A DNA stretch of 64,000 nt, taken from assembly GCF_000196895.1 (NCBI RefSeq), contig NC_014297.1, forward strand, positions 1,846,295-1,910,294, given 5' to 3'. Of this stretch, positions 1 to 64,000 are shown piece after piece. Numbering within the stretch: position 1 is the first letter of the stretch; each line of letters begins with the position of its first letter. Position numbers and translations under genes: made by a program. The DNA is from Halalkalicoccus jeotgali B3. Its GTDB lineage: Archaea; Halobacteriota; Halobacteria; Halobacteriales; Halalkalicoccaceae. Below the pieces are notes generated by a model. The model searched no databases, was not told the DNA's origin, and worked only from the letters and a program-made list of their open reading frames with translations.

Positions 1-1188
1 GGGCTGGCGCGACTGGGCCTCCTTGACCCGCTCGACGATCCCCTGGATCGCGGTGTCAGACCCGACCTTCGTGGCCTCGACCAGTAGAACGCCGTTCTCG
101 TTGATCGTCGAGCCGATCACCTCCTCGCCCGCGGCCTTCTCGACCGGCACGGACTCGCCGGTGACCATCGACTCGTCGACCGCACTTTCTCCTTCCCGGA
201 CGACGCCGTCCGTGGGCACGCGCTCGCCGGGGCGGACCTTCATCAGGTCGCTGACTGCGACCTCCTTCAGCGGGACCGTCCGCTCCTCGTCCCCGTCGAT
301 GATGGTGGCCTCCTCGGCTTCCATCTCCAGTAGCGTCCGCAAGGCGTCGCTGGCCTGGGCCTTCGAGCGGGCTTCGAGCCAGTTGCCGAGCGTGATGAAC
401 CAGAGGATGAAGGCGACGGCCTCGAAGTAGAGCCCGCCGGTGATCGCTCCGAGGAGAACGGCCGTCGAGTAGACGTACCCCACTGAAGTGCCCATCGCGA
501 CCAGCGTGTCCATGTTCGCCCGGCGGCTCTTCGAGAGGGCGCGCCACGCCCCCGAGAGGAACTCCCGCCCGAGCGTCGCCATCAGCAGCGTCGCGAGGGC
601 GAACTCGATCCACCCCACCGGGAGCCCGAGGACCGTCTCGGGAAGCACACCCACTCCGAGCATCGCGGCCATCACGAACACGAAGGGCGCGGTCAGGACG
701 CCGCCGGCGATGACGAGGCGCCACTGCTTTTGCATCTCGCGCTGGGCGGCGCTTTCCCGTTCCTCCTCGTCGTCCCCGCGGACGGGCTCGTAGCCGGCGT
801 CCTCGATCGCGTCGTAGACGGTCTCGAAGTCGGTCCCGGCGGGGTTGTACTCGACGCGGGCCTCGTCGGCGGCGAAGTTGACGCTCGCCTCGAGCACGCC
901 CGGAACCGACTCGATGGCCCGTTCGTTGGTTTCGGCACAGGTCGCACACGACATCCCGCCGATCTCGATCGTTCGGCTCTCGCGGGCGGGTTCGTAGCCC
1001 GCCTCCTCGATCGCCGCGTAGATCTCCGCGAGCGAGACGACCTCGGGGTCGTACGCCACCGTCCCCTCGTCGGTGGCGAAGTTCGCGTCGACCTCTCCGA
1101 CGCCCGCGAGCGAGCCGACGGCCTCCTCGATGGTGCCAGAGCAGGTCGCACACGACATGCCGGAGATCTCCAGTTGGTGTGTCCTCAC
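1..1188 (-). CDS. copA: Copper-translocating P-type ATPase, N-terminal part (cut by window edge)
   Basis: A P1B-type ATPase that would export copper across the cytoplasmic membrane. The 396 visible residues hold two heavy-metal-associated domains with the metal motif MSCATC (Cys13/Cys16 and Cys81/Cys84), then several hydrophobic segments (about 158-265) and the actuator domain with TGES at 343-346. The CPC, DKTG and nucleotide-binding parts lie beyond position 1. The start is a GTG, chosen because it begins just before the first HMA domain; the first in-frame ATG lies inside the copper motif. The Lrp-TRASH regulator lies 93 bases upstream on the same strand and a copper chaperone beyond it, which supports copper rather than another metal. 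Confidence 0.93.
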   Translation of the reverse strand, partial: MRTHQLEISGMSCATCSGTIEEAVGSLAGVGEVDANFATDEGTVAYDPEVVSLAEIYAAIEEAGYEPARESRTIEIGGMSCATCAETNERAIESVPGVLEASVNFAADEARVEYNPAGTDFETVYDAIEDAGYEPVRGDDEEERESAAQREMQKQWRLVIAGGVLTAPFVFVMAAMLGVGVLPETVLGLPVGWIEFALATLLMATLGREFLSGAWRALSKSRRANMDTLVAMGTSVGYVYSTAVLLGAITGGLYFEAVAFILWFITLGNWLEARSKAQASDALRTLLEMEAEEATIIDGDEERTVPLKEVAVSDLMKVRPGERVPTDGVVREGESAVDESMVTGESVPVEKAAGEEVIGSTINENGVLLVEATKVGSDTAIQGIVERVKEAQSRQP

Positions 1189-1281
1189 GATATCACTCGT
1201 CTCTAGAGAGGGGCGCATCGTTAATCGGGGTTGTCCTTGTGATTCGTAACCCACACCAGGAATTCGCCGTCGATTCGAAGG

Positions 1282-1872
1282 TCAATCGGCGCCTTCCGCG
1301 ATGTCCTCGTAACGCTGGACGTAGAGGCGCTCACAGGAGCCACAGCAAAAGGGTTTGACGTCGCCGTCGATCCGTCGGGTGACGCCGTCGGCACCGACCT
1401 CGTTGCCACACTCGACGCAGGTGAGCGCGAAGTCGGTGTCGCCGTCGACCTGCAGGTTCCAGTCCGCGCCCGTCAGGAGTTCGACGTCGATCTCTCGGAT
1501 CGGGTCGGAATCGACGTGCTCGAACACCCACGACGCCACGTCCGTCGTCGGCGCGTGGGCGGTGATGACCACCTGCCCGCCGGCCGTGGTGAAGACGTGT
1601 TCGACGCCGTCGAGCCCGGACAGCGCCTCGCGGACCCTCTCGACCCCGTCGGGGGCGACCGAGAGCGTCACCAGCACCGGCGTTCCCTGCCGGAGTTGTG
1701 AGCGATCCAGATCCAGCGTGAACCGCCGGATAATGCCGTGGTTCTGGAGCTTCGAGACGCGATCGGAGACCGCCGGCGGCGAGAGGTCGACCCGCTCGCC
1801 GATCTCGCTGTAGGGACGCCGGGCGTCCTCGGTCAACAGCCTGAGGATCTCCACGTCGGTGTCGTCGAGCAT
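1282..1872 (-). CDS. Lrp/AsnC-family regulator with C-terminal TRASH metal-sensing domain
   Basis: A 196-residue transcription regulator. An Lrp/AsnC winged helix-turn-helix fills residues 1-50, an RAM/AsnC-like ligand domain about 60-135, and a TRASH-type cysteine cluster the C-terminus (Cys152, Cys155, Cys176, Cys177, Cys180). This architecture is known from the Halobacterium salinarum copper regulator VNG1179C, which controls a copper ATPase. Here the gene lies directly upstream of the copper ATPase and is divergent from an HMA chaperone, so copper sensing is a strong inference. A start 11 codons further upstream is possible, but the chosen ATG starts a typical Lrp N-terminus (MLDDTDVEIL). 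Confidence 0.9.
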   Translation of the reverse strand: MLDDTDVEILRLLTEDARRPYSEIGERVDLSPPAVSDRVSKLQNHGIIRRFTLDLDRSQLRQGTPVLVTLSVAPDGVERVREALSGLDGVEHVFTTAGGQVVITAHAPTTDVASWVFEHVDSDPIREIDVELLTGADWNLQVDGDTDFALTCVECGNEVGADGVTRRIDGDVKPFCCGSCERLYVQRYEDIAEGAD

Positions 1873-1930
1873 ACGCCCCGTTTCGACCCTCGATACTAAA
1901 GCCACTTCGCCATGATCGGTTTCGGTTTGT

Positions 1931-1962
1931 AGATCCTACCGGGATCTGACTTCGATATCGAA
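1931..1962. promoter_or_regulatory. Two palindromes in the divergent copper regulator/chaperone promoter
   Basis: AGATCC (1931-1936) and GGATCT (1942-1947) form a perfect inverted repeat with a 5-base spacer. Directly after it, TTCGATATCGAA (1951-1962) is a perfect 12-base palindrome. Both lie between the Lrp-TRASH gene and the HMA chaperone, where an autoregulated copper operator would be expected. The sequence shows the symmetry; binding by the neighbouring regulator is inferred. Confidence 0.5.
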
Positions 1963-2001
1963 TGGACAATGCCAGAAAAGGTCGAGGGCCTCCGTAGGGA
2001 T

Positions 2002-2193
2002 ATGGCACGAACGCTGACCGTGAGCGATATGCGCTGTGGCGGCTGTGAGGAGGCCGTGGTCGACGCGCTCCGGGACGTCGAGGGCGTCGCGAGCGCGAAC
2101 CACGACGAGGGGACCGTCGCGATCGAGGGCGAGGCCGACGGAGAGGCCCTCAAGGCGGCCATCGAGGAGGCAGGCTACACCGCCGAGGCCTGA
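2002..2193 (+). CDS. HMA-domain copper chaperone
   Basis: A 63-residue single-domain heavy-metal-associated protein. The metal motif MRCGGC places the ligand cysteines at Cys12 and Cys15, and the length equals one ferredoxin-like HMA fold. It would carry Cu(I) in the cytoplasm to the ATPase encoded nearby. An in-frame ATG at 1969 would add 11 residues with no counterpart in the family, so the ATG at 2002 is preferred. It is divergent from the Lrp-TRASH regulator, with palindromic elements between them. Copper over another soft metal is inferred from the neighbours. Confidence 0.88.
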   Translation: MARTLTVSDMRCGGCEEAVVDALRDVEGVASANHDEGTVAIEGEADGEALKAAIEEAGYTAEA

Positions 2194-2206
2194 CGCTGCC
2201 GGCAGG

Positions 2207-2326
2207 CTACAGCAGACCGCGGCGACTCAACACGACGAGAACGCTGTAGCCGACCGCGCCGACGGCGAAGATCACGACCGGGATGAGAAACGGTCCCAGC
2301 AGGTCGACGACCGATTCGAGCGCCAT
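2207..2326 (-). CDS. Very small single-pass membrane protein (39 aa)
   Basis: A 39-codon reading frame from an ATG at 2326 to a TAG at 2207. The product starts MALESVVDLL, carries one hydrophobic segment of about 20 residues (roughly 10-32) and ends with a short basic tail (SRRGLL). The frame closes upstream of the ATG (in-frame TAG eight codons before it), so this is the only ATG start. Codon usage is GC-rich at third positions like its neighbours. No function can be assigned. It ends 13 bases beyond the convergent chaperone gene. Confidence 0.6.
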   Translation of the reverse strand: MALESVVDLLGPFLIPVVIFAVGAVGYSVLVVLSRRGLL

Positions 2327-2416
2327 GCCGGCGATTGGGTCGTCGGGGTCCTAACCCTACTGGTCCGGACGATCCGGAGGTGATAGAGTGATATACCGAC
2401 GACCGTAACTACCACC

Positions 2417-2902
2417 ATGCACGCGCCGGGTCACGTCGGGACCGCGTTGCTTGTGTACTCGCCGATCGGCCTCGTCCTCCTGCTCGTGGGGTTCGACGAA
2501 CTCGCCGTCCTCGGGGGCGTCGGGATGGTCGCGCTCGCGACGTTTCCGGACTGCGATCACCGGCTGCCGGTCGTCTCCCACCGCGGTCCGACCCACTCGA
2601 TCCTCTTTGCGCTCGCCGTCGGAGCGGGCCTCGCTAGCGCGGGCTTTCTCTTCGGGGAAATCGCCGCTGTCCGGCCGGGAGTGATGGCGGCCTTCGCGTT
2701 CGCGATCGGCGCGCTCGCGATTCTCTCTCACCTCGCTGCGGACTCGATCACGCCGATGGGGATCCGCCCGCTGTGGCCCCTCTCGCGGTGGCACTACTCG
2801 GCGGACATCGTCCGTGCGAAAAACCCCATCGCGAACTACCTGCTGTTGGCCGTCGGGCTCGCCGCCGCGACGGGCGCGCTCGTGGTGGCCGCGACGGTCT
2901 AA
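2417..2902 (+). CDS. YdjM-like (LexA-regulated family) membrane-bound metal-dependent hydrolase
   Basis: 161 residues with about four membrane segments and the histidine/aspartate pattern of the YdjM/DUF457 family: His2 and His6 near the start, PDCDH around 45, SHRGPTHS around 54-61, and SHLAADS around 103. These conserved polar residues sit at membrane edges and are thought to bind metal. The substrate of the family is unknown. Its stop codon overlaps that of the convergent HAD phosphatase gene. A second, longer member of the same broad family is encoded at 62153-62767. Confidence 0.75.
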   Translation: MHAPGHVGTALLVYSPIGLVLLLVGFDELAVLGGVGMVALATFPDCDHRLPVVSHRGPTHSILFALAVGAGLASAGFLFGEIAAVRPGVMAAFAFAIGALAILSHLAADSITPMGIRPLWPLSRWHYSADIVRAKNPIANYLLLAVGLAAATGALVVAATV

Positions 2903-3675
2903 AGCAGCGATCCGAGGTCGGAAATCGACTCCAGTACGTGATCGGGGTCGATTGTCGCGGACGCGAGCGCCCGCTCGTCGGTGACGCCCGTACGCACCAG
3001 TACCGTGGTCATGCCCGCGCACTCGCCCATCGCGATGTCGGTGTCCAGTCGGTCGCCGACGATCAGGCAGTCCGCAGCGTCGAGCCCGAGCGTGCGTTCG
3101 AGGGCCTCGACCGCGCTCGGGGCGGGCTTGCCCATGATCGCGTCGGGTTCCCTCCCCGTGACCCCTGTGATAGCGTTGATGATCGCACCCGAGCCCGGCA
3201 CCTCGCGGTCCTCGGTGGGGATCGTCCGGTCGGGGTCGGTCCCGAGAAAGCGTGTCCCGTCGGCGAGCGCCCACAGCGCGTGTTTCAGGTCGTCGTAGGA
3301 GAACTCCCGGTCGATGGAGGCGATCAGGGTGTCGGCCCGGTCGTACTCGTCGGTGAGCGAGAGTCCGGCCTCGCGAAGCTGGATCTCAAGGCCCTCCTCG
3401 CCGACGATGTACAGCTCCTCGGCAGCGTGCTCGCGTGCGAGGTATTCGGCGGTGATCGTCCCGGCGGTGATCAGTTCCTCTGCGTCGAGCGAAAAACCGT
3501 GGCGTGCGAGGCGCTCGGCGTAGGCTTCGCGGGTCCGGATCGGGTTGTTCGAGACGAACGCGACCGGGAGCCCGCGCTCTCGGAGCGACTCGACCGCTTC
3601 GATCGCACCCTCGATCGGCTCGCGCCCGCGGATCAGCGTGCCGTCGACGTCGAGGACGACCCCCTCGGGGCTCAT
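2899..3675 (-). CDS. HAD-superfamily hydrolase, NagD/PGPase-like
   Basis: 258 residues of a HAD phosphatase with the type IIA (NagD-like) cap. Motif I is LDVDGTL, with nucleophile Asp9 and Asp11. Motif II is FVSNN around residue 40, the lysine lies in MGKPAP, and the acidic motif GDRLDTD is near residue 205. Likely substrates are small sugar or nucleotide phosphates. The start ATG overlaps the stop of the upstream aldo/keto reductase by four bases (ATGA), so the two are probably co-transcribed and translationally coupled. Confidence 0.85.
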   Translation of the reverse strand: MSPEGVVLDVDGTLIRGREPIEGAIEAVESLRERGLPVAFVSNNPIRTREAYAERLARHGFSLDAEELITAGTITAEYLAREHAAEELYIVGEEGLEIQLREAGLSLTDEYDRADTLIASIDREFSYDDLKHALWALADGTRFLGTDPDRTIPTEDREVPGSGAIINAITGVTGREPDAIMGKPAPSAVEALERTLGLDAADCLIVGDRLDTDIAMGECAGMTTVLVRTGVTDERALASATIDPDHVLESISDLGSLL

Positions 3676-4490
3676 TCGGCGGCCGGCGGCTCGCTCCAGG
3701 GCGCGTTCTCCGGGTCGATCAGGCGCTCGCGGCCCTCGATCCCGTCGATCTTCTCGATGTCGGCCTCGGTGAGCTCCTCGACCAGTTCGAGCGCGCGGTA
3801 GTTCTCCTCGATGTGCTCGCCGCTGGCCTTCGGGATCGGGTGGATCCCTCGGTCGACCAGCCACGCGAGTGCGACCTGCGTGGCCGTCGCGCCGTGCCTG
3901 CCCGCGACGTCGTTGATCGCGGGGATGTCGGTCACCTCGCCGCGGGCGATCGGCGAGTACGCCACCAGACGGTGGTCGTTCTCCGCCGCGAACCTCGCGA
4001 GGCGCTCTTGGGGCAGGAGGGGGTGGCACTCGACCTGATGGGCGAAGATCGGCGCGTCGAGGACCCGCTGGGCCTCCTCTAGCTGGTCGACCCGGAAGTT
4101 GCTCAGGCCGACGTGCTCGATGGTGCCGTTTGCGACGAGGTCGTCGAACGCTTCTAGCGTGCGCTCGGCATCGTACTCGCCGGTCGGCCAGTGGACGTAC
4201 AGCAGATCGATCGTCTCGACGCCGAGTTTCTCTCTACTCACCTCGACCGATTCGAGGACGTCCTCGTAGGCGAGGTTCTCGGTGTCGATCTTCGTCGCGA
4301 GGAAGACCTCCTCGCGGGGGACGGCGCTTTCTTCGATCCCGTCGCCGACGTAGGCCTCGTTCCCGTAGACCTGTGCGGTGTCGATATGGCGGTAGCCGGT
4401 CTCGAGCGCGCGCTGGACGTTCTCGACGCAGTCTTCGGGCTCGTCGAGTTTGTACGTCCCGAACCCGAGTGCGGGGAGCGATTTCGGCAT
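3672..4490 (-). CDS. Aldo/keto reductase
   Basis: 272 residues, the normal length for the family. The catalytic tetrad is visible as Asp37, Tyr42, Lys67 and His100, and IPKASGEHIEEN near residue 220 matches the NADP(H)-binding region. It should reduce aldehydes or ketones with NADPH in the cytoplasm, in the 2,5-diketo-gluconate reductase-like branch. It is first in a two-gene unit with the HAD phosphatase (four-base overlap), which suggests a shared metabolic role, perhaps sugar-derived carbonyls. The exact substrate is not visible. Confidence 0.9.
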   Translation of the reverse strand: MPKSLPALGFGTYKLDEPEDCVENVQRALETGYRHIDTAQVYGNEAYVGDGIEESAVPREEVFLATKIDTENLAYEDVLESVEVSREKLGVETIDLLYVHWPTGEYDAERTLEAFDDLVANGTIEHVGLSNFRVDQLEEAQRVLDAPIFAHQVECHPLLPQERLARFAAENDHRLVAYSPIARGEVTDIPAINDVAGRHGATATQVALAWLVDRGIHPIPKASGEHIEENYRALELVEELTEADIEKIDGIEGRERLIDPENAPWSEPPAAE

Positions 4491-4594
4491 GGTTCGAGAT
4501 GGGAACGCGATTCATAAAGCGACTGTGGTTGCGAGGGTCATCGAGGCGCCACGAGGGTTCTGTCGGCCCTCACACCACACCGCAACCGGCCGGA

Positions 4595-4888
4595 TCAGTC
4601 GACACGCGCGAGCACCCAGAGCGCGAACAAGGCCGCGCCGATGGTCTCGGGGATCGCGAGTCCCGGGCCGATCCGGAGGCCCGCGGCCCACGCGAGCCAC
4701 TGGAGGAGGTGGGTGTTGGCGAGCCAGATCGCCGCGAGTCCGAACCGGGACTCGCCGGCCAGCACGCCCGCGGTGCCGTCTAGCCAGAGGGCGAAGGTAA
4801 CGAGCAGGTAGAAGCCGGCGGCGACCGGGAGGTGGTACGGATGGCCGGTCGGAAACCATCCGACACCCGCTCGCACCGTCCCGTTCAT
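4595..4888 (-). CDS. Small multi-pass membrane protein next to PH-domain genes
   Basis: 97 residues, unrecognised family. Three hydrophobic segments (about 20-40, 48-65 and 75-95) with few charged residues indicate a small integral membrane protein. The start ATG overlaps the stop of the large PH-domain gene by four bases, and that gene in turn overlaps the small PH-domain gene, so it is the third gene of a tightly coupled unit. It may be an accessory subunit of the PH-domain membrane complex, an inference from position only. Confidence 0.65.
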   Translation of the reverse strand: MNGTVRAGVGWFPTGHPYHLPVAAGFYLLVTFALWLDGTAGVLAGESRFGLAAIWLANTHLLQWLAWAAGLRIGPGLAIPETIGAALFALWVLARVD

Positions 4889-6402
4889 GTGGCCTCGAAC
4901 CGCGGGAGTGCGCGGTCGATCCGCCGGTCGCGCGCCCCGCCGACGGCCCCGCGCCGTCGGTTCCTGAGGGTGGTCTGCAGTCGCTCGGCGACGGCTTCGC
5001 GCAGTTCGGTCGCCGCCGTCTCGTCGAGGTCGAGCGCGCGGGCGTCGCCGCCGACGAGGCTGCTCGTGCCGGCGGTGTCGATCACCACGGAGGCGAGTCG
5101 CCACCGGCGCTGGAGGACCGTCTGGGTGTGGATCGCGTTCTGGACGCGGTAGTAGGGGACGATCCGCGTGGTGCGGTTCCAGAATCCCGTCCGGGTGAGG
5201 ACGTGGTCGGCACCGAGACAGTAGCCCCGCGAGGCCCACTTGTAGTGGGCCGCGACCGGCGCGAGCGGGAGCCCCAGAAGCAGGGCGTACCAGTACATCT
5301 CGAACCCGAGCACGAGGGTTCCCGCGTAGACCAGCCCCGCGAGGACCCCGAGTGCGAGCAGGTAGCGGACCGCGTAGCGCCGGCGTGCGCGTTTCGGCGG
5401 GCGGACGAACGTCGGTTCCTCGAACGGTTCGATCTCGCGGGCGATCGTCCGGACGGTCCCCCGGTCGGCGATCGGGACGGCGGATTCGGAGCCGACGCCC
5501 CCGTCCTGCCCCGGCGCGTAGCCGGCGGTCTCGACGGCGAGGCTCGCGTAGCCCAACAGCCGTTTGAGGAGGTTCTCGCGCACGACGAGCGACTGGACCT
5601 TATCGAGCGGGATCGATCCGTCGAAGCGCTGGATCAGCCCGCGTTCGTAGCGCAGTTCCTCACCCGAACGGGTGAGCCGAAAGCCGTAGGTGCCGAGGAC
5701 GGCCCCGGCCCCGCTCAGAAGCGCCGAGGCGATCACCACGAGGACGACCACCGCTCCGACGACGAGAAACGGGCTGACCGGCAGATCCGTCAACAGTTCG
5801 AGCAACACCGGCGGGCCGGCAAACGAGAGCAACACGGAGAGAAACGAGGCCAGCCGGAGGTCGAAGGAGGCGACCGCGAGCACCGCCAGATCCTCGGGCG
5901 TGATCGCGTACAAGAGGTCCTCCTCGTCGCTCGCCTGTGTCCCGCCCTCCGTACTGTGTTCGGCGCGCTTTCGCCGTCGAAGTTCGTCCTGGAGGCGTTT
6001 TGCTTCCTCGTAGCCGACGTATCGCAGGACAGCCTCGGTCTCGCCCCCGCCAGCGGTCTCGATGCGCAACTCGGCGATGTCGAGGGCGCGCTGGACGACG
6101 TTTCGGGAGATGTCGACGTTCTGGACCCGCCGGTAGGGGATCTCGCGGTGTCGACGCGAGAGCACGCCCGAACGGATGTCGAACGTGTCGGGGGTCGTCT
6201 CGTAGTCAAAGCGCCGGTAGTAGGCGAGCTGCCAGGCGACGACCGCTCCGAAGCCGACGACGGTCGCGAGGACCGCAATGGCGAGGCCGATCCCCCCGAA
6301 CGCGGAGCCCGAGGGGAAGGCGATGAATATCACGAGCGGGACGTACCCGAGAACGGCCTGTGCGACCCGGTACGGGACCGACAGGGGATGCAGACGGGTC
6401 AT
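4885..6402 (-). CDS. Multi-PH-domain membrane protein, YdbT-like
   Basis: 505 residues. Two N-terminal membrane segments (about 15-60) are followed by a bacterial-type PH domain (DUF304/bPH2) with the hallmark REIPYRRVQNVDI around residue 87. The pattern recurs as GSIPLDKVQSLVV near 260 and RIVPYYRVQNAIH near 415, so there are three PH domains separated by membrane pairs. This matches Bacillus YdbT, which acts with YdbS. The YdbS-like gene is directly upstream, overlapping by four bases. A role in envelope stress or protection from secreted antimicrobial peptides is known for the bacterial pair; the haloarchaeal role is unknown. Confidence 0.82.
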   Translation of the reverse strand: MTRLHPLSVPYRVAQAVLGYVPLVIFIAFPSGSAFGGIGLAIAVLATVVGFGAVVAWQLAYYRRFDYETTPDTFDIRSGVLSRRHREIPYRRVQNVDISRNVVQRALDIAELRIETAGGGETEAVLRYVGYEEAKRLQDELRRRKRAEHSTEGGTQASDEEDLLYAITPEDLAVLAVASFDLRLASFLSVLLSFAGPPVLLELLTDLPVSPFLVVGAVVVLVVIASALLSGAGAVLGTYGFRLTRSGEELRYERGLIQRFDGSIPLDKVQSLVVRENLLKRLLGYASLAVETAGYAPGQDGGVGSESAVPIADRGTVRTIAREIEPFEEPTFVRPPKRARRRYAVRYLLALGVLAGLVYAGTLVLGFEMYWYALLLGLPLAPVAAHYKWASRGYCLGADHVLTRTGFWNRTTRIVPYYRVQNAIHTQTVLQRRWRLASVVIDTAGTSSLVGGDARALDLDETAATELREAVAERLQTTLRNRRRGAVGGARDRRIDRALPRFEAT

Positions 6403-6860
6403 ACCGCGTCGTCACCCTCGGCGTCGATGGCGAGCGCCTTCAGCCGCCGCTGGAGGTCGTCGGCACCCTCCGGGGTGAGACCCGGAACTGTGACATCCGC
6501 GCCCCGCGATCCTGCGGTGTAGACGACCGTGCTCGCCAGTCCGGTCGCGCGTTCGAGCGGGCTGCGCCGCGAGTCGACGTGCTGGATCCGGACGAAGGGG
6601 ACGACCGTCTTCACGCGGGTAAAGACGCCGCGTTCGAGATACAGGGCGTCCTCGCGGACTTCGTAGCGCCAGACCCGGTAACGAAGCAGACCGTGCGCAC
6701 CGAAGAGGGCGATCAGCACGCCGAAGACCGCGACCGGCAGCCCGAGTCCGAGATCGAACGCGAAGACGCCGACGGCCCCGACGATCGCTGCGAGCACCGC
6801 CGCCGAGAGGGCCGCCTGGAGGACCCAGACGACCCGGATGCGAGGATGGAGCGAGCGCAT
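6399..6860 (-). CDS. PH-domain membrane protein, YdbS-like
   Basis: 153 residues: a pair of membrane helices at about 10-55, then one bPH2/DUF304 domain with the motif TVVPFVRIQHVDS near 90, shared with the larger downstream protein. It is the first gene of a three-gene unit, and its TGA overlaps the next ATG. The arrangement parallels ydbS-ydbT of Bacillus. It most likely forms a membrane complex with the YdbT-like partner. A 40-base gap separates it from the MBL-fold gene on the same strand upstream. Confidence 0.8.
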   Translation of the reverse strand: MRSLHPRIRVVWVLQAALSAAVLAAIVGAVGVFAFDLGLGLPVAVFGVLIALFGAHGLLRYRVWRYEVREDALYLERGVFTRVKTVVPFVRIQHVDSRRSPLERATGLASTVVYTAGSRGADVTVPGLTPEGADDLQRRLKALAIDAEGDDAV

Positions 6861-6899
6861 TACCTGCCGTTGGGACCCGGGGGAAATGAAGGGTCTGGA

Positions 6900-7601
6900 T
6901 CAGACCTCGGGCGAGAGTATCTCGACGGTCAGTCCCCGCCCGCGCGCCTCGGCGGCGAAGGCCTCGGCGTCGGCTTCGAGCGCCTCGAAGGTGTCGTAGT
7001 GGACCGGCACCACGAGGCCCGCGTCGATCCGCTCCGCGAGGTCGACGATGGCGTCGGGCGACATCGTGAAGGCGTCGTCGATGGGCGCGAGGAAGACGTC
7101 GGCGGAGAGGCCCTCGTACTCGGGGACGACATCGCTGTCGCCGGGGTAAAAGACAGTCGTTCCGTCGAAATCGAGCCGATAGCCCACGCCCCCGCCCTCG
7201 GGGTGATACGGCGTGCCGTCCTCGCGGACGTGGCCGTCGGGCGTGTTGTAGGCGCTGATCGCCTCGACCGCGATTCCCGCTCCCTCGAAAGTATCGCCGA
7301 TCCCGACCCGGCGAATCTCGTAGTCGAGCCCCGAGACGGGACGCGAGTCGCGCTCGATCTCTTCGCTACGAATCCCGTCGAAGACGCAGACGACGGCGTC
7401 CTCGGCGGCGACACGCTCGATCCCGTCGGGATCGTAATGATCGTCGTGAGTGACGAGAACGAGATCGCCGTCCCGGGCGTCGTAGCTGTCCAGAACGCCG
7501 TAGCGGCCGGGGTCGATGTAGACGACACGGTCGCCGTCGGTGATCCGCAAGGTCGCATAGCCGAGCCAGTCGATCGTCAGGTCGCCGTACGTAGTGGCCA
7601 T
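6900..7601 (-). CDS. MBL-fold metal-dependent hydrolase
   Basis: 233 residues of the metallo-beta-lactamase fold in the UlaG/UPF0173 style. THDDHYDPDG at 51-60 is a variant of HxHxDH that supplies metal ligands (His52, Asp54, His55), GDSDV near 150 gives the bridging aspartate, and VVPVHYDTF near 205 gives the last histidine. It would hydrolyse a small ester, lactone or phosphoester; the substrate is unknown. The ATG giving MATTYGDL was chosen because it lies just before the first fold strand; an ATG nine codons upstream also exists. It may be co-transcribed with the PH-domain genes. Confidence 0.85.
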   Translation of the reverse strand: MATTYGDLTIDWLGYATLRITDGDRVVYIDPGRYGVLDSYDARDGDLVLVTHDDHYDPDGIERVAAEDAVVCVFDGIRSEEIERDSRPVSGLDYEIRRVGIGDTFEGAGIAVEAISAYNTPDGHVREDGTPYHPEGGGVGYRLDFDGTTVFYPGDSDVVPEYEGLSADVFLAPIDDAFTMSPDAIVDLAERIDAGLVVPVHYDTFEALEADAEAFAAEARGRGLTVEILSPEV

Positions 7602-7891
7602 GGGTTCGGATACGTCGAGGAGGGGCAAAAAGCCACGAGAACTGCTGTCGTCGTTCGATAAATCGTTGTTTGCGATACGAAACTGCCGTCACCGACGGGG
7701 CTGGTGAGGGAGCATGTACTGTTGCTTACTAAGTATAAGTGGAAAATTGCAAGACTGCGGCGACTCATCACGGCTACGTCGTTCTACTCTCGAAAAGGAT
7801 ATATAAAAGAGCGGTACACCGTGTGCAACGATCGCTTTCTTTACCGAGGCTAATGGGGGATCGGCCGGGTTTCTACCATGAAACGCTCGAC

Positions 7892-8203
7892 CTATTCGGG
7901 GTCCTCGACGGTCCGGATGTCGTTCGCGCCACACTCGGGACACGCGAGTTTCCCCTTGGTTTCCGTGGTGGCCTCCGAGCGCGAGAACGTCGCGCCACAG
8001 GAGGCACACCGAGCGTTCTCACGTTGGGTCAACGTGGTGTGCTGTTCGGGAATCCCGCGGACGACGCCACAGCCACAGGCCGGGCACGCCAGTTCGTTTT
8101 CGGTGTCGGTGGTCGCCTCACTCCGTGGAAACGTCGCCCCGCAGGCCGTACAGCGGGCGTTGATCGGGTTCGGCATATTCGTGGTATCGTGTGGCACACG
8201 CAT
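7892..8203 (-). CDS. Tandem zinc-ribbon protein with internal duplication
   Basis: About 103 residues with four CxxC pairs arranged as two near-identical units. Each unit has NARC(T/A)(A/S)CGATF, an RSEATT segment, and a second C(P)xCG pair, so each should fold as one zinc ribbon. The duplication is obvious at protein level. An ATG at 8176 gives the shorter product beginning MPNPINARC; either start keeps both ribbons. No catalytic domain is present, so a nucleic-acid or protein-binding role is plausible but unproven. Confidence 0.72.
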   Translation of the reverse strand: MRVPHDTTNMPNPINARCTACGATFPRSEATTDTENELACPACGCGVVRGIPEQHTTLTQRENARCASCGATFSRSEATTETKGKLACPECGANDIRTVEDPE

Positions 8204-8211
8204 AGTTCGTC

Positions 8212-8229
8212 CGGTGGTACGGACCACCG
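8212..8229. promoter_or_regulatory. Inverted repeat upstream of the zinc-ribbon gene
   Basis: CGGTGGT and ACCACCG form a perfect 7-base inverted repeat around a 4-base spacer. It lies 9 bases upstream of the preferred ATG of the zinc-ribbon gene, a suitable place for an operator or a transcript 5' hairpin. No binding partner can be named. Confidence 0.35.
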
Positions 8230-8340
8230 TTTTCCGTTTCGCCAACGAGCGCTACCGGCGAGTGTGTCTCGAACCCGCGGAGCGCGGGCGTCCCCGTGAT
8301 CCGGTTCTACCACCACACCCACGACCAGATCCGTCTGGGG

Positions 8341-9318
8341 TTAGCTGTGTCCCGACACGCGCACGGGCTCGTAGGGTTCCTCGAGATACTCTATGTCGCT
8401 CTCCGAGAGCGAGAGTTCGAGGGCCTCGACGGCCTGTTCGAGGTGTTCGACGCTCGTCGTCCCGACGATGGGGGCGTCGACCCAGTCTTTGTGCAGCAAC
8501 CACGACAGCGCGATCTGGGCCATCGTCACACCCTTTTGGTTCGAGATTTCCTCGACGCGCTCGTTGATCTCCCGGCCCCCGCCCTCGCGGTAGGGGTGGT
8601 CGTACATGTGCTCTTCCGTCTCGCCGCGCGTGGTCGAATCGATCTCCGCGGCGGGCCGGGCGAGATAGCCGCGCGCGAGCGGGCTCCAGGGCATCACGCC
8701 GATGCCTTCCTTCTCACAGAGCGGGAGCATCTCCCGTTCTTCCTCGCGGTAGACGAGGTTGTAGTGGTTCTGCATGGTGACGAACCGATCCAGTCCGAGG
8801 GAATCGCTGGTGTGCAGCGCCTCGGCGAACTGGTGGGCCCACATCGACGAGCCCCCAACGTATCTGACCTGCCCGCGACGCACCGCGTCGTCGAGCGCTT
8901 TCAGGGTTTCCTCGACGGGCGTCTCGTCGTCCCAGCGATGCGTCTGGTAGAGATCGACCGTCTCCATGCCCAGCCTGTCGAGGCTGTTCTCTAACTCCTG
9001 TTCGACGGCCTTCCGGGAGAGCCCGCGGGCGTTGGGGTTGTCGTCGTCCATCGGGTTGTAGACCTTGGTCGCGACGACGGGCCAATCGCGGTCGTAACCT
9101 TCTAGAGCGTTTCCGAGGATGCGCTCGCTCTCGCCGCGTGAGTACATGTTCGCGGTGTCGAAGAAGTTGATCCCCAGATCGATCGCCCGCTCGATGATCT
9201 CGTGGCTTTCGTCCTCTTCGAGAACCCACTCGCGCCAATCGGGGTCGCCGAAGCTCATACAGCCCAGACAGAGCCGGCTGACGCGCATGCCGGTCGAACC
9301 GAGCGTGGTGTACTCCAT
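8341..9318 (-). CDS. Aldo/keto reductase (Tas/YajO-like)
   Basis: 325 residues, longer than the reductase at 3672-4490 and of the potassium-channel-beta/Tas type. Catalytic residues are recognisable in FFDTANMYSRGESE (Asp and Tyr near 54-59), ATKVY (Lys near 83) and YQTHRWD (His near 126). The NADP-binding segment IVGTTSVEHLEQA is near 285. It should use NADPH to reduce aldehydes or ketones. It stands alone on the minus strand between the zinc-ribbon gene and a divergent small membrane gene. The substrate is not predictable. Confidence 0.9.
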   Translation of the reverse strand: MEYTTLGSTGMRVSRLCLGCMSFGDPDWREWVLEEDESHEIIERAIDLGINFFDTANMYSRGESERILGNALEGYDRDWPVVATKVYNPMDDDNPNARGLSRKAVEQELENSLDRLGMETVDLYQTHRWDDETPVEETLKALDDAVRRGQVRYVGGSSMWAHQFAEALHTSDSLGLDRFVTMQNHYNLVYREEEREMLPLCEKEGIGVMPWSPLARGYLARPAAEIDSTTRGETEEHMYDHPYREGGGREINERVEEISNQKGVTMAQIALSWLLHKDWVDAPIVGTTSVEHLEQAVEALELSLSESDIEYLEEPYEPVRVSGHS

Positions 9319-9398
9319 ACGACCGAGTGTGCAAGCGGGGTCAAAAGGCTACGCGTCGCGGCGAAGGTTAAGTGAATCGACGCGGTAGGGCCGCCTGG

Positions 9399-9635
9399 AT
9401 GAACACGCTACGGTTGCTCAAGATCGCGGGCTACGTCCTCGTAGCGACCGTCGCGCTGATGGTCATCGGCGCGCTCGCGAGTCTGTTGTTGTCGTTGCTC
9501 GGGATCGTCATCGGAATCGCCATCGTCGCCGGGATCGCCTACCTCGCCTACAGGCTCTATCGGATGTCCGACGACGGCGACGAGTTCGCCGTCGATTCGA
9601 CGGTCGAGGACCTCGAACGGGAGTTCGAGCGCTGA
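9399..9635 (+). CDS. Small glycine-rich membrane protein
   Basis: 78 residues with two closely spaced hydrophobic segments (about 7-30 and 31-52) rich in Gly, Ala and Ile, followed by an acidic cytoplasmic tail ending in a short helix (EDLEREFER). No family is recognised. An in-frame GTG at 9372 would add nine basic residues; the ATG at 9399 starts cleanly before the first membrane segment. It is divergent from the aldo/keto reductase and convergent with the CopD-like gene. Confidence 0.7.
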   Translation: MNTLRLLKIAGYVLVATVALMVIGALASLLLSLLGIVIGIAIVAGIAYLAYRLYRMSDDGDEFAVDSTVEDLEREFER

Positions 9636-9657
9636 GGGCTCCGAGAGTGGCGTCCGG

Positions 9658-10122
9658 TTAGAACGGGATCGCCGTCGGCACCGAGAGTAACCCGGCGTCG
9701 AGAAAGAGCAACGCGCCGACGACGGAGGCCGCGAGGAAGTACGGTCGGGCCTCGCGTGCGGGCCCGCGGACCTTTCGCTCGGCGAGACCGTTGGCCAGTC
9801 GTTTCGAGCCCAGTTCCACGAGAAGTCCGAGGACGAACCACAGCGCGAGCATCGCGAGCACGAGGTGGCCCTGCGCGCTCCCGAACAGCGAGTCGGCGGT
9901 GTAACGCGTGCCGGCGAGGTGGCCGCCGCTCGCGAACAGCGCCAGCGCGCTGGCCCGCGAGATCCACTGGAGCCTGCTCGTGACGGTCTCGAGCGGGGCG
10001 GCGTCGAACGCGCCGTTACGGGCGAGCGGGAGGACCGCGAGGGTGAGAAAGACCACGCTACCGACCCAGAGCCCGGCGAAGCCGAGGTGGATCGCGTTCA
10101 TCGCGGCGTCGAGAAGCGACAT
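9658..10122 (-). CDS. CopD-like four-helix membrane protein
   Basis: 154 residues with four predicted membrane segments. It begins MSLLDAAMNAIHLGFAGLWV, in which the histidine and GLWVGS segment recall the copper-resistance CopD/YebZ domain (HlxaaalWvG). A second His-containing segment (SGGHLAGTRY) precedes helix three. The CopD family is linked to copper transport, but nothing next to this gene concerns copper; the copper locus is 7 kb away. Function is therefore tentative. It stands alone between convergent and same-strand neighbours. Confidence 0.65.
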   Translation of the reverse strand: MSLLDAAMNAIHLGFAGLWVGSVVFLTLAVLPLARNGAFDAAPLETVTSRLQWISRASALALFASGGHLAGTRYTADSLFGSAQGHLVLAMLALWFVLGLLVELGSKRLANGLAERKVRGPAREARPYFLAASVVGALLFLDAGLLSVPTAIPF

Positions 10123-10218
10123 GGGCGACGGTTCGAAAGCCGACAGGACAACCCTTGCGGTTCGTCCGAGTCGGCGTGTACCGTGGACCGATCCCGCTCT
10201 CCGGGTGCGTATCGCGTC

Positions 10219-11409
10219 TCAGACGGTGAACGAATCGCCGCGTTCGGGGAGTTCGTCCACGCCCTCAGGATCGACGTCGTCGAGCGAGCCGTCGGCCGTC
10301 GCGTGGGCACTCGCCAACACCGCCTCGAACACCTGCCGGATGCGGAACTCCCGGTCGCCGAGGGTTCCGGCGCTGAGTTCGAACAGAACGCTGCCGTAGC
10401 CCGCCAGCGCGTGGCCGTTTCGCGCGATGCCGCCGAACGTCCCGCCGGGATAGCGCGTGTAGTTCGTCCCATCGAGTTCCGAGAGGGCGTCGTACATCGT
10501 ATAAACGACCTGCTTCGAGCGGTCCCGCACCCCTTCCTCGACGTCCGGGTTGATCGGCCAGAAGATCGATCCCGTGACGATATCACCGTCGCCGGGGTCG
10601 TCCGGGTCCGGGGGGTAGTCGGTCGCTTCCTCCTCTTCGTTGTCCTCGTCGAGTACGGCTTCGAGGTCGAACTCCGACTCGTAATCGACGACGTACTCGC
10701 CCTGCCGGTGGAAGTCAGCGATCCAGTCGGGCTCGACTTCCCCGACTCGGTCGATGATCGCGCGCGCCTCGGGGACCGGGTTCTCGGGGTACTCCTCCGG
10801 GAAGTTCTGGTACAGTTCGTGTTCGGTCCACTCGTGGCGGTTGTACCGGTTGATGTCCCAGCCGATCCCCTCCTCGGAGGCGGCGAAGATCCCGTTGTCG
10901 GCGCCGAAGATGTCGCTGCCCTCGTCGTCGGCCGGGGCGTCGGTGTCGACGTTGTACCGTTGGCGGGCGACGAACCCGTCGGGGTTCACCCGCGGGACGA
11001 CGTGGACCGAGACGCCGTCGAGGATCCGCTCGGCCCGCCGGTCGCCGCCGGCGAGGAATCGGAGCGCGGCAAGGGTCCCCTCGGCCATGATCCCCTCGTC
11101 GCCGTGTTGCTGGGCGATCACCATCACGTCGGGGCAGGCCTCGCGTTTACTGACCGTCGCCGAGTACAGCGGACGCCCCTGGTTTGACTCGCCGATCTGC
11201 TCGACGCTCACCCGGTCGGGGTGTCGATCCGCCAGTCCGTACAGGATCGTCTCCAACTCCCGGTTGTCGAGCAGGTCGTCGTTCTCCAAGTACTCCAGTC
11301 CGAACTCCCGCTCGGTTTCGGGATCCGAGAGGGCCGCCGTCGAGCCGCCCGCGGCCAATACCCCGACCCCACCGATCGCCTTGAGCAGATCGCGCCTGTC
11401 TAGTTCCAT
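10219..11409 (-). CDS. Tat-exported zinc carboxypeptidase, M14 family
   Basis: 396 residues. The twin-arginine signal DRRDLLKAIGG (residues 4-14) is followed by a hydrophobic stretch, so the enzyme should be exported folded. The M14 metal site is visible as QHGDEG (His102, Glu105) and DFH (His234), with DINRYNRHEW supplying a conserved substrate-binding region and ELSAG near 355 the catalytic glutamate. It would trim C-terminal residues from extracellular peptides. It is followed on the same strand, upstream, by an exported gamma-glutamyltranspeptidase, so both may serve peptide scavenging. The 100-base gap between them is AT-rich and probably carries its promoter. Confidence 0.9.
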   Translation of the reverse strand: MELDRRDLLKAIGGVGVLAAGGSTAALSDPETEREFGLEYLENDDLLDNRELETILYGLADRHPDRVSVEQIGESNQGRPLYSATVSKREACPDVMVIAQQHGDEGIMAEGTLAALRFLAGGDRRAERILDGVSVHVVPRVNPDGFVARQRYNVDTDAPADDEGSDIFGADNGIFAASEEGIGWDINRYNRHEWTEHELYQNFPEEYPENPVPEARAIIDRVGEVEPDWIADFHRQGEYVVDYESEFDLEAVLDEDNEEEEATDYPPDPDDPGDGDIVTGSIFWPINPDVEEGVRDRSKQVVYTMYDALSELDGTNYTRYPGGTFGGIARNGHALAGYGSVLFELSAGTLGDREFRIRQVFEAVLASAHATADGSLDDVDPEGVDELPERGDSFTV

Positions 11410-11513
11410 GACCAGTATTCACATGATATGATCATAGCATAAATCATTCTATTATATAGAATATCTAATTTAAAAGCAATAACTAATATCTGCGGATCGA
11501 GAAGCGAACTGAG

Positions 11514-13286
11514 TTACTCCTCGTTCAGACCGACGGCGAGGCCATCGCGCGTCTGGTCGGCCGCACCCTCGTAGCCGTCGTCGACCTTGAGCGCGTTGAC
11601 GTTACCGATGGGACCCGGTTCGTCGCTCCACTCGTTGCCGAGGTCGGCGGCCTCCTCGCGGGCCGCCTCGGGGATCGCTTCCTCCCAGAGTGTGATCTCC
11701 GGGGAGTCCGGCGCGTAGATGCTCGGTTCGTCGAGCGCGTCGATGGGTTCGAGACCGTACTCCAGGTGATGGAGGATCGTCTGGGCGACCGAGGTGATGA
11801 TCGTCGGCCCGCCGGGCGAGCCGACGGTAAGGTAGGGCTCGCCGCCGCGGGTCATGATCGTCGGGCTCATGCTCGACAGTGGCCGTTTGTTCGGCTCGAC
11901 ACCGTTCGCGCCGCCGGGCTCGGCGTCGAAGTCGGTCAGTTCGTTGTTGAGCATGAAGCCGTACCCGGGGACCATGATCCCCGAGCCGAACAGCTGTTCG
12001 ATCGTGGTGGTATAGGAGACGAGGTTACCCTCCGAGTCAGCGACCGTGAAGTGGGTCGTGTGGCCGAGCGCCCGGGGCGTCTCCTGGGTCATCGAGGCCG
12101 CGTTCCCGGACTGGTAGGCCCACGGGTCGCCCGGTTGGGGATCCTCGTTGAGCGAGTCGGGACCGATCAGCCCGCGGCGCTCGGAAACGTAGGCGGGATC
12201 GAGCAGCCCCTCCATGGGCACGTCGACGAACTCGGGATCGCCCATGTACTCGCCCCGATCCGCGTAGGCAAGGCGCATCGCCTCGGCGAGCAGGTGGTAC
12301 TTCGTGCCCGACTGGATGTCGTAGTTCTCGCCCAGATCGAACCCCGAGAGCAGGTTGAGGATCTGGATGACGGTCAGACCGCCGGAACTCGGCGGGGGCA
12401 TCGAGTAGATGTTCGCGCCGCGATAACAGCCCTGTACGGGCTCGTCGATGGTGGCCTCGTACCGACAGAGGTCCTCCATACTCATGCTGCCGCCTGCGTC
12501 CTGGACCGTCTCGGCAAGCGCCGCGGCGATCTCGCCCTCGTAGAACTCGCGGATCCCCCGGTCGCGCAGCAGTCTGAGGGTGTCCGCCAGATCGGGCTGG
12601 GAGAGGGTGTCGCCCTCGGCGAGCGGTTCGCCCTCGTCGAGGAACACCTCGCGGGCGGCGTCGTTGAACTTCCACTCGTTTGCCGCGATCTCCTCTGCGA
12701 GAACGCCGTCGACCTCGGTTTCCTCCGCGAGGTCGATCGCAGGGTCGATCAGCTCGTCGATGGAGCGCGACCCGTAGCGCTCGGCGGCGTGTCCGAGCCC
12801 GCTCGCGGTACCCGGCACCCCGACGGCGTTTCCGTGGGTGTGCCGTTCGTCGAAGGGGATCGGCTCGCCGTCCTCGAGGAACATCTCCGGATCCGCGCCG
12901 GCCGGCGCCCGTTCGCGGCTGTTGACGATCTCGACGCTGTCGTCGGCGGCGTCGTAGTACAGCATGAACCCGCCGCCGCCGATCCCCGAGGAATGGGGCT
13001 GAGTGACGTTGAGCGCGAACTGGACCGCGACCGCGGCGTCGACGGCGTTCCCGCCCTCCCTGAGGACCTGTGCGCCGACCTCGCTTGCGGCCGGGCTGAC
13101 CGAGACGACCATCCCGTCGCTTCCGGTGGCTACCGCTCCACAGTCGACGCCCGCCGACCCGCAGACCTCCTCCTGTGCGCTCGCAGCGCCGGAGACGAGC
13201 GGGAGGGCCGTACTCGCCGCGATACCCCCGAGGAACCCCCGGCGGCTCAGATTCCGTGCTCTGTTCTGATTGGTATTATCTGCCAT
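11514..13286 (-). CDS. ggt: Gamma-glutamyltranspeptidase, Tat-exported
   Basis: 590 residues, the usual length. A Tat signal with LSRRGFLGG at 13-21 and an Ala-rich h-region ends near AASAQ. The autoprocessing site is GHTTHFTVAD, with the nucleophile Thr at about 410 that becomes the N-terminus of the small subunit. LNNELTDF and PLSSMSPTI follow in the expected places. The enzyme transfers or hydrolyses gamma-glutamyl groups, including gamma-Glu-Cys, outside the cell. An upstream extension of 61 codons is open but has no Tat-like start, so the ATG at 13286 is used. Confidence 0.93.
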   Translation of the reverse strand: MADNTNQNRARNLSRRGFLGGIAASTALPLVSGAASAQEEVCGSAGVDCGAVATGSDGMVVSVSPAASEVGAQVLREGGNAVDAAVAVQFALNVTQPHSSGIGGGGFMLYYDAADDSVEIVNSRERAPAGADPEMFLEDGEPIPFDERHTHGNAVGVPGTASGLGHAAERYGSRSIDELIDPAIDLAEETEVDGVLAEEIAANEWKFNDAAREVFLDEGEPLAEGDTLSQPDLADTLRLLRDRGIREFYEGEIAAALAETVQDAGGSMSMEDLCRYEATIDEPVQGCYRGANIYSMPPPSSGGLTVIQILNLLSGFDLGENYDIQSGTKYHLLAEAMRLAYADRGEYMGDPEFVDVPMEGLLDPAYVSERRGLIGPDSLNEDPQPGDPWAYQSGNAASMTQETPRALGHTTHFTVADSEGNLVSYTTTIEQLFGSGIMVPGYGFMLNNELTDFDAEPGGANGVEPNKRPLSSMSPTIMTRGGEPYLTVGSPGGPTIITSVAQTILHHLEYGLEPIDALDEPSIYAPDSPEITLWEEAIPEAAREEAADLGNEWSDEPGPIGNVNALKVDDGYEGAADQTRDGLAVGLNEE

Positions 13287-13401
13287 TCGTCTTCGACTCT
13301 CGCGGCATCGTCCTATCTCTAACGTTTCGATTCCTAGAATAGTATTCCGATAAAATGTCGGTAGCCAGCAGATTGAAGCCGTCGGCAGCCGTCTCGCATC
13401 C

Positions 13402-13770
13402 ATGAGCAGCGATCCGTCCTTCGAGATCCCAGTCCACCCCGAGTCCGAATACTCGCGGGACGGGATCACCCGGACCGGCGGGACGGTCTTCTCGCTGTTT
13501 CCCGCGGACGGCGTCGTCGAGGACCGTCTCGGTCGGGTGCTCGCACGCGAGCGCTATACGGCCGGCGACTGGTTCGACCTGCCCTCGCCGGTCTACCTGG
13601 TCCACGACCGCGAACTCGGGACCGTCTTCCGGGTCGTCGGCTACGACGACCGGGTCGAGTTACACGTCACGACCACCACCGAGTCGAACGGATTGCGCGC
13701 CTTCTACGAGGCGCTCGACGAGGCGAGTCCGGTTGCCTGGACCGTCGAGTGCGAGGCCGTCGAGAACTGA
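13402..13770 (+). CDS. Uncharacterised haloarchaeal protein (122 aa)
   Basis: 122 acidic residues with no membrane segment, signal peptide or cysteine cluster. Predicted strands dominate, for example SPVYLVHDRELGTVFRVVGY and RVELHVTTTTE, which suggests a small mixed alpha/beta fold. The family is not recognised. It is divergent from ggt, with about 115 bases between the starts, and convergent with a small membrane gene nine bases downstream. It was accepted as a gene because of acidic composition, codon usage like its neighbours and a clean ATG. Confidence 0.72.
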   Translation: MSSDPSFEIPVHPESEYSRDGITRTGGTVFSLFPADGVVEDRLGRVLARERYTAGDWFDLPSPVYLVHDRELGTVFRVVGYDDRVELHVTTTTESNGLRAFYEALDEASPVAWTVECEAVEN

Positions 13771-13779
13771 GTCGCCGAC

Positions 13780-14007
13780 CTACGGCTCTTCGAGATCGCG
13801 TTCGATCGGCCTGATCCCGGTCAGCGAGAGGACGGCGACGATCGACAGGACACAGAGCACGAGGAGGGCACCCACGCCGACGGGCGCCGACAGGATCGAG
13901 GCGGTTCGCTCGTCCAAGAGGAGTCGGGCCGAACCCCGGATCACGAACGTGAGAACGACGAGGCCGAACGCGATCAGTCCCCATCTCACGAACGTCGACT
14001 GCTTCAC
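13780..14007 (-). CDS. Two-helix membrane protein (75 aa)
   Basis: 75 residues with two membrane segments (about 8-24 and 40-62) separated by a short charged loop, and an acidic C-terminus (RDLEEP). No family is recognised. It is divergent from the acidic protein starting at 14079, with 71 bases between them, and tail-to-tail with the gene at 13402. Nothing in the sequence hints at a function beyond membrane location. Confidence 0.65.
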   Translation of the reverse strand: MKQSTFVRWGLIAFGLVVLTFVIRGSARLLLDERTASILSAPVGVGALLVLCVLSIVAVLSLTGIRPIERDLEEP

Positions 14008-14078
14008 GGCGGGGATGGGTGCGCCCGGCGTCTGAGTCTTTCGGTCGGTTTATCCCTCGGTCGGGGGTATACCGACCC

Positions 14079-14627
14079 ATGCAGCCGACGACCAGCGGGA
14101 CCTACCGGGTGCTCGACGACCCCCGCGGGGAGTGGTTGCTCGTCGACCGCGAGACGACCGAGACGATCGCCGCGACCGGCGGGGACCTCGCGGCGGGCAA
14201 CCTGATCGATGCGACCGTCGAGTGGGACGACGGTGACGCCCGCCTCCACGACTTCGAGGTCATCGCGGGGACCCGACTGCACTTCCGTCGGGAGGTGACG
14301 GACCTCTTCGAGGTCGCACGCGAACTCTGTCGGAGCGCCCGGGCCCAGGACGAGGGCGTGATCGGGGAGACGACCTACGACACCGACAACCGACCGAACG
14401 GGGCGGTCTACGTCTTCGCTGAGCAGTCGGGCGCGCGCGACGTTTGGGACGAACTACGGACCGGGGCGATCCCGCTGGAACCGCTGATCGACCGGCTGGG
14501 CGACTTCTCGCCCGAGCCCTACGAGATATTCGTCCTCGACCCCGTCGACGAGCCGTTCGTCGTCGTCTACCTCGTTCCCGATCCCGAGTCGGTGCTCGCC
14601 GAGACCGTTCGGGAGACCTACCTGTGA
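14079..14627 (+). CDS. Uncharacterised acidic haloarchaeal protein, just upstream of bcp
   Basis: 182 acidic residues. The N-terminal third looks beta-rich (GTYRVLDDPRGEWLLVDRET), and the remainder is mixed, with a DTDNRPNGAVYVF segment near 105. No catalytic signature or membrane segment is visible. An ATG 20 codons upstream is open, but it would add basic residues unlike the rest. The gene ends 45 bases before the Bcp peroxiredoxin on the same strand, so the two could share a transcript. The family appears restricted to haloarchaea, but I cannot confirm this here. Confidence 0.72.
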   Translation: MQPTTSGTYRVLDDPRGEWLLVDRETTETIAATGGDLAAGNLIDATVEWDDGDARLHDFEVIAGTRLHFRREVTDLFEVARELCRSARAQDEGVIGETTYDTDNRPNGAVYVFAEQSGARDVWDELRTGAIPLEPLIDRLGDFSPEPYEIFVLDPVDEPFVVVYLVPDPESVLAETVRETYL

Positions 14628-14672
14628 GGAACCGACCGCAAGCGGTTTTCCCCGCCCGGGAGTAAGGCAAGT

Positions 14673-15122
14673 ATGCTCGAACCCGGTACCGATGCGCCCG
14701 ACTTTACACTCGACAACCAGCACGGCGAACCCGTGACCCTCTCCGATATCGACGGTCCGACCGTCGTTTACTTCTACCCGCGGGCGGACACGCCCGGCTG
14801 TACCACCGAAGCCTGCGGGTTTCGCGATTCGTGGGACGACTTCGAGGAGCGCGGGGTCGCGGTGGTGGGGATCAGCGACGACCCCGTCTCGGACCTCGCG
14901 GACTTCGCCGCGGAGTACGACCTGCCCTTCGACTTGCTTTCCGATCCCGACGGCGAGGTCGCGGCGGCCTACGACTCGTACGGCGAGAAGAACATGTTCG
15001 GTAAGACCTTCGACGGCACCTTCAGGAACACCTACGTCGTCGAAGACGGCGAGATCGTCGCGGCCTACGAGGGCGTCTCGCCCGACGATCACGCCGAGGA
15101 GCTGCTTTCGGATCTAGAATGA
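14673..15122 (+). CDS. bcp: Peroxiredoxin, Bcp type
   Basis: 149 residues, normal for thioredoxin-dependent thiol peroxidases of the Bcp/PrxQ class. The active site FYPRADTPGCTTEAC gives the peroxidatic Cys43 and the resolving Cys48 five residues later, the arrangement of the alpha-2 type. It reduces hydrogen peroxide and organic peroxides in the cytoplasm using thioredoxin or a similar donor. The stop codon is immediately followed by the stop of the convergent glycerophosphodiesterase gene. An unknown acidic protein lies upstream on the same strand. Confidence 0.95.
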   Translation: MLEPGTDAPDFTLDNQHGEPVTLSDIDGPTVVYFYPRADTPGCTTEACGFRDSWDDFEERGVAVVGISDDPVSDLADFAAEYDLPFDLLSDPDGEVAAAYDSYGEKNMFGKTFDGTFRNTYVVEDGEIVAAYEGVSPDDHAEELLSDLE

Positions 15123-16076
15123 CTACCAGAGCGGGTCGGGGAAGTCGGTGATCAGCCCGTCGACGCCCGCCGCGGCCAGCTGGTTTGCCGGGTACCACGA
15201 CTGGATCGTGTAAACGTTGATCTCCTTGCCCCGATCGTGGCTCCACTCGATCAAGTCCACGTCGGACTCGTACGGTCCGGGAGCGGTGTAGTCGTCGCCG
15301 TAAAAGGGCGTTCCCTTGACGAGGTTCCACGGCGGGTGAAGCGCCTCGCAGTCGTAGGTCTCGGTGATCTCGAGACCCGGTTCGATGGCGTCCCAGAACA
15401 GGAACGCGACCGACACGTCCGGGTCGATCTCGCGGGTGACCGCGAGGGCCGCCTCCGCGAACGAGGAGACGAGGATCTCGTTGTCGACGGCCGTCGCGAG
15501 GTCGAGGGCCCGCTCGGCCATCGGCCGCCAGAGGTCCTTCTGGACCGCAAGGTCCGACGCACAGAGTTTCTCGCCCGTCCGGATCTCGGTCGTCCCGGGG
15601 TTCTTGAACTCGATATTGACGCCGATTTCGGGAGGGATCGCCTCCAGAACCGCCTCGAGCGACGGGACCGTCTCGCCGCTTTCGAGGACCTCCGCCTCGC
15701 GAACGACCTCCCACGGCCGCTCCCAGACGTAGCCCTCGGCGTCGGTAAGCCCCTTCGCACCGCCGTCGCGCCCGTCGAGCCGATCGTCGTGAAAGACCAC
15801 GACCGTCCCGTCTGCGGTGGGCACGATGTCGATCTCGATCATGTCCGCAGTGTCGGTCGCGGCCTCGACCGCCCCGAGGGTGTTCTCGGGAGCCATCCCC
15901 GCGTAGGCCCGGTGGGCGATCGTCGCCGGCGTCCCGGAATCGGAGTCGTCCGTTCCGTCGGTCGTCTCGTCCGAGGCACTGACGCCGGTGCTGGCGATCG
16001 CGGAGATCCCCAGTGCCGCCCCCGCCCCTTTGATGACCGTCCGTCGATCCACGCCGCTCGATGTCGTATCCTTCAT
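15123..16076 (-). CDS. Glycerophosphodiester phosphodiesterase, Tat-type signal
   Basis: 317 residues. The N-terminal signal DRRTVIKGAGAALG (residues 10-23) is Tat-like, so the enzyme should act outside the membrane. The GDPD TIM-barrel signature is present: IAHRAYAGMAPENT (first catalytic His and Glu), EIDIVPTADGTVVVFHDD (metal-binding Glu/Asp and second His), and EFKN. It would hydrolyse glycerophosphodiesters to glycerol-3-phosphate (or glycerol-1-phosphate) and an alcohol. The start ATG at 16076 was chosen for the signal peptide. The upstream interval is AT-rich and contains TATA-like runs around 16110-16160. Confidence 0.92.
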   Translation of the reverse strand: MKDTTSSGVDRRTVIKGAGAALGISAIASTGVSASDETTDGTDDSDSGTPATIAHRAYAGMAPENTLGAVEAATDTADMIEIDIVPTADGTVVVFHDDRLDGRDGGAKGLTDAEGYVWERPWEVVREAEVLESGETVPSLEAVLEAIPPEIGVNIEFKNPGTTEIRTGEKLCASDLAVQKDLWRPMAERALDLATAVDNEILVSSFAEAALAVTREIDPDVSVAFLFWDAIEPGLEITETYDCEALHPPWNLVKGTPFYGDDYTAPGPYESDVDLIEWSHDRGKEINVYTIQSWYPANQLAAAGVDGLITDFPDPLW

Positions 16077-16228
16077 CGCACGTGAATCGATCGACCGTCG
16101 GACAATACAATTAACTAATAGAACATATTGAAATAATATCTCTATAGTCGAGTATATTCGGCGGTCCGAGGCTGCCCGACGGGATCTCCGATACCGCGGT
16201 CCGAAAGCGAGACATCCATCTAGGTCGG

Positions 16229-16594
16229 TCAGCTCCGGGGCTCTTCGAGCGTCTCGAGGACCTGCCCTGAGAACTCGACCTCTGAGAGGTCGCCCGATTC
16301 GAGTTCGTAGAGCCACTCCTCGTTCATGTGCCACGTTCCCCTGAGGGTACCGTCCTCGGAATCGTGGACCCGCGCCTCGATCGTGGTCGGCTCCCAGCCC
16401 TCCTCGATGGCGTCGCGAAAGACGGTGATCACGCGCCCGATCTGGCGGTGCGGGACGCCCTCACCGGGTGCGACCGTCTCGTAGTCGATCTCGATACGGT
16501 CCGTGGAGTGTTCGACCGACTCGAAGTACACGCCCTGACCCATCAGTCGGTAGCCGACCTGTTCGAGGACTGCGTCGTCCGTTTCGAAGGACAT
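16229..16594 (-). CDS. Uncharacterised haloarchaeal protein (121 aa)
   Basis: 121 acidic residues, no membrane segment, no cysteines. The N-terminus (SFETDDAVLEQVGYRLMGQG) and the remaining alternation of strands and helices suggest a small compact domain. The family is not recognised. It lies 27 bases downstream of the helicase stop on the same strand, so it could be the last gene of a helicase transcript. This is an inference from spacing alone. Confidence 0.72.
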   Translation of the reverse strand: MSFETDDAVLEQVGYRLMGQGVYFESVEHSTDRIEIDYETVAPGEGVPHRQIGRVITVFRDAIEEGWEPTTIEARVHDSEDGTLRGTWHMNEEWLYELESGDLSEVEFSGQVLETLEEPRS

Positions 16595-16621
16595 GGCCTT
16601 CGTAGGGGTCGCGGTGCATAA

Positions 16622-18967
16622 TCAGTGGCGCTTCCAGAACCGTTCGAGACCGAACCCGAGCATGTCCGAACTCACCGGCTGGAACTCCTCGCGCTCGCTG
16701 TCGGGGAAGTGCTTTCGCACACCGTCCCACGATTCACGGGCATAGCGGGCGTCGAGCAACACGCGCACGCCGACCTCCTCCGGCCCGCGGATCACCCGCC
16801 CGATCGCCTGGCGGGCCTTGCGCACCGCCGGGACCGTCAGTGCGTATTCGAAGCCGTCGCCGAACGCGCGGTTGTAGGCTGTTCTGACGGCTTTGGTGCG
16901 CGGGCTCGCGGTGTTGATGATCGGGACGCCACAGATCACGGCCGCCGAGAGGCGATCCCCGCTGTAATCGACCCCCTCGGTAAGGGTACCCCGAAGGCTC
17001 GTCACGAGCACTTTGTCCTCGCCGGCGAAAAAGGCGTGCTTGAGCTCCTCGGTTTCGCCGTCGCCCGAACTCTCGTCGAGCAAGACGGGCTTTTCGACCC
17101 GTGATTCGAGTTCTCCGGCGGCCCACGTCGCCTCCGCGTAGTTGGGCATCCCGACGAGCACGTTGCCCGGACTCGCCGCGACCTCCACGAGGAGGTCGCC
17201 GTAGAGCCGACGCGTCGAGCCCCCCTCCGTGGGACTCCCGCGGTTCCCATAGGTGAACTTCGGGGCGTCCACCGCGAAACTCGCGCGGTTCTCCGTGGGG
17301 AACTCCAACGGAAACGTGCGCTCGACGACCGGGCGGCCCTCCTCGGCGAGCGTGTCTAATCCGGTGACCTCGCGGAAAACGTCGAGGGGTTCGAGGGTCG
17401 CGCTCATCAACACCCCGCCGCCGAACTCCGCGAGGCGCTCGCCGATGGCGTCGCTGGGCACACAGTTGAAGAGCGACAGTCTAGCGGAGTAGGCCCGTTT
17501 CCAGGAGTCCTCGGGTTCGAGTTCGTTCCACGTCCGCTCCAGTTCGATCTCACGGAAGTACCGCTCGTGGTCGGCCCGGTACCAGCTCCCGAGCAGTCTG
17601 CCGACCGCCGGGGCCGCTCGCGTTCGCTCCTCGTCCTCCGCAGTGTCGAGGATCCGCTCGACGATCGCGCCAACTGACTGGGCGCGCACCCACGTCCCGC
17701 CGTCGTAGCCCGCCTCCTCGGCCCACTCGGTGATCGCGTCGGGACCCGGTGTCTCGGGGTCACGAAGCGGGAGTTCGTCGTCCGAGAGAGCGGTGAGGGC
17801 GGCCTTCCATCCCGGCTGTTCGCGATCGAGGTGCGCCTCGACCCGTCGGTCGAGCTCCTCGCGAAGGTCGGCGAGAAACGCCCGTAGTTCCTTGCACTCG
17901 GCGAGCGTAACGTCGCTGTCTTCGAGCTCCTCGCGGACGAGCCGGGTGTCGGCCGTCGCATCGCCGTCCGCTGGGGCTCGCTCTCCCATTTCCGCGGCCT
18001 GAATCACGCGCGTGAGCTCGTTCTCGGCGTCCCGAAGGGTCGTGTCGGCCACCCCATCGCTGACCAGATCCCGAACGCGCGGTTCGAGCATATGGGCCTC
18101 GTCGCAGATCAAAAAGGTAGCGTCGTCGAGCAACGCCCCGGTGAACGATCCCGTGGTGAGTGGGTCGAACGCGTGGTAGTAGTTGCCCACGACGACGTCG
18201 ACCTCGGGGATGAGCGCACCCATGATCGAGTGCGGACAGGTGCCGGAGGAAGCCGCCAGCCCCACCAGCTCCTCGGGTGTCAGGTGTCCCTGTTCGGTGA
18301 GGTCGAAGGGAACCGCCTCGATCGCGTCGCCGTCGTCAGGGAGGTCGTCGAGGTACTGCGCGTAGAAGGGACAGAACTCGGTCTCACCACCGTCTTCGTA
18401 CTCGGGAAGCGACGAGGGATACGGCGTCGGCTCGCCCGCGGTTTCGAGGAACTCCCCGCCCCCGGGCTCGCTTGTGCTGTCGGCGAGTCCGATCTGCTGG
18501 CTTCGCGCTTGGGCGGTGAGCGCGCTCGCGCTCGTGGCTCCGCCGTCGCCGACGAGCGTGCGGGTTTTCTCGCGTAGGGTTTCACACCGGTCGTAGACGT
18601 TCTCGCGATCGATGCCGCCCGCGTTCTCGCGGCTATAGGGACAGACGTCGGCCTTCCCGACCAAGGTGAGCCCCGAGATCGGATTCCAGTCGGCGGGCAG
18701 GTTCGCGTTGATCGTCTCCAGATCCGTCTCGAACTGACGCAGTTGCTGTTTGACGCTCGTGAGAACGACGACCCGCTCGTAGTCGCTGTCGGGATCGCGA
18801 ACCCGGTCGATCCCGGCGGTGAGCGCGAGCATCGTCTTGCCCGTTCCGCAGGCCCCTTCGAGAACGGTAAACCCCTGCTGTTCGGCGGTTTCGACCGCGG
18901 TTTCGATACCCTCCGCTTGGCTCTCGTAGGGCTCGTCGTGACCGAAGATCTCCTGCCAAGCGGGCAT
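16622..18967 (-). CDS. ATP-dependent DNA helicase, XPD/Rad3/DinG-like superfamily 2
   Basis: 781 residues. Walker A is GACGTGKT (38-45) and Walker B is DEAH (289-292). Cysteines between them (VCPYS, DRCETL, EFCPFY, GTCPHS) could hold the [4Fe-4S] cluster typical of XPD/DinG helicases. Motif VI appears as QAIGRVIRGPEEVG near 715. It would unwind DNA 5' to 3' in repair or recombination. The chosen ATG gives MPAWQEIFGHDEP, close to the usual start of the helicase core; an ATG nine codons upstream is an alternative. A divergent SRPBCC gene begins 108 bases upstream. Confidence 0.92.
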   Translation of the reverse strand: MPAWQEIFGHDEPYESQAEGIETAVETAEQQGFTVLEGACGTGKTMLALTAGIDRVRDPDSDYERVVVLTSVKQQLRQFETDLETINANLPADWNPISGLTLVGKADVCPYSRENAGGIDRENVYDRCETLREKTRTLVGDGGATSASALTAQARSQQIGLADSTSEPGGGEFLETAGEPTPYPSSLPEYEDGGETEFCPFYAQYLDDLPDDGDAIEAVPFDLTEQGHLTPEELVGLAASSGTCPHSIMGALIPEVDVVVGNYYHAFDPLTTGSFTGALLDDATFLICDEAHMLEPRVRDLVSDGVADTTLRDAENELTRVIQAAEMGERAPADGDATADTRLVREELEDSDVTLAECKELRAFLADLREELDRRVEAHLDREQPGWKAALTALSDDELPLRDPETPGPDAITEWAEEAGYDGGTWVRAQSVGAIVERILDTAEDEERTRAAPAVGRLLGSWYRADHERYFREIELERTWNELEPEDSWKRAYSARLSLFNCVPSDAIGERLAEFGGGVLMSATLEPLDVFREVTGLDTLAEEGRPVVERTFPLEFPTENRASFAVDAPKFTYGNRGSPTEGGSTRRLYGDLLVEVAASPGNVLVGMPNYAEATWAAGELESRVEKPVLLDESSGDGETEELKHAFFAGEDKVLVTSLRGTLTEGVDYSGDRLSAAVICGVPIINTASPRTKAVRTAYNRAFGDGFEYALTVPAVRKARQAIGRVIRGPEEVGVRVLLDARYARESWDGVRKHFPDSEREEFQPVSSDMLGFGLERFWKRH

Positions 18968-19075
18968 GTGAGATACTCCCCGTGGGCGTTGCATAGACCT
19001 GTCGAACGATGGGCCCGCGATCGTATTTGAACGTTCGCGGGTGAGACGTAAGCACCCACAGCGCGTGGAGGTGGT

Positions 19076-19477
19076 ATGGACCGACTCGTCCGAACGGCCC
19101 TGACCGGCCCCCCGCCCATCGATATCGACCGGAAGATCGACGCCCCCGCCGAGGACGTCTGGGAACTGCTCGTCGACACGCGTCGCTGGCCCGACTGGGG
19201 CCCCTCGATCACGGACGTCGAGTGTCGCGAGCGCAGGGTCCGAACCGGTTCGAGGGGGCGTGTGCGGCTGATCGGTGACACCTGGATCCCCTTCGAGATC
19301 ACCTACTGTGAGGCGTACCGCTGGACCTGGGAGGTCGCGGGGATCCCGGCGACAGGGCATCGCGTCGAACCGCACAACGGGTGCTGTCGGGCGGTCTTCG
19401 AGGTCCCTCTACTGGCGGCGGGCTATGCGCCGGTCTGTTGGCTCGCGCTCTCGCGGATCGCCGCGGCCGTCGAGTAG
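19076..19477 (+). CDS. SRPBCC-family (START-like) protein
   Basis: 133 residues with the typical polyketide-cyclase/START-like pattern: DIDRKIDAPAEDVWELLVD at 16-34 forms the first strand and helix, and WPDWGPSITDVE follows. The central strands include RWTWEVAG. The fold forms a hydrophobic cavity and binds lipids or small aromatic ligands. No partner is evident. It ends in TAG directly adjacent to the stop of the convergent enolase-superfamily gene and is divergent from the helicase. Confidence 0.8.
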   Translation: MDRLVRTALTGPPPIDIDRKIDAPAEDVWELLVDTRRWPDWGPSITDVECRERRVRTGSRGRVRLIGDTWIPFEITYCEAYRWTWEVAGIPATGHRVEPHNGCCRAVFEVPLLAAGYAPVCWLALSRIAAAVE

Positions 19478-20521
19478 CTACCAGCGAAACCCGTCGTGTT
19501 CCGCGGGCGGCGAGAGCGGGCTCGTCGGGAGCCCGTCGGGGATTTCGGGATCGTTGTACGCGCCGGGCGCGACGTCGTTCGCCGAATCGGGATAGAACAG
19601 CGAGGCGATCGCCTGGATCTGGCCCCGACCCACGTCGAGTTCGAACTGGCCACCGCCGTACATCGTGATGTCGTGCTCGTCACAGAACTCGATCGTCTCG
19701 AACAGCGACTCGATCGAGCCGAATCGTGAGGGCTTGATGTTGAGCCAGTTGGGCTCCCAGGGAAGCGATTCGACGTCCGTGAGCCCGTGAATCGTCGCAT
19801 CCCACGAGACGCGCTCCTCGTGACCCTCCAGTACGGGACGGGTGTCACTGGTGAGGGCAGGGTCTTCGATCACGGCCTCGGAAAGCCCCTCGATAACTCG
19901 CTCGTAGAGGTCGGGATCGGGCGCCTGGTCGACCTCCGTTCCCTCGTACTGGCCCTTCAGATCGACCACCCGAACCGCCCCTGTCTCCGCGAGGCGCTCG
20001 ATCAACGCCTCGTCCCACTCGCTCGTGGGATCGAGTTTGAACGCCAGATCGGGGTCGTTTTCGAGGAAGCGCTCGATACGGTCGAACGTCGGCGGCTCAC
20101 CCAAGCGCGTGCTGGCGATGAAACGGACGGGCTCGTACTCCCGGTCGAGTTCGCTCGCGAGATCAGTGTCGGCCTGCCGGAGCGCGATGTCGAGTGCGGC
20201 GCTCTCGAACCCCCACCGACGGTACTGGACGAAATCCGGTCGGCTCGGGCCCTCCGGGAAGAGCTCCAGATCGTCGAGGCGTTCGGAGAACTCCGCGATG
20301 GTGTACTCGCCCGCGAGGTCGGGCGGGCCAGCCTCCAGCAACGCGTCGTGATCCGCGGCCTCGTAGGTCACGTCCTCGCCCCGCCCTTCCTCGCTCGCAC
20401 CCGACAGCGAGATCACGGTGCTCACGCGGGTGAAGCCACTCGACGTGTCGCGTTCGCGCCGGGCGAGCGAGACGTCCTCGATTTCGAGCGAGAGGTCCGA
20501 GACGGCGTCGTACAGAGCCAT
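19478..20521 (-). CDS. Enolase-superfamily protein (muconate cycloisomerase/OSBS-like)
   Basis: 347 residues. The C-terminal half has the ordered metal-site pattern of the muconate-lactonizing/OSBS group: AFKLDPTSEW, then VVDLKGQ (Asp), AVIEDPAL (Glu), and NIKPSRFGSI (Lys). The usual KxK base motif appears as KLD, so the second lysine is missing and the reaction may differ from classic racemases. No menaquinone genes are adjacent. A family of such enolase-like proteins is common in haloarchaea without known substrate. The gene is convergent with SRPBCC and divergent from the isochorismatase-like hydrolase. Confidence 0.75.
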   Translation of the reverse strand: MALYDAVSDLSLEIEDVSLARRERDTSSGFTRVSTVISLSGASEEGRGEDVTYEAADHDALLEAGPPDLAGEYTIAEFSERLDDLELFPEGPSRPDFVQYRRWGFESAALDIALRQADTDLASELDREYEPVRFIASTRLGEPPTFDRIERFLENDPDLAFKLDPTSEWDEALIERLAETGAVRVVDLKGQYEGTEVDQAPDPDLYERVIEGLSEAVIEDPALTSDTRPVLEGHEERVSWDATIHGLTDVESLPWEPNWLNIKPSRFGSIESLFETIEFCDEHDITMYGGGQFELDVGRGQIQAIASLFYPDSANDVAPGAYNDPEIPDGLPTSPLSPPAEHDGFRW

Positions 20522-20617
20522 GCCATGTCTTCGTGCGTTGGGCGCATAGTACTGCCTCTCCCGAGGGGAGTCGCTTGCGCAGACAACGTTTTACTATTGT
20601 CTTGCTAACGGTTCACT

Positions 20618-21178
20618 ATGACCGACGCAGTGATCGTTCTGGACATGCTCAACGATTTCGTCACCGGCGAGATCGCCGCCGAGCGCGCCGAACGAATCAT
20701 TCCCGTTCTGCGCGACGACCTGCTTCCTGCGGCCCGCGAAAACGGCGTGCGCGTGATCTACGCGAACGACGCCCACCGGTCCGAGGACACCGAACTCGAG
20801 ATCTGGGGCGAGCACGCGATGCGGGGGACCGAGGGCGCGGCGGTGATCGCCGACCTCACACCTGAAGAGGGCGACGACGTCTTCGGGAAGCGCTTCTACG
20901 ACGCCTTTCACGGAACGGGGCTCGACGAGCACCTCCGGAGCCTCGGGGTCGATCGCGTGGTCGTGACCGGCCTGCATACGAACATGTGTGCGCGCCACAC
21001 CTCCGCGAGCGCCTTCTTTAGAGGGTACGACATCGCGGCCCCCGCCGATTGCCTCGACGCCTTCAGCGCCGAGGCTCACGAGAATGGTATGGAATACCTC
21101 GAGGAAGTCTACGGGGCAGAGGTCACCGACGCGGAAACGCTCGTCGGGGAGTGGGAAGAAGGAAACGCCGGCGGGTGA
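20618..21178 (+). CDS. Isochorismatase-family cysteine hydrolase (nicotinamidase-like)
   Basis: 186 residues, the usual size. The catalytic triad of the family is visible: Asp9 in VLDMLNDF, Lys91 in FGKRFYDAF, and Cys124 in GLHTNMCARHT. A metal site such as DAHRSEDTELEIWGEHA follows nicotinamidases. It probably hydrolyses an amide such as nicotinamide (NAD salvage) or an N-carbamoyl compound. It is convergent with the flavin reductase gene (7-base gap). The upstream interval has an AT-rich element (acgttttactattg near 20588). Confidence 0.87.
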   Translation: MTDAVIVLDMLNDFVTGEIAAERAERIIPVLRDDLLPAARENGVRVIYANDAHRSEDTELEIWGEHAMRGTEGAAVIADLTPEEGDDVFGKRFYDAFHGTGLDEHLRSLGVDRVVVTGLHTNMCARHTSASAFFRGYDIAAPADCLDAFSAEAHENGMEYLEEVYGAEVTDAETLVGEWEEGNAGG

Positions 21179-21185
21179 GGACGGA

Positions 21186-21761
21186 TCAGGGCGGGCGTTC
21201 CATCGTGAAGCGATCGCGCGTGCTCGCATAGTAGCTGCCCGAGAGCCGGCCGACGGCGTCGAGTTTCGTCACGTCGACCTTGCCGTCGGTGGTCGCGTCC
21301 TCGGCGACGTGCGCGTAGACGACCTCGCCGAGCACCATCGACGAGCGCCCGATCTCGACGAAATCATAGAGTTCACACTCGAAGGCGACCTTCGCCTCCG
21401 CCACGCGAGGCGCGTCGACCCGAACCCCTTCGGCGCGCTCCAATCCGGCGTGCTCGAACTCGCTTTCCTCGACCGTGGCGCTCGTGGCGTTCATCGCCTC
21501 GGCCAGTTCCATCGTCACGACGTTGACGACGAACTCCTCGGTGTCGAGGATGTTCCGGGGCGTGTCCTTCAGGTCCTCGCCGGTCCCGACGGGCGCGAAC
21601 ATCACCACGGGAGGCGCCACCGAGACGACGTTGAAGAAACTGTAGGGCGCGAGGTTCTCGCCCTCGTTGCCGTCTGTGCTCACCCAGGCGATCGGCCGGG
21701 GAATCACGGAACCGGCGAGCAGACGATAGGCCGAGTCGAGTTCCTCGATATCGATCTCCAT
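21186..21761 (-). CDS. Flavin reductase-like / FMN-binding split-barrel protein
   Basis: 191 residues of the DIM6/NTAB flavin reductase family. LLAGSVIPRPIAWVSTDG at 14-31 and NLAPYSFFNVVSVAPPVV at 36-53 are the conserved FMN-binding strands. It may reduce flavin with NAD(P)H for an oxygenase or act on its own substrate. It sits 66 bases downstream of a VOC dioxygenase gene on the same strand, and both lie beside an HxlR regulator. A role in turnover of aromatic or quinone compounds is therefore a reasonable inference. Confidence 0.87.
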   Translation of the reverse strand: MEIDIEELDSAYRLLAGSVIPRPIAWVSTDGNEGENLAPYSFFNVVSVAPPVVMFAPVGTGEDLKDTPRNILDTEEFVVNVVTMELAEAMNATSATVEESEFEHAGLERAEGVRVDAPRVAEAKVAFECELYDFVEIGRSSMVLGEVVYAHVAEDATTDGKVDVTKLDAVGRLSGSYYASTRDRFTMERPP

Positions 21762-21827
21762 CTCAGCCGCCCTCTGCGGGCCCGAGTCCGTCGTGTCCCT
21801 GTCCGTGTCCGACCGTCGAGGACGGAA

Positions 21828-22448
21828 TCATCGGTCGTAGCCCGCGCCGGTCGGGGCCTCGGGCAGGTCGTAGGGATCGACGTCGAGACCCAGTTCCTCC
21901 AGTGCAGCTTCCATGTGCTCGTCGTCGACGTAGTCGGCGCCCGCCTCCACCCGAACCCGCTGGGCGGTCGCGAGCACCTCCGCGCGCCGATCGTCCGGGA
22001 TGTGGAACTTGTCGGTCGCGAACTCGAGGACCAATCCGTTGTGATCGCGGGTGTAGATCGAGTGAAACGCCCCCCGATCGAACTCGTTGTAGTGGTGGTC
22101 CGCCTCGTCGAACGCCGCCTTGGTTTCGACGAAGCGCTCGGGCTCGACGCTAAATGCGAGGTGGTGAACCGCGCCCAGTCCCGTTCGCTGCGGGCGCGGG
22201 TCCGACTCGCGGTCGTCGCTCACGAAGAAGGTGAGTATCCGCCCGTCGCCGGTGTCGAAAAAGAGGTGCGTGACCTCGGGCTGGTCGAGGTTGGGCTGGC
22301 GAAGGACGAGCGCCATTCCGAGCAGATCGCGGTAGAAGGCGACCGTGTCGGCCTCGTTGCTGCCGATGAGCGTGATGTGGTCGGTCCCGGAGAGTCGGAT
22401 CGGGCTGTCGGGCAGGTCGGCGCTGACGGGGGTGGGTTCGTCGGGCAT
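21828..22448 (-). CDS. VOC-family (glyoxalase/extradiol dioxygenase-like) protein
   Basis: 206 residues with paired beta-alpha-beta VOC motifs. GTDHITLIGSN (metal His) starts the first module, and GAVHHLAFSVE starts the second (His), with LVLEFATD carrying the probable glutamate ligand. Members include glyoxalases, fosfomycin resistance proteins and ring-cleaving dioxygenases such as CatE/MhqO. The second choice is favoured here because of the adjacent HxlR regulator and DoxX gene. The ATG giving MPDEPTPV is used; an ATG 13 codons upstream would run through the operator-like repeat. Confidence 0.83.
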   Translation of the reverse strand: MPDEPTPVSADLPDSPIRLSGTDHITLIGSNEADTVAFYRDLLGMALVLRQPNLDQPEVTHLFFDTGDGRILTFFVSDDRESDPRPQRTGLGAVHHLAFSVEPERFVETKAAFDEADHHYNEFDRGAFHSIYTRDHNGLVLEFATDKFHIPDDRRAEVLATAQRVRVEAGADYVDDEHMEAALEELGLDVDPYDLPEAPTGAGYDR

Positions 22449-22459
22449 GTGGTTTCCTC

Positions 22460-22524
22460 GTGTTACCAAGTACGTATCCGAACTCATATATCGGTTTCCG
22501 GACGGTACTGTAACCAGGTAACAC
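22460..22524. promoter_or_regulatory. Divergent promoter with GTGTTACC / GGTAACAC inverted arms
   Basis: GTGTTACC at 22460-22467 and its exact reverse complement GGTAACAC at 22517-22524 flank a central TATA-like element (tcatatatcgg, 22484-22494). Each arm lies close to the start codon of the gene it faces (VOC gene at 22448, HxlR gene at 22527), where transcription should begin. A dimeric repressor bound at one or both arms could shut both promoters. The HxlR protein encoded alongside is the obvious candidate. Confidence 0.55.
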
Positions 22525-22526
22525 CG

Positions 22527-22844
22527 ATGTCATCGGGGACACGCTACGGGGACTCCGCCTGTACGGTGATCGACTCGCTCGAACGGATCGGCTCGCAGTG
22601 GCGACTGATCGTGCTGCACGACCTCCAGGGGGGCGAAAAGCGGTTCAACGAGCTCAAGCGCTCGACGGGCGCGTCCTCCCGGACCCTCTCGCGGGTGCTC
22701 GACGATCTCGGGGAGTTGGGGTTCGTCCACCGCCGGGTCGAAGAGGACGCACCGATCGCGACCTACTACAGCCTCACCGAGAAGGGCGAATCCCTCGAAC
22801 CGGTGTTCGATGAGATCGAACGCTGGGCCGAGGAGTGGCTCTGA
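22527..22844 (+). CDS. HxlR (DUF24)-family winged-helix regulator
   Basis: 105 residues, the usual size for HxlR/YodB/CatR regulators. Cys12 in SACTVIDSLERIG occupies the place of the conserved redox-sensing cysteine of this family, followed by GSQWRLIVLHDL, the recognition helix region KRSTGASSRTLSRVLDDLGELG, and a wing with RRVEEDAP. The protein likely senses electrophiles such as quinones and represses the divergent VOC gene. The leader is almost absent. The DoxX gene follows tail-to-tail 9 bases away. Confidence 0.88.
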   Translation: MSSGTRYGDSACTVIDSLERIGSQWRLIVLHDLQGGEKRFNELKRSTGASSRTLSRVLDDLGELGFVHRRVEEDAPIATYYSLTEKGESLEPVFDEIERWAEEWL

Positions 22845-22853
22845 ATCGGGTGA

Positions 22854-23321
22854 TCAAAACGACGGCACATAGGGCCACGGGACCCCGCTCAACGCGAGCA
22901 GGACGAGCGCCGCCCCGAGCATGGTGGCGTTCTTCGTAAAGTGGATCACCTCCCGATCCCGTCGGACGTTCGGGACCGCCCAGAAGTCGTGCATGACCGG
23001 CGTCGCCACGAGCAGGAACGTCGCGAGCGCACCGACCGAGAACGTCCGGAACAGACCCAGAACGGTCCCGACACCGCCGACCACCAACATCCCGCCGGTG
23101 AGGACGACCGCACCCATCGGCTTTGGAACCCCCTTCGACTCGGCGTACTCGGTCATCGCCTCGACGTCGAGGAAGTGGTTCAACCCGTTGAACGCGAGCA
23201 CGCTACCGAAGAGGACCCGGCCGAGGAAAAACAGTTCGGCGGCCAGCGGCGCGTCGAACGGGGTGTTCTGAAGGACGAGCGCAGAGACGACACTCGCGGG
23301 GACGACCGGATCTGAGACCAT
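22854..23321 (-). CDS. DoxX-family membrane protein
   Basis: 155 residues with four membrane segments. AELFFLGRVLFGSVLAFNGLNHF at about 28-50 is the DoxX hallmark helix, and the MTEYAESKGVPKP loop precedes helix two as in the DoxX/TQO small-subunit group. DoxX proteins are associated with quinone-dependent oxidation; Bacillus CatD is a member and is controlled by HxlR-type regulators together with the VOC dioxygenase CatE. Here the gene lies next to HxlR and VOC genes, so a similar role is inferred. It is transcribed from its own upstream region. Confidence 0.87.
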   Translation of the reverse strand: MVSDPVVPASVVSALVLQNTPFDAPLAAELFFLGRVLFGSVLAFNGLNHFLDVEAMTEYAESKGVPKPMGAVVLTGGMLVVGGVGTVLGLFRTFSVGALATFLLVATPVMHDFWAVPNVRRDREVIHFTKNATMLGAALVLLALSGVPWPYVPSF

Positions 23322-23392
23322 GTGGTGGCGGTCCTATGGAGAGGGCCGTTATATTCTTCCCGAACGCGCCCGACCGGGCCAACTCCCAGCGA

Positions 23393-23821
23393 CTACTCGA
23401 ACTCGCCTTTCTCGATGTCGGGTTCGGGCTGGCGGGTCATTCGGATCGCGTTCTTCGGGACGAGCCGCGCCAGATCGGTCGTCGTGACGATTCCGATCGC
23501 TTCGCCGTTTCGCGCGACGGGGAGTTTCTTGACGTTGTTTCGACCCATTCGTTCGCCGGCGACCCGGACCGACGCCGTCGGGTCGATCGTGACCACCGGG
23601 TCGCTCATCAGTGCCGAGACGGGCGTCTCCGCGAGGGCGACCCCCTCCGCGACCCCGGCGACGACGTCCGATTCGGTGACGATCCCCTCGATCCGTTCCT
23701 CGCCCACGACAAGCGATCCGATCCCGTGGTCGGTGAGCACCCTCGCGGCCTCCGTGACCGGCGTCTCGGGGCTGGTCGTCCGAACCGGCGACGTCATCAG
23801 GTCGGTGACTGGCGAATCCAT
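23393..23821 (-). CDS. Two-CBS-domain protein
   Basis: About 142 residues composed of two CBS repeats. The first begins VTDLMTSPVRTTSPETPV and the second VSALMSDPVVTIDPTASV, each ending in GIVTxxD. CBS pairs bind adenosine nucleotides such as AMP, ATP or S-adenosylmethionine and regulate partner proteins; this one has no attached effector domain. Two consecutive ATG codons at 23824 and 23821 begin the frame, and the second was used. It stands on the same strand as tyrS, 78 bases downstream of it. Confidence 0.88.
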   Translation of the reverse strand: MDSPVTDLMTSPVRTTSPETPVTEAARVLTDHGIGSLVVGEERIEGIVTESDVVAGVAEGVALAETPVSALMSDPVVTIDPTASVRVAGERMGRNNVKKLPVARNGEAIGIVTTTDLARLVPKNAIRMTRQPEPDIEKGEFE

Positions 23822-23899
23822 CATGATTAATCGGCCTATAGCCGACAGGACGTGGGGCATCATAAACGATGCGACCGTCCCCAAAAATCGCCGGTCGGG

Positions 23900-24934
23900 T
23901 CAGTCCTCCTGGTCGGGGTACGCCCGGGCGAGCAGGTCGGGTTCGGCCTCGAATCGCTCGCGGATCGGCGCGATGATCTCCGCGATCGCCTCGCCGGTGG
24001 CGCCCTTCAGGTCCTGTGGATGGAGTTCGCCTTCGAGGAAATCGGCCTCCAGATCGCCGTAGTTCTCGTAGACGACGTCCCCGCCGTACTGCTCGGGGCG
24101 TTCGATCACGAACGGTTCGCCGTCCTCCTCGAGGATCGGGAAGACGAGGTGGTCGAGGTACTCGAGGACGCCGTTTTCCTCGCGTTCGCCCTGTGGGCAG
24201 TAGGCCCCGTCGATCTTCTCACCTACTGTTTCGGGGTCGTCGGTGAGGTTGACCTTCGAGCCGGCCTCGCTCGCGCTCATCTTCCCGCCCGATAAGCCCG
24301 ACAGGAGGGGGGCAAACAGACACAGCGGCTTCTCGTGCCCGTGTTCGGGCAGGATCTCGCGGGCGAGCATATAGATGCCCCGCTGGTCGATCCCACCGTA
24401 GGCGATGTCGGCGTCCAGCGCTGCGACGTCGAGACTCTGCATCAGCGTGTAGACCAAGCCACCGAGCTTCGGGTTCTCTGACTGACGGACGACTTCGCTG
24501 CCAGCGCGCTGCGCTCGGCGAAGGGTCGTGTCCGCGAGCAGGCGGTAGAGTTCGAGCGTGTACGGTTCCTCGAGTTCGAACTCGGTGCCGCGGACGAACT
24601 CGATGTCTCCGGGATCGGCCCCGCTGGCCTCGACCATCGCCTCGATGGCGGCCTCGTAGTACGCCGAGCGCGCTTCGAGCAACTCGAAGGGGCTCTTCTC
24701 GTCGTCGAGATGGGCGTGGAGGTCCGCGATCAGGACGGTCACGTCGATGCCCGCTTCGAGGAAGTCAGCGAGCTTCCGGATGGTGGTGAAGTGGCCGATA
24801 TGCATCTCGCCGGTGGGGGCGTAGCCGATGTAGATACTGGGGTCGGGCTCCTCGAGGAGGGTCTCGAGTTCCTCCTCGGTGATCACCTCCTCGGTGTGGC
24901 GGGTGACGAGGCGTTTTCGCTCCGCGGTGTTCAT
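23900..24934 (-). CDS. tyrS: Tyrosyl-tRNA synthetase
   Basis: 344 residues, the compact archaeal/eukaryotic TyrRS core. The class I signatures are APTGEMHIGH (HIGH at 45-48) and GGKMSASEAG (variant KMSKS). Conserved tyrosine-pocket segments such as YGGIDQRGIYMLAREI are present. It charges tRNA-Tyr. An ATG five codons upstream exists, but MNTAERKRL is the typical haloarchaeal start. The MFS gene is divergent, with about 100 bases between the starts. Confidence 0.95.
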   Translation of the reverse strand: MNTAERKRLVTRHTEEVITEEELETLLEEPDPSIYIGYAPTGEMHIGHFTTIRKLADFLEAGIDVTVLIADLHAHLDDEKSPFELLEARSAYYEAAIEAMVEASGADPGDIEFVRGTEFELEEPYTLELYRLLADTTLRRAQRAGSEVVRQSENPKLGGLVYTLMQSLDVAALDADIAYGGIDQRGIYMLAREILPEHGHEKPLCLFAPLLSGLSGGKMSASEAGSKVNLTDDPETVGEKIDGAYCPQGEREENGVLEYLDHLVFPILEEDGEPFVIERPEQYGGDVVYENYGDLEADFLEGELHPQDLKGATGEAIAEIIAPIRERFEAEPDLLARAYPDQED

Positions 24935-25032
24935 ACCGGGGAGAGCCAACCGATGGGGGTAAATGGTTCGATTCCGCGAGTTGCTCCAAACAACGGGGCT
25001 AAATAGCTCCGCGGGCGGATTGTACCTACGGA

Positions 25033-26310
25033 ATGGCTCTGGATTCGAACGACCGATCGATCGCCGGCTTCACGATGGCGGGCCACTCGCTGGTCCACTG
25101 GTTCGAGACCTCGATCCCGATCTTTCTGGTGGTCTGGCTCTCGGAGTTCGACGTGTCGGTGGCACTGTTGGGGTTCATCGTCGCGCTCGGGTACGCCCCC
25201 TTCGGGATCGGGGCGCTTCCCGGCGGGATCCTCGCCGACAAATACGGCCCCAAGCGCCTGGTCTTGCTGTGTCTCACCGGCATGAGCCTTTCGTTTCTGC
25301 TTCTCGCGCTCGCAAACGGGATTTACCTCGTCGCCGCCGGCCTCGTCTGCTGGGGGGCCGCCGCGAGCGTCTATCATCCCGCGGGCCTCTCGCTGATCAG
25401 CACGGGCGTCGAGGAACGTGGAACGGTCTTCGCCTGGCACGGTATCGCCGGCAACGTCGGGATCGCACTCGGCCCGTTCGTCGCCGCCACCCTGCTGATC
25501 TTCTTCCCGTGGCAACTGGTCGCCGCCCTGCTCGCGATCCCCGGCCTGCTCGCGGTCGCCTACGGACTCTCCGCGGAGTTCGACCCGACGGGCGCAATCG
25601 AGGAGATGGACGCCGACCAGGCCAACAACAGAGCCCTCTCGGTCTCGGATCTCCTCACGAACTCCCGAACGCTCTTTGCGAGCGCCTTCGCGGTCGTCTT
25701 CGTGATCGTCACCTTCGAGGGGCTCTTCTACCGGGGGATGTTGACCTACCTGCCCGAGATCCTCCAAGGGCTGCCCGCACTCGAGGGCTTCGTCGTGGGT
25801 CCCGACCTGGAGGGGATCGAGCCCTCGCGCTACATCTACGTCGGCTTTCTCGTCGTCGGGATCGTCGGCCAGTACGCCGGCGGGAAACTGACCGACCGGA
25901 TGGCCCCTGGTCGTGGTCTGCTCGGAATGTTCGGTGTCCTCGCGGTGCTCGCGCTGGCATTTATCCCCGTGACTGGATCGGGACTGGTCCCGCTGGTCGT
26001 CCTCTGTGGACTGCTCGGCTTTTTCCTGTTTGCCATCCAGCCGTTTTATCAGGACGCCGTGGCGGTCCACACGCCGGCGAACACCCGCGGGCTCTCGTAT
26101 GGGTACACCTACCTCGGCGAGTTCGGCCTCGGGTCGGCCTCGATCGCCATCGGCGGGTTCCTGCTCGATTCGTTTTCACTTGCGACCTTCTTCGGGACTC
26201 TCGCGGCGTTCGCGCTGATCGGTGCGGCCCTCTCGGCGGGGCTGCTCGTCGTCATCGACCGGTTCGACTCGCCGCGGACCGCCGACGCCGGTACTGACGC
26301 CGACGACTGA
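25033..26310 (+). CDS. Major facilitator superfamily transporter (Fsr-like)
   Basis: 425 residues with about 12 membrane helices. GGILADKYGPKRLVLL near 65-80 is the MFS loop 2-3 motif, and HWFETSIPIFLVVW and SVYHPAGLSLIS resemble fosmidomycin-resistance-type transporters. The substrate is unknown, and drug or metabolite export is the family's usual role. The middle cytoplasmic loop (about 185-215) is acidic, and the C-terminus ends in Asp residues, both normal for haloarchaea. It is divergent from tyrS. Confidence 0.9.
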   Translation: MALDSNDRSIAGFTMAGHSLVHWFETSIPIFLVVWLSEFDVSVALLGFIVALGYAPFGIGALPGGILADKYGPKRLVLLCLTGMSLSFLLLALANGIYLVAAGLVCWGAAASVYHPAGLSLISTGVEERGTVFAWHGIAGNVGIALGPFVAATLLIFFPWQLVAALLAIPGLLAVAYGLSAEFDPTGAIEEMDADQANNRALSVSDLLTNSRTLFASAFAVVFVIVTFEGLFYRGMLTYLPEILQGLPALEGFVVGPDLEGIEPSRYIYVGFLVVGIVGQYAGGKLTDRMAPGRGLLGMFGVLAVLALAFIPVTGSGLVPLVVLCGLLGFFLFAIQPFYQDAVAVHTPANTRGLSYGYTYLGEFGLGSASIAIGGFLLDSFSLATFFGTLAAFALIGAALSAGLLVVIDRFDSPRTADAGTDADD

Positions 26311-26394
26311 ACCACCCCAGAAAACCGACCACGGACGGGGATCGACCGCATCCGTCGGGCTTATATCTATGGGAACTAATACCGCAATTACGAA

Positions 26395-26976
26395 ATGTCG
26401 ACAGACGTAACGAAGGATGCGCCGGTGGTGCTCGTCGTCGACGACGAGCCCCAGCTCGCGGAGCTGTTCGCGACGTGGCTCGACGAAGAGTGGACGGTCC
26501 GGACCGCCAACGACGGTGAGGAGGCGTTGGCGCTGCTGGACGAGGGGGTGGCAGTTGCGTTGCTCGACCGACGGATGCCCGGGATGTCCGGCGACGAGGT
26601 CCTCGACGAGATCCACGGCACCGGATACGATTGTCGGACGATCATGGTCACGGCGGTCGATCCGGACTTCGATATCATCGAGATGGGATTCGACGACTAC
26701 CTCGTCAAACCAGTCTCCAAGGAGGAACTCACCGACACCGTCGAGCACGTCCATCGTCGCAGCCAGTACGACGAGATCATGCGCGAGTACTACAGCCTCG
26801 CCTCGAAACGGGCGGTCCTCGAAACCGAGAAATCCGCCGAGGAACTCGACGGCAACGAGGAGTTCCGGGAACTCGAACGCCGACTGACGGAACTCAGAGA
26901 CGCCGTCGACGAGACGGTCGAAGAACTCCGGACCCACGAGGACTTCGCCGCCGCGTTTCGCGATCTCGACAGTTAG
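26395..26976 (+). CDS. HalX-type response regulator
   Basis: 193 residues. The receiver domain (about 10-120) has VVDDEP with the acidic pair, phospho-acceptor Asp58 in LLDRRMPGMSG, Thr86 in MVTAV, and Lys105 in YLVKPV. The C-terminal HalX domain (about 120-190) follows with the characteristic ASKRAVLETEK segment and a coiled-coil-like, highly charged helix. HalX regulators are a haloarchaeal class whose output is unclear. No histidine kinase is adjacent. A TATA-like element (cttatatcta) lies about 35 bases before the ATG. The gene overlaps the convergent acyl-CoA dehydrogenase stop by four bases. Confidence 0.93.
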   Translation: MSTDVTKDAPVVLVVDDEPQLAELFATWLDEEWTVRTANDGEEALALLDEGVAVALLDRRMPGMSGDEVLDEIHGTGYDCRTIMVTAVDPDFDIIEMGFDDYLVKPVSKEELTDTVEHVHRRSQYDEIMREYYSLASKRAVLETEKSAEELDGNEEFRELERRLTELRDAVDETVEELRTHEDFAAAFRDLDS

Positions 26977-28118
26977 GACTGGCGGTAGATCAGGTTGCGC
27001 TGAACCTCGTTTGCGCCCTCGTAGATGACCGGGATCCGGACGTCACGGTAGACACGGGCGATCCGGCGGTCGGTGAGGATCGACCGACCACCGTGGAACT
27101 GCATCCCCTGTTCTGCACACATCGTCGCCGTTTCGGTTGATTTGGTCTTTGCCATCGCCGCCCACAGTCCGGCGTTCTCTCCGTCTCTGACTTTCTTCGC
27201 CGCCCGGTAGTTGAGTGCGCGTGCCGCCTCGAATTCGAGGCGCATGTCCGCGAGGCCGTGTTGGACGGCCTGGAACTCGTTTACGCCCCGGCCGAACGCC
27301 TCCCGGTCGTGGACGAACTCCCAAGCCTCCTCGATGGCCGCGGCGGCCATTCCCAGTCCGTGCCCGCCGACGACGATCCGCCCGTGGTTGAAGAACTCCG
27401 CGAGCATGAGAAAGCCGCCGTTCTCGAACCCCACGAGGTTCTCCTCGGGGACCCGCACGTCCTCGAAGGTGATGTGGGCCTGCTTCGAGGCACGCATTCC
27501 CATCTTCTCGGGGATATGCTCGGCCTCGTAGCCCGCCGCGTCCGTGGGTACGATGATCATCGAATGGTTCGAGTAGCGGTCGTTCTCCTCGCTAGTCCGA
27601 ACGAAGACGGTGACCCAATCGGCCTCGACGCCGTTGCCGATCCAGTACTTCTCGCCGTTGATAACGTACTCGTCGCCGTCCTTCTCGGCCGTCGTGGTCA
27701 TCCCCGCCAGGTCGCTGCCGGTATCGGGTTCGGAAACCGCGAGTCCGGTGATCTGCTCGCCCGCCGCGACGGGTTCGATGTACTCTTCCTTCTGAGCCTC
27801 GTTACCGTACTCGTAGATCATCTCCGCACCGAAACTCGCCAGTTGGAGGGTCAGGGCGATGCCCGCGTCGGCCTTGTAGAACTCCTCGGCGATCGCGAGC
27901 ATCTCGACGACGTCGAACCCGCGTCCGCCCAGTTCCTCGGGGATGTCCTGGGCGACCAGTCCCGCCTCCTGTCCGGCTTCGAGGATCTCCCACGGGTACT
28001 CTCCCTTGCGGAAGCACTCCTCTGCGTTCGGCGCGATGTGTTCGTCGGCGAACTCGCGGGCTTCCTCCTTCACCTCGCGGGCGTACTCGGGGACGACGTC
28101 CTCGGAAAGCAGTTCCAT
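26973..28118 (-). CDS. Acyl-CoA dehydrogenase
   Basis: 381 residues, normal length. Signatures include GLAVSEPDTGSDLAGM (FAD/substrate binding near 125-140), YWIGNGVEADW, and the C-terminal QFHGGRSILTDRRIAR with the catalytic glutamate in IPVIYEGANEVQR near 367. It catalyses alpha,beta-dehydrogenation of acyl-CoA, passing electrons to ETF. The chain length is not predictable. It stands alone on the minus strand; no other beta-oxidation gene is adjacent. Confidence 0.94.
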   Translation of the reverse strand: MELLSEDVVPEYAREVKEEAREFADEHIAPNAEECFRKGEYPWEILEAGQEAGLVAQDIPEELGGRGFDVVEMLAIAEEFYKADAGIALTLQLASFGAEMIYEYGNEAQKEEYIEPVAAGEQITGLAVSEPDTGSDLAGMTTTAEKDGDEYVINGEKYWIGNGVEADWVTVFVRTSEENDRYSNHSMIIVPTDAAGYEAEHIPEKMGMRASKQAHITFEDVRVPEENLVGFENGGFLMLAEFFNHGRIVVGGHGLGMAAAAIEEAWEFVHDREAFGRGVNEFQAVQHGLADMRLEFEAARALNYRAAKKVRDGENAGLWAAMAKTKSTETATMCAEQGMQFHGGRSILTDRRIARVYRDVRIPVIYEGANEVQRNLIYRQS

Positions 28119-28201
28119 ACTTCCCTATCGGTTCGGGGGATCAAATATCTCGTGGAACTGTGATAAACCGATCGAAAGTTGTGAATTTACACCCCTTGGA
28201 G

Positions 28202-28879
28202 TCACTTCCGGTCGTCGTCCGCGAAGTGACTGACCGCGATCCCTTCGCCCAGCGGGAGCACCATCGTCTCGAAGGCCGGATCGGAGCGAACGGTATCGAG
28301 GTAGTCAGCGATCCCGCGTGTCCCCTCGTTGGTCTCGGCCGATCGGCCCTCGAGGTGGGCCAGCAGGTCGTCGAACACCACCGCCCCGTCGGCGCTCATC
28401 GCGTTGTCCGCGATCACGACCGCACCGGGGGCCAGTTTCTCGCGGACGGCCTCCAGCGCGTCGGAATAGCGGTGTTTCTGGTGGTCGATCAGGACCACGT
28501 CGAACGGGCCATCGTAGCGTTCGATAGTGTCCATGGCGTCGCCGTGCTCGTAGCTCGCGAGGTCGTCGTACCCGCCGCGAGCGAGGTACTCGCGGGCCAT
28601 CTCCAACTCCCCTTCGTCGACCTCGGTGAGGACGACCTCGCCGTCCTCCGGGAGGGCCTTTGCGAACCAGTACGCCGAGTAGCCGTAGCCCGAGCCGAAC
28701 TCGAAGACCGACCGCGCGCCCGCGAGCCGGGCGGTCAGTCGGAGGAATCCCCCGACCTCCGGGCCGACGTGGGGAAAGCCCTCGTCCTCGGCGTAGGCGT
28801 CCATCTCCTCCAGAACGTCGTCTGGCTGTGGTCCGGCTGCGCGAACGAACCGGAGCACGTCGTCTGCGAGGTGTGCCAT
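28202..28879 (-). CDS. SAM-dependent O-methyltransferase (class I)
   Basis: 225 residues of the O-methyltransferase 3 (catechol OMT-like) family. The SAM-binding motif I is VFEFGSGYGYSAYWFAKAL near 60-78, motif II LTEVDEGE, and FDVVLIDHQKHRY carries the metal-binding aspartate (near 130), with VIADNAM supplying the second metal ligand. It would methylate a small hydroxylated compound in a divalent metal-dependent manner. The start ATG gives MAHLADDVLRF. It is 31 bases downstream of the M20 amidase and may be co-transcribed. Confidence 0.88.
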   Translation of the reverse strand: MAHLADDVLRFVRAAGPQPDDVLEEMDAYAEDEGFPHVGPEVGGFLRLTARLAGARSVFEFGSGYGYSAYWFAKALPEDGEVVLTEVDEGELEMAREYLARGGYDDLASYEHGDAMDTIERYDGPFDVVLIDHQKHRYSDALEAVREKLAPGAVVIADNAMSADGAVVFDDLLAHLEGRSAETNEGTRGIADYLDTVRSDPAFETMVLPLGEGIAVSHFADDDRK

Positions 28880-28910
28880 ACGACCCCCTACAGGAACCGG
28901 GACCAAGAAA

Positions 28911-30173
28911 TCAGCCCTCCAGCGTCGTCCCCGCGAGTCGCGCCATCGCGCCCGTGAGCACCTGCGTCGCGGTCGCACAGTCGGCCCAGTCGGTCCACTC
29001 GCGGGGGTTGTGCGAGATGCCGCCCCGCGAGGGCGCGAACAGCATCCCCGCGTCGGTGACTCGCGCGACCTGCATCGTGTCGTGGGCCGCCCCCGAGTGC
29101 ATCGCCATCGTTTTGATCCCGGCGGCCTCGCCGGCCTCGCGGACAGCGCTTCGACAGCGCCCGGACATCGGGACGGGCTCGACGTCGAACGCCCTCGTTA
29201 GTTCGGTCTCGACTCCGCGCTCACTCTCGAGACGCGCGAGGCTCGAGCGGGCCCGCGAGACGATCTCGTTCATCGAGTCGTACTCGACATCGCGGATGTC
29301 GACGCCACAGTCGACCCGGCCGGGCACGACGTTCGTCGCGTTCGGCTCCACGGAGTGGCTGCCGACGGTCCCCACGGCACTCTCGCTCTCGCTTGCGACG
29401 ACCTCATTTGCCGCGCGCTCGACGTCGAGGACGAACTCGCTCGCCGCCGCGAGCGCGTCGGTCCGGTCGTTCATGGGGGTAGCCCCCGCGTGGTTCGCCT
29501 CGCCGGTGATGGTTACGTCACAATGGGTGATCCCGGTGATGTCGGTGACGACTCCCACCGGGACGCCGACGGTCTCTAAGCGCTCGGACTGCTCGATGTG
29601 GAGTTCGAGCCACGCGTCCCAGCCCGCCGCGTTGACCCGCCCCTCGCCACGGAACCCGATCCCGTCGAGTGCCTCGGCGAGGCTCGTCCCCTCCTCGTCC
29701 TCCAGCGCGAGCGCCTCCTCGACGCTTCGCCCGCCCGCGGCGACCGAGGAGCCGAGCATCCCCGAGCCGAACCGGCCGCCCTCCTCCTCGGTGAACGAGA
29801 CAACGGTGATCGGGCGTTCCGGGCGCGTGTCGGCCTCGCGCATCGTGCGGACGGCTTCGAGGGCCGCGTAGGTTCCGAGCGGGCCGTCGAAGATACCGCC
29901 CTCAGGCACCGAATCGAGGTGGCTGCCCGCCGCCACGGGCGGCAGGTCGGGGTCGGCGCTCGCGGGGACCCACCGACCGACGACGTTGCCCACGGCATCG
30001 ACCCTGACGTCCAGCCCGGCGTCTTCCAGCCTCCCGACGAAGTACTCGCGGGCCTCGCCGTTTTCCTCGCTCGCGGCTCGAACCGTCCGGCCCCGTCCCT
30101 GTTCGCTTTCGATGCGTCCGAACTCGGCAGTACGCTCGATGTCCTCGCGGAGTCGCTCCCGGTCGACCTGCAT
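28911..30173 (-). CDS. Zn-dependent amidase/carbamoylase, M20 family (hydantoinase/allantoate type)
   Basis: 420 residues of the HyuC/AllC/UPF0000 M20 branch. Metal ligands are seen in GSHLDSVPEGGIFDGPLG (His and Asp near 86-97), FTEEEGGRFG (Glu pair near 128), and LHIEQ (His near 193); the last ligand is in HNPREW near 385. It removes a carbamoyl or ureido group from amino-acid-like or purine-derived substrates. No hydantoinase or allantoinase neighbour is seen, so the substrate stays open. The O-methyltransferase follows on the same strand. Confidence 0.88.
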   Translation of the reverse strand: MQVDRERLREDIERTAEFGRIESEQGRGRTVRAASEENGEAREYFVGRLEDAGLDVRVDAVGNVVGRWVPASADPDLPPVAAGSHLDSVPEGGIFDGPLGTYAALEAVRTMREADTRPERPITVVSFTEEEGGRFGSGMLGSSVAAGGRSVEEALALEDEEGTSLAEALDGIGFRGEGRVNAAGWDAWLELHIEQSERLETVGVPVGVVTDITGITHCDVTITGEANHAGATPMNDRTDALAAASEFVLDVERAANEVVASESESAVGTVGSHSVEPNATNVVPGRVDCGVDIRDVEYDSMNEIVSRARSSLARLESERGVETELTRAFDVEPVPMSGRCRSAVREAGEAAGIKTMAMHSGAAHDTMQVARVTDAGMLFAPSRGGISHNPREWTDWADCATATQVLTGAMARLAGTTLEG

Positions 30174-30395
30174 ACCGGGTCGAGCGCTCGGCCCACAATG
30201 GCGCTTGCGATCCGTTCTCAGTCGAGTTTCCGGGGCGGCAAAACGCCTCCCCGAGGTAGGGTTCGTGTTTCGCGCCGAAACCGATCCGGACGTCGTGTTC
30301 GACGAGGGCCTCCCGGGGACGTGCCGCTCGACACCGTCCGCGCCGTCGCGGACGATAAACGCGGTTGTTCGCCGCCGGTTATTAACCTCCTCCCC

Positions 30396-31433
30396 TCAGG
30401 GGACGATGACCGCCCGGCCCTCGATTTCGCCCTCTTCGAGCGCCGCCGCGACATCGTTGATCTCCTCGATGGGGTACTGTGTGGTCTCGAGGTGCATCTC
30501 CCCCTGCTCGACCAGCGAGACGAGCTCCTGGAGCTCGGTGTACTTCCCGACGATGTTCCCGACGAAGGAGAACTCCCCGTTGACCAGTGCCTGGGCGGGT
30601 TCATGGATGTGTCCGCCGTAGCCGATGATGTGGTGATCGCCCCCCGGTGCGACGATCTCAGGGGCCAGCGCCGTGGTCTGATCCGCGCCGACGAAGTCGA
30701 GCACCTGCTCTGCGCCCGCGCCGTCGGTGATCCCCGCAATCGCCTCGGCGACGTCCTCGTCGGCGGAGTTGATCGTGTGGTCCGCCCCGAGCCGATCCGC
30801 AAGCGAGAGGGCCTCGTCTTTGACGTCGACGGCGATGGTCGTGCTCGCACTCATCGCCTCCACCGCTTGGAGACCGATGTGGCCCAGCCCGCCGATCCCG
30901 ATCACGACCGTGTAGCTCCCCGGAAACAGGTTCGGGGTCGCCTTCTTGACCGCGTGATACGCGGTGATCCCGGCGTCGGCGTGGGGCGCGATCTCGACGG
31001 GATCGACCGAATCGAGTTTGATCGCCGCGCGTTCGGAGGTCAGCAGGTACTCCGCGAACCCGCCGTCGACGTTCAGGCCGGGAAACGAGGCGTTCTCGCA
31101 GTGCATGTCCTCGCCGAGCCGACAGGCCCGACACTCCCCGCAGGTCACGTGGGGATGACAGATCACCTTATCGCCGACCTCCACGGTCGTCACCTCCTCG
31201 CCGATCTCCACTACTTCCCCGGCGTTCTCGTGGCCGAGCGTCATCGGCAGGTCCTGTTCGACGTAGTCGGTCCACATCCCCTCGATAATGTGGTTGTCCG
31301 TCTGGCACCACCCGGCCCCCTCGACCTCGATCACGACGTGATCCGAGCGGGTCGGCTCGGGCCGCTCTACCTCGTCGATCGAGAGCGCCTCGCCCATCTC
31401 CTCGGTGTAGTCGTGGAGTCTCGCGGCGTCCAT
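30396..31433 (-). CDS. adh: Zinc-dependent NAD(P) alcohol dehydrogenase
   Basis: 345 residues of the medium-chain dehydrogenase family. Catalytic zinc ligands are Cys43 (GWCQTDN) and His68/Glu69 (GHENAG). Structural zinc is held by Cys98, Cys101, Cys104 and Cys112. The nucleotide motif is VVIGIGGLGHIG near 175. It oxidises primary or secondary alcohols. The divergent neighbours are an amidohydrolase and a DUF59 protein; this trio accompanies propane monooxygenase operons in actinobacteria, where the dehydrogenase handles the product alcohol. No monooxygenase is seen here. Confidence 0.93.
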   Translation of the reverse strand: MDAARLHDYTEEMGEALSIDEVERPEPTRSDHVVIEVEGAGWCQTDNHIIEGMWTDYVEQDLPMTLGHENAGEVVEIGEEVTTVEVGDKVICHPHVTCGECRACRLGEDMHCENASFPGLNVDGGFAEYLLTSERAAIKLDSVDPVEIAPHADAGITAYHAVKKATPNLFPGSYTVVIGIGGLGHIGLQAVEAMSASTTIAVDVKDEALSLADRLGADHTINSADEDVAEAIAGITDGAGAEQVLDFVGADQTTALAPEIVAPGGDHHIIGYGGHIHEPAQALVNGEFSFVGNIVGKYTELQELVSLVEQGEMHLETTQYPIEEINDVAAALEEGEIEGRAVIVP

Positions 31434-31545
31434 AATACGGCTCGATACTCGACTGATACCGACAAAAAGATTGTGTACAAGGCAGTCCGGGCGGACCGCC
31501 GGTGTGCGAAATTATAATGATAGTGCGTCCGTAGTTGCTACTGGT

Positions 31546-32604
31546 ATGTACACATATGACGGTGAAGACGTGTTCGTGCTCGACGGGCACGTCCACTGGT
31601 GGGACGCGAGCAAGGAGAACATCAAACACGAAGGTGGCGAGCAGTTCATCCGCTGTTTCTACGACTATCACACCGGTTTCACCCCCGAGGAGCGCCAGTG
31701 GAGTCTAGAGGAGTATCGCAAGTACGATAAAGACCGGATGGTCCGGGACATGTTCGGCGACGGCCACGCCGACATGGGGCTCCTTCAACCCACGTATCTC
31801 AACGAGTTCTATACGGAGGGCTTTAACACGATCGACCGGTGTGCGCAACTCGCCGAGGACCACCCCTCGCGGTTCATCGTCAACGGGCGATTCGATCCCC
31901 GCGAGGGCGAGGCGGGCCTGAAGGAACTCGAACGCCAGGCCGAGGAGTTCGACGTTCGGGGCGCGAAGGTCTACACCGCCGAGTGGCGCGGCGACTCGAA
32001 GGGGTGGCGACTCGATTCGGAGGAGAGCTTCGAGTACCTCGAGAAGTGTGCCGAACTCGGGATCAAGAACATCCACGCCCACAAGGGGCCGACCATCAGG
32101 CCGCTGAACCGCGACGCCTTCGACGTGGCCGACATCGACGACGCGGCGACCTCCTTTCCCGAACTCAACTTCGTCGTCGAACACATCGGGCTGCCCCGGC
32201 TGGACGACTTCTGCTGGATCGCCGCCCAGGAGCCAAACGTCTACGGTGGGCTGGCGGTCGCCGCCCCGCTCGCAGAGAGCCGCCCGCGGAAGTTCGGCGA
32301 GATCATGGGCGAGTTGCTCTTCTGGCTCGGGGAAGACCGCATCCTCTTCGGCAGCGACTACGCGATCTGGGAACCGGAGTGGCTGATCGAGGCGGTGATG
32401 GAAGCCGAGATGACGCCCGAACAGCGCGAGGAGTTCGGCGTCGAACTCGACCTCGAGGTCAAAAAGAAGATCATGGGCGAGAACGCCGCCCGGCTGTATG
32501 ACATCGACATCGAGCGCCAGAAGGAGATCCTGCGCGGGGACGGCGTCAGCGAGGAGTTCGGACTCGAAGAGCAGTACGCCCGGACCGCGAGCGCGGACGA
32601 CTGA
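31546..32604 (+). CDS. Amidohydrolase-2 family metal-dependent hydrolase
   Basis: 352 residues with a TIM-barrel amidohydrolase pattern. GHVHWWD gives His15 and His17 as metal ligands, IHAHKG near 182 gives a third histidine, VEHIGLPR near 215 a fourth, and LFGSDYAIW near 270 the catalytic aspartate. The protein is read from an ATG at 31546; a longer open frame exists but is not TATA-compatible. The gene for a DUF59 protein starts 3 bases after its stop, and adh is divergent. In actinobacterial propane or acetone monooxygenase loci an equivalent amidohydrolase is needed for monooxygenase activity, perhaps in metal-cofactor maturation; here its client is unknown. Confidence 0.9.
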   Translation: MYTYDGEDVFVLDGHVHWWDASKENIKHEGGEQFIRCFYDYHTGFTPEERQWSLEEYRKYDKDRMVRDMFGDGHADMGLLQPTYLNEFYTEGFNTIDRCAQLAEDHPSRFIVNGRFDPREGEAGLKELERQAEEFDVRGAKVYTAEWRGDSKGWRLDSEESFEYLEKCAELGIKNIHAHKGPTIRPLNRDAFDVADIDDAATSFPELNFVVEHIGLPRLDDFCWIAAQEPNVYGGLAVAAPLAESRPRKFGEIMGELLFWLGEDRILFGSDYAIWEPEWLIEAVMEAEMTPEQREEFGVELDLEVKKKIMGENAARLYDIDIERQKEILRGDGVSEEFGLEEQYARTASADD

Positions 32605-32606
32605 CC

Positions 32607-33356
32607 ATGAGCGAGAGCCAGCGGATCAGCCCCGAAACGATCGAGGAGCGTCTCGAAGCGGTGACCGATCCCGAACTCGACCGCTCGATCGTCGAGCTGG
32701 ACTATATAGTGGACATCGAGATCGAGGGCGGGTCGGTCGAGGTCGGGTTCGTCCTGCCGACCGCGTGGTGCTCGCCGGCGTTCGCGTGGATGATGATGGC
32801 CGACGCCCGCGAGGCCCTCGCCGACCATCCCGCGATTTCGGACGCGACCGTCCGCCTGGACGAGCACATGCACGCAGCGGAGATCAACGAGGGGGTAAAC
32901 GGAGGGCTCGCCTTCGGGGAAGCCTTCGAGGACGCCGACGGCGAGGTCGAGGCCGTCCGCCGCGAACTCGACGGGAAGGCCCGCGTTGCACGCCAGTACC
33001 GAGCGACGGAGACCCTTCTGGAGGGCGGGCTGAAACCCGATCAGATCGCACGGCTTCGCCGCGAGGACCTCTCGATCGACGCCGAGGCGGGGCGGGCGAC
33101 GGTGCGGGTGAACGCGACGCTGTCGGTCTGTGTCGACTCCCAGCCGCTCGAAGACTACCTCGAGAAAGCACTCACGACGGACGTCGCCGACGCACCGGAA
33201 AAACGGCTGTTCGCCACGCCGGAGGGCGAGGCCATCGCCCCCGAGGAGTTCGAGACGGTCCATCGGCGGGGCCGGCTGGCGACGACGAACATGAGCGGGC
33301 AGGGCCACGTCTGTGAGAGCCTCGGGGCGTCGCGGATCGGCTCGCAAAGCGACTGA
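32607..33356 (+). CDS. DUF59/MIP18-family protein with extra C-terminal domain
   Basis: 249 residues. The first 100 hold the MIP18/PaaD-like fold: EERLEAVTDPELDRSIVELDYI at 13-34 and VGFVLPTAWCSPAFAWMM (with Cys55) near 45-62, the cysteine region used in iron-sulfur cluster work. The second half (about 130-245) has no clear family; it has Cys173 and Cys231 with LATTNMSGQGHVCE near the end. Three bases separate it from the amidohydrolase, so both are certainly one operon. An iron-related maturation role is inferred from the family and from monooxygenase-linked relatives. Confidence 0.85.
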   Translation: MSESQRISPETIEERLEAVTDPELDRSIVELDYIVDIEIEGGSVEVGFVLPTAWCSPAFAWMMMADAREALADHPAISDATVRLDEHMHAAEINEGVNGGLAFGEAFEDADGEVEAVRRELDGKARVARQYRATETLLEGGLKPDQIARLRREDLSIDAEAGRATVRVNATLSVCVDSQPLEDYLEKALTTDVADAPEKRLFATPEGEAIAPEEFETVHRRGRLATTNMSGQGHVCESLGASRIGSQSD

Positions 33357-33361
33357 CCGGC

Positions 33362-33544
33362 TCAGGCCTTGCCGAGCCCGTAGCGACCCTCACTGACCCA
33401 TGCGGATTTCTCCCAGCCACACTCGGGACAGGTGTCCTCGGTCCACTCGAATTCGGCACCACAGCGCTGACAGAGTGCGGTGTCGGGTTCGGTCCCGTGG
33501 GCCAGTCGTGGCTCGTCTTCGCCGGAAGTACTCTCGTCGCTCAT
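33362..33544 (-). CDS. Small zinc-ribbon protein (60 aa)
   Basis: 60 residues with CQRCGAEFEW and CPECGWEK at 25-34 and 39-46, two CxxC knuckles that make a rubredoxin-like zinc ribbon; the N-terminus is short, acidic and probably disordered. Many haloarchaea have such very small zinc-binding proteins whose loss changes growth or biofilm behaviour, but the molecular role is unknown. It is tail-to-tail with the DUF59 gene, with 5 bases between stops. Confidence 0.78.
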   Translation of the reverse strand: MSDESTSGEDEPRLAHGTEPDTALCQRCGAEFEWTEDTCPECGWEKSAWVSEGRYGLGKA

Positions 33545-33594
33545 GTAGTGGTGTTGGCAGGGGTCGGTAGTAAATGATGGGGTCCTCGTGGGGC

Positions 33595-34896
33595 CTAGAG
33601 ATAGCCGAACAGCGCCATCCCGAGCCCCACCGCCCAGCCGGTGAGCCCGAGCGCGAGGAGTGCACGTCCCCGGGTGTCGCTGCGGGCCGCCCCTGCCGCG
33701 ATCAGCCCGAGGGCGACGGTCAACCCGATCCGGTGGAGGAACAGCTCGATGGGAACCGCGGCGACTCCGAGCCCGGCGAAGTCCATCACGAACGCCGCCC
33801 CGAGACCGACGAGAGTGAAACCGAAGGCGGGCAGGGGTTCGAGCGACCGCCCGAGCAGGCCGACGATCCGCTGGAGGCCCACCAATCGGCCCGCGGCCTC
33901 GAACGGCCGGGCGAGGACGACCGCCACGATCGGCAGCCCGACGACCAGAACGGGATAGAGTACGGCGACGAACGTCTTCGGGGAAAGCAGGGGCACGGTC
34001 GCCTCCAGGAAGAGGCCGGCGCTTCGCACCCCGAGGTACAGCCCGCCGAGCGCCGCCGCAAGGACGAACCCCCGCGTGTTCGCGAGCGTCCACCCGAGCA
34101 GACGACGGGTCTCGCCGTACACCGCCCGGCGGGTCTCCCGGGTGAGGATGCCGATCAGTCCGAGAATCGCCACGCCGGTGCCCGAGGGAGCGCTCTCGAG
34201 TTCGATTACCGACAGCCAGCCGTCGCTGCCGCCCTCGTCGATCCCGTGGTGCTCACGGCGGACCTCCTCGACGTAGGGCTGGCCGATGAACTCCGATTCG
34301 AGGTCGTTTCGCGAGCTCTGCGTGCCGGTCACGGTGTGACGGAGGCGAAACCAGTCCCAGTACTCCTGATGGGTCTGGATCGCGGTCCAGTCGTCGCTCC
34401 GGGTCGTGTACGCGCGGATGTGGTGGCGGCTGCCGAGGTAGGTCCCCGCGTGGAGCTGATAGCCCTCGTCGATCCAGACGCCCCCGCCGCCGTGGGGCCC
34501 CGTGTCGACGTAGGTGTAGCGGGTCGAGCCGTGGGCGTCGTCCCAGTCGACCCCGCCGTCCTCGACGCTCACCTCGTAGGTTTCGGCTTCGACCGCCTCC
34601 TCGTCGGGGTCGGTCTCCTCCCATTCGAGTTCGGTTCGGTCGTCGAGCGCCTGCCGGACCCGGTCGTCCGAGCCGTGGACGATCATGTTGATCGCCAGCG
34701 TCCGCCCGTCGGCGCCCCGCTCGCGGCTGGTATACGGCCAGAGGTAACTGCCCCCTTCGGCGGGCTGGACGAGCCGCTCGCGCTCGAGCTTCTCCCGGTC
34801 GGTCGGCCCGCCCGTCAGGACCCCGAGCCCGCCGGCCACGAGGTAGCTGGCGACGAGCACGACCAGCCCGAGCAAAAGGAGCCGACGCCGGTTCAT
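33595..34896 (-). CDS. Multi-pass membrane protein with extracellular domain, unknown
   Basis: 433 residues. One membrane segment near the N-terminus (residues 5-27) looks like a signal anchor. A soluble region of about 210 residues follows, with many aromatic, His and Asp residues (for example SRHHIRAYTTRSDDW), and then six or so membrane helices occupy the rest. No family is recognised. It lies 50 bases from the zinc-ribbon gene on the same strand. Confidence 0.72.
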   Translation of the reverse strand: MNRRRLLLLGLVVLVASYLVAGGLGVLTGGPTDREKLERERLVQPAEGGSYLWPYTSRERGADGRTLAINMIVHGSDDRVRQALDDRTELEWEETDPDEEAVEAETYEVSVEDGGVDWDDAHGSTRYTYVDTGPHGGGGVWIDEGYQLHAGTYLGSRHHIRAYTTRSDDWTAIQTHQEYWDWFRLRHTVTGTQSSRNDLESEFIGQPYVEEVRREHHGIDEGGSDGWLSVIELESAPSGTGVAILGLIGILTRETRRAVYGETRRLLGWTLANTRGFVLAAALGGLYLGVRSAGLFLEATVPLLSPKTFVAVLYPVLVVGLPIVAVVLARPFEAAGRLVGLQRIVGLLGRSLEPLPAFGFTLVGLGAAFVMDFAGLGVAAVPIELFLHRIGLTVALGLIAAGAARSDTRGRALLALGLTGWAVGLGMALFGYL

Positions 34897-35290
34897 TGAC
34901 GCTCCGTCGAATACCAGAGACGATGGATAAGCGTTGTGGTTCGTTTCGGTCGATCGCCGGACGGCTATCGGTCGCCGTGCTGAGGCAATCGCTGGGCGTC
35001 GGTGGCGTCGGTAGAAGGGTTGACCAGGAGGCTGGAGGGCCGAGGAACGGCCAGAGACCGGTCCCCATCGCCTGCCAGCTGCCGGCACTCGTGTCTCCGT
35101 CCGTGATAGTGGTGGTCCTTCCGGTAGATGATTCCGGTCAAAGAGACATGCGAGAAAAAGAGCGCTCGCCTCCGTTTCGCTCTGCCGTCCCGCCGGAGGG
35201 TGGTATCGCTGCCGCCCACTCTATCTATGGAACGATACGTTCTCCCGGGAGCGAATCGATCGGCGAGACGCCGCGGGTCGCGACCGGGAG
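34897..35290. other. Intergenic region, no gene seen
   Basis: 394 bases between the F420-oxidoreductase stop and the start of the membrane protein gene on the same strand. Only short, basic-composition frames are present. No clear hairpin with T-run, tRNA or repeat was seen. It probably carries the promoter of the membrane protein gene near its left end. Confidence 0.4.
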
Positions 35291-36865
35291 TCAGTGATCG
35301 CTCTCGTGGGGGTTCGGTTCGACGCCGTAGTTCGCGGCGTGTTCGGTGTACTCGATAAACCGGGGCGCGTCGGGGTCGAACGGGCGTTCGAGCGACTCGA
35401 ACGCCTGCTTCTTGTCCCAGCCCTGCAGTTTTCCGACTGCCGAGCGGTCCTCCAGGTCGTGATACTCGAGGTCCGGTTCCGTGAGTTCCCAGGCGTCCAT
35501 CCCACGCTCGGTGCGGACGATCACGCTCGAGTACTCGTCGCTCGATCCCACAGAGCCGACGGTCAGATCCGCACAGTAGCCCGTGAAGTCCGCACACTCG
35601 TTGCAGCCCTTGAGGGTGGCGTCGTGGAACTCCGTGACGTCCTCGCGCAGGAGCAACTCGCCCTCGTGATCGTAGACGATCATGTCGCCGTGGAGTACGT
35701 CCATCTTCCCGATCTCGTCGGGGGAGATCCCACGCTTTTCTTCCAACTGCTCGCCGATGAGTCGGTGGTAGTTGAAGTTCTTCGTACACATCAGCGCGAT
35801 CGTGTAGTCGATCGCGCGGACCCCTTCGTCCTGACCGCCGTACTCCCATTCGAACTCCTGTAGGGCGCGGATTCCCTCGATCTCACAGGGCGTGCCCACC
35901 ATCGCGAGCGAGATGTCCTCCGGGTCCTTCTCGGGGAGTTTGTGCTCCCACTGGTCGAGGTCGAGGTTCCCGAGCGCCATCGTCTGGTTGTAGAAACTCC
36001 CCGCGTTGGCAATGACGTCCTCGGGAGTGGTCGCGAGGAAGCTTTCTGCCTTCCAGGGCTCCTCGTCTGACTCGGTCGCGATCAGCGCGCCGTCGATCTC
36101 ACCCTTTTCCAGAAGCGTCGAGAGCACGCCCGTGACGACGCCGCCGTCCTGGGCGCCGTCGGTCCAGTCATCCTCGATGCGCGCGGAGAACTCCGTGATG
36201 GGGTCGCCCGCGCCCTTCACGTTGTCCTCGCCGCCCGTAACCACCCACTGGCGCTCGTAGCGCAGTCCCCCGCGGGGACAGAAGTCCCAGCACAGCGAAC
36301 AGCCCGTACACATCTTGACGAGTTCGGGCAGGTCGTCGTCGCCGATCCCGATCGAATCGGAGGGACAGGCCGCAACGCAGGTCCCACACTGGATGCACCG
36401 CCCGTCGTCGATAACGGCCGTATCGAGCTCCATGAACCAGGTCTTCTCGTCGGGCGTCTCGATGTCGTTCATCTCCGAGCGGATCGAATCGGACGGGGTG
36501 TCGAGGTCGACACCCGCCGGGACGTTCACGCGCTCGGCCGGGTCGTCCTCTAGAGTCTGGCTCGTCCCCTCGCTCGGCGTCGTGAACTGCAGGTCCCCGA
36601 GGCGTCCATCAGGGCCGACGTTGACCGCGCCGCCACTACCGTCGGCGGCCACTTTCGAACCACCGCCACAGCTGCCATCCCCGCAGCCACAGTCGTCGAC
36701 AGCGCGCTCCGTGGTCGTTTCGACCCCGCTCTCGTCGGCTCGCCGATAGCGGATCGGCTTCGCGTCGGGGTCGGTTCCCGTCGGGTTGCGTGGCCCGCTC
36801 GTCGGCGGGACGCTCGTTCCCGGGGTATCGGAATCGGGCACGCGGGGGAGCGGGCGCTCAGTCAT
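35291..36865 (-). CDS. FrhB-like coenzyme F420 oxidoreductase with N-terminal 2x[4Fe-4S] domain
   Basis: 524 residues. An unusual N-terminal region of about 145 residues contains a short Cys-rich patch (CGCGDGSC near 59-66). A two-cluster ferredoxin domain follows, with CIQCGTCVAACP (Cys157, 160, 163, 167) and CTGCSLCWDFCP (Cys186, 189, 192, 196). The FrhB/FdhB N- and C-terminal domains fill residues 210-520 and should bind F420 and FAD. Its start overlaps the stop of the siroheme reductase gene by 8 bases. The order ferredoxin, FrhB matches the N-terminal half of methanogen Fsr. It likely oxidises F420H2 and passes electrons to the reductase, an inference. Confidence 0.88.
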   Translation of the reverse strand: MTERPLPRVPDSDTPGTSVPPTSGPRNPTGTDPDAKPIRYRRADESGVETTTERAVDDCGCGDGSCGGGSKVAADGSGGAVNVGPDGRLGDLQFTTPSEGTSQTLEDDPAERVNVPAGVDLDTPSDSIRSEMNDIETPDEKTWFMELDTAVIDDGRCIQCGTCVAACPSDSIGIGDDDLPELVKMCTGCSLCWDFCPRGGLRYERQWVVTGGEDNVKGAGDPITEFSARIEDDWTDGAQDGGVVTGVLSTLLEKGEIDGALIATESDEEPWKAESFLATTPEDVIANAGSFYNQTMALGNLDLDQWEHKLPEKDPEDISLAMVGTPCEIEGIRALQEFEWEYGGQDEGVRAIDYTIALMCTKNFNYHRLIGEQLEEKRGISPDEIGKMDVLHGDMIVYDHEGELLLREDVTEFHDATLKGCNECADFTGYCADLTVGSVGSSDEYSSVIVRTERGMDAWELTEPDLEYHDLEDRSAVGKLQGWDKKQAFESLERPFDPDAPRFIEYTEHAANYGVEPNPHESDH

Positions 36866-38555
36866 CGGCGGCCACCCCCTTCGAGACGGGCGCATCCGCA
36901 CCCTGCATCACCGCCCGCAGGCGGTCGTTCTCGACCTGCCGCGTCCACTCGTAGAAGCGCTCCCCGTCCTCGCGTTCCTCGGCGTACGCCGAAAAGAGCG
37001 TTTCGAGCGCGGGAATGACGGCATCGGCAGGAACGGCCGTCTCCACCCAATCGAGAAACGCGTTGTCGGTGCCGAGACTCCCCCCGAGGCCGAAGTCCAT
37101 GCCCTCGACGATGTCGTCGGCATCTCCGTCGCCATCCGTGTCCAGTTGCACGGTCTCGCCGCGGAAGCCGATGTCCGCGATCTGGGGCTGGGCACACGAG
37201 GCCGAACAGCCGCTCATGTGCATTCGCACCACCTCGAGGTCCTCGGGCGTCTCGATGCGCTCGTCGAGTTCGCGTGCCCACCGCCTGACGCGGTTTTTCG
37301 TCTCGATGATGCCGTAGTTACAGAACTCGCTGCCGGTGCAGCCGACCGCCCCCCGCGAGAACGGGCCGGGATCGGGCTGGTAGTCGGCGGCGAAGGGTTC
37401 GTTGAGTAGGTCCTCGACGTTCTCCGCGGGGATATGGGTGATGAGGAAGTTCTGATCCGTAGCCAGCCGGACCGAACTCTCCTCGGTGCCGTACTCGCGG
37501 GCGGCGCGGGCGGCTGCGGCGAACTCCTCGCCGCCCATTCGTCCGGCGATCACGTTGAACCCGACGTAGTTCAATCCGGGCTCTCGCTGGTCGTGGACGC
37601 CGACGTGATCGCCCCGGTAGCCCTCGGTGAGGCCCTCGCCCCGTTCGCGCAAGTCGACCGAACACCGATCGCGGACGGCCGCCTCGAAGTTCTCGGGGCC
37701 GAGTTGCTGGACGAGATAGCGCATCCGACAGACCCCGCGGTTGTGCCGGTCGCCGAGCTCCTTGAACGTCTGGGCGACGGCACGACAGAACTCGACTGTG
37801 TCCTCCGGGCGCACGAAGACGTCGAGTTCCGAGGCCATGCGCGGGCCATCGGAGAGGCCGCCGCCGACGCGGGCGTGAAAGCCGTAGTGGGGTTCGCCGT
37901 CGATCCGTTTTCGGGCCGGCACCAGCCCGGCGTCGTTGATCTGCGATTGGGCACAGTCGTGTTTGCAGCCGGTGATCGTCATCTTGAACTTCCGGGGCAG
38001 GTTCGCGTATTCGCGATTGCCCGTGAAAAAGTCCGAGACTGCGTCGATAACGGGCTGGGCGTCGAAACACTCGTGATCGTCGAGACCGGCGGCCGGACAG
38101 CCGAGCACGTTTCGCGCGCCGTCGCCACAGCCCTGGATCGTCGTCAGCCCCACCTCGTCGTAGCGCTCCCAGATCTCGGGGATGTCCTCGATCTCGATCC
38201 AATGCGTTTGAACGTCCTGTCGGGTCGTGACGTCGAGGAAGGCGTCGCCCCACAGGTCGTTTTGCTCGCTGCCGCCGTATTCTTCGGGTGCGGTCGCGAA
38301 CTCCGTGGCGACCTCGCCGATCACCTCGGCTTGCTCGGGGGTTAGTCGACCACCGGGGACCTTCGTGCGCATCATCAGATACCCCCGCTGGCGACCGTGG
38401 GTGTACATTCCGGTCCACTTCATGCGCTCCCAGACGCCCTCGCCCGCCCGCTCCTCGATCTCGTCGAACGACAGCCCCGCCGCGGCGTACTCGTGGACGT
38501 CCTCGACTGCGTCGAGGGGATGTTTCTCCCGTTTCCATTCCTCTACCGTGTTCAC
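36858..38555 (-). CDS. Siroheme nitrite/sulfite reductase, NirA-like
   Basis: 565 residues with the duplicated ferredoxin-like and sulfite-reductase domains. The [4Fe-4S]-siroheme site is CTGSEFC (Cys406, Cys412) and CSASC (Cys450, Cys454). GIIETK after the first pair and QGCGDGARNVLGCPAAG in the first half follow ferredoxin-nitrite reductases more than assimilatory sulfite reductases. It performs a six-electron reduction of nitrite to ammonia or sulfite to sulfide. The normal partner would be ferredoxin; here the overlapping gene encodes an F420-binding protein instead. A candidate operator and promoter lie about 300 bases upstream. Confidence 0.9.
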   Translation of the reverse strand: MNTVEEWKREKHPLDAVEDVHEYAAAGLSFDEIEERAGEGVWERMKWTGMYTHGRQRGYLMMRTKVPGGRLTPEQAEVIGEVATEFATAPEEYGGSEQNDLWGDAFLDVTTRQDVQTHWIEIEDIPEIWERYDEVGLTTIQGCGDGARNVLGCPAAGLDDHECFDAQPVIDAVSDFFTGNREYANLPRKFKMTITGCKHDCAQSQINDAGLVPARKRIDGEPHYGFHARVGGGLSDGPRMASELDVFVRPEDTVEFCRAVAQTFKELGDRHNRGVCRMRYLVQQLGPENFEAAVRDRCSVDLRERGEGLTEGYRGDHVGVHDQREPGLNYVGFNVIAGRMGGEEFAAAARAAREYGTEESSVRLATDQNFLITHIPAENVEDLLNEPFAADYQPDPGPFSRGAVGCTGSEFCNYGIIETKNRVRRWARELDERIETPEDLEVVRMHMSGCSASCAQPQIADIGFRGETVQLDTDGDGDADDIVEGMDFGLGGSLGTDNAFLDWVETAVPADAVIPALETLFSAYAEEREDGERFYEWTRQVENDRLRAVMQGADAPVSKGVAADD

Positions 38556-38844
38556 GTGAGGTCACCTCTGTGAGCGAACATGAGCCCGTCGGAGCAAACC
38601 CCGACGCTGATCATGCGAGCCACCTCCACCGAAGACGGGCAAGGGACGGCGTCGCCGCGACAGTGTTCATGTGCGCTCGCCCCGCCGCGAGCGCGGCGTC
38701 GATACTCGTCGGCGCGACCGTCGTCCCGACCCATCGAAGGATTGTGTCATGATCACAGCTCTCATGGATCTAGCAACCGTTACCGACGACATAGGTGTCC
38801 GCGTTGGGGCGAACCCTGTCACCGGTCGGCACTACCAGCGAAAT
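38556..38844. other. Leader region upstream of nirA-like gene, no convincing gene
   Basis: Only a few short arginine-rich frames occur on the minus strand here, one of about 60 codons ending at the reductase start; none looks like a haloarchaeal protein. If transcription starts at the TATA-like element near 38889, about 300 bases of untranslated leader precede the reductase. It could hold regulatory RNA structure, which cannot be assessed by eye. Confidence 0.35.
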
Positions 38845-38897
38845 TCACGGCTATCCGTGACAAGTGGCCTCATGGACCGAAGTAAGAGGATATATTT
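38845..38897 (-). promoter_or_regulatory. Inverted repeat and TATA-like box upstream of nirA-like operon
   Basis: TCACGG and CCGTGA form a perfect 6-base inverted repeat with a 4-base spacer at 38845-38860. On the minus strand it lies about 30 bases downstream of the TATA-like AAATATATCC (complement of 38888-38897), where a start site is expected. This is a typical repressor position. The regulator is unknown. Confidence 0.4.
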
Positions 38898-38939
38898 GCC
38901 TATTTCCGGGCGATCGTTCGCCGACGGCGAGCGGACCGG

Positions 38940-39410
38940 CTACCCGAGGAACCGCTTGAGGCGTGCGAACAGGCCCTTCGAGGGATCGCCGCCGAGCTGT
39001 TCTTGGCCTCTGGCGGGCTGTCGGTCGTCGGCCGCACTCTCCTCTGTGGTCTCGGTCTCGGTCTCGGTGCTTTCGGTGTCGGCTTCGATGGCGGCGGTCG
39101 ACCCGCTCTCGGCCAGTTCGATGGCCTGCTCGATCAGCCCCTCGGCGTCGTTGACGCCGTCCTTGACCGTCCCGTTTACGAGGGGTTTGTCCTCGAACCG
39201 GTCGCGGTTGACCGACGTGTCGGCGGCGATGATCACCGCATCGGCGGCCGCGATCTCCTCGGTGGTGAGTTCGTCCTGAGTTCCCATGGCACCCTGCACC
39301 TCGACGGAGACGTCGTGGCCCAGGTCCTCCGCGGTGGTGCGGAGGTTCTCCGCAGCCATCTGGCTGTGGGCGATGCCTGTCGGACACGAGGTGATTGCGA
39401 CGATCTTCAT
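38940..39410 (-). CDS. ptfB: PTS fructose EIIB component
   Basis: 156 residues. The EIIB domain begins at once with KIVAITSCPTGIAHSQMAAE, placing the phosphocysteine at Cys9, and ends around residue 100. An acidic, Thr/Glu-rich linker follows, and a short basic tail (LFARLKRFLG) closes the protein, an unusual extra. It accepts phosphate from EIIA and passes it to fructose as EIIC transports it. The ATG overlaps the stop of ptsI by four bases. It is the last gene of the PTS operon. Confidence 0.93.
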   Translation of the reverse strand: MKIVAITSCPTGIAHSQMAAENLRTTAEDLGHDVSVEVQGAMGTQDELTTEEIAAADAVIIAADTSVNRDRFEDKPLVNGTVKDGVNDAEGLIEQAIELAESGSTAAIEADTESTETETETTEESAADDRQPARGQEQLGGDPSKGLFARLKRFLG

Positions 39411-41101
39411 GGGTCGGTAAGTAGGTTCGTGACGTCCGCTCTTGTAGTTGTGGCCAGCGCGCGCTCGGCGAGGTCGTTCGCACGATCCGTCTCGACGGCC
39501 CCGACGTTCGCCTTGACCGCGGGGATCGTGACCGCGCTCATACTGAGTTCGTCGAGCCCCAGCCCGATCAGCAGCTCGGTCAGGTCGGGGTCGCCGGCCA
39601 TCTCGCCGCACATACCGATCCACGCGTCGTTGTCGTGTGCGGCCTCGATACTCCGACGGATCGCTCGCAACACGGGCGGGTGAAGCGGATCGTGCAGATC
39701 CGCCACGCGCTCGTTTTCGCGCGCGGCGGCCATGACGTACTGTGCGAGGTCGTTCGTCCCGATGCTGAGGAAATCGACGCGGGAAGCGAGTTCCTCGGCC
39801 ACGAAGACCGCCCCCGGCGTCTCGATCATGACCCCAAGTTCCGGTATCGCGTACTCCAGTCCCTCCGATGCCAGCGAGTCGGCGACGGCCTCGACCCTGT
39901 CGAGGGCACGGTCGAGCTCCTCGACGGTCGAGACCAGCGGGAACATGACGGCCAGATCGCCGCCCGCGACGGCTCCGGCCCGGAGCAGCGCCCGGAGCTG
40001 GGTCTCGAAGAGCTCTCTATCCGATCCCAGCGACCGGCGGATCCCCCGCTCGCCGAGGAAGGGGTTCTCCTCCGCGGGCAGGTCGAGGTACGGGATCTGC
40101 TTGTCGCCGCCGATGTCGAGGGTGCGGACGACGACCCGTCCCTCCGGGAAGGCTTCGAGCGCCTCGACGTAGCGCTCGTACTGTTCGTCCTCTGCGGGGG
40201 GCTCCTCGCGGTCGAGAAAGAGGAACTCCGTCCGGTAGAGGCCGATCCCGTCGGCGCCCTGCGAGACGGCCCCCTCCAGATCGGCGGCCCGGCCGACGTT
40301 CGCGGCGACCTCGATCTTCCGACCGTCGCTCGTCGCGACCCGCTCGCGGATGGCCGCCTCCTCCGGGCCGGCGCGAGCGTCCGCGACCCGCTCGTCGGTC
40401 GGATCGGCGGCGACGATACCCTCCTCACCGTCGACGACGATCCGCTCGCCCTCCTCGATCGACTCGAGGTCGGAGCCGACCCCGAGGACCGCCGGGATGG
40501 CGAGCGAGCGCGCGAAGATGGCCGCGTGTGAGGTCCGCCCGCCGGTGGCGGTCGCAAAGCCGGCCACGCGCTCGGGATCGAGCTGGGCGGTGTCGCTCGG
40601 GGTGAGCCGTTCGGCCAGCAGGATCGACCCTTCGGGGAGCTCCGCGAGATCGACCCGCTCGCCGCCGGTGAGCAGGCGGACGAGCCGGTCGCGCACGTCC
40701 CGCAGGTCGTCGGCGCGCTCGGCCGTCTGCCCGTCCATCCCCTCGAACTGGGCGATGGGGCCCTCGAAGGCCTCCCGGACGGCGCCCGCCGCGGGTGTCC
40801 CCCCCTCGATGGCCTCGGTGACCCCCGTCTCGATCTGGGGGTCGTCGAGGAACTGGCGGTGGGCGTCGAAGACTGCCGCCTCCTCCTCACCGACCCGTTC
40901 TGCAGTGCGCTCGCGCTCGGCGTCGAGCTCCTCGTGGGCACGCTCGCGGGCGGTTTCGAAGCGGTCTCGCTCGGCCTCGCGCTCGGCCTCCGGAACCGGT
41001 TCGCCGGATTCGTCGCCGGTCTCGGCCGGCCGGTACCAGACGACGCTCCCGACGCCGGTTCGGGGGGTCGCGCCGATTCCCTCGATGACGCGCTCGCTCA
41101 T
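39407..41101 (-). CDS. ptsI: PTS enzyme I (PEP-protein phosphotransferase)
   Basis: 564 residues, full length. The phosphohistidine is His192 in TGGRTSHAAIFARSL, and the PEP-binding barrel has DFLSIGTNDLAQY and the C-terminal GMCGEMAGDP. The enzyme takes phosphate from PEP and gives it to HPr. It overlaps ptsH (ATGA at 41098-41101) and ptfB (39407-39410), so the three are translationally coupled. The same order is known from the fructose-induced Haloferax volcanii locus. Confidence 0.95.
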   Translation of the reverse strand: MSERVIEGIGATPRTGVGSVVWYRPAETGDESGEPVPEAEREAERDRFETARERAHEELDAERERTAERVGEEEAAVFDAHRQFLDDPQIETGVTEAIEGGTPAAGAVREAFEGPIAQFEGMDGQTAERADDLRDVRDRLVRLLTGGERVDLAELPEGSILLAERLTPSDTAQLDPERVAGFATATGGRTSHAAIFARSLAIPAVLGVGSDLESIEEGERIVVDGEEGIVAADPTDERVADARAGPEEAAIRERVATSDGRKIEVAANVGRAADLEGAVSQGADGIGLYRTEFLFLDREEPPAEDEQYERYVEALEAFPEGRVVVRTLDIGGDKQIPYLDLPAEENPFLGERGIRRSLGSDRELFETQLRALLRAGAVAGGDLAVMFPLVSTVEELDRALDRVEAVADSLASEGLEYAIPELGVMIETPGAVFVAEELASRVDFLSIGTNDLAQYVMAAARENERVADLHDPLHPPVLRAIRRSIEAAHDNDAWIGMCGEMAGDPDLTELLIGLGLDELSMSAVTIPAVKANVGAVETDRANDLAERALATTTRADVTNLLTDP

Positions 41102-41385
41102 GACTCGCCTTCGGGCGTTGAGAGCACCCTCTCGAGGGCGTCGAGCGCCTCCTCGGCGTCCTCCCCTTCGGCGACGATCCGGAGGTGCTCGCCCTGTTTG
41201 ACCCCGAGGCTCGTCACCGCGATCATGCTGCCGGCGTCGATGAGGTCCTCGTCCCCGTCCTCGGCGCTCCCGATCTTCACCGTCGCGTCGTGGTCGTTGG
41301 CTGTCTCGACGAACGTCGCGGCGGGGCGGGCGTGCAGTCCTGCTTCGGGGACGATCTCGACGGTCCGCTCGTGGGTTTCGCTCAT
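41098..41385 (-). CDS. ptsH: PTS phosphocarrier HPr
   Basis: 95 residues with GLHARPA, phosphohistidine His18, and the second conserved block IDAGSMIAVTSLGVKQG near 49-65. It carries phosphate from enzyme I to EIIA. An HPr kinase regulatory role cannot be assumed: the serine position is kept (Ser53), but no kinase is known in haloarchaea. The gene is preceded by 115 bases that hold two copies of a hairpin-forming repeat, the only sizeable gap inside the operon. Confidence 0.95.
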   Translation of the reverse strand: MSETHERTVEIVPEAGLHARPAATFVETANDHDATVKIGSAEDGDEDLIDAGSMIAVTSLGVKQGEHLRIVAEGEDAEEALDALERVLSTPEGES

Positions 41386-41414
41386 GCGACTACCCCCAGA
41401 GTATAGCTCTGGTA

Positions 41415-41510
41415 TAGTCGCATTCGCTCACTTCGTTCACTCATGCGACCACCTCCGGATCTTCGATCCGGCGTAGTCGCATTCGTTCGCTTACGCTCAC
41501 TCATGCGACC
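41415..41510. repeat. Two imperfect direct repeats, each able to form a hairpin (MSERSE-type)
   Basis: Copies at 41415-41450 and 41474-41510 share tagtcgcattcg at one end and ctcatgcgacc at the other, with small differences and one indel. On the minus strand each runs from GTCGCAT to ATGCGAC, a perfect 7-base stem around a loop of about 20 bases. Read from the ATG in the first arm they would encode MSERSERMRL and MSERKRTNAT. Part of the sequence also recurs at the ptsH start itself (ctcatgcgac). They lie between ptfA and ptsH and could attenuate or process the transcript. Confidence 0.6.
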
Positions 41511-41977
41511 GCCTCCTGAAGGACCGACTGGACGTCCGCGGGCGTCTCGGCGGCGTAGAGCCCATCCCGTACCTCCTCGTGCATCAGCGCCCGCGAGAGC
41601 GCGCTCAGGATCTCGAGGTGGTCCTCGCCACCGGACGCGGGGACGAGGATCAGGAACAGTAGCTTCGCGGGTTCGTCGTCCATCGACCCGAAGTCGACGC
41701 CGGACGACGAACGTGCGAAGGCAAGTGACGGGCGCTTGACGGCGTCGGTCTGGGCGTGGGGAATCCCGATTCCCATTCCGACGCCGGTCGTCGTCTGCTC
41801 TTCGCGTTCCAACAGCGCATCGAGCGCCCGCTCGCGATCGGAGACGCGCCCCGACTCGACGACCAGATCGAGCAGGTGCTCGATGCAGGCGTCCTTCTCT
41901 GCGGGCGGTTCCGAAAGCGAGATCTGTTCTTCGGGCAGCAGGTCGTCGATGTCCTCGTTGGTGATTGTCGAACTCAT
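41501..41977 (-). CDS. ptfA: PTS fructose EIIA component
   Basis: 158 residues, one EIIA(Fru/Mtl) domain. The phosphohistidine is His74 in GMGIGIPHAQTDAV, with LLFLILVPASGGEDHLEILS following as the usual second block. It passes phosphate from HPr to EIIB. It is 9 bases downstream of ptfC. The final codons overlap the second repeat copy (41501-41510). Function in fructose uptake is supported by the gene set and by pfkB nearby. Confidence 0.95.
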   Translation of the reverse strand: MSSTITNEDIDDLLPEEQISLSEPPAEKDACIEHLLDLVVESGRVSDRERALDALLEREEQTTTGVGMGIGIPHAQTDAVKRPSLAFARSSSGVDFGSMDDEPAKLLFLILVPASGGEDHLEILSALSRALMHEEVRDGLYAAETPADVQSVLQEAVA

Positions 41978-41986
41978 AGATGTGTA

Positions 41987-43144
41987 TTAGTCGCTGGTTC
42001 GGGTTACGGTTTGTGTCTCCGTCTCGGTCGATCCGACGGTCTTCTCGAAGTCGTCTTTCAACAGCGTGGCGACCGTGGCGGTGATGACGGTTCCGAGTAC
42101 GATACAGCCCAGGAACAACAGCACGCTGCTCGAGAGGAAGACGACGAAGATCCCGCCGTGGGGTGCGGGCATCGTCACGCCGAGCGAGAGCGCGGCCGCC
42201 CCGGCGACGGCGCTGCCCGCGACCGCGCTCGGGATCACGCGAAGCGGGTCGGCCGCGGCGTAGGGGATCGCCCCCTCGGTGATGAAGGCCAACCCGAGCG
42301 GAACGGCCGCCTTCGCGTTCTCGTACATCTCGGCGGTGTACTTCTGGGGGGCGATGAAGTTCGACAGCGCCAGCCCCAGCGGCGGGGTCATGCCGGCGAT
42401 CATCACCGCCGCCATCGGCCCGTAGATCTGATCGGCGACCAGCACGGTCCCGAAGACGTATGCCACCTTGTTGATCGGCCCGCCCATGTCGGCGGCCATC
42501 ATCGCCCCGAGGATCGCCCCGAGTAACAGCGCGTTCGTTCCTTCCAGTCCCGAAAGGAAGGACGTCAACGCGCTGTCAAGGAGCGCGATCGGAACGCCGA
42601 GGCCGACGATGACGACCGGCGCGAGCACGAGCGTCGTCACGACTGGGATGATCAATACCGGCATCATCGGCTCGATGAATCCCGGGACGCCGAGTCCCTT
42701 CAGCCACCGCGCGACGAAGCCCGCGAGCAATCCGGCGACGATCGCGCCCAAGAAGCCGGCGACTGCACCCTGTGCGTCGAACCCGACGAGCTGGCCCGCC
42801 GCGTCGATGATCGCCTCCTGTTGGATGACGTACGAGAGGACGAACCCCGGTGCGAGACCGGGCCGATCCGCCATCGCGTAGGCGATGTACCCGCCCAGAA
42901 CGGGAATCATCAGCGTCAACCCGAACGAGCCGATCTGTGCGAAGAACCAGCCGACCGTTCCGGTCTGCTCGAACACCTGTTCGGTGTCCCCGAGCGCGAA
43001 CCCCAACGCGAGGAAGATCCCGCCGATCGTTACGAACGGGATCATGAACGAGACCCCCGTCATGAGGTGTTCTTTCACGGCGGTGAGATACTGCCGTGCG
43101 CCCGCCTCCAGCGCCGCGTTATCCGGTGCCATATTCATCACCAT
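41987..43144 (-). CDS. ptfC: PTS fructose EIIC membrane component
   Basis: 385 residues with nine or ten membrane segments. GGYIAYAMADRPGLAPGF near 115-132 and MGGPINKVAYVFG and ITEGAIPYAAADPLRVIPS near 305-323 are hallmarks of fructose-type EIIC, the last holding substrate-binding residues. It carries fructose across the membrane during phosphorylation. Three in-frame ATG codons occur in the first five residues; the first was used. The promoter interval to pfkB carries a GTTCAAAA-N7-CGAA element that is repeated before glpR. Confidence 0.94.
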   Translation of the reverse strand: MVMNMAPDNAALEAGARQYLTAVKEHLMTGVSFMIPFVTIGGIFLALGFALGDTEQVFEQTGTVGWFFAQIGSFGLTLMIPVLGGYIAYAMADRPGLAPGFVLSYVIQQEAIIDAAGQLVGFDAQGAVAGFLGAIVAGLLAGFVARWLKGLGVPGFIEPMMPVLIIPVVTTLVLAPVVIVGLGVPIALLDSALTSFLSGLEGTNALLLGAILGAMMAADMGGPINKVAYVFGTVLVADQIYGPMAAVMIAGMTPPLGLALSNFIAPQKYTAEMYENAKAAVPLGLAFITEGAIPYAAADPLRVIPSAVAGSAVAGAAALSLGVTMPAPHGGIFVVFLSSSVLLFLGCIVLGTVITATVATLLKDDFEKTVGSTETETQTVTRTSD

Positions 43145-43157
43145 CGTTCATCCTAAT

Positions 43158-43176
43158 GTTCAAAAACGTTTTCGAA
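43158..43176. promoter_or_regulatory. Candidate GlpR operator before ptfC
   Basis: TTCAAAAACGTTTTCGAA (43159-43176) is an 18-base near-perfect palindrome around AACGTT, 14 bases before the ptfC start codon. With the preceding G it matches the 19-base element at 44295-44313 as GTTCAAAA-N7-CGAA. Its place close to the transcription start fits a repressor site. Binding by GlpR is inferred from the shared location and known regulation of the Haloferax locus. Confidence 0.5.
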
Positions 43177-43246
43177 TACGATTGTTTCTGATTGGATATT
43201 TGCGATCCAACGCAGGATGCGCAGTCCCAGTGGGAGGGGGAAACGA

Positions 43247-44155
43247 TCAGACGACGTCGACGCCCGACCGATCGACGTCGGAGCGAACGCCCTCGAAGGG
43301 CGGGACGCCGGTTCCCGGGACGGAGACGACCCGGCTGGCGACCGCGACGCCAGTACGGAGGGCCGCCTCGTCCGACCGGCCGCGGTGGCGCTCGGAGAGC
43401 ACCCCGGCCAGGAGCGCGTCGCCGGCGCCGACCGTATCAGCCACGTCGGCGTCGAGCGCCGGGACGTGAACGGCCCGATCCGGCGAGACCATGACCGCAC
43501 CGTCCGATCCGAGGGAGGCGACGACGCGGTCGAACCCCCGATTTCGGAGGGAGCGAGCGGCCGCCACACACTCCTCGACGGTCGTCGTCGGCTCGCCCGT
43601 CGCCGCCGCGAGCTCCTCTCGGTTGGGTTTACAGAGCGCGTACGCCGCCTCGAGGCTCGATAGGAGCGGCCCGTCGACGTCGACGACGGTCTTCCACGGA
43701 CCCGCCCGGGCGACGGCGTCGATCGCCCCGGCATCGAGCCCCGGCGGGAGGCTCCCCGCGACGAGGACCGTCTCCGGCTCGTAACGGCGGATCGTCTCGA
43801 CGACGGCCTCGATCGCACCCGCCTCGACCGTCGGCCCGTCCTGATTGATCTTGTACTCCGCACCGGGCGTGAGGATCGTCGTGTTCAGTCGCGTTCCGTC
43901 GTCGATCTCGACGAAGTCGTTCGGGATCCCCCGCTCGTCCAGCGCCGTCGTCAGGAACCGGCCGAGGAAGCCGCCGACGTACCCGGACGCGAGGGTTTCT
44001 GCCTCCAGTTCAACGAGGTACTTCGAGACGTTGATCCCCTTCCCCCCGGGGTCGAACGTCGCGGCGTCGGTCCGGGCGACCGCGGCGGGTTCGAGCGCCT
44101 CGCCGAGTTCGAGCGTGTGATCGACGGCCGGGTTGAGCGTGACTGTGAGGATCAT
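43247..44155 (-). CDS. pfkB: 1-Phosphofructokinase (PfkB family)
   Basis: 302 residues of the ribokinase/PfkB family. TLNPAVDHTLEL starts the protein as in FruK, GGKGINVSKYL is signature 1, and DTVGAGDALLAGVL holds the catalytic aspartate (near 250) of signature 2. It phosphorylates fructose-1-phosphate made by the PTS to fructose-1,6-bisphosphate. The ATG at 44155 gives MILTVTLNPA. It precedes ptfC by 102 bases on the same strand and is divergent from glpR. Confidence 0.94.
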   Translation of the reverse strand: MILTVTLNPAVDHTLELGEALEPAAVARTDAATFDPGGKGINVSKYLVELEAETLASGYVGGFLGRFLTTALDERGIPNDFVEIDDGTRLNTTILTPGAEYKINQDGPTVEAGAIEAVVETIRRYEPETVLVAGSLPPGLDAGAIDAVARAGPWKTVVDVDGPLLSSLEAAYALCKPNREELAAATGEPTTTVEECVAAARSLRNRGFDRVVASLGSDGAVMVSPDRAVHVPALDADVADTVGAGDALLAGVLSERHRGRSDEAALRTGVAVASRVVSVPGTGVPPFEGVRSDVDRSGVDVV

Positions 44156-44294
44156 GGGTTGTCTCGTCCGGACACGAGGCGACGGGCGGGTTCGGCGAAC
44201 GCCGCCGACCGCCATCGCCCCGCGACAGCATCGGTCGTATCTGTGCATCAGCGGCGACTAAACAGTTCCTGATATGATTTTTTCTGAATATATA

Positions 44295-44313
44295 GTTCAA
44301 AATTATCTGCGAA
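44295..44313. promoter_or_regulatory. Candidate GlpR operator between pfkB and glpR
   Basis: GTTCAAAATTATCTGCGAA, a 19-base element with the same end sequences and spacing as the palindrome before ptfC. It follows a TATA-like run (gaatatatag, 44286-44295) and ends 35 bases before the glpR start. It could serve autoregulation of glpR and repression of the divergent pfkB promoter. Confidence 0.45.
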
Positions 44314-44348
44314 CGGTTATCACTCGTGCCGAGAAAGGTCGAACTACC

Positions 44349-45116
44349 ATGTTGCCCGCCGCCCGTCAGCGCCGTATCGTCGAGGTCGTCTCCGACCGCG
44401 GGGAATGTTCGGTCGCGGAACTCGCCGCCGAGATGGACTGCTCGAAGGCGACCATCCGTCGGGACCTACGCACGCTCGCGGACAAGCAGCTGATCGAACG
44501 CTCCCACGGTGGGGCCGTCCCCGCGAGCGCGATCGGGCGCGAGGAGACCTACGGCCAGAAGGAGGTCCAGCACCTCGAGGCCAAGGAGGCCATCGCGACG
44601 GCCGCCGTCGAGGAGATCCAGCCCGATCAGGTGGTCTTTTTCGATTCGGGCTCGACGACGATGGAGGTGATCACGCGCGCCCCGACCGACGAACCGTTCG
44701 TCGCGGTCACCAACTCCCCGCTGTTGGCCATCGAGGTCGGGACGGAGGACGTGCCGGTGAAGCTCACCGGCGGCTCGCTGCGTCGCCCGACCCGCGCGCT
44801 CGTCGGTCCCAGCGCCGAGCGGTTCATGGACCGGATGACGTTCGACCTCCTGTTTCTCGGGACGAACGCGATCGACCCCGAGGCGGGGCTGATGACGCCC
44901 AACGAGGAGGAGGCGCGGCTCAAGGAGCTGATGATCGAGAACTCCCGGCGCACCGTGCTGGTCGCGGACGGGTCGAAACTGGACGAGCGCAGTTTCATCC
45001 GCTTTGCCGACCTCGGGGATATCGACGCGTTCTACACCGACCGGCGGCTCTCGGCCGAGGCCCGCGAGGCGTTCGATACCGCCGACGTCGAGTTGATCGA
45101 CGGCATCGACGAGTGA
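44349..45116 (+). CDS. glpR: DeoR-family sugar-metabolism repressor
   Basis: 255 residues. The DeoR helix-turn-helix occupies residues 5-57 (RQRRIVEVVSDRGECSVAEL, then SKATIRRDLRTLADKQLIERSHGG). The sensor domain with FDSGSTTMEVI and TGGSLRRPT follows and should bind a phosphorylated sugar. In Haloferax volcanii GlpR represses pfkB and kdgK in a glycerol-dependent manner. The same divergent placement to pfkB is found here. The ATG giving MLPAARQRRI was selected; 25 codons of upstream open frame carry the promoter. Confidence 0.93.
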   Translation: MLPAARQRRIVEVVSDRGECSVAELAAEMDCSKATIRRDLRTLADKQLIERSHGGAVPASAIGREETYGQKEVQHLEAKEAIATAAVEEIQPDQVVFFDSGSTTMEVITRAPTDEPFVAVTNSPLLAIEVGTEDVPVKLTGGSLRRPTRALVGPSAERFMDRMTFDLLFLGTNAIDPEAGLMTPNEEEARLKELMIENSRRTVLVADGSKLDERSFIRFADLGDIDAFYTDRRLSAEAREAFDTADVELIDGIDE

Positions 45117-45251
45117 GGACGCCGTGGGTAAGCGCTCCATTACGGCCTTTCCAGGGTCGACCGCCCGGGCGCTCGCGTCGTGGCTCAGCATAACAATGTC
45201 CCGTCTGCCCGACCATAGGGTCGCTGGACGGTCGAACCAGCCCCACCACTC

Positions 45252-45401
45252 ATGTACGAATGTGATCGCTGCGGCAAACGGTTCCTCACCGCCCGAGCGG
45301 AGCACGGCCACCGATCGATGTGTCCTGAGAACCCCGAACGGACCGTCAGCGAGCGGTGGGCCGGCCCCGTCCACGGGCGATGGGGGAGCGACGAACAGTG
45401 A
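45252..45401 (+). CDS. Small C2H2-like zinc-finger protein (49 aa)
   Basis: A 49-codon frame ending in TGA at 45399-45401. The N-terminus YECDRCGKRFLTARAEHGHR-SMCP carries CxxC at Cys4/Cys7, then His18, His20 and Cys24, a plausible treble-clef or C2H2-like zinc site. The C-terminus is short and Trp-containing. Such tiny zinc proteins are abundant in haloarchaea. It sits 27 bases upstream of a universal stress protein gene on the same strand and may share its transcript. Function unknown. Confidence 0.7.
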   Translation: MYECDRCGKRFLTARAEHGHRSMCPENPERTVSERWAGPVHGRWGSDEQ

Positions 45402-45428
45402 GATCGATCGACGAACCCACACGGAGAG

Positions 45429-46271
45429 ATGGTCGAGGCCGTCCTCGTTCCGACCGACGGTAGCGAGAGCGCCCGCCGATCCGAGGGGTACGCGGCCGAC
45501 GTAGCACGCGCGTACGGCGCGAGCGTCCACGTCGTCCACGTCGTCGACCTCGTCGCGCTCGGATCGGTCGCGGAGATCGACCCGGCCAAGCGCGAGGGCC
45601 ACGAACTCGTCGAGGCGGCCGCCGAGCGCGTCGCCGCACGCGGGGTTCGAGTCGTCCGGGCCGTCAGAACCGGCGTTCCTGCCCCCGTCATCCGGGAGTA
45701 CGTCGCGGAGGCCTCGATCGACCTGATCGTCATGGGAACGCGGGGCCAAAGCGGACTCGAACGCCGCCTGCTCGGTGGCGTCACGAAGGGGGTCGTTCGC
45801 TCCGCCTCGGTCCCGGTGATGACGGTCGGTCCCGGGGCCGACCGCCCGGCCCACTACCCGTATCGACGGCTGTTGGTCGCGACCGACGGGAGCGACGCGG
45901 CGCTCGGCGCCGCCGAGGTCGGAATCGACTTCGCGCGGACGTACGAGGCGGGCCTCGACGTCCTCTCGGTCGTTCACGGCCGCCGGTCGAGCGGGGCCAT
46001 CGAACGGATCGCGGCGGCGCGCGACGCGGTCACCGAGGTCGAGCGACTGGCCGCCGAGGCCGGCATCGAGGACGTCTCCCCGGTGATCGAGTACGGCATC
46101 CCCCATAGAACGATCACCGCCTCCGCCGACCGAAACGGGATCGATCTCGTCGTACTCGGTGCCTACGGTCGGACCGGCATCCGGCGCCACGTCCTCGGTA
46201 GCGTCGCCGAACGTGTCGTTCGTACCGCCCCGGTCCCGGTGCTCACCGTTCGTCCTCGTCAAGATAGCTAA
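45429..46271 (+). CDS. Tandem universal stress protein (two UspA domains)
   Basis: 280 residues, two UspA domains. Domain one begins VEAVLVPTDGSESARR and contains GTRGQSGLERRLLGGVTKGVVRSA, the ATP-binding Gly pattern; domain two begins RRLLVATDGSDAALG and ends GAYGRTGIRRHVLGSVAERVVRTA. The double-domain form resembles UspE. Such proteins respond to general stress. It is the first of four UspA domains on three genes within 45-58 kb. An AT-rich stretch with a T5 run follows the stop. Confidence 0.92.
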   Translation: MVEAVLVPTDGSESARRSEGYAADVARAYGASVHVVHVVDLVALGSVAEIDPAKREGHELVEAAAERVAARGVRVVRAVRTGVPAPVIREYVAEASIDLIVMGTRGQSGLERRLLGGVTKGVVRSASVPVMTVGPGADRPAHYPYRRLLVATDGSDAALGAAEVGIDFARTYEAGLDVLSVVHGRRSSGAIERIAAARDAVTEVERLAAEAGIEDVSPVIEYGIPHRTITASADRNGIDLVVLGAYGRTGIRRHVLGSVAERVVRTAPVPVLTVRPRQDS

Positions 46272-46547
46272 AAATTTGTAGTGTTTTTGCCTCAAAATAA
46301 ACCACCGGGAGATTTACAATAGTTTCACGCCTCGGGTGAGGTACCGGCAGCCGGTGTCGACCGGGCGATACCCGTTCGACGCAGTCAGCGGAGTCTATGG
46401 CCTCTCTGTGGACTCTCTGGACCCCCTGACCGTCGGCCTTTTGCGTCGATATCCGTCGAGTGGCGACGCCGACCGCCGCGTCGCTCGCCGTCGCCGTCGT
46501 TAATCACAACGTAAACCCGCCGACAGCGATCCGACTACCGGGAGTCG
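46272..46547. other. Intergenic, possible terminator after usp gene
   Basis: The first 50 bases are AT-rich with T-runs (tagtgtttttgcctc, about 46281-46295), as at archaeal oligo-T terminators. The remainder, GC-rich, separates two convergent genes and holds no convincing frame or repeat. Confidence 0.4.
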
Positions 46548-47687
46548 TCACATCGGATCGTCGAAGCGATCGAGCGAGAACAGATCGATCGGGTAGTCGG
46601 TGCGACCCTCGCTCGCCAGGTCGGCAAGCACCTCGCCGATCACGCTGGCGAACTTATAGCCGTGCCCGGTAAAGCCCGCCGCGAGGACGACCTGCGGGCA
46701 CTCGGGGTGGCGGTCGATGACGAAGTGGCCGTCGGGGGTGTTCGTGAACAGACAGGTCGCGAGTCCCATCGTCGGGCCGGTCCCCGCCGGGAAGTACCGT
46801 TCTGCGAACTCCCGGAGCAGGCGTTCGTCCTCGGGTTCGGGCTCACGGTTCATCGAGTCGGGATTGACGTCCTCCTCGCGGTGCATGTAGCGGCCGAACT
46901 TGAACCCCGGGACCTTCACGATCGGCAGGCCGTAGAAGCGCCCCTCCTCGACCTGCAGGTTCCAGACCGGGAAGTTCTCGGGGGCGAACTGCGCGGGTTC
47001 GTCGGGTTGGAGCCACGCGAGGACCTGTCGTTGGGGGATCGCGATCCCGTCGAGGGCATCGACATGACGGGCGGCCCACGCGCCCGCGGTGATGACGAGG
47101 TTGTCGGCGGTGTACTCGCCCCGGTCGGTCCGTACGCGGACCCCGTCGCCCTCGGGTTCCCAGTCGGTGACGCGCTCGCGGGCCTGAATGCGCGCGCCCT
47201 CGCGTTGGGCCTCCATCGTGTGGGCGACGATCGCTCTCTCGGAGAGGACGTACCCCCCGTTTGGCTGGTAGACCGCCATGTGGTCGTCGGGGATGTCGTA
47301 GCCGGGATAGCGCTCGTTGACCGCTGCTCCAGTGAGGACCTCGTGGTCGATGTCGTACTCCTCACAGGAGCGACGCGAGCCCTCGAAGAGGGGGTCGTCG
47401 GCGGGCGCGGCGTCGATCGAGCCCGTCTCGAAGAGCAACTGCTCGCCGTGGCGGGTCCCGATCTCCTCCCAGAGTTCGTAAGCACGCCGGATCAGGGGGA
47501 CGTACGCGGGGTCCTCGTAGTACGCGAGCCGGATGATCCGCGAGACGCCGTGTGAGGACCCCATCGCGTGGGGGACGTCGAAGCGTTCGAGTCCGAGGAC
47601 GTCCCGGCCGCGCTCTGCGAGCCGGTAGCTCGTCGCACTGCCCATACCGCCGACGCCGATAACGATGTCGTCGTAGTGGTCCGTCAT
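46548..47687 (-). CDS. solA: Sarcosine oxidase / N-methyl-L-tryptophan oxidase-like flavoenzyme
   Basis: 379 residues, the monomeric sarcosine oxidase length. The dinucleotide fold is VIGVGGMGSATS at 9-20. Cys312 in GLATCLFTNTPDGHFVID corresponds to the cysteine that holds FAD covalently in MSOX. GHGYKFASVIGE near 345 completes the substrate-side signature. It demethylates sarcosine (or related N-methyl amino acids) oxidatively to glycine, formaldehyde and hydrogen peroxide. Location beside dimethylglycine oxidase and BCCT genes supports sarcosine as substrate in betaine breakdown. Confidence 0.88.
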   Translation of the reverse strand: MTDHYDDIVIGVGGMGSATSYRLAERGRDVLGLERFDVPHAMGSSHGVSRIIRLAYYEDPAYVPLIRRAYELWEEIGTRHGEQLLFETGSIDAAPADDPLFEGSRRSCEEYDIDHEVLTGAAVNERYPGYDIPDDHMAVYQPNGGYVLSERAIVAHTMEAQREGARIQARERVTDWEPEGDGVRVRTDRGEYTADNLVITAGAWAARHVDALDGIAIPQRQVLAWLQPDEPAQFAPENFPVWNLQVEEGRFYGLPIVKVPGFKFGRYMHREEDVNPDSMNREPEPEDERLLREFAERYFPAGTGPTMGLATCLFTNTPDGHFVIDRHPECPQVVLAAGFTGHGYKFASVIGEVLADLASEGRTDYPIDLFSLDRFDDPM

Positions 47688-47774
47688 TCTGATCTCCGTG
47701 TCCGTCCTGATACAGCGCGAGGCCGACGATAAACGTTGGTGGGTCTCGACAGGTCCCCCGAGCGGGCCAGGACG

Positions 47775-48221
47775 TTATGACTGTCTGACCTGTCCCGTTC
47801 GAAACGACGTGACCGGGACCGTCGCTCCCCGGACGACCCGTTCGGTCGTCGTCCCCAGTATCCCGCCGAACCGGCCCCGATAGCCCGATACCATCACGAT
47901 CAGGTCCAACGCTTCCCTGTCGGCGTAGTTGATGATCCCCTCGGGGATCGAGCCCTGTCTGATCGCGGTGACACACTCGACATCGGCCGCCGCCGCCATC
48001 TCACAGACCCCCTCGGTGACGTCCTCCCCGTATTTCCTGTACTCCGCTTTCATCTCGTCTTCGTCCCCGTAGATGTACGGCGTCCGGGGGGTCCCGGGCA
48101 GGTCCATGACGTACAGTGCGTGAACCGTCGCGTCGAGTGCAGCCGCGAGCTCGATCGCGTGCTCGGCCGCTCGCTTGGATTTCCGCCCACCGTCGGTTGG
48201 AACCAAAATATCGTTATACAT
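47775..48221 (-). CDS. Universal stress protein (UspA domain)
   Basis: 148 residues, a single UspA domain beginning YNDILVPTDGGRKSKRAAEHA. The usual G-2x-G-9x-G(S/T) motif appears as SGYRGRFGGILGTTTERV near 118-135, so nucleotide binding is plausible. It lies 87 bases upstream of solA on the same strand and is divergent from the BCCT gene, suggesting a role in osmotic or betaine-linked conditions, an inference from location alone. Confidence 0.9.
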   Translation of the reverse strand: MYNDILVPTDGGRKSKRAAEHAIELAAALDATVHALYVMDLPGTPRTPYIYGDEDEMKAEYRKYGEDVTEGVCEMAAAADVECVTAIRQGSIPEGIINYADREALDLIVMVSGYRGRFGGILGTTTERVVRGATVPVTSFRTGQVRQS

Positions 48222-48604
48222 CGGTACTGTTCCTGTTACACGATATCGTTCCGTGATCGGTAATAAGCGTTTCCCACCGGTGTGTCTCCCGGACGGCACC
48301 GACATCCCCGTCGACGACCAGTACATCCGTGACCGATTCGGGAGGATCGGTCCGCCGTTCTCACGGTTCGCACTGGGTAAGCTTTATAATTGTTAACCGA
48401 AACTACCACACATAGCGTGAGTGAGATATATGATAACACGCATAGATCCTACGCGAGTGTATTCATGGGGAACGAGTGGAAGATGAACGCCTCGATACGC
48501 GAGTCCACAGGGGGGACGACGGAACCGGGCGGAAGACGACGGCCAAGACCGATGGACGGACGGGCACAGACGGGCAAGACGTGTAACGAGGGGCGTGAGT
48601 GATC
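48222..48604. other. Divergent promoter region, usp / BCCT transporter
   Basis: 383 bases. A TATA-like gctttataat (48381-48390) is oriented towards the transporter. A frame of about 45-70 codons after it encodes a basic, low-complexity product and is not accepted as a gene. If transcription starts near 48415 the transporter would have a leader of about 190 bases, long for this organism. Confidence 0.4.
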
Positions 48605-50293
48605 ATGGCTGACAGCGATCCGAACTCGCTTCAACAGGACGTATTCTACGCCGATACCGATCACGAACCGGGCGATGACAACGTCCAAAAGTGGGGGTTC
48701 GACGTTCACCCGGTCGTGTTCGGCGTCTCAGCCGGGTTGATCCTGCTGTTCGTCGTACTGACCCTACTGTTCTAGGAACAGGCGGCGGCGGCGTTCGCAC
48801 AGACCCAGGCCGGCATCGCCGAGTACATGGGCTGGTTCTACATCCTCTGTGCGAACGTGTTCATCGGGGTCGTGTTGTACTTCGGTCTCGGGAAGTACGG
48901 AAACATCCGGATCGGCGGCCCGACCCAGGAACCGGAGTTCAGCGATTTCTCCTGGCTGGCCATGCTCTTCAGCGCGGGCATGGGGATCGGACTCATGTTC
49001 TGGAGCGTCGGTGAGCCGATCTGGCACTACAGCGCACCGCCCTTCGGCGAGGCCGAAACGGCCGCGGCAGCCGAGACGTCAATGGTCGCGACGTATTATC
49101 ACTGGGGAATTCACCCGTGGGCGATCTACGGGCTGGTGGCGCTCGGACTGGCGTTTTATGCCTACAATCGGGGGTTGCCCCTGACGTTTCGCTCGCTCTT
49201 TTGGCCCCTGCTCGGCGAGCGGATCTACGATTGGCCGGGCCACCTCGTCGACACCCTCGCCGTCTTCGCGACGGTGTTCGGCCTCGCGACGTCGCTTGGG
49301 TTGGGTGCCGGTCAGATCAACGCCGGCCTCAACATCGTCTCCGGGCAGTACCTCGGCACCGCCGTCCCCGTCGGGACGACCGTTCAAGTGGTTCTCATCG
49401 CGGTCATCACGTCCTTCGCGGTCGTGTCGGTCTGGGCCGGGTTGGACAAGGGGGTCCGCCGACTGAGCCAGCTGAACGTCTACCTCATGTTTACCTTGCT
49501 CGGGGTGATCGTGATCATCGGTCCGACGCTCTTTATCTTCGATACGTTCGTCCAGACGCTTGGCTCGTACCTCAATCGGCTCCCTGAACTGGCGTTCTGG
49601 ACCGCGAGCTACGAGGGCGGGAGCGGCGGGTGGCAGGCCAGTTGGACCATCTTCTACTGGGGCTGGTGGATCGCGTGGTCGCCGTTCGTCGGGATGTTCA
49701 TCGCCCGGATTTCGAAGGGACGGACCGTCCGCGAGTTCGTCCTCGCCGTCCTGTTGTTGCCGGCGCTGTTTTCGTTTATCTGGATGTCGGCGTTCGGCGG
49801 CACGGCCTTGCACTTCGAGCTGTTTACCCAGTCGTCGATCATCGAGGCTGTTCAGGCCGACGAGGCGGTCGCGATGTTCGAACTGTTCGCGCTGTTACCG
49901 CTGACGCTCGTGCTTTCTGCGGTCGCCATGGTCCTCGTCGTCTCCTTTTTCGTCACCTCCTCTGATTCGGGCTCGCTGGTGTTGGGCAGTATCACCGCCG
50001 GCGGACAGGACGACGCCACCCGGAACCTGCGGGTCTCGTGGGCCGTCTTCGAGGGGATTTTGGCCGCCGTGTTGCTCATCGGTGGCGGGTTGGGAGCGCT
50101 CCAGACCGCCTCGATCGCGACCGGACTTCCCTTTGCCTTCGTGTTGCTGTTCATCTGTTATACCCTCTGGGTCGGGCTCGCAAGCGAGTATCGCCTCCTG
50201 CAGTCTCGCGAGGTCGAACGGCGGATCCGCAGTATGGACGACGACGTGCTACCGGAATCGATGTCGGGGCCCTCACCGACCGACGATGACTGA
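48605..50293 (+). pseudogene. BCCT-family betaine transporter interrupted by an in-frame TAG
   Basis: A betaine/carnitine/choline transporter gene of 562 sense codons with one amber codon at position 57 (48773-48775). The reading frame starts with ATG at 48605 (MADSDPNSLQQDVFY), enters the first membrane helix (PVVFGVSAGLILLFVV), stops in LTLLF-TAG-EQAAAAF, and continues intact to 50293. CAG (Gln) would be expected there, so a single C-to-T change explains it. The rest has the family features, including the Trp-rich FYWGWWIAWSPFVGMFIARIS segment. An ATG at 48827 (GWFYILCANVF preceding helix 2) could start a truncated product missing helix 1. Mutation, sequencing error or suppression are possible. 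Confidence 0.75.
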
Positions 50294-50313
50294 GGCCGAC
50301 TGCCGATCGGCCT

Positions 50314-51540
50314 TTAGCGAGCGTTGACGACCTCGACGGTGTATCCGTGGTCCTCGATCGTTTCCGTGATCGCTCGCGAGTGACTCGCCCCGCTTGTTTC
50401 GATCCGGAAGACGAGGTAGGCCTCGCCGACGTCCAGATCCTCGACCGCGCGCTCGTGGCGCACCGTTCGGATGTTGGCGTCGTGTTCGGAAAGCAGCGTC
50501 GAGATATCGGCCATCCGGCCCGGAACGTCGTCGATGCGCACCCGCAGGTGCACCAGCTGCCGGCGGTCGGTCAGCGCGTGGACGAGGACGGTCCGGAGCA
50601 TCGTCATGTCGAGGTTCCCGCCACACAGAAGCGGCATGACGGTTTCGCCACGCACGTCGAGGTCCCCCGAGAGCATCGCCGCGACCCCGGCCGCACCCGC
50701 CCCTTCGACGAGCTGCTTGGCGCGTTCGAGCAACAACAGGACCGCGCGCGCGATCTGGCCGTCCGAGACCGTAACGATCTCGTCGACGTGTGTTTCGATG
50801 AGCCCCAGTGTGAGATCGGAGACCCCGCCGGTGGCGATCCCGTCGGCGATGGTGTCGACCGCCTCCAGCGTCTGAGGAGCCCCCTTATCGAGGCTCTCGG
50901 GGACGGTCGCGGCCTTCTGTGCTTGGACGCCGACGATCCGGACCTCGGGCGCGAGTTCCGAGAACGCAAGCGAGATCCCCGAAATCAGCCCGCCCCCGCC
51001 GATGGGGACGATCACGGTGTCGACGGCGGGGCAGTCCTCGACCATCTCCACTCCCAGCGTACCTTGCCCGGCGACGATGTCGGGGTCGTCATAGGCGTGG
51101 ACGAACGTCGAATCGCCGCCGGCGGCGAGCTCCTGCGCGTGGGCCATCGCTGCCTGGAAGTCCTTTCCGTGGAGCTCGACCGTCGCGCCGTAGCCGCGGG
51201 TCGCGTCGATCTTCGTCTGGGGGGCGGTCTTCGGCATAACGATCGTCGAGTCTACTCCGAGAGTGCTCGCCGCCAGCGCGACCCCCTGGGCGTGATTGCC
51301 CGCGCTGGCGGCGACCGCGTGTTCGACCTCGTCCGCGGCGACCGCCTGCGAGAGCTTGTTGTACGCCCCGCGCGTCTTGAACGAGCCCGTCCATTGGAGG
51401 TGTTCCATCTTCAGGTGGACATCGGCGTCGACCATCCCCCCGAGGGAGGTGCTTCGTTCGACGGGCGTTCGCTTGACCACGCTCTCGTCGTCGAGGCGGT
51501 CCCCGGCGGCCTCGATGTCCGCGAAGCTGACACCCACCAT
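50314..51540 (-). CDS. ilvA: Threonine/serine ammonia-lyase with C-terminal ACT domain
   Basis: 408 residues. The PLP lysine is Lys55 in TGSFKTRGAYNK, and the PLP-phosphate loop is VPIGGGGLISG near 180. The C-terminal ACT domain starts at about residue 325 (LVHLRVRIDDVPGRMADI) and would give allosteric control as in catabolic TdcB/IlvA types. The start codon shares one base with the stop of the dimethylglycine oxidase gene (TGATG), so they are one operon. Acting on serine made from glycine would let betaine carbon reach pyruvate, an inference. Confidence 0.92.
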   Translation of the reverse strand: MVGVSFADIEAAGDRLDDESVVKRTPVERSTSLGGMVDADVHLKMEHLQWTGSFKTRGAYNKLSQAVAADEVEHAVAASAGNHAQGVALAASTLGVDSTIVMPKTAPQTKIDATRGYGATVELHGKDFQAAMAHAQELAAGGDSTFVHAYDDPDIVAGQGTLGVEMVEDCPAVDTVIVPIGGGGLISGISLAFSELAPEVRIVGVQAQKAATVPESLDKGAPQTLEAVDTIADGIATGGVSDLTLGLIETHVDEIVTVSDGQIARAVLLLLERAKQLVEGAGAAGVAAMLSGDLDVRGETVMPLLCGGNLDMTMLRTVLVHALTDRRQLVHLRVRIDDVPGRMADISTLLSEHDANIRTVRHERAVEDLDVGEAYLVFRIETSGASHSRAITETIEDHGYTVEVVNAR

Positions 51541-54035
51541 CAGCGGATGATCTTCTCCCGGTCGGAATCGAACAGCGGCTCCTCGGCGACCGTCACGGGG
51601 TAGCGCTTGCCCTCGAACTCGGTTTCGAGGGCGACGCCAGCCTCCGCGTACTCGGGTGGGAGGTAGCCGTAGGCGATACCGGCGTCGATGCTGTAGCCGT
51701 AGTCTGCGGCCTTCACGTGGCCGAGGACCTCCTCGCCGTCGAGGATCGGCGTGCCGCCGTCGACGATCTCACCGTCCCTATCGAACGTCATCGGGACGAT
51801 CTCGCGGTCGAGATCCGTCTCTCTCGCCTCGACGAGCGCATCCCGCCCGATGAAGTCGGTATCAGTATCGACCGCGAAGCCGATCCCCGCCTCGTCGGGG
51901 TCGTGTTCGGGCGTGAGGTCGGTCCCCCACAGCCGGTAGCCCTTCTCCAATCGAAGGGACCCGAGGAAGGCGCCGTTGCCGAGCGCGACCATGTCGTGTT
52001 CTCTTCCCTGTTCCCAGATGAGGTCCCAGAGCCGCCCGCCGTACTCGGTGGGCGCGTACAGCTCCCAGCCCAGTTCGCCGACATACGAGACCCGCAGTGC
52101 GAGGACGGGGATGGAATCGATGTAGAACTCCTTGGCGCGGAAGTAGCCGAAGGCGTCGTTCGAGAGATCCTCCTCGGTCAGCGGCTGGAGCACCTCCCGC
52201 GCGTTGGGTCCCCAGACGCCCAGTCCACACTGATCGGAGACGTGGGCGTCGATCCGCACGTCGTCGGGCGCGTGCTCGCGGATCCAGCGGGTGTGCTCGG
52301 TCGCCGACGCGCCGCCACCGGTCGTTGCCACGAAGCGGTTCTCGCCCAGCCGGGTGACCGCCATGTCCGCCAGCACCCCGCCGTCGTGATCGAGCATCGG
52401 GCTGTAGCGCACCTGGCCGACCGAGCTGTCGAGGTCGTTCGCGAACAGGTGCTGGACGCAATCGAGCGCCCCCTCGCCGGTGATCTCGATTCCCGTGTAC
52501 CGCGAGAGGTCGTAGATCCCGACGCCGTCTCGAACGGCCTGGTGTTCGGCCCCCTGAATGGGCGACCAGCCCTGCGAGAGCCAACCCGACCGGTCGGGCA
52601 CGTCGTACTCCTCGAGTAGGGACTCATTATCGCCGTACCACTGGGGGACCTCCCAGCCACCCGCCTCGAAGAACTCGGCCCCGAGTGCCTTCTGGCGTTC
52701 GTAGAAGGGGCTGCGGCGCAGGCCGCGCTGCTCGACGGGCTGTTCGTTCGGGTGGAGCAGCTGGTAGACCTCCTGGTACTGCTGGCCGCCGCGGGCGTAC
52801 GAAAAGGCCCGGCTACCCGAATGGGGCTGGAACCGCTCGATGTGCGCCCCGCTGATGTCGACCTTCGTGCCATCCAATCGGGGAACGCCCTCGTCCATCA
52901 ACGAGGCGACGACGCTGCCGACACCGCCCGATTGGGTCACCCAGACCGCAAGCGCCCACCACAGCCCGTCGATATCCTCCGTCTCGCCGAGGATCGGCAT
53001 TCCGTCCGGCGTAAAGGAGAACATCCCGTTGAACGCGCGCTCGAACCCGACCTCGTCGAAGGCGGGGACGAGTTCGCGGGCGGCGTCGTAGGCGGATTTG
53101 TCGATGTCCGGGTGGGTCGGCTCGTAGAAGTGTTCCTCGGTGAACTCCCGGATCGAGGGCATCTCCTCGGCCTCCTCGGGCGCGCGGATGTCCTCGGGGT
53201 CCACCAGGAGAGGCTCGTGATCGTACGAGCCGATCCCGTACGAGTCGCCGTGCTGGCGGAAATAGAGGGAATAATCTTGGTGGCGCAGGATCGGCTGTTC
53301 GAGCTCCTCGCTCGCGCCCGCGAGTTTCTCCATGGGTTCGCTCACGAGGTACTGGTGGGCACAGGGGACCAGGGGAACGTCGACGCCGACCATCTCGCCG
53401 AACAGCGGCCCCCAGATGTTCGTCGCCACGAGCACCTCCTCCGCTTCGATGCGCCCGTTGTCGGTGACGACCGCTTCGACTCCGTCACTACCGGTCTCGA
53501 CGTCGGTGACGGTGGTGTGGCCGTAGAACTCCGCGGCACCCCTATCCTCGGCCGCGTGGGCCATCGCCGCCGAGGCATCGACCGCGTGAGCCTTGCCGTC
53601 ACTCGGAACGTAGTAGCCGCCGTGGATAACCGAGGAATCGATCTGCGGGATCTCCGCGGCGACCTCGTCGGGTGAGAGCAGCTCGCCACCCTCGACCCCC
53701 CACGAGCGGCCGTATTCGCGCTTTCGCTGCAGGTAGTCCCACCGTTCCTCGGTGTAGGCGACCTCGATACCGCCACAGTCGGCGAAGCTATCGAGGTCGC
53801 CGTAGAGGTCGACGGTGTACTGTGCGAGCCGGCTCATCAGTTCGTTCTCGGTCGTCTGAAAGACCAGTCCCGGGGCGTGGGAGGTCGATCCGCCCGTCTC
53901 GAAGAGGGGCCCCTGGTCGACGACGACGATTTCCTCGCGGCCCTGCTCGGCGAGGTGGTAGGCGGTGCTACAGCCGACGCAGCCGGCTCCGATGATGACG
54001 GTTTCGGCACTCCGTGGGAGCGTCTCGGCGCTCAT
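51540..54035 (-). CDS. Dimethylglycine oxidase/dehydrogenase-like flavoprotein with GcvT domains
   Basis: 831 residues. The N-terminal DAO domain starts with VIIGAGCVGCSTAYHLAE (Gly motif at 16-21). His53 in GGSTSHAPGLVFQ matches the histidine bearing covalent FAD in Arthrobacter dimethylglycine oxidase. A FAO-M linker domain precedes the GcvT aminomethyltransferase domains (about 440-720 and 730-825), which bind folate and trap the methyl group as methylene-tetrahydrofolate. It converts dimethylglycine (or sarcosine) to the next demethylated amine. The IclR gene is 49 bases upstream on the same strand. Confidence 0.92.
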   Translation of the reverse strand: MSAETLPRSAETVIIGAGCVGCSTAYHLAEQGREEIVVVDQGPLFETGGSTSHAPGLVFQTTENELMSRLAQYTVDLYGDLDSFADCGGIEVAYTEERWDYLQRKREYGRSWGVEGGELLSPDEVAAEIPQIDSSVIHGGYYVPSDGKAHAVDASAAMAHAAEDRGAAEFYGHTTVTDVETGSDGVEAVVTDNGRIEAEEVLVATNIWGPLFGEMVGVDVPLVPCAHQYLVSEPMEKLAGASEELEQPILRHQDYSLYFRQHGDSYGIGSYDHEPLLVDPEDIRAPEEAEEMPSIREFTEEHFYEPTHPDIDKSAYDAARELVPAFDEVGFERAFNGMFSFTPDGMPILGETEDIDGLWWALAVWVTQSGGVGSVVASLMDEGVPRLDGTKVDISGAHIERFQPHSGSRAFSYARGGQQYQEVYQLLHPNEQPVEQRGLRRSPFYERQKALGAEFFEAGGWEVPQWYGDNESLLEEYDVPDRSGWLSQGWSPIQGAEHQAVRDGVGIYDLSRYTGIEITGEGALDCVQHLFANDLDSSVGQVRYSPMLDHDGGVLADMAVTRLGENRFVATTGGGASATEHTRWIREHAPDDVRIDAHVSDQCGLGVWGPNAREVLQPLTEEDLSNDAFGYFRAKEFYIDSIPVLALRVSYVGELGWELYAPTEYGGRLWDLIWEQGREHDMVALGNGAFLGSLRLEKGYRLWGTDLTPEHDPDEAGIGFAVDTDTDFIGRDALVEARETDLDREIVPMTFDRDGEIVDGGTPILDGEEVLGHVKAADYGYSIDAGIAYGYLPPEYAEAGVALETEFEGKRYPVTVAEEPLFDSDREKIIR

Positions 54036-54084
54036 ATGCACTGTGGTCGTCCCACCAGCACATTAAGTGTCACGGTCACACGGC

Positions 54085-54897
54085 TCACGACCGTGGCTCG
54101 GTTCCGTTCCCGGCGAGTTCGCGTTCGAGGTCGCGGGCGGTCTCGACGACGAGTTCGGCGGCCGCCGTCTCGAGGCCCTCGCTCTCGCGCCGATAGGTCG
54201 GAACGGACATACCCAGTGCTCCCAGGGGCGACCCGTCGGGGTTCGCAACGACGACCCCGACCGCACACAAGCCGTCGACGTACTCCTCGTCCGCGACCGC
54301 GTACCCGCGCTCGCGCGTGCGGTCGAGATCGGCGGCGAGCGCCTCCCGGTCGGTGATCGTATTCGCCGTGCGCGCGGGCAGTCCCCAGCGATCGAGGACG
54401 GCTTCGATGCGCTCGTCGGGCAACGCCGCGAGCAGCGCCTTCCCGGCTGCCGTACAGTGCATGTGGTAGTACGTCCCCGAGTGCGAGAGGTCGCTGCTCG
54501 ACGTGACGAGGTCCTCCCGATAGCTGTTCTGGGGATGGTACGACTCGTAGACCGTGATCGTCCGCCCGTCGTTTTCGACGACGAAATCGGCCTCCTCGTC
54601 GGTTCGCTCCGCGAGCTCCCGGACCGCGCGGCCGGCCAGCCGATAGCCCCGCTTTCGCAGGCGGGCGTACTCGCCGTGGTGATGGAACTTCAGCCCAATA
54701 TGATATCGTTCGCCCTCCTTTTCGAGATAACCGTGCGAGGCGAGGGTTCTCAGGTGCTTGTAGACGGTGCTCTTCGCGAGGCCGAACTCCGCGACGAGTT
54801 CCGCAAGCGTCGCCCCATCCCGGCGTTGGATCGCCTCCACGATGGCGAACGACCGCTCGGTCGTCCGCACCCCGTCAGGCACGTGGTCCGTTGACAT
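54085..54897 (-). CDS. IclR-family transcriptional regulator
   Basis: 270 residues. The winged helix (about 12-65) has RSFAIVEAIQRRDGATLAELVAEF split by the recognition helix KSTVYKHLRTLASHGYLEKE. The effector domain follows, with YHMHCTAAGKALLAALPDER near 140-160 and DEEYVDGLCAVGVVV, the conserved ligand-pocket segment. It heads an operon with the dimethylglycine oxidase and the dehydratase. A perfect 22-base palindrome lies between it and the divergent Rieske gene. The natural effector may be betaine or dimethylglycine. Confidence 0.92.
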   Translation of the reverse strand: MSTDHVPDGVRTTERSFAIVEAIQRRDGATLAELVAEFGLAKSTVYKHLRTLASHGYLEKEGERYHIGLKFHHHGEYARLRKRGYRLAGRAVRELAERTDEEADFVVENDGRTITVYESYHPQNSYREDLVTSSSDLSHSGTYYHMHCTAAGKALLAALPDERIEAVLDRWGLPARTANTITDREALAADLDRTRERGYAVADEEYVDGLCAVGVVVANPDGSPLGALGMSVPTYRRESEGLETAAAELVVETARDLERELAGNGTEPRS

Positions 54898-55085
54898 ACG
54901 ACTCGATGCACGCCCAGAGTATAAAATGGTTCGGGCGTGTCGAACCGGTTCCTCCGGACCGGCGTTCGGACCCCGAATCCGGACGCGTCGGTTGTCCCGC
55001 GTTTCGTTCGCCGGTTCGATATAGCCGAACGACTCGGGCGTTCCCGCCCCGACCGCCCCCGTCCCGCGTCCGTGACGGGCAGAAG

Positions 55086-55107
55086 ATTACACCAGTACTG
55101 GTGTAAT
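55086..55107. promoter_or_regulatory. Perfect 22-base palindrome, candidate IclR operator
   Basis: The 11 bases ATTACACCAGT are followed at once by their exact reverse complement ACTGGTGTAAT. Symmetry over 22 bases is very unlikely by chance in a GC-rich genome. It lies 189 bases upstream of the IclR start and about 150 bases upstream of the Rieske start, in the divergent control region. A dimeric IclR protein is the best candidate to bind it. Confidence 0.65.
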
Positions 55108-55259
55108 TATCCCTGTCGGCACCGGACGAGCGTCGACGAAGCGCCGCGAGACGGCGCGATTCGGTTCGGCTCAACGAAACCACGGTCGTTTCACGGAATC
55201 GTGAGGGTCGGTATCGTGCCACCAACTTTTTTATGCACCGCCGGTGTACTGAGGAGCAC

Positions 55260-56397
55260 ATGACGCGGTGGAACGACGGGACCGACGCGACCGCGTCGGT
55301 CAGCCCCGACATAACCGAGGAGACGAACGCACTACCGGCCAGATACTTCACCGACCCGGCGGTCCACGAGATGGAGAAGGAGAAAAATCTTCTCCAGATA
55401 CTGGATGTACGCGGGCCACGCGACCACCATCGAGGAGCCCGGCGATTACTTCACCCGTACGATCGGTGGCAAGCAGATCGTCATCGTTCGCGATAAGGAC
55501 CGCGAGATACGGGCCTTTTACAACGTCTGTGCTCACCGCGGGTCGAAGATGGTCGAGGACACGCCGATGACCGACCCGGGCAACACGAACGGGATCCGGT
55601 GTCCGTACCACCTCTGGACGTACGATCTCGACGGGCGGCTCCGGAGCACACCCCAGAGCTTCGAGACGGCAGGGATGAACCGCGACCTCGAGGACGAGGA
55701 CGTCCCCGAACTCGACCCGAAGCGAAACGGGTTGATGGAGGTACACCTCGATTCGATCGGCCCGCTCGTGTTCGTCAACTTCGCGGACGATCCGGCCCCC
55801 CTCGCCGAACAGGCCGGCACGCTGAAAGAAGAACTCGAGTCGTTCCCGCTCGAGGAGTACGAACTGGCCCGCCGCTACGTCTCGGAGGTCGAGTGCAACT
55901 GGAAGACGTTCAGTGGAAATTATTCGGAGTGCGATCACTGTCAGGCCAACCATCAGGACTGGATCAAAGGGATCTCGCTCGCTGAATCCGAACTCGTCGT
56001 CGACGACCACTACTGGGTGTTGCATTACACTCACGACGAGGGCGTCGAGGCCGACGAGGCGCTGGTCGAGGGCGAGGCCCGGTTTTACTACTTCTGGCCG
56101 AACTTCACGCTTAACATGTACGGCAACGCCGACGGCTACGGCACTTACATCATCGATCCCATCGACGAGGGGCGCTTCCAGTTGATCGCGGACTACTACT
56201 TCAGGGACGAGGAGTTGAGCGACGAGGAAGCGGAGTTCGTCCAGTTGAGCCGCAAGCTCCAGGAGGAGGACTTCGAGCTCGTCGAACGGCAGTACGAGGG
56301 GCTGAAATCGGGTGCGCTCGCACAGGGGCAACTGGGGCCGAACGAACACACCGTCCACCGCCTCCACCGCCTCGCACAGGAGGCCTACGAGGCCTGA
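55260..56397 (+). pseudogene. Rieske ring-hydroxylating oxygenase alpha subunit (GbcA-like), frameshifted
   Basis: The N-terminus is read from ATG at 55260, preceded by GAGGAG, as MTRWNDGTDATASVSPDITE and on to HEMEKEKN. The rest of the oxygenase continues in the next frame from 55387. Removing one A from the run at 55383-55387 restores EKIFSRYWMYAGHAT. The Rieske centre is CAHRG (Cys/His) with CPYHLW, and the iron site has CDHCQANHQD. Family and context suggest glycine betaine monooxygenase, giving dimethylglycine and formaldehyde. An internal ATG at 55405 would give a protein missing about 48 residues. The cause may be mutation or an assembly error in the homopolymer. Confidence 0.8.
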
Positions 56398-56399
56398 GG

Positions 56400-56783
56400 A
56401 TGAGCGACCGGGACCGGGATCGGCAGTCGTTCGTCGTCTGCGAGGCGTGTGACGTCACGAAGGCGGTCGAGGACCCCAACGACGCGGTGTCCTTCTACCG
56501 GCGTCATCACTCGATCACCGCCCACGATGTCGAGTGGGGGTGGGCCGACTTCAAGGGGCTCGACGCCGGTAGATCGGACGAGGACCTCGTCTCGGTGATC
56601 GCCGGGCTCGAAGAGCGCTTCGCAGAGGGCGTGCCGCTGGGCCTCCTCAGCGCGGCGATGGCGGACCGGGGCCGAACCGTCGGCGAGACGCTGGCGGCGG
56701 TCCGGTCGCTCCGCCTGGAGGGCGAACTGTACGAACCGCGCGACGACCACGTCCGACTCACTCGATCGCCGACCCGAGCGTGA
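56400..56783 (+). CDS. Uncharacterised zinc-site/winged-helix-like protein downstream of Rieske gene
   Basis: 127 residues, two bases after the Rieske stop, so translationally coupled. The N-terminal part has VCEACDVTKAVEDP (CxxC at Cys14/Cys17) and YRRHHSITAHDVEW with several histidines, a possible zinc site. The second half, GVPLGLLSAAMADRGRTVGE and RSLRLEGELYEPRDDHV, resembles a winged helix with wing. No family is recognised. It may be a regulator, an oxygenase assembly factor or an electron-transfer accessory. Confidence 0.75.
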   Translation: MSDRDRDRQSFVVCEACDVTKAVEDPNDAVSFYRRHHSITAHDVEWGWADFKGLDAGRSDEDLVSVIAGLEERFAEGVPLGLLSAAMADRGRTVGETLAAVRSLRLEGELYEPRDDHVRLTRSPTRA

Positions 56784-57173
56784 CCGGTTCGAGGGGTATC
56801 TGTCGTTTAGATCGTAATACGCGTTGTCGAACTTCTACACGATCCTTTCCATGATCGGATAGGAAAATTGCCGGAAGGTTCGGGCGACCGTGCACGCGGG
56901 CGCTTGCGGCGGCGAAGGCAACGATCACGGGACGGGTAATTCAAAATCGGATCGAGGACGAACCGATTTCGGGCACCTGATACAGGGTCGGTGCGGGGGT
57001 ATCAGTGACCGGAGCGATCGTCGAACCTATCGTTCGAATACACTATTCAAACTCTCGAACTGAGAGCGGATCGGTCCAAAATCAGAAACGCCTCGCGTTC
57101 GAACCGACTAAACCTGTTGATTGAGTAACTATTTGTCGGTGCGGGTCGGTATGGACGGTGGGAGGATCCATCG
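56784..57173. other. Intergenic region, no gene seen
   Basis: 390 bases without a convincing frame, tRNA or repeat family. An AT-rich part (57030-57130) before the stress-protein gene probably carries its promoter. Confidence 0.4.
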
Positions 57174-57593
57174 ATGTACCAGACGATACTCGTTCCGATC
57201 GACGGCAGCGAACCGGCAAACCGGGCGGTCGAGCACGCCCTCGACCTCGCGGAGAACTACGGGGCGGCGATCCATACGCTGCACGTCGTCGATACGGCCC
57301 GCTACGGCGAACCGACGCTGAGCAGCGCCGAGATCGTCCTCAACGAACTCGAAGAGCGCGGCTACGGCCTCCTCGAGGAGGTCGCGGATCTGGCGGACGA
57401 CCGGGCGGTGGTGGCCGGGACCCGGCTCTGTCGGGGGCGGCCACAACAGGAGATCCTCGAGTATGCCGACGAGATCGACGCCGACCTCATCGTCCTCGGG
57501 AGTCGGGGACAGTCCCACCAGCTCGGCGGTCACATAGGTAGCGTGGCCGAGCGTGTCGTTCGGAGCGCGGACCGTCCCGTCCTGACCACGTAG
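57174..57593 (+). CDS. Universal stress protein (UspA domain)
   Basis: 139 residues, one UspA domain starting YQTILVPIDGSEPANRAVEHA. The nucleotide-binding motif is GSRGQSHQLGGHIGSVAERV near 108-127. It ends in TAG. It is the third such gene in the window. It lies upstream of a PNPOx-fold gene, 69 bases apart on the same strand. General stress response is the known family role; the specific trigger is unknown. Confidence 0.92.
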   Translation: MYQTILVPIDGSEPANRAVEHALDLAENYGAAIHTLHVVDTARYGEPTLSSAEIVLNELEERGYGLLEEVADLADDRAVVAGTRLCRGRPQQEILEYADEIDADLIVLGSRGQSHQLGGHIGSVAERVVRSADRPVLTT

Positions 57594-57662
57594 GTCGCCA
57601 GATAAGTTTCAATTCGCCGTCGCGACCGGGGGATTTTCTACGGGGGAGGACCTACGTGAACC

Positions 57663-58106
57663 ATGGGTTCCCTGCGTTGGGTACGGATGGAAGGGGAGGA
57701 ACTGGACGCGTTTCTCGGCCGGGGCGGGACGGGCGTGCTCTCGTTTTCGACCGAGGGCGAGCAGTCGCCGTTCTCGATCCCGGTATCCTACGGCTACACC
57801 GCCGACTCCGGGACGTTCTACTTCCGGCTGGCGTTCCCGCCGGGAAGCACCAAGGCGACAGTCATCGACAGGCCCGTCACGTTCGTCGTCCACGAGCACA
57901 CCGACGAGGGGTGGCAGAGCGTGGTCGCGTCGGGACGGGTCGAGGGGATCGACGGCCAGCCCTACGAATCGACGGTCGTTCAGGAGCTATGGGCGGTCCG
58001 GATCCCGTCGGTCGACGTCTTCGACCGACCTCCCGAGGACGTCGCCTTCCGTCACTTCCGACTGGTCCCCGAGACGCTGCAGGGCCGAACTGAGTTTACC
58101 GACTGA
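57663..58106 (+). CDS. Pyridoxamine 5'-phosphate oxidase-fold protein
   Basis: 147 residues with the split-barrel flavin/haem-binding fold: GTGVLSFSTEGEQSPFSIPVS near 23-43, then TFYFRLAFPPGSTKA, and VVHEHTDEGWQSVVASGRVE near 75-95, a pattern of the Rv/MSMEG FMN- or F420-binding group. It may use FMN or F420; neither can be decided by eye. It overlaps the convergent winged-helix gene by 11 bases. Confidence 0.85.
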   Translation: MGSLRWVRMEGEELDAFLGRGGTGVLSFSTEGEQSPFSIPVSYGYTADSGTFYFRLAFPPGSTKATVIDRPVTFVVHEHTDEGWQSVVASGRVEGIDGQPYESTVVQELWAVRIPSVDVFDRPPEDVAFRHFRLVPETLQGRTEFTD

Positions 58107-58335
58107 TCTGTGTACAGACGTACTCGGCGTTGCGGCGCTCGACGAGGCCGTTGCGCGCGAGCGTCCGGAGCAGCGGGTACAGGGTGACCTTCCGCATCCG
58201 GAGGCCCGTCTGGAGTTCGTCTATCGTCGCGCCGTTCTCGACGATCAGATAGAGGTAGACCAGTTTCGCGCCGGTCGATCCGACCTCGTCGGGAAGCGTC
58301 GCGACCGGTCCGAGACGGTCTGGCTGGGGGTCCAT
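58096..58335 (-). CDS. Short winged-helix DNA-binding protein
   Basis: 79 residues, almost entirely one winged helix-turn-helix: VYLYLIVENGATIDELQTGL, the recognition helix RKVTLYPLLRTLARNGLVERR and a short wing with YVC. Haloarchaea have many such TrmB- or MarR-like mini-regulators. It overlaps the PNPOx gene tail-to-tail and lies 78 bases downstream of the DoxX pair's last stop, all on the minus strand. It may regulate either neighbour. Confidence 0.78.
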   Translation of the reverse strand: MDPQPDRLGPVATLPDEVGSTGAKLVYLYLIVENGATIDELQTGLRMRKVTLYPLLRTLARNGLVERRNAEYVCTQISR

Positions 58336-58413
58336 CGATGGACTAGTTGACCCGCTGTCACGTAAACGTACCGCCAGTGCCGCCAGCGTGAAAACGGCGT
58401 GCGATCGCGGGCG

Positions 58414-58926
58414 TCAGTCGTCCGCGTTCGATCCCGCGGGGTCACGCTCCGAGGCCTCGAACAGGCCGCCGACGGTCATCACGGCGCCGAGCAACACCCA
58501 ATCTTTGATGATGTAGACGCCCTCGAACGACGGCCCGTACGGGAAGTACGAGAACGTCTGTTCCGGGAACACCGCCAGCGGCAGCATGACGACCGCCGCG
58601 TGGGACGCCAGCAGGACCGCCGCGAGCCGGAGGGTCCGCCGGGAGAGCAACGCGAGGCCGACCGCGACCTCCCAGCCACCAAGGGCCACCCGAAAGACCT
58701 CGATCGGCACGAACGGGAACATCTCGGCGACGAGTCCCGCGGTCGGGCTCGTTCCCGTCATCGTCAGCAGGCCGAACCAGACGTAGACGGCCACTAGCGC
58801 GTACCGCAGCATCGTGAGGCTGTGGTCCTCAACGAACGCGAGGAACGTCCGTTCGATCTCCGCGCCGAACTCGGCCATGCTCTGTCGTGTGGTTCGGTTC
58901 AGGGTGTCGTCGGATTTCAGGCTCAT
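58414..58926 (-). CDS. DoxX-like membrane protein, second of a tandem pair
   Basis: 170 residues with four membrane segments: SLTMLRYALVAVYVWFGLLT begins the conserved helix, VFRVALGGWEVAVGLALLS follows, and IIKDWVLLGAVMTVGG ends the domain. It is clearly paralogous to the protein from the preceding gene; both share LRYAL-WFG, the GWWE/GGWE helix and I-K-WVLL at the end. The two overlap by four bases (ATGA). The partner or quinone substrate is unknown. Confidence 0.83.
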   Translation of the reverse strand: MSLKSDDTLNRTTRQSMAEFGAEIERTFLAFVEDHSLTMLRYALVAVYVWFGLLTMTGTSPTAGLVAEMFPFVPIEVFRVALGGWEVAVGLALLSRRTLRLAAVLLASHAAVVMLPLAVFPEQTFSYFPYGPSFEGVYIIKDWVLLGAVMTVGGLFEASERDPAGSNADD

Positions 58927-59423
58927 TGGTCGTCCTCCAGATCGACTTTGGCTAACACGACGAGACCGCTACTCAACAGCACCCAGTTCTTGATGATGTA
59001 CGCCCCGATCGCCGTCGGAATGAACGGGAACTGCGAGAACGTCATCCCGGGTGCACTGAACAGCGGGATCATCGTCCCGAGCATCTGGAACACCATCAGG
59101 TACACCGCGAAGCGAAGGGTGCGGTTGAACAGCAGGCCGACGCCGACGAGGGCCTCCCACCACCCGAGAACGGGGAAGAAGATATCGAACGGGAGGAAGA
59201 AGATCCCGGTTTCGACGACTGGGTTGGCCGGACTCACGCCGAAGGGCTTGACGATCCCGAACCAGAAAAACACCATCGCGAGTGCGTATCTGAGAAACGA
59301 AACGCCGTGGGCGGCGAACCACGTCTCCAGTAAGCGATCCGCCCCACGGAGCTTTCTCTGTATCGACCCGACGAACGACAGTCCGGCGTCCGTCGGTTGG
59401 TCGCTGTTCACGTCTGCGCTCAT
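58923..59423 (-). CDS. DoxX-like membrane protein, first of a tandem pair
   Basis: 166 residues, four membrane segments, with FLRYALAMVFFWFGIVKPFG, FFPVLGWWEALVGVGLL and YIIKNWVLLSSGLVVLAK in register with the downstream paralogue. The start is set at MSADVNSDQP, after which the hydrophilic N-terminus of about 45 residues leads into helix 1. The tandem suggests a heterodimer. The family is linked to quinone-dependent oxidation in other microbes; here no dehydrogenase is adjacent. Confidence 0.83.
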   Translation of the reverse strand: MSADVNSDQPTDAGLSFVGSIQRKLRGADRLLETWFAAHGVSFLRYALAMVFFWFGIVKPFGVSPANPVVETGIFFLPFDIFFPVLGWWEALVGVGLLFNRTLRFAVYLMVFQMLGTMIPLFSAPGMTFSQFPFIPTAIGAYIIKNWVLLSSGLVVLAKVDLEDDQ

Positions 59424-60113
59424 GGTCGAGTAGGAATCGGTCGGTCGACGGATATAAACCCTCGCGCTGGATTTTTCGGCTCCATACCACCTAGTATAGG
59501 AAACCCGTTCTGTCGTAATCGCCCGACTGCATGGGGATCTTTGCGGAAGTATAATTGCATGTCCAGAACGGTATGTGACGGTTCGGGTAGAAGAACGCGT
59601 TTCAAAAGTCATCATTGAGACTGAATTGTTGGATCGTGTTCAGGTACGGCTCTCCACTGTGGTGACGAACATGCGTCGTGGCGCCGTTGCGGACCGAACC
59701 CCGTCCGAACGCCCGAAACCGTCGCTTGGAGGCCCGTAAGCCGATTCGACCGGCCACCGTGTGGATCGGTGGCTCGCCTCATCAGGAGGACGGCCCCGGT
59801 CCGACTGTCGTAGATGATACTCGATTGAACAGTCCGGCGTGGGCCTGCCGGGGAGCCGTCAGTTCCGGGTCGGGCTCCTCGAAACGACGCCGGACACACC
59901 GTGAGGCGGTCGGGCGGTATCGAGCGGCCTGGCGAGAGGGGGCGGCCGGTAGGCACGACCTGACGGTCGTCCGCCGAGGACCGGCGGCGCACGGACGCCA
60001 GTAAGTGGACGCTACGGACGGCTCGCGGGTCCGTTCTCGATAGGAGACCAATTACAATCGGGCTATCACGAGTGGAGGTGAGTGCTGGAAGCGGTCCAGT
60101 ATCGGAGGATACA
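59424..60113. other. Long intergenic region, no gene seen
   Basis: 690 bases, the longest gap in the window. Frames of 90-200 codons exist, but their products are Arg/Pro/Ser-rich and basic, unlike haloarchaeal proteins. No tRNA, IS end or repeat array was recognised. An AT-rich block at 59550-59640 may hold the promoter of the DoxX pair. The right end carries a strong Shine-Dalgarno (GGAGG) before the next gene. Confidence 0.45.
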
Positions 60114-60914
60114 ATGTCAGACAACTCAGACAGACTTACGGACAACGGATCCGAACCACAACCCGAATCACGAACCACCGACTCCTCGCGCCGGCGTGTA
60201 CTACAGGCGCTAGGCGGGACGGCTGCAGCACTCACCTTCGCGGGCGGCGCCAGCGCTCAGGAGATGGACGACGGCGACGTCGAGTACAACCCGACCGAGA
60301 ACCAGCGCCCCGAAGGCCCACTCGGCGACGGGGACGGACTTTCGTACAGTCGCTTCAGCGATCAGGTCACCGACGGGACGTACGTCATCGTCGACGAAGG
60401 TAACATCACCACCGAAGAGGGCGGGTTCATGTCGGTCCACATCGCCCGCCCGGAAGAGGACATCGCGGACGTCGGGTTCATCAACCCCGAGGACGGTAGC
60501 CCGCAGAACGCCGCGGCGACGATTATCGGCTACTCGGAGTACCTCGAACCCGGCGTTCACCAGAACATCAAAGTCCCGATCCTGCAGGACGAGGAGCTGC
60601 AGGCAGTCTCGGGCGAACTCGACCGGCTCCCGGAACCGGCCGTGTTGGTCTCGTTGCCACACGTCGACAGCAACGAGAACGAGGAGTGGGACTTCTTCGA
60701 CGAGGGCGACCCGGACAGCGCCTACGGCTTCGAGGGGATCGGCGCGCCGACCGACGGCTCGTTCGGCCCGCCCGGCCCCGACCGCCCGACCGACATCGCG
60801 GCCGTCGTCCCGCTCGAAGAGAACGTCGAGGAGTTCCACATCGCCCGACCCGACGACGGGCTCCACAACGGTGAACTCGAGGACGACGACAACAAACACG
60901 ACGACGACGACTGA
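60114..60914 (+). CDS. Tat-exported protein with DUF7282-like domain
   Basis: 266 residues. A Tat signal, SSRRRVLQALGGTAAALTF, starts near residue 25 and ends before ASAQ. The following domain has QVTDGTYVIVDEGNITTEEG and FMSVHIA, then IIGYSEYLEPGVHQNIKV, a pattern I recognise from haloarchaeal DUF7282 domains. The C-terminus is a low-complexity acidic/His tail that may bind metal. The ATG at 60114 is preceded by GGAGG at the right distance, unusual here and decisive for the start. Function unknown, location outside the membrane. Confidence 0.83.
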   Translation: MSDNSDRLTDNGSEPQPESRTTDSSRRRVLQALGGTAAALTFAGGASAQEMDDGDVEYNPTENQRPEGPLGDGDGLSYSRFSDQVTDGTYVIVDEGNITTEEGGFMSVHIARPEEDIADVGFINPEDGSPQNAAATIIGYSEYLEPGVHQNIKVPILQDEELQAVSGELDRLPEPAVLVSLPHVDSNENEEWDFFDEGDPDSAYGFEGIGAPTDGSFGPPGPDRPTDIAAVVPLEENVEEFHIARPDDGLHNGELEDDDNKHDDDD

Positions 60915-61049
60915 TTCCCGACCGACACCGCCCGCCATCGTTTTTCGACACTCGCGTGGTCGCGTCCGGCCACGCGGTCGCGATTTATCGCCGATTGATC
61001 CCGGAGTCGTGACGCCACTTCTCGCGCTGGTGTCAAGCGATCCGTAACA

Positions 61050-62156
61050 ATGCGGCGTGGCCCGCTCTCGAAGACCGTGTCACACAGTTCACCGATCAGT
61101 CGTCGACGGATCCTCCGGTACGGCGCCACCGGGGGCGTACTGGCGCTCGCGGGCTGTCTCGCGGACGGCAGCCGGGAACCGGACGACCCGGACGACCACC
61201 GCGACGAGAATCGCCGGGACGACGGGTCGGACGGCGGGAGCGACGACGGGGCGAGCGGCGACGAGGACTCGACGCCCCCGGAGCCGCCGGACGGCGGGGC
61301 GGTGGTGTTCGTCTACGACGACGGCCCGATGGAGGATTACACCCAAGCGTTGCCGGCCCACCGGCGTTTCGACGCCCCGGCGACGGCCGGGATCGTCAGC
61401 GACTGGGTCGGGCGGGACGATTACCAGGACAACGGCTGTATGGACGTCGAGCATCTCGAAGAACTGGTCGATGCCGGCTGGGAGATCGCCTCCCACACGA
61501 CCGAACACATCGCCGTCGGCACCTTTCCCCTCGTCGAGGACGCTCACCCCGACGACACGCGCATCTACCCCGAGGAGATCCGCCACGGCTATCACCGGGA
61601 CAGGACCCTCGAACTTACCGACGGCGAACGGACGATCCACCGGACGGTCGCGGATTACGGAACCGACGACACCGGGCGGTATATCGATCTCGACCGGTCG
61701 CTCGGGGATACGTGTGCCGCCGGCGAGACCGTCATCAGATACCCCCAAGAGCAGGTCGACGCCGCCCTCCGCGAGTCGAAGCACACGCTTGAGGGACTTG
61801 GGTTCGATATCGGGACGTTGCTTGCGCCCTACGACAACTTCGACGAGTACTCGCGGGAGCTCGCCAGCGAGTACTATTCGGGGATTGCAAACGCCCGCCA
61901 CGGCAAGCGGGTGAACGCCCGCGAAGGGTTCGACCCGTACCGGACGCGTCGGGATTACTTCATCGAGTACACGGACCGCGAGTCGGTCAAACGCGACTTG
62001 GACGAGATCGCCGAGACGGGGGCGCTCGGTGTAATGGGTGCGCACACGTACAAGGAGGAGGTGAGCGAGGAGCGCATCCGGGAGACGCTCTCGTGGGTCC
62101 ACGAGCGCGAGATCACCGTCCTCACCCTGCGCGAGGCCATCGAACGCTACGCTTAA
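61050..62156 (+). CDS. Tat lipoprotein with polysaccharide-deacetylase-like domain
   Basis: 368 residues. SRRRILRYGATGGVLALAGC carries a twin-arginine motif and a lipobox ending in Cys36, so the product should be lipid-anchored outside the cell. A disordered Asp/Gly/Glu-rich linker (about 40-85) follows. The NodB-like domain begins VVFVYDDGPMEDYT with the Asp pair and has IASHTTEH near 150, where the SxxTxxH histidines bind metal. It would deacetylate or hydrolyse a cell-surface sugar polymer. It overlaps the convergent gene by four bases. Confidence 0.85.
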   Translation: MRRGPLSKTVSHSSPISRRRILRYGATGGVLALAGCLADGSREPDDPDDHRDENRRDDGSDGGSDDGASGDEDSTPPEPPDGGAVVFVYDDGPMEDYTQALPAHRRFDAPATAGIVSDWVGRDDYQDNGCMDVEHLEELVDAGWEIASHTTEHIAVGTFPLVEDAHPDDTRIYPEEIRHGYHRDRTLELTDGERTIHRTVADYGTDDTGRYIDLDRSLGDTCAAGETVIRYPQEQVDAALRESKHTLEGLGFDIGTLLAPYDNFDEYSRELASEYYSGIANARHGKRVNAREGFDPYRTRRDYFIEYTDRESVKRDLDEIAETGALGVMGAHTYKEEVSEERIRETLSWVHEREITVLTLREAIERYA

Positions 62157-62767
62157 TCGGCGCTGCGCGCGCGGTCGGGTGCGAGGTGGGCCCGGAGCTT
62201 CGCGTAGCCCTCACGGAGGACCGGCGCGCCGTCGAACAGCCAGAGGCAGACGGCGAGGGCGGCGATCCCGAGCTGGAAGACGGTGTACGCCGAGAACTCC
62301 ATCGAGAGGAGTTCCCGACCGAGGTCCTGTGAATAGGGGCCGAACAGCTCGAGAACGCGGTCGAGAAACCCCTGACTGTGGTCCGTCGTCGAGCGCTCGC
62401 CAAGCGGCCAGATAACGGGGTACAGCGAGATCTCGCCCTCCTCGACGTAGATCGGGAGCAGGTCCCCGAGGAGATGCGAGAGGTAGCCGATCCCGAAGGC
62501 GAGGCCGATGTCGGGGCGATTTGAGGTCCACGCTAACAGGCCGACCAGCGCGACCAGCGGGACGGCGAAAAAGACCGAGTGGGCGATGGCGTACCCGCTC
62601 GAGAAGATCCCGAACTGCCACGCCAGCGGTTTGTCGATCAGGTCGGGGCCGCTGGAGGCGACGACCAGCACTAAGACGGGGAGCGCGGCGGGCGTTCGCC
62701 CCAACCAGAGTCGGCTGGCGATCGAGTACAGCAAGTAAGCGAAGAGTGCGTGTTCCCATGGCCACAT
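62153..62767 (-). CDS. Membrane-bound metal-dependent hydrolase, YdjM/DUF457-like
   Basis: 204 residues with five membrane helices. The conserved polar residues of the family are visible: WEHALFAYLL (His5), SSGPDLIDKP near 38-47, AIAHSVFFAVP (His near 64) and YLSHLLGDLLPIY (His/Asp near 96-101). The enzyme's substrate in any organism is unknown. The ATG at 62767 gives MWPWEHALF, the family's usual start. A shorter member of the same family is encoded at 2417-2902. Confidence 0.82.
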   Translation of the reverse strand: MWPWEHALFAYLLYSIASRLWLGRTPAALPVLVLVVASSGPDLIDKPLAWQFGIFSSGYAIAHSVFFAVPLVALVGLLAWTSNRPDIGLAFGIGYLSHLLGDLLPIYVEEGEISLYPVIWPLGERSTTDHSQGFLDRVLELFGPYSQDLGRELLSMEFSAYTVFQLGIAALAVCLWLFDGAPVLREGYAKLRAHLAPDRARSAD

Positions 62768-62807
62768 ACCGGAGCCCTCGCCGGGCACGGGGTTAGTTAT
62801 CGAGCGC

Positions 62808-63788
62808 TTACTCCCCGGTCGGCTCGGTTCCGGGCTCGTAGACGTCGACCCAGAGGTGCAGTTCACGGTAGGGTTCTCCGATGGGCGAATCGCTGGTGTA
62901 CAGGAGGTACGCCAGTCTGAGATCCTCCGCGACGATGTCGGGGGTCACCCCCTGTTCGATGTAGGCCGACTCGCCGGGCGCGACCGAGACGGTTCGCTCG
63001 GTACGGTCGCCGCGTTCGAGGAGTTGGGCCGAGTCGCCCTCCGTATCGACGCGCTGGAGTTCCGCGACGACGGTGTAGGTCGTGCGGGCGTGTTCGTAGT
63101 TCTCGATGCCGACGATCTGGGACTGGGGTTCCCCCGCCGTGAGGACCGTCCGGTAGTCGCCGGCGACGTACTCGCCGCTTTCGGTCCGCGAGAGCAGTTG
63201 GAACTCGGTGAAACGCTCGCCGTCGCCGGGGTCACTGATCGCGTACGCGAGGCTTCCGACGGCCGCCACGATTGCACCCCCCAACGCGAGATCGGCGAGA
63301 AAACCGCGCCGGTCGGTCCGTCGGTCGGCCACCTCGGGCACGACCGTTTCCCGCGGGGGCAGGTCGAAGCGACGCGGGGCCGACAGCTCGCGCCGCCGGA
63401 GGTATCCGAGAGCCATCGTGACGACGACGAAACCGTCGAGCACGCCGAGTAACATCAGCGTCGAGGGCGGGTTTAGCCGGCTGAACAGGTATCCGAGCAG
63501 GTACAGTACGGGCACCAGTGCGACGCTCACCCCGAACGAGAGGACGGCCCGCTCAAGCCGGTCGATCCCGCCGACCGTCGAGTGCTCCGCGTCGGGTCGG
63601 CCCGGGAACAGGACGGTCAAAAGGGCGTATCCCGGGGCGAACAACAGGAGCACCAACCCGGGGACGACCCGAAGGGATTGCCACGGTGCGAGAGCGATGA
63701 TCCCGTTTGCGACGAGTAAGAACGCCGCGACGAGCGGTACGTCGGCCGGAACGCGCCGGTCGGGAGGTCGCCGCCTCGACCGTGTCAT
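62808..63788 (-). CDS. DUF1616 membrane protein
   Basis: 326 residues. Four membrane helices in the first 130 residues carry the DUF1616 pattern (RVVPGLVLLLFAPGYALLTV and ERAVLSFGVSVALVPVLYLL). A twin-arginine-like segment TDRRGFLADLALGG near 157 precedes a fifth helix, after which an extracellular beta-sandwich-like domain of about 140 residues follows. The family is found in archaea, often near surface-glycan or S-layer genes. It is 40 bases upstream of the hydrolase gene on the same strand. Confidence 0.85.
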   Translation of the reverse strand: MTRSRRRPPDRRVPADVPLVAAFLLVANGIIALAPWQSLRVVPGLVLLLFAPGYALLTVLFPGRPDAEHSTVGGIDRLERAVLSFGVSVALVPVLYLLGYLFSRLNPPSTLMLLGVLDGFVVVTMALGYLRRRELSAPRRFDLPPRETVVPEVADRRTDRRGFLADLALGGAIVAAVGSLAYAISDPGDGERFTEFQLLSRTESGEYVAGDYRTVLTAGEPQSQIVGIENYEHARTTYTVVAELQRVDTEGDSAQLLERGDRTERTVSVAPGESAYIEQGVTPDIVAEDLRLAYLLYTSDSPIGEPYRELHLWVDVYEPGTEPTGE

Positions 63789-64000
63789 GGTCGGATCGGC
63801 CCGCGTCGCGCTCGGAGGTGTCGATCCATGCCGGGACCAGGCGACCGACGTGGTTCGTTATTGATCCCCTACCGGCGATATGCCCGTCGTACCTCCTGGG
63901 TCGTTCGATACGAACCGCCGGCGGCGAACCGCCGACCACCTCCTTGCTAGGGATGGGCAAACAGTAACGAGGAGGGCCACCGTATCAGGAGTGAGGAATC

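Follow-up and report, generated by a model that had tools for sequence, protein, structure and literature searches.

We suggest, at about even confidence, that three neighbouring genes of Halalkalicoccus jeotgali B3, encoding an alcohol dehydrogenase (ADH), an amidohydrolase (AH) and a DUF59 protein, form one autonomous catabolic module in which the DUF59 protein loads metal into AH, and are not the remnant of a monooxygenase operon. The genes lie in a stretch of 64,000 nucleotides (the window). AH and the DUF59 protein are adjacent in all 30 other haloarchaeal loci examined and ADH stands beside them in 26 of the 30 (divergent at 23, co-directional at three, absent at four), an arrangement too regular to be chance.

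Locus and conservation of the trio

The initial annotation had recognised adh, amidohydrolase and DUF59 genes at 30396-33356, and Pfam searches bear this out (Table 1). AH and DUF59 genes are separated by 2 bases rather than the 3 originally counted, and adh is indeed divergent from AH, across a gap that is partly conserved within the genus (MAFFT, five intergenic stretches) and presumably holds both promoters. The ATG assigned to AH agrees with the starts of its homologues; a 377-residue AH from the TTG at 31471 is probably too long.

Table 1. Features of the ADH, AH and DUF59 locus (positions in the window).
Feature	Position	Strand	Details
Zinc ADH gene	30396-31433	-	345 aa; Pfam ADH_N 4.7e-28 and ADH_zinc_N
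Divergent adh/AH intergenic region	31434-31545		112 bp
AH (Amidohydro_2) gene	31546-32604	+	352 aa; PF04909, E 7.3e-51
DUF59 protein gene	32607-33356	+	249 aa
DUF59/MIP18-like N-terminal domain	32607-32940	+	residues ~1-111; PF01883 (FeS_assembly_P, DUF59) 5.6e-15, covering residues 10-82 only
C-terminal domain of DUF59 protein	32941-33356	+	residues 112-249; fold match, hhalign

The AH-DUF59 pair spans haloarchaea, Chloroflexota, Bacillota and Proteobacteria, with ADH as its usual third member. The pair is adjacent at 17/17 Chloroflexota loci and at 85/86 bacterial loci (at the remaining one the contig breaks off behind AH); the bacterial sampling kept 80 loci of 569, mostly Proteobacteria, with Actinobacteria represented by one locus. 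Deep AH paralogues, too, have their own adjacent DUF59 gene (12/13), without a soluble diiron monooxygenase (SDIMO) in the locus. From this constant adjacency, deep paralogues included, we conclude that DUF59 belongs to AH, not to the SDIMO. A close AH is present in 112 of 392 haloarchaeal genomes and is ~70% identical between families of the order. Beyond the three genes no neighbour recurs across haloarchaeal genera at the 30 loci, so the haloarchaeal context does not fix a pathway.

Relation to soluble diiron monooxygenases

SDIMO operons of Proteobacteria and Actinobacteria include an AH-DUF59-ADH unit, and 68 of the 86 bacterial AH loci lie inside such operons. The initial annotation had likened the trio to that of actinobacterial propane and acetone monooxygenase operons, and the likeness is close: the window AH is 55-59% identical to the SDIMO-operon AHs of Rhodococcus, Paracoccus and Caballeronia, the ADH is 43-49% identical to the corresponding dehydrogenases, and the layout is that of a published account (PMC6849523). 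Group V SDIMO accessory genes (prm of Gordonia TY-5, mim of Mycobacterium) share the same three families and their adjacency, and two haloarchaeal loci (L055, L057) have the co-directional order AH-DUF59-ADH of the mycobacterial layout in the same paper (PMC6849523). In contrast to the prm and mim operons, the haloarchaeal loci lack hydroxylase, reductase and coupling protein, adh is usually divergent, and the genomes are SDIMO-free.

The window had been noted to hold no monooxygenase hydroxylase, and a profile search (PF02332) found none in the whole genome (3.70 Mb, 98.6% complete); the model matched nothing in 14 control genomes, and did match SDIMO-bearing bacteria and three haloarchaea. 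A comparison of haloarchaeal AH neighbourhoods, as the initial annotation had proposed, gave no match to SDIMO subunits at the haloarchaeal loci used for the tree, and among the 392 haloarchaeal genomes the 112 with a close AH and the three with an SDIMO do not overlap. PF02332 is likewise absent from 15 of the 17 Chloroflexota genomes with the pair (present in two; in genome G468 the trio and an SDIMO are ~11 kb apart). Of 14 bacterial genomes with no SDIMO at the AH locus, 8 lack PF02332 as well.

In the best AH tree the 23 haloarchaeal rows form one clade (99/97) outside the 48 bacterial rows, and SDIMO-linked rows are nested among SDIMO-free lineages. The best tree thus places the haloarchaeal proteins outside the monooxygenase-associated clades, an outcome that the initial annotation had held would count against its reading, but is not decisive, as grouping haloarchaea with the SDIMO-linked clade was not rejected by an AU test (p 0.237). 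An SDIMO-linked origin of haloarchaeal AH is disfavoured by the best tree, though not rejected by that test. The second outcome named as counting against that reading, a lack of conserved adh beside the pair, is not what the 26 of 30 loci show.

The three proteins

ADH is a zinc-dependent medium-chain alcohol dehydrogenase whose solved relatives include the Aeropyrum ADH 1h2b (E 4.5e-103) and the Rhodococcus secondary ADH-A (2xaa, 4.6e-61); judged by family and nearest solved relatives, it is a zinc MDR enzyme, probably of the secondary-ADH type. ADH identity is 58-91% at the 26 haloarchaeal loci with adh beside AH, while the next ADH in the H. jeotgali genome reaches 33% or less.

The AH model (pLDDT 88.1) is a TIM-barrel of the Amidohydro_2/ACMSD type, with 3irs as its best fold match (Z 27.1, 270 aligned, 2.9 Å) and ACMSD-type structures at Z 19-23; its fold neighbours are mostly non-redox decarboxylases and hydrolases. 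The sequence search matched no characterised member better than 7e-3, and a search of the PDB by way of a 30% AH paralogue gave no match. The site of the Amidohydro_2 superfamily has HxH on beta1, His on beta5 and beta6, and Asp after beta8, a pattern also present in AH (H15, H17, H177/H179, H213, D271). DSSP of the predicted model located six candidate metal ligands, H15 and H17 (beta1), K141 (beta4), H179 (beta5), H213 (beta6) and D271 (after beta8), all kept in every haloarchaeal trio sequence (31/31) and in the other sequences of trio type (99/99); H177 is present in 30/31 of the haloarchaeal ones and K141 is invariant across all 147 AH sequences. By analogy with the superfamily, these residues would probably form a two-metal site bridged by K141.

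The N-terminal domain of the DUF59 protein has conserved DPEL, T52-x-W-C55 and H87 motifs (133 sequences), with D21-P22-E23 and C55 at conservation 1.00 in both groups of the 133, and its predicted model matches CIAO2B (Z 11.1, 108 aligned, 3.2 Å). The protein thus shares DPE and TxWC motifs and a fold (Z 11) with MIP18/CIAO2B, SufT and PaaD, from which it differs in its genomic partner, an amidohydrolase, and in an extra domain of ~137 residues that is apparently recombinase-like and has a conserved Cys. This C-terminal half had been described as unassigned and as having two cysteines. Both cysteines, Cys175 and Cys236, are there, but only Cys236 is invariant in the 133 sequences, and the lack of conservation of Cys175 rules out that the two act as a pair. 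Structure prediction, which the initial annotation had suggested, suggested a tyrosine-recombinase-like fold for the half (residues 124-231), with Cre, XerA, XerD and XerH as best matches (VIA-align Z 8.9-10.1, 94-102 aligned, 2.7-3.9 Å). Profile similarity is weak: hhalign against six integrases of the same genome gave P 4e-4 with a probability of only 33% (shuffled controls, P 0.36-0.97). Unlike tyrosine recombinases such as Cre and XerD, the domain is fused to DUF59, has no match to the Pfam integrase family (PF00589), and has Lys at the catalytic Arg-I position (other residues in bacterial rows).

Proposed function and alternatives

In the module that we propose, ADH would act on short secondary alcohols or vicinal diols of the 2-propanol or 1,2-propanediol kind, oxidising them to ketones or hydroxyketones, and AH would convert this carbonyl product at its probable two-metal site. 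The DUF59 protein would be the dedicated metallation partner of AH, its MIP18-like domain passing metal, likely iron, to AH via Cys55, probably together with Cys236 from the dead recombinase-like domain. Within SDIMO operons the module would act downstream of alkane hydroxylation, whereas in haloarchaea it would take alcohols or ketones directly. Secondary-alcohol or ketone processing is the most likely substrate and chemistry, and independent alcohol processing is the better half of the original guess. Consistent with this, the published layout of Mycobacterium sp. AT1 has amidohydrolase, unknown protein and ADH apart from the monooxygenase while GroEL stays, so the trio moves as a unit (PMC6849523).

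The other half of that guess, that AH and DUF59 are accessory factors maturing some metalloenzyme, diiron or otherwise, whose gene lies elsewhere, AH itself not being the enzyme, fares worse, and we consider it improbable. The DUF59 relatives MIP18 and PaaD are maturation factors, and the pair's frequent place within bacterial SDIMO operons, where a figure legend marks both genes (PMC9213486), fits such a role. The pair, however, is common in genomes without PF02332, and the deep paralogues retain DUF59 with no SDIMO in the locus. The published maturation factor is the GroEL-like MimG (PMC6849523, PMC7570240), and in the relative-abundance table of an actinobacterium grown on acetone and 2-hydroxyisobutyrate AH stands at 3.2 beside 3.8 for MimC (values taken as percent of proteome), an abundance on a par with that of a hydroxylase subunit and enzyme-like (PMC7176365). 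Less probable still is that the haloarchaeal trio is a relic of an acquired SDIMO operon that lost its hydroxylase. All three genes have homologues in SDIMO operons and the AU test is compatible with a sister relation to the SDIMO-linked clade, but it is the SDIMO-linked rows that are nested in the best tree, and we reject the relic on the conservation of AH, in identity between families, in retention across genomes and in ligands.

A somewhat stronger competitor, though still unlikely, makes AH a conventional ACMSD-like hydrolase or decarboxylase with a mononuclear metal site, ADH acting on the AH product and DUF59 serving an unrelated Fe-S need. The best characterised fold neighbours are decarboxylases (Z 22-23), and H15, H17, H179 or H177, and D271 would suffice for a mononuclear site; against this stand the absence of a close characterised sequence match, the invariance of K141 and the near-constant DUF59 partner. 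A bolder form of our proposal, which we regard as improbable, is that AH with DUF59 represents a new class of dinuclear (Fe/Fe or Mn/Fe) enzyme of amidohydrolase fold that activates oxygen and acts on short ketones or alpha-hydroxyketones, its maturation being the task of DUF59 with its dead recombinase-like domain. Like the dinuclear monooxygenases AibH2 and PtmU3, AH has the Amidohydro_2 fold and, with its six candidate ligands, a putative multi-ligand metal site, and haloarchaea are among the carriers of AibH2-like proteins (PMC10401708). In 90% of cases AibH2-like genes have a small Rieske protein as their neighbour (PMC10401708), whereas DUF59 takes the Rieske's place here and no Rieske gene is conserved at the 30 haloarchaeal loci; AibH2 and PtmU3 were absent from the AH profile matches and from the best 50 fold matches listed, which excludes nothing. 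Were this bolder form true, ADH and the AH-DUF59 pair would oxidise 2-propanol or 1,2-propanediol without any SDIMO, and the pair could be the acetol-cleaving activity (acetol monooxygenase) of mycobacteria, which was reported in the 1980s and has, to our knowledge, no assigned gene.

Returning to the autonomous module, maps of propane-monooxygenase operons have, according to the papers cited here, shown the amidohydrolase and DUF59 genes since the 2000s with no function assigned. Literature searches for propane monooxygenase or prmABCD jointly with amidohydrolase, DUF59, ADH and chaperonin found no paper, and one for amidohydrolase with DUF59 found nothing pertinent. That the unit is conserved without an SDIMO in haloarchaea, Chloroflexota and Bacillota, and that the paralogues show the same pairing, turns the question away from a helper of SDIMO and towards an enzyme that brings its own maturation partner, for which a haloarchaeon with the trio and without an SDIMO is a clean genetic system. 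The DUF59 protein may also be a rare reuse of the recombinase fold outside DNA chemistry.

A single chemistry for all AH-DUF59 pairs is doubtful, as the DJ-1-associated AH variants of Bacilli have lost H17 (4/4) and the deep paralogues lack H15 and D271 (13/13). The proposed module is favoured by C3-carbonyl neighbours: those SDIMO-free Bacilli loci, of one AH type, have DJ-1 in 4/4 and GlcD/GlcF-like genes in two, and the SDIMO-free AH locus of Rhizobium N324 has GloA and a D-2-hydroxyacid dehydrogenase as neighbours. These neighbours are reminiscent of the verrucomicrobial C3 cluster, described as leading from 2-propanol through acetone, acetol and methylglyoxal to lactate (PMC8630023, PMC12235487).

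The trio and its haloarchaeal neighbourhoods

The window carries the zinc alcohol dehydrogenase (ADH), the Amidohydro_2 protein (AH) and the DUF59 protein much as the initial annotation described them, with ADH divergent from the other two and no hydroxylase, although the spacing between AH and DUF59 is two bases and not three. A search of the genome (3.70 Mb, 98.6% complete) with PF02332, the profile for the hydroxylase of soluble diiron monooxygenases (SDIMOs), gave no match; this model also gave no matches in 14 control genomes, and recovered known carriers. Within the same order, three of 392 genomes have a genuine SDIMO hydroxylase cluster (L074, L075 and L076, in G127, G351 and G215), with an apparent Rieske ferredoxin, small subunit and regulators by eye, and no trio members beside it. 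By eye, a stretch elsewhere in the window, at 48827-56783, appears devoted to the catabolism of betaine or methylated amines, with genes for a transporter, an FAD/GcvT-like oxidoreductase, a regulator and a Rieske-type oxygenase.

Locations of the trio and of related amidohydrolase loci
Feature	Location	Strand	Remark
Zinc ADH	within 30396-33356	-	
AH, Amidohydro_2 protein	start 31546	+	
DUF59 protein	directly after AH, within 30396-33356	+	
Bacilli AH variants without second His of HxH	L083, L148, L156, L163		each with DUF59 and a DJ-1/PfpI gene
Second haloarchaeal amidohydrolase-DUF59 pair	L055:2044-3551; L072:9405-10888; L073:9489-11018; L077:8982-10481		

AH matches at 1e-10 occur in 142 of the 392 genomes, and close AH proteins (at least 58% identity) in 112, as counted among the matches listed; of 294 genomes sampled from the phylum, 13 had a match at 1e-20, each of them belonging to this order. 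We compared 30 other close haloarchaeal loci, of which 28 spanned 15-20 kb and two, from the same genus, 12 and 20 kb. DUF59 adjoined AH in all 30, and ADH stood beside the pair in 26 (23 divergent, 3 co-directional), so the lack of ADH conservation that the initial annotation had named as counter-evidence is not seen. Apart from IclR-like regulators (4 of 30 loci), no further gene of known strand and sense recurred outside the genus and close kin; a recurring frame antisense to DUF59 was taken as spurious. DUF59 counts are from tblastn, as protein BLAST overlooked several DUF59 genes left uncalled by the simple gene finder. We conclude that the trio is a conserved module in haloarchaea.

Bacterial relatives and the monooxygenase link

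A plasmid search returned full-length bacterial AH relatives at 48-59% identity; in Caballeronia and Paracoccus, AH comes immediately after the SDIMO genes, DUF59 and GroEL come next, and ADH is close by. A one-genome-per-species scan confirmed 569 AH relatives, of which the best 80, mostly from Proteobacteria, were kept. DUF59 adjoined AH in 85 of 86 bacterial loci, the exception (L111) being on a contig that ends after AH. SDIMO genes were present in 68 of these loci and absent from 17, with one contig (L165) too short to tell; eight of the 14 genomes with SDIMO-free AH loci lacked PF02332 altogether, and the other six have SDIMO elsewhere. On the Thermomicrobium megaplasmid, SDIMO likewise lies away from the AH locus. 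AH matches at 1e-40 were present in 25 of 201 genomes from the phylum to which the Chloroflexi locus belongs; all 17 close Chloroflexota loci, two on short contigs, hold AH, DUF59 and ADH, and PF02332 is absent from 15 of these genomes. In G468, one of the other two, it lies ~11 kb from the trio. On a Rhodococcus aetherivorans BW2 plasmid (L081:6579-8937), an SDIMO alpha-subunit frame and a truncated dehydrogenase frame overlap immediately upstream of AH, as if a deletion had taken out the other monooxygenase genes but spared GroEL and the accessories.

A maximum-likelihood tree was built from 82 AH sequences (147 before removal of those >88% identical). Its 23 rows from haloarchaeal trios formed a single clade (99/97), with 48 bacterial rows as the sister group (96/82). 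SDIMO-linked rows were nested among SDIMO-free Chloroflexota and Bacillota lineages in the best tree, where a 31-row proteobacterial clade (99/84) leaves out the haloarchaea. Placement outside the monooxygenase-associated clades, which the initial annotation had named as evidence against its interpretation, thus holds in the best tree, but an AU test did not reject joining haloarchaea to the 31-row clade (p 0.237). Because of this, and because long branches set the outgroup apart, a derived SDIMO link is our best reading of the sequences and no proof.

We also compared 13 deep paralogues of AH, at 27-35% identity in tblastn. Because 12 of them carry their own adjacent, same-strand DUF59 gene, the AH-DUF59 pairing extends beyond the SDIMO link and probably predates it; the L069 paralogue has no trustworthy adjacent DUF59 gene. 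In the five paralogue loci where DUF59 was translated, the protein is short, at 132-149 aa, and has no C-terminal half. We assign DUF59 to AH and not to the SDIMO. The accessory interpretation stands in part: the gene set is a known one, found also in bacterial SDIMO operons, but is here an SDIMO-independent unit, with AH as the reassigned partner of DUF59 and a fold suggested for the half left unassigned.

By eye, paralogue neighbourhoods include aldehyde dehydrogenase and SDR genes. Both also lie, again by eye, near the second haloarchaeal pair (AH 27-29% identical, short DUF59), apparently with a tungsten-type aldehyde oxidoreductase; the surroundings of L077 include a 2-oxo-acid dehydrogenase E1, a lipoyl/hydrolase protein and a zinc ADH.

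Predicted folds and conserved residues

AH is modelled (pLDDT 88.1) as a TIM barrel, nearest to the uncharacterised 3irs (Z 27.1, 270 aligned, 2.9 A), followed by ACMSD-type decarboxylases (Z 22-23). H15, H17, K141, H179, H213 and D271, at strands 1, 4, 5, 6 and 8 of the model, are present in 31/31 haloarchaeal and 99/99 other trio-type sequences, a combination typical of two-metal sites in which a carboxylated lysine is the bridge. Each of the 13 paralogues keeps four of these residues and has neither H15 nor D271; four Bacilli variants lack H17, and at two of their loci a diacid-type regulator and GlcD/GlcF-like genes follow.

The DUF59 protein model (pLDDT 91.4) matches CIAO2B in its N-terminal half (Z 11.1). 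Residues 124-231 resemble the tyrosine recombinase catalytic domain of Cre (Z 10.1, 99 aligned, 3.5 A), XerA (Z 9.7, 94 aligned, 3.0 A) and XerD (Z 9.2, 99 aligned, 2.9 A). Pfam finds no integrase domain in the protein. Hhalign of this stretch against six integrases of the same genome gave P 4e-4 with the haloarchaeal set and 1.7e-3 with the full set, at probabilities of 33% and 15%; five shuffled profiles gave P 0.36-0.97. The catalytic Arg-I position is Lys. A relationship of the C-terminal half to tyrosine recombinases is likely. In 133 DUF59-protein sequences, D21, P22, E23, L24, T52 and C55 are invariant and H87 is conserved at at least 95%; of the two C-terminal cysteines pointed out initially, C236 is conserved (at least 99%) and C175 is variable.

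Possible functions

The trio is probably a secondary-alcohol/ketone module, in which the DUF59 protein would load metal into AH as its partner. The boldest version, by analogy with AibH2 (PMC10401708), would make AH an oxygen-using enzyme. Neighbours in SDIMO-free loci, namely DJ-1 in 4/4 Bacilli of one AH type, GlcD/GlcF-like genes in two of these, and GloA with a D-2-hydroxyacid dehydrogenase in Rhizobium N324, resemble the verrucomicrobial acetone-acetol-methylglyoxal-lactate cluster outlined in PMC8630023 and PMC12235487. Against this likeness, PMC7364539 on Methylocella assigns acetol oxidation to a GMC oxidoreductase, and not to the AH-DUF59 pair.

PMC6849523 gives the Gordonia and Mycobacterium layout as amidohydrolase, unknown protein, ADH and GroEL; in Mycobacterium AT1 the first three genes are elsewhere in the genome, and GroEL remains with the monooxygenase. 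The factor named there, and in PMC7570240, as required for active enzyme is the GroEL-like MimG. A relative-abundance table within PMC7176365, for acetone and 2-hydroxyisobutyrate cultures, lists an amidohydrolase-like protein at 3.2 versus 3.8 for MimC.

Follow-up and report, generated by a model that had tools for sequence, protein, structure and literature searches.

Plant nitrite reductases (NiR) and Mycobacterium tuberculosis NirA receive their electrons from ferredoxin. The mycobacterial enzyme (PDB 1zj8), a sulfite reductase with a covalent Tyr69–Cys161 link, is not known to have an FrhB partner. Elsewhere, an FrhB module links F420 to siroheme, CO dehydrogenase and formylmethanofuran dehydrogenase enzymes (PMC10229431, PMC11493965). 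In group I Fsr of methanogens (7np8, 7npa; PMC10229431), a ferredoxin plus FrhB-type F420H2-oxidase half feeds a siroheme centre within one chain, the siroheme half being a single Dsr-type repeat with an inserted ferredoxin domain. FsrII/FNiR of ANME-2c likewise couples an FrhB-type half to a siroheme reductase in a single chain, with a Dsr-type half and altered cluster motifs; with F420H2, FsrII reduces nitrite and not sulfite, and what sets this choice is its electron-transfer part, not the site where the substrate binds (PMC9295563). The F420-reductase subunits of the Ca. Ethanoperedens CODH and Fwd complexes (8riu, 8rja; PMC11493965) are plug-in modules, also made of ferredoxin and FrhB parts, that are coupled to CO or formate oxidation and work in the F420-reducing direction. 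In haloarchaea, the importance of F420 was called enigmatic in a 2021 review, which counted a single reported F420-dependent reaction (PMC8305020).

A haloarchaeal gene pair of related composition was named aFsr, a putative F420H2-dependent assimilatory-type sulfite reductase, by Susanti and Mukhopadhyay in 2012, and the tree legend of that paper includes Halalkalicoccus jeotgali (PMC3448663). As described there, aFsr comprises an aSir/NirA-type siroheme subunit and an Fsr-N homologue (FrhB with two N-terminal [4Fe-4S] motifs) encoded by linked genes. A full-text literature search finds the name only in the 2012 paper and in a later figure legend citing it; the same search, with most subscription journals outside its reach, returned no experimental test or biochemistry of aFsr.

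Here we analyse a pair of this type in a window of 64,000 nucleotides from H. jeotgali B3 (Table 1). Its two genes, subunit types and class are those of aFsr, with no difference in kind. The best reading of the pair is the aFsr of the 2012 proposal: real, conserved and known only as a prediction. A preliminary description of the locus reached an interpretation that is for the most part correct, though not new. The two ORFs that it described are present at its coordinates, on the minus strand, with the 8-base overlap that it gave (ATG at 36865, stop ending at 36858). Our main additions to the 2012 proposal are sulfite-type residues in the siroheme subunit and a rhodanese-fused sister pair; the available part of PMC3448663 contains neither a residue-level substrate argument nor the rhodanese form. 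The closest named relative of the pair, at 85% identity, is in Halalkalicoccus paucihalophilus, and more close copies occur within the same genus. Directly upstream on the same strand lies a PTS cluster (IIB, enzyme I, HPr, IIA and IIC) with a PfkB kinase (38940-44248), which is likely a separate unit, and a zinc alcohol dehydrogenase, an Amidohydro_2 protein and a FeS_assembly_P (MIP18-type) protein are clustered at 30396-33356.

Table 1 Features of the aFsr pair (window positions) and loci of the sister pairs (locus coordinates).
Feature	Position	Strand	Details	Basis
nirA-type gene (aFsr-alpha)	36858..38555	-	565 aa, GTG start at 38555	Pfam, NCBIfam and PDB matches; residue counts over 79 orthologues
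frhB-like gene (aFsr-beta)	35291..36865	-	524 aa, ATG at 36865	Pfam and PDB profile matches; 81 orthologues; AlphaFold confidence
8-base overlap, nirA stop/frhB start	36858..36865	-	ATGACTGA	Sequence
Cys-rich stretch of N-terminal tail	codons 36656..36697	-	DDCGCGDGSCGGGS, residues 57-70	Cys counts in 81 orthologues
Two ferredoxin-type motifs	codons 36278..36397	-	C157-C160-C163-C167 and C186-C189-C192-C196	at least 99% conserved in orthologues; 25/25 in sister form
QDGG FAD-phosphate motif	codons 36140..36151	-	residues 239-242	conserved 81/81
Rhodanese-fused sister pairs	L122:3989-7654; L126:3950-7616; L129:6555-10262	+; +; -	also L123-L127, L130-L147	

The linkage of the two genes is strict. 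Window-type nirA and window-type frhB occur in an identical set of 82 of 292 haloarchaeal genomes and are absent together elsewhere; in all 82, nirA comes first, on the same strand as and adjacent to frhB, so that, in a check that the preliminary description had called for, the genes are not unlinked in relatives. The pair is retained at 79 of 80 named loci, and the apparent exception (L107) is an additional frhB copy standing alone in an organism whose genome holds a linked pair as well (L089). The frhB start codon overlaps the end of nirA in 76 of 79 named pairs, most commonly by 8 or 11 bases (56/79; these lengths are approximate, the first ATG within 40 bases being taken as the frhB start), and the genes lie in different frames in 116 of the 120 pairs examined. 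Such adjacency is not due to chance, given its retention across genomes and loci and the start/end overlap. Overlaps of this kind suggest that translation of the two genes is coupled and their stoichiometry fixed, and coupling is likely for the 8-base overlap of the window pair. We infer that NirA and the FrhB-like protein are very probably physical partners. A few loci deviate: orphan extra frhB-like copies without an adjoining nirA are found at L107:5980-7395:+ and L128:6059-7342:+, and in two metagenome-derived assemblies a nirA lacks its middle part (L055:1960-3525) and an frhB is broken across two frames (L115:6001-7319), through decay or assembly error.

The NirA-type protein has two NIR_SIR and two NIR_SIR_ferr domains (Pfam). 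It has the NirA/aSir fold of siroheme-[4Fe-4S] reductases, with cluster cysteines C406, C412, C450 and C454. Its best PDB matches are tobacco NiR and M. tuberculosis NirA (E 1e-70 to 1e-86), and its best NCBIfam models are the nitrite reductase and NirA families. By contrast, the match to the siroheme half of Fsr is weak (E about 1e-6). Thus, the preliminary statement that the locus has the same parts as Fsr holds for the FrhB half but not for the siroheme half, which is a two-repeat NirA/aSir-type protein on a separate chain where Fsr has one Dsr-type repeat. The likeness to M. tuberculosis NirA extends from the overall fold to the Tyr69/Cys161 pair (chain positions 80 and 172 in the alignment, an offset of 11). 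The aligned residues of the window protein, Tyr51 and Cys143, are invariant in 79 of 79 orthologues, and Lys191 (78 of 78 aligned) occupies the site of tobacco nitrite reductase Asn226, for which a PDB title records the N226K variant. Judged from sequence, these residues favour sulfite over nitrite. They are insufficient on their own to decide the substrate, as the ANME-2c FsrII case shows (PMC9295563).

The genome supplies a comparison, since it encodes two more NirA proteins, both without an FrhB partner. One, the NasD paralogue (L118), adjoins nasA, a gene of the molybdopterin nitrate-reductase type. Its residues at the three sites are Phe, Gly and Asn, in line with a NasD; it alone combines the Asn, the lack of the Tyr/Cys pair and the nasA linkage, and the window NirA has none of these NasD features. 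The other (L117:4665-6407:-) is sulfite-type, with Tyr, Cys and Lys, and adjoins a DUF6360 gene (L117:4328-4636:-). As nitrite has its own enzyme in this genome, the window pair looks sulfite-type. Its surroundings are silent on the matter: no sulfur genes adjoin the window pair, and the conserved neighbours at 80 loci, with gene names assigned by eye from sequence, hold no substrate clue, since they are limited to genes of housekeeping (ffh, prefoldin-like) and thiamine type. ATP sulfurylase (PF01747) is absent from H. jeotgali and from 285 of 292 haloarchaeal genomes; found in only 7/292, it is useless as a co-occurrence marker of sulfate assimilation. PAPS-reductase-domain proteins are present although ATP sulfurylase is missing.

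The FrhB-like protein consists of an N-terminal tail predicted to be disordered, two ferredoxin-type [4Fe-4S] motifs and an FrhB domain, in which an FAD site is accompanied by a third [4Fe-4S] site (Pfam Fer4 dicluster, FrhB_FdhB_N and FrhB_FdhB_C). The two motifs of the preliminary description are present; the third site (C327, C360, C421 and C424), which it did not list, is conserved at each position in 81 of 81 orthologues. Altogether, the 12 cysteines for three [4Fe-4S] clusters show at least 99% conservation across 81 orthologues and are kept in 25/25 sister-form proteins (described below). The QDGG FAD-phosphate motif, described for FrhB in eLife 2014, and the SVGS loop, also described for FrhB, are each found in 81/81 orthologues. 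The proposed F420-contacting positions are less uniform. In FrhB, the F420 phosphate has been proposed to be held by lysines of the IGKGK loop; at the second of these, the window protein has Asp394, a minority state, as 55 of 81 orthologues have Lys and the sister form is mixed. The preliminary description would have taken loss of F420-binding residues as evidence against its proposal; the FAD and cluster residues are kept, and this one lysine is not. The position of FrhB K75 is Phe in the window protein and variable in the family. It aligns with Asn in 8riu, a complex that reduces F420 (PMC11493965).

A profile search of the PDB with the FrhB-like subunit places F420-coupled modules on top, with E values of 1e-39 to 1e-59 (8riu, Fsr 7np8/7npa, 8rja and FrhB 3zfs/6qgr), and its best PDB sequence match is 8riu. 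In the same search, the chlorophyll reductase HCAR (5dqr), a non-F420 relative, is distant (E 2e-7). Modelled alone with AlphaFold, the subunit has a pLDDT of 54.5, with low confidence in the tail and cluster region. The tail carries the Cys-rich stretch (C58, C60 and C65) that the preliminary description had located correctly and regarded as an oddity; it is common in the family, as 70 of 81 FrhB-like orthologues but 0/25 rhodanese-type partners have at least three cysteines in this tail. The usual pattern is C-x4-C-x-C or C-x-C-x3-C-x-C. About ten orthologues have no Cys-rich tail, which indicates that it is dispensable for the core function of the pair. Its role is a matter of guesswork: it might form a metal site or serve to carry sulfur.

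A second type of NirA–FrhB pair is present in 25 haloarchaeal genomes. Its NirA, of about 800 aa, has an N-terminal double rhodanese domain, assigned in 25/25 from protein length and matching and confirmed with Pfam Rhodanese in the two tested (E about 1e-35), and an FrhB-like partner of about 420 aa follows directly. In several of these pairs the two parts are separated merely by an in-frame stop codon. Near one sister pair, a PAPS-reductase-domain gene and two siroheme-synthesis-type genes (NAD_binding_7, TP_methylase) are found at L129:10713-13454. In an unrooted tree, with long branches flagged, window-type and rhodanese-type NirA group together, apart from the two remaining paralogues, NasD among them. 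Rhodaneses convert thiosulfate to sulfite, and the fusion thus argues for sulfite as the substrate of the NirA–FrhB group. A rhodanese fusion was noted earlier for 19 haloarchaeal NirA proteins, with the FrhB partner unmentioned in the available part of that report (PMC11237513). Because the window genes lie in different frames and cannot be read as one chain, we modelled the sister form as a proxy, using the stop that can be read through in 11 loci. In the fused NirA–FrhB AlphaFold model both halves are folded (mean pLDDT 80.6), and their relative placement is not fixed (pTM 0.60), so that we give the model no weight for or against a complex. A fold search with the modelled sister-form NirA returns M. 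tuberculosis NirA 1zj8 as the closest solved structure.

From these comparisons we propose, with a probability of roughly 0.6, that the pair forms an assimilatory-type sulfite reductase (aFsr) of two subunits, located in the cytoplasm and dependent on F420H2. F420H2 would pass a hydride to the FAD of the FrhB-like subunit; single electrons would then move through FrhB's own [4Fe-4S] cluster and the two ferredoxin-type clusters and enter the NirA-type subunit at its [4Fe-4S]-siroheme centre. There, sulfite would be reduced to sulfide by six electrons, consuming three F420H2 per sulfite. F420H2 could be formed from NADPH by the NpdG/Fno enzyme of the genome: an NADPH:F420 reductase (NpdG) is encoded in H. 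jeotgali, above the curated cut-off, as is F420 ligase, so F420H2 is available. The ligase occurs in 291 of 292 haloarchaea, and its presence thus supports the means without discriminating between readings. The weak points of the aFsr reading are Asp394, the lack of sulfur genes beside the window pair, the absence of ATP sulfurylase, the extra sulfite-type NirA without FrhB, and a proxy complex model in which the halves are left unplaced.

Other readings make different use of the same parts. NirA might work alone with soluble ferredoxin, the FrhB-like protein being a mere neighbour with a separate role, as would fit the ferredoxin dependence of plant NiR and M. tuberculosis NirA and the two further NirA paralogues without FrhB; this is highly improbable in the face of identical genome sets, adjacency in 82/82 genomes, mostly overlapping genes and a second NirA–FrhB pair type. 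If the two proteins act together, the FrhB-like subunit could still be a flavoprotein fed by ferredoxin or another donor, like HCAR and BciB, with F420 uninvolved. HCAR is an FrhB-fold protein that works with ferredoxin, and the case for F420 is weakened by Asp394 and by the variability at the K75 position. However, the window protein is far nearer to F420-coupled modules than to HCAR, position 394 is Lys in most orthologues, the F420-reducing 8riu has Asn at the K75 position, and F420 ligase and NpdG are encoded in the genome; we consider a donor other than F420 quite unlikely. F420 is the best reading because the FrhB residues are kept and F420-coupled modules lead the PDB ranking, and F420H2 is probably the electron donor of the pair. 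The preliminary proposal of an F420H2-driven reductase thus gains support from the retained FAD and cluster residues and the linkage of the genes.

That proposal left the substrate as nitrite or sulfite, and an F420H2-dependent nitrite reductase, or an enzyme acting on both anions like the group II Fsr of ANME-2c, has to be weighed against sulfite reduction. The best NCBIfam models of NirA point towards nitrite, and FsrII, nitrite-only with F420H2 through its electron-transfer part, is a precedent (PMC9295563). Against this, Lys191 and Tyr51/Cys143 are those of a sulfite-type NirA, unlike those of the genome's own nasA-linked NasD; rhodanese domains are fused to the NirA of the sister form, and no nitrate genes are among the conserved neighbours of the pair. 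We therefore regard nitrite reduction as unlikely; the choice narrows in favour of sulfite, which is the likely main substrate of the pair.

As an F420H2-dependent sulfite reductase, aFsr may belong to a haloarchaeal family with two branches. We advance this idea tentatively, at somewhat less than even odds: in addition to the window-type aFsr, a double-rhodanese branch would free sulfite from thiosulfate for the siroheme that sits in its own chain, and the FrhB-like F420H2 oxidase encoded by the adjoining gene would provide the electrons. The partner of the FrhB module is here a siroheme reductase of a second type, which differs from Fsr's Dsr-type half. Found in over a quarter of the sampled haloarchaeal genomes, the pair is a concrete candidate for F420 use in these organisms and a possible route of sulfur assimilation. 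If the two-branch family is true, it would be one of the main uses that haloarchaea make of F420 and would provide a one-complex route from thiosulfate to sulfide.
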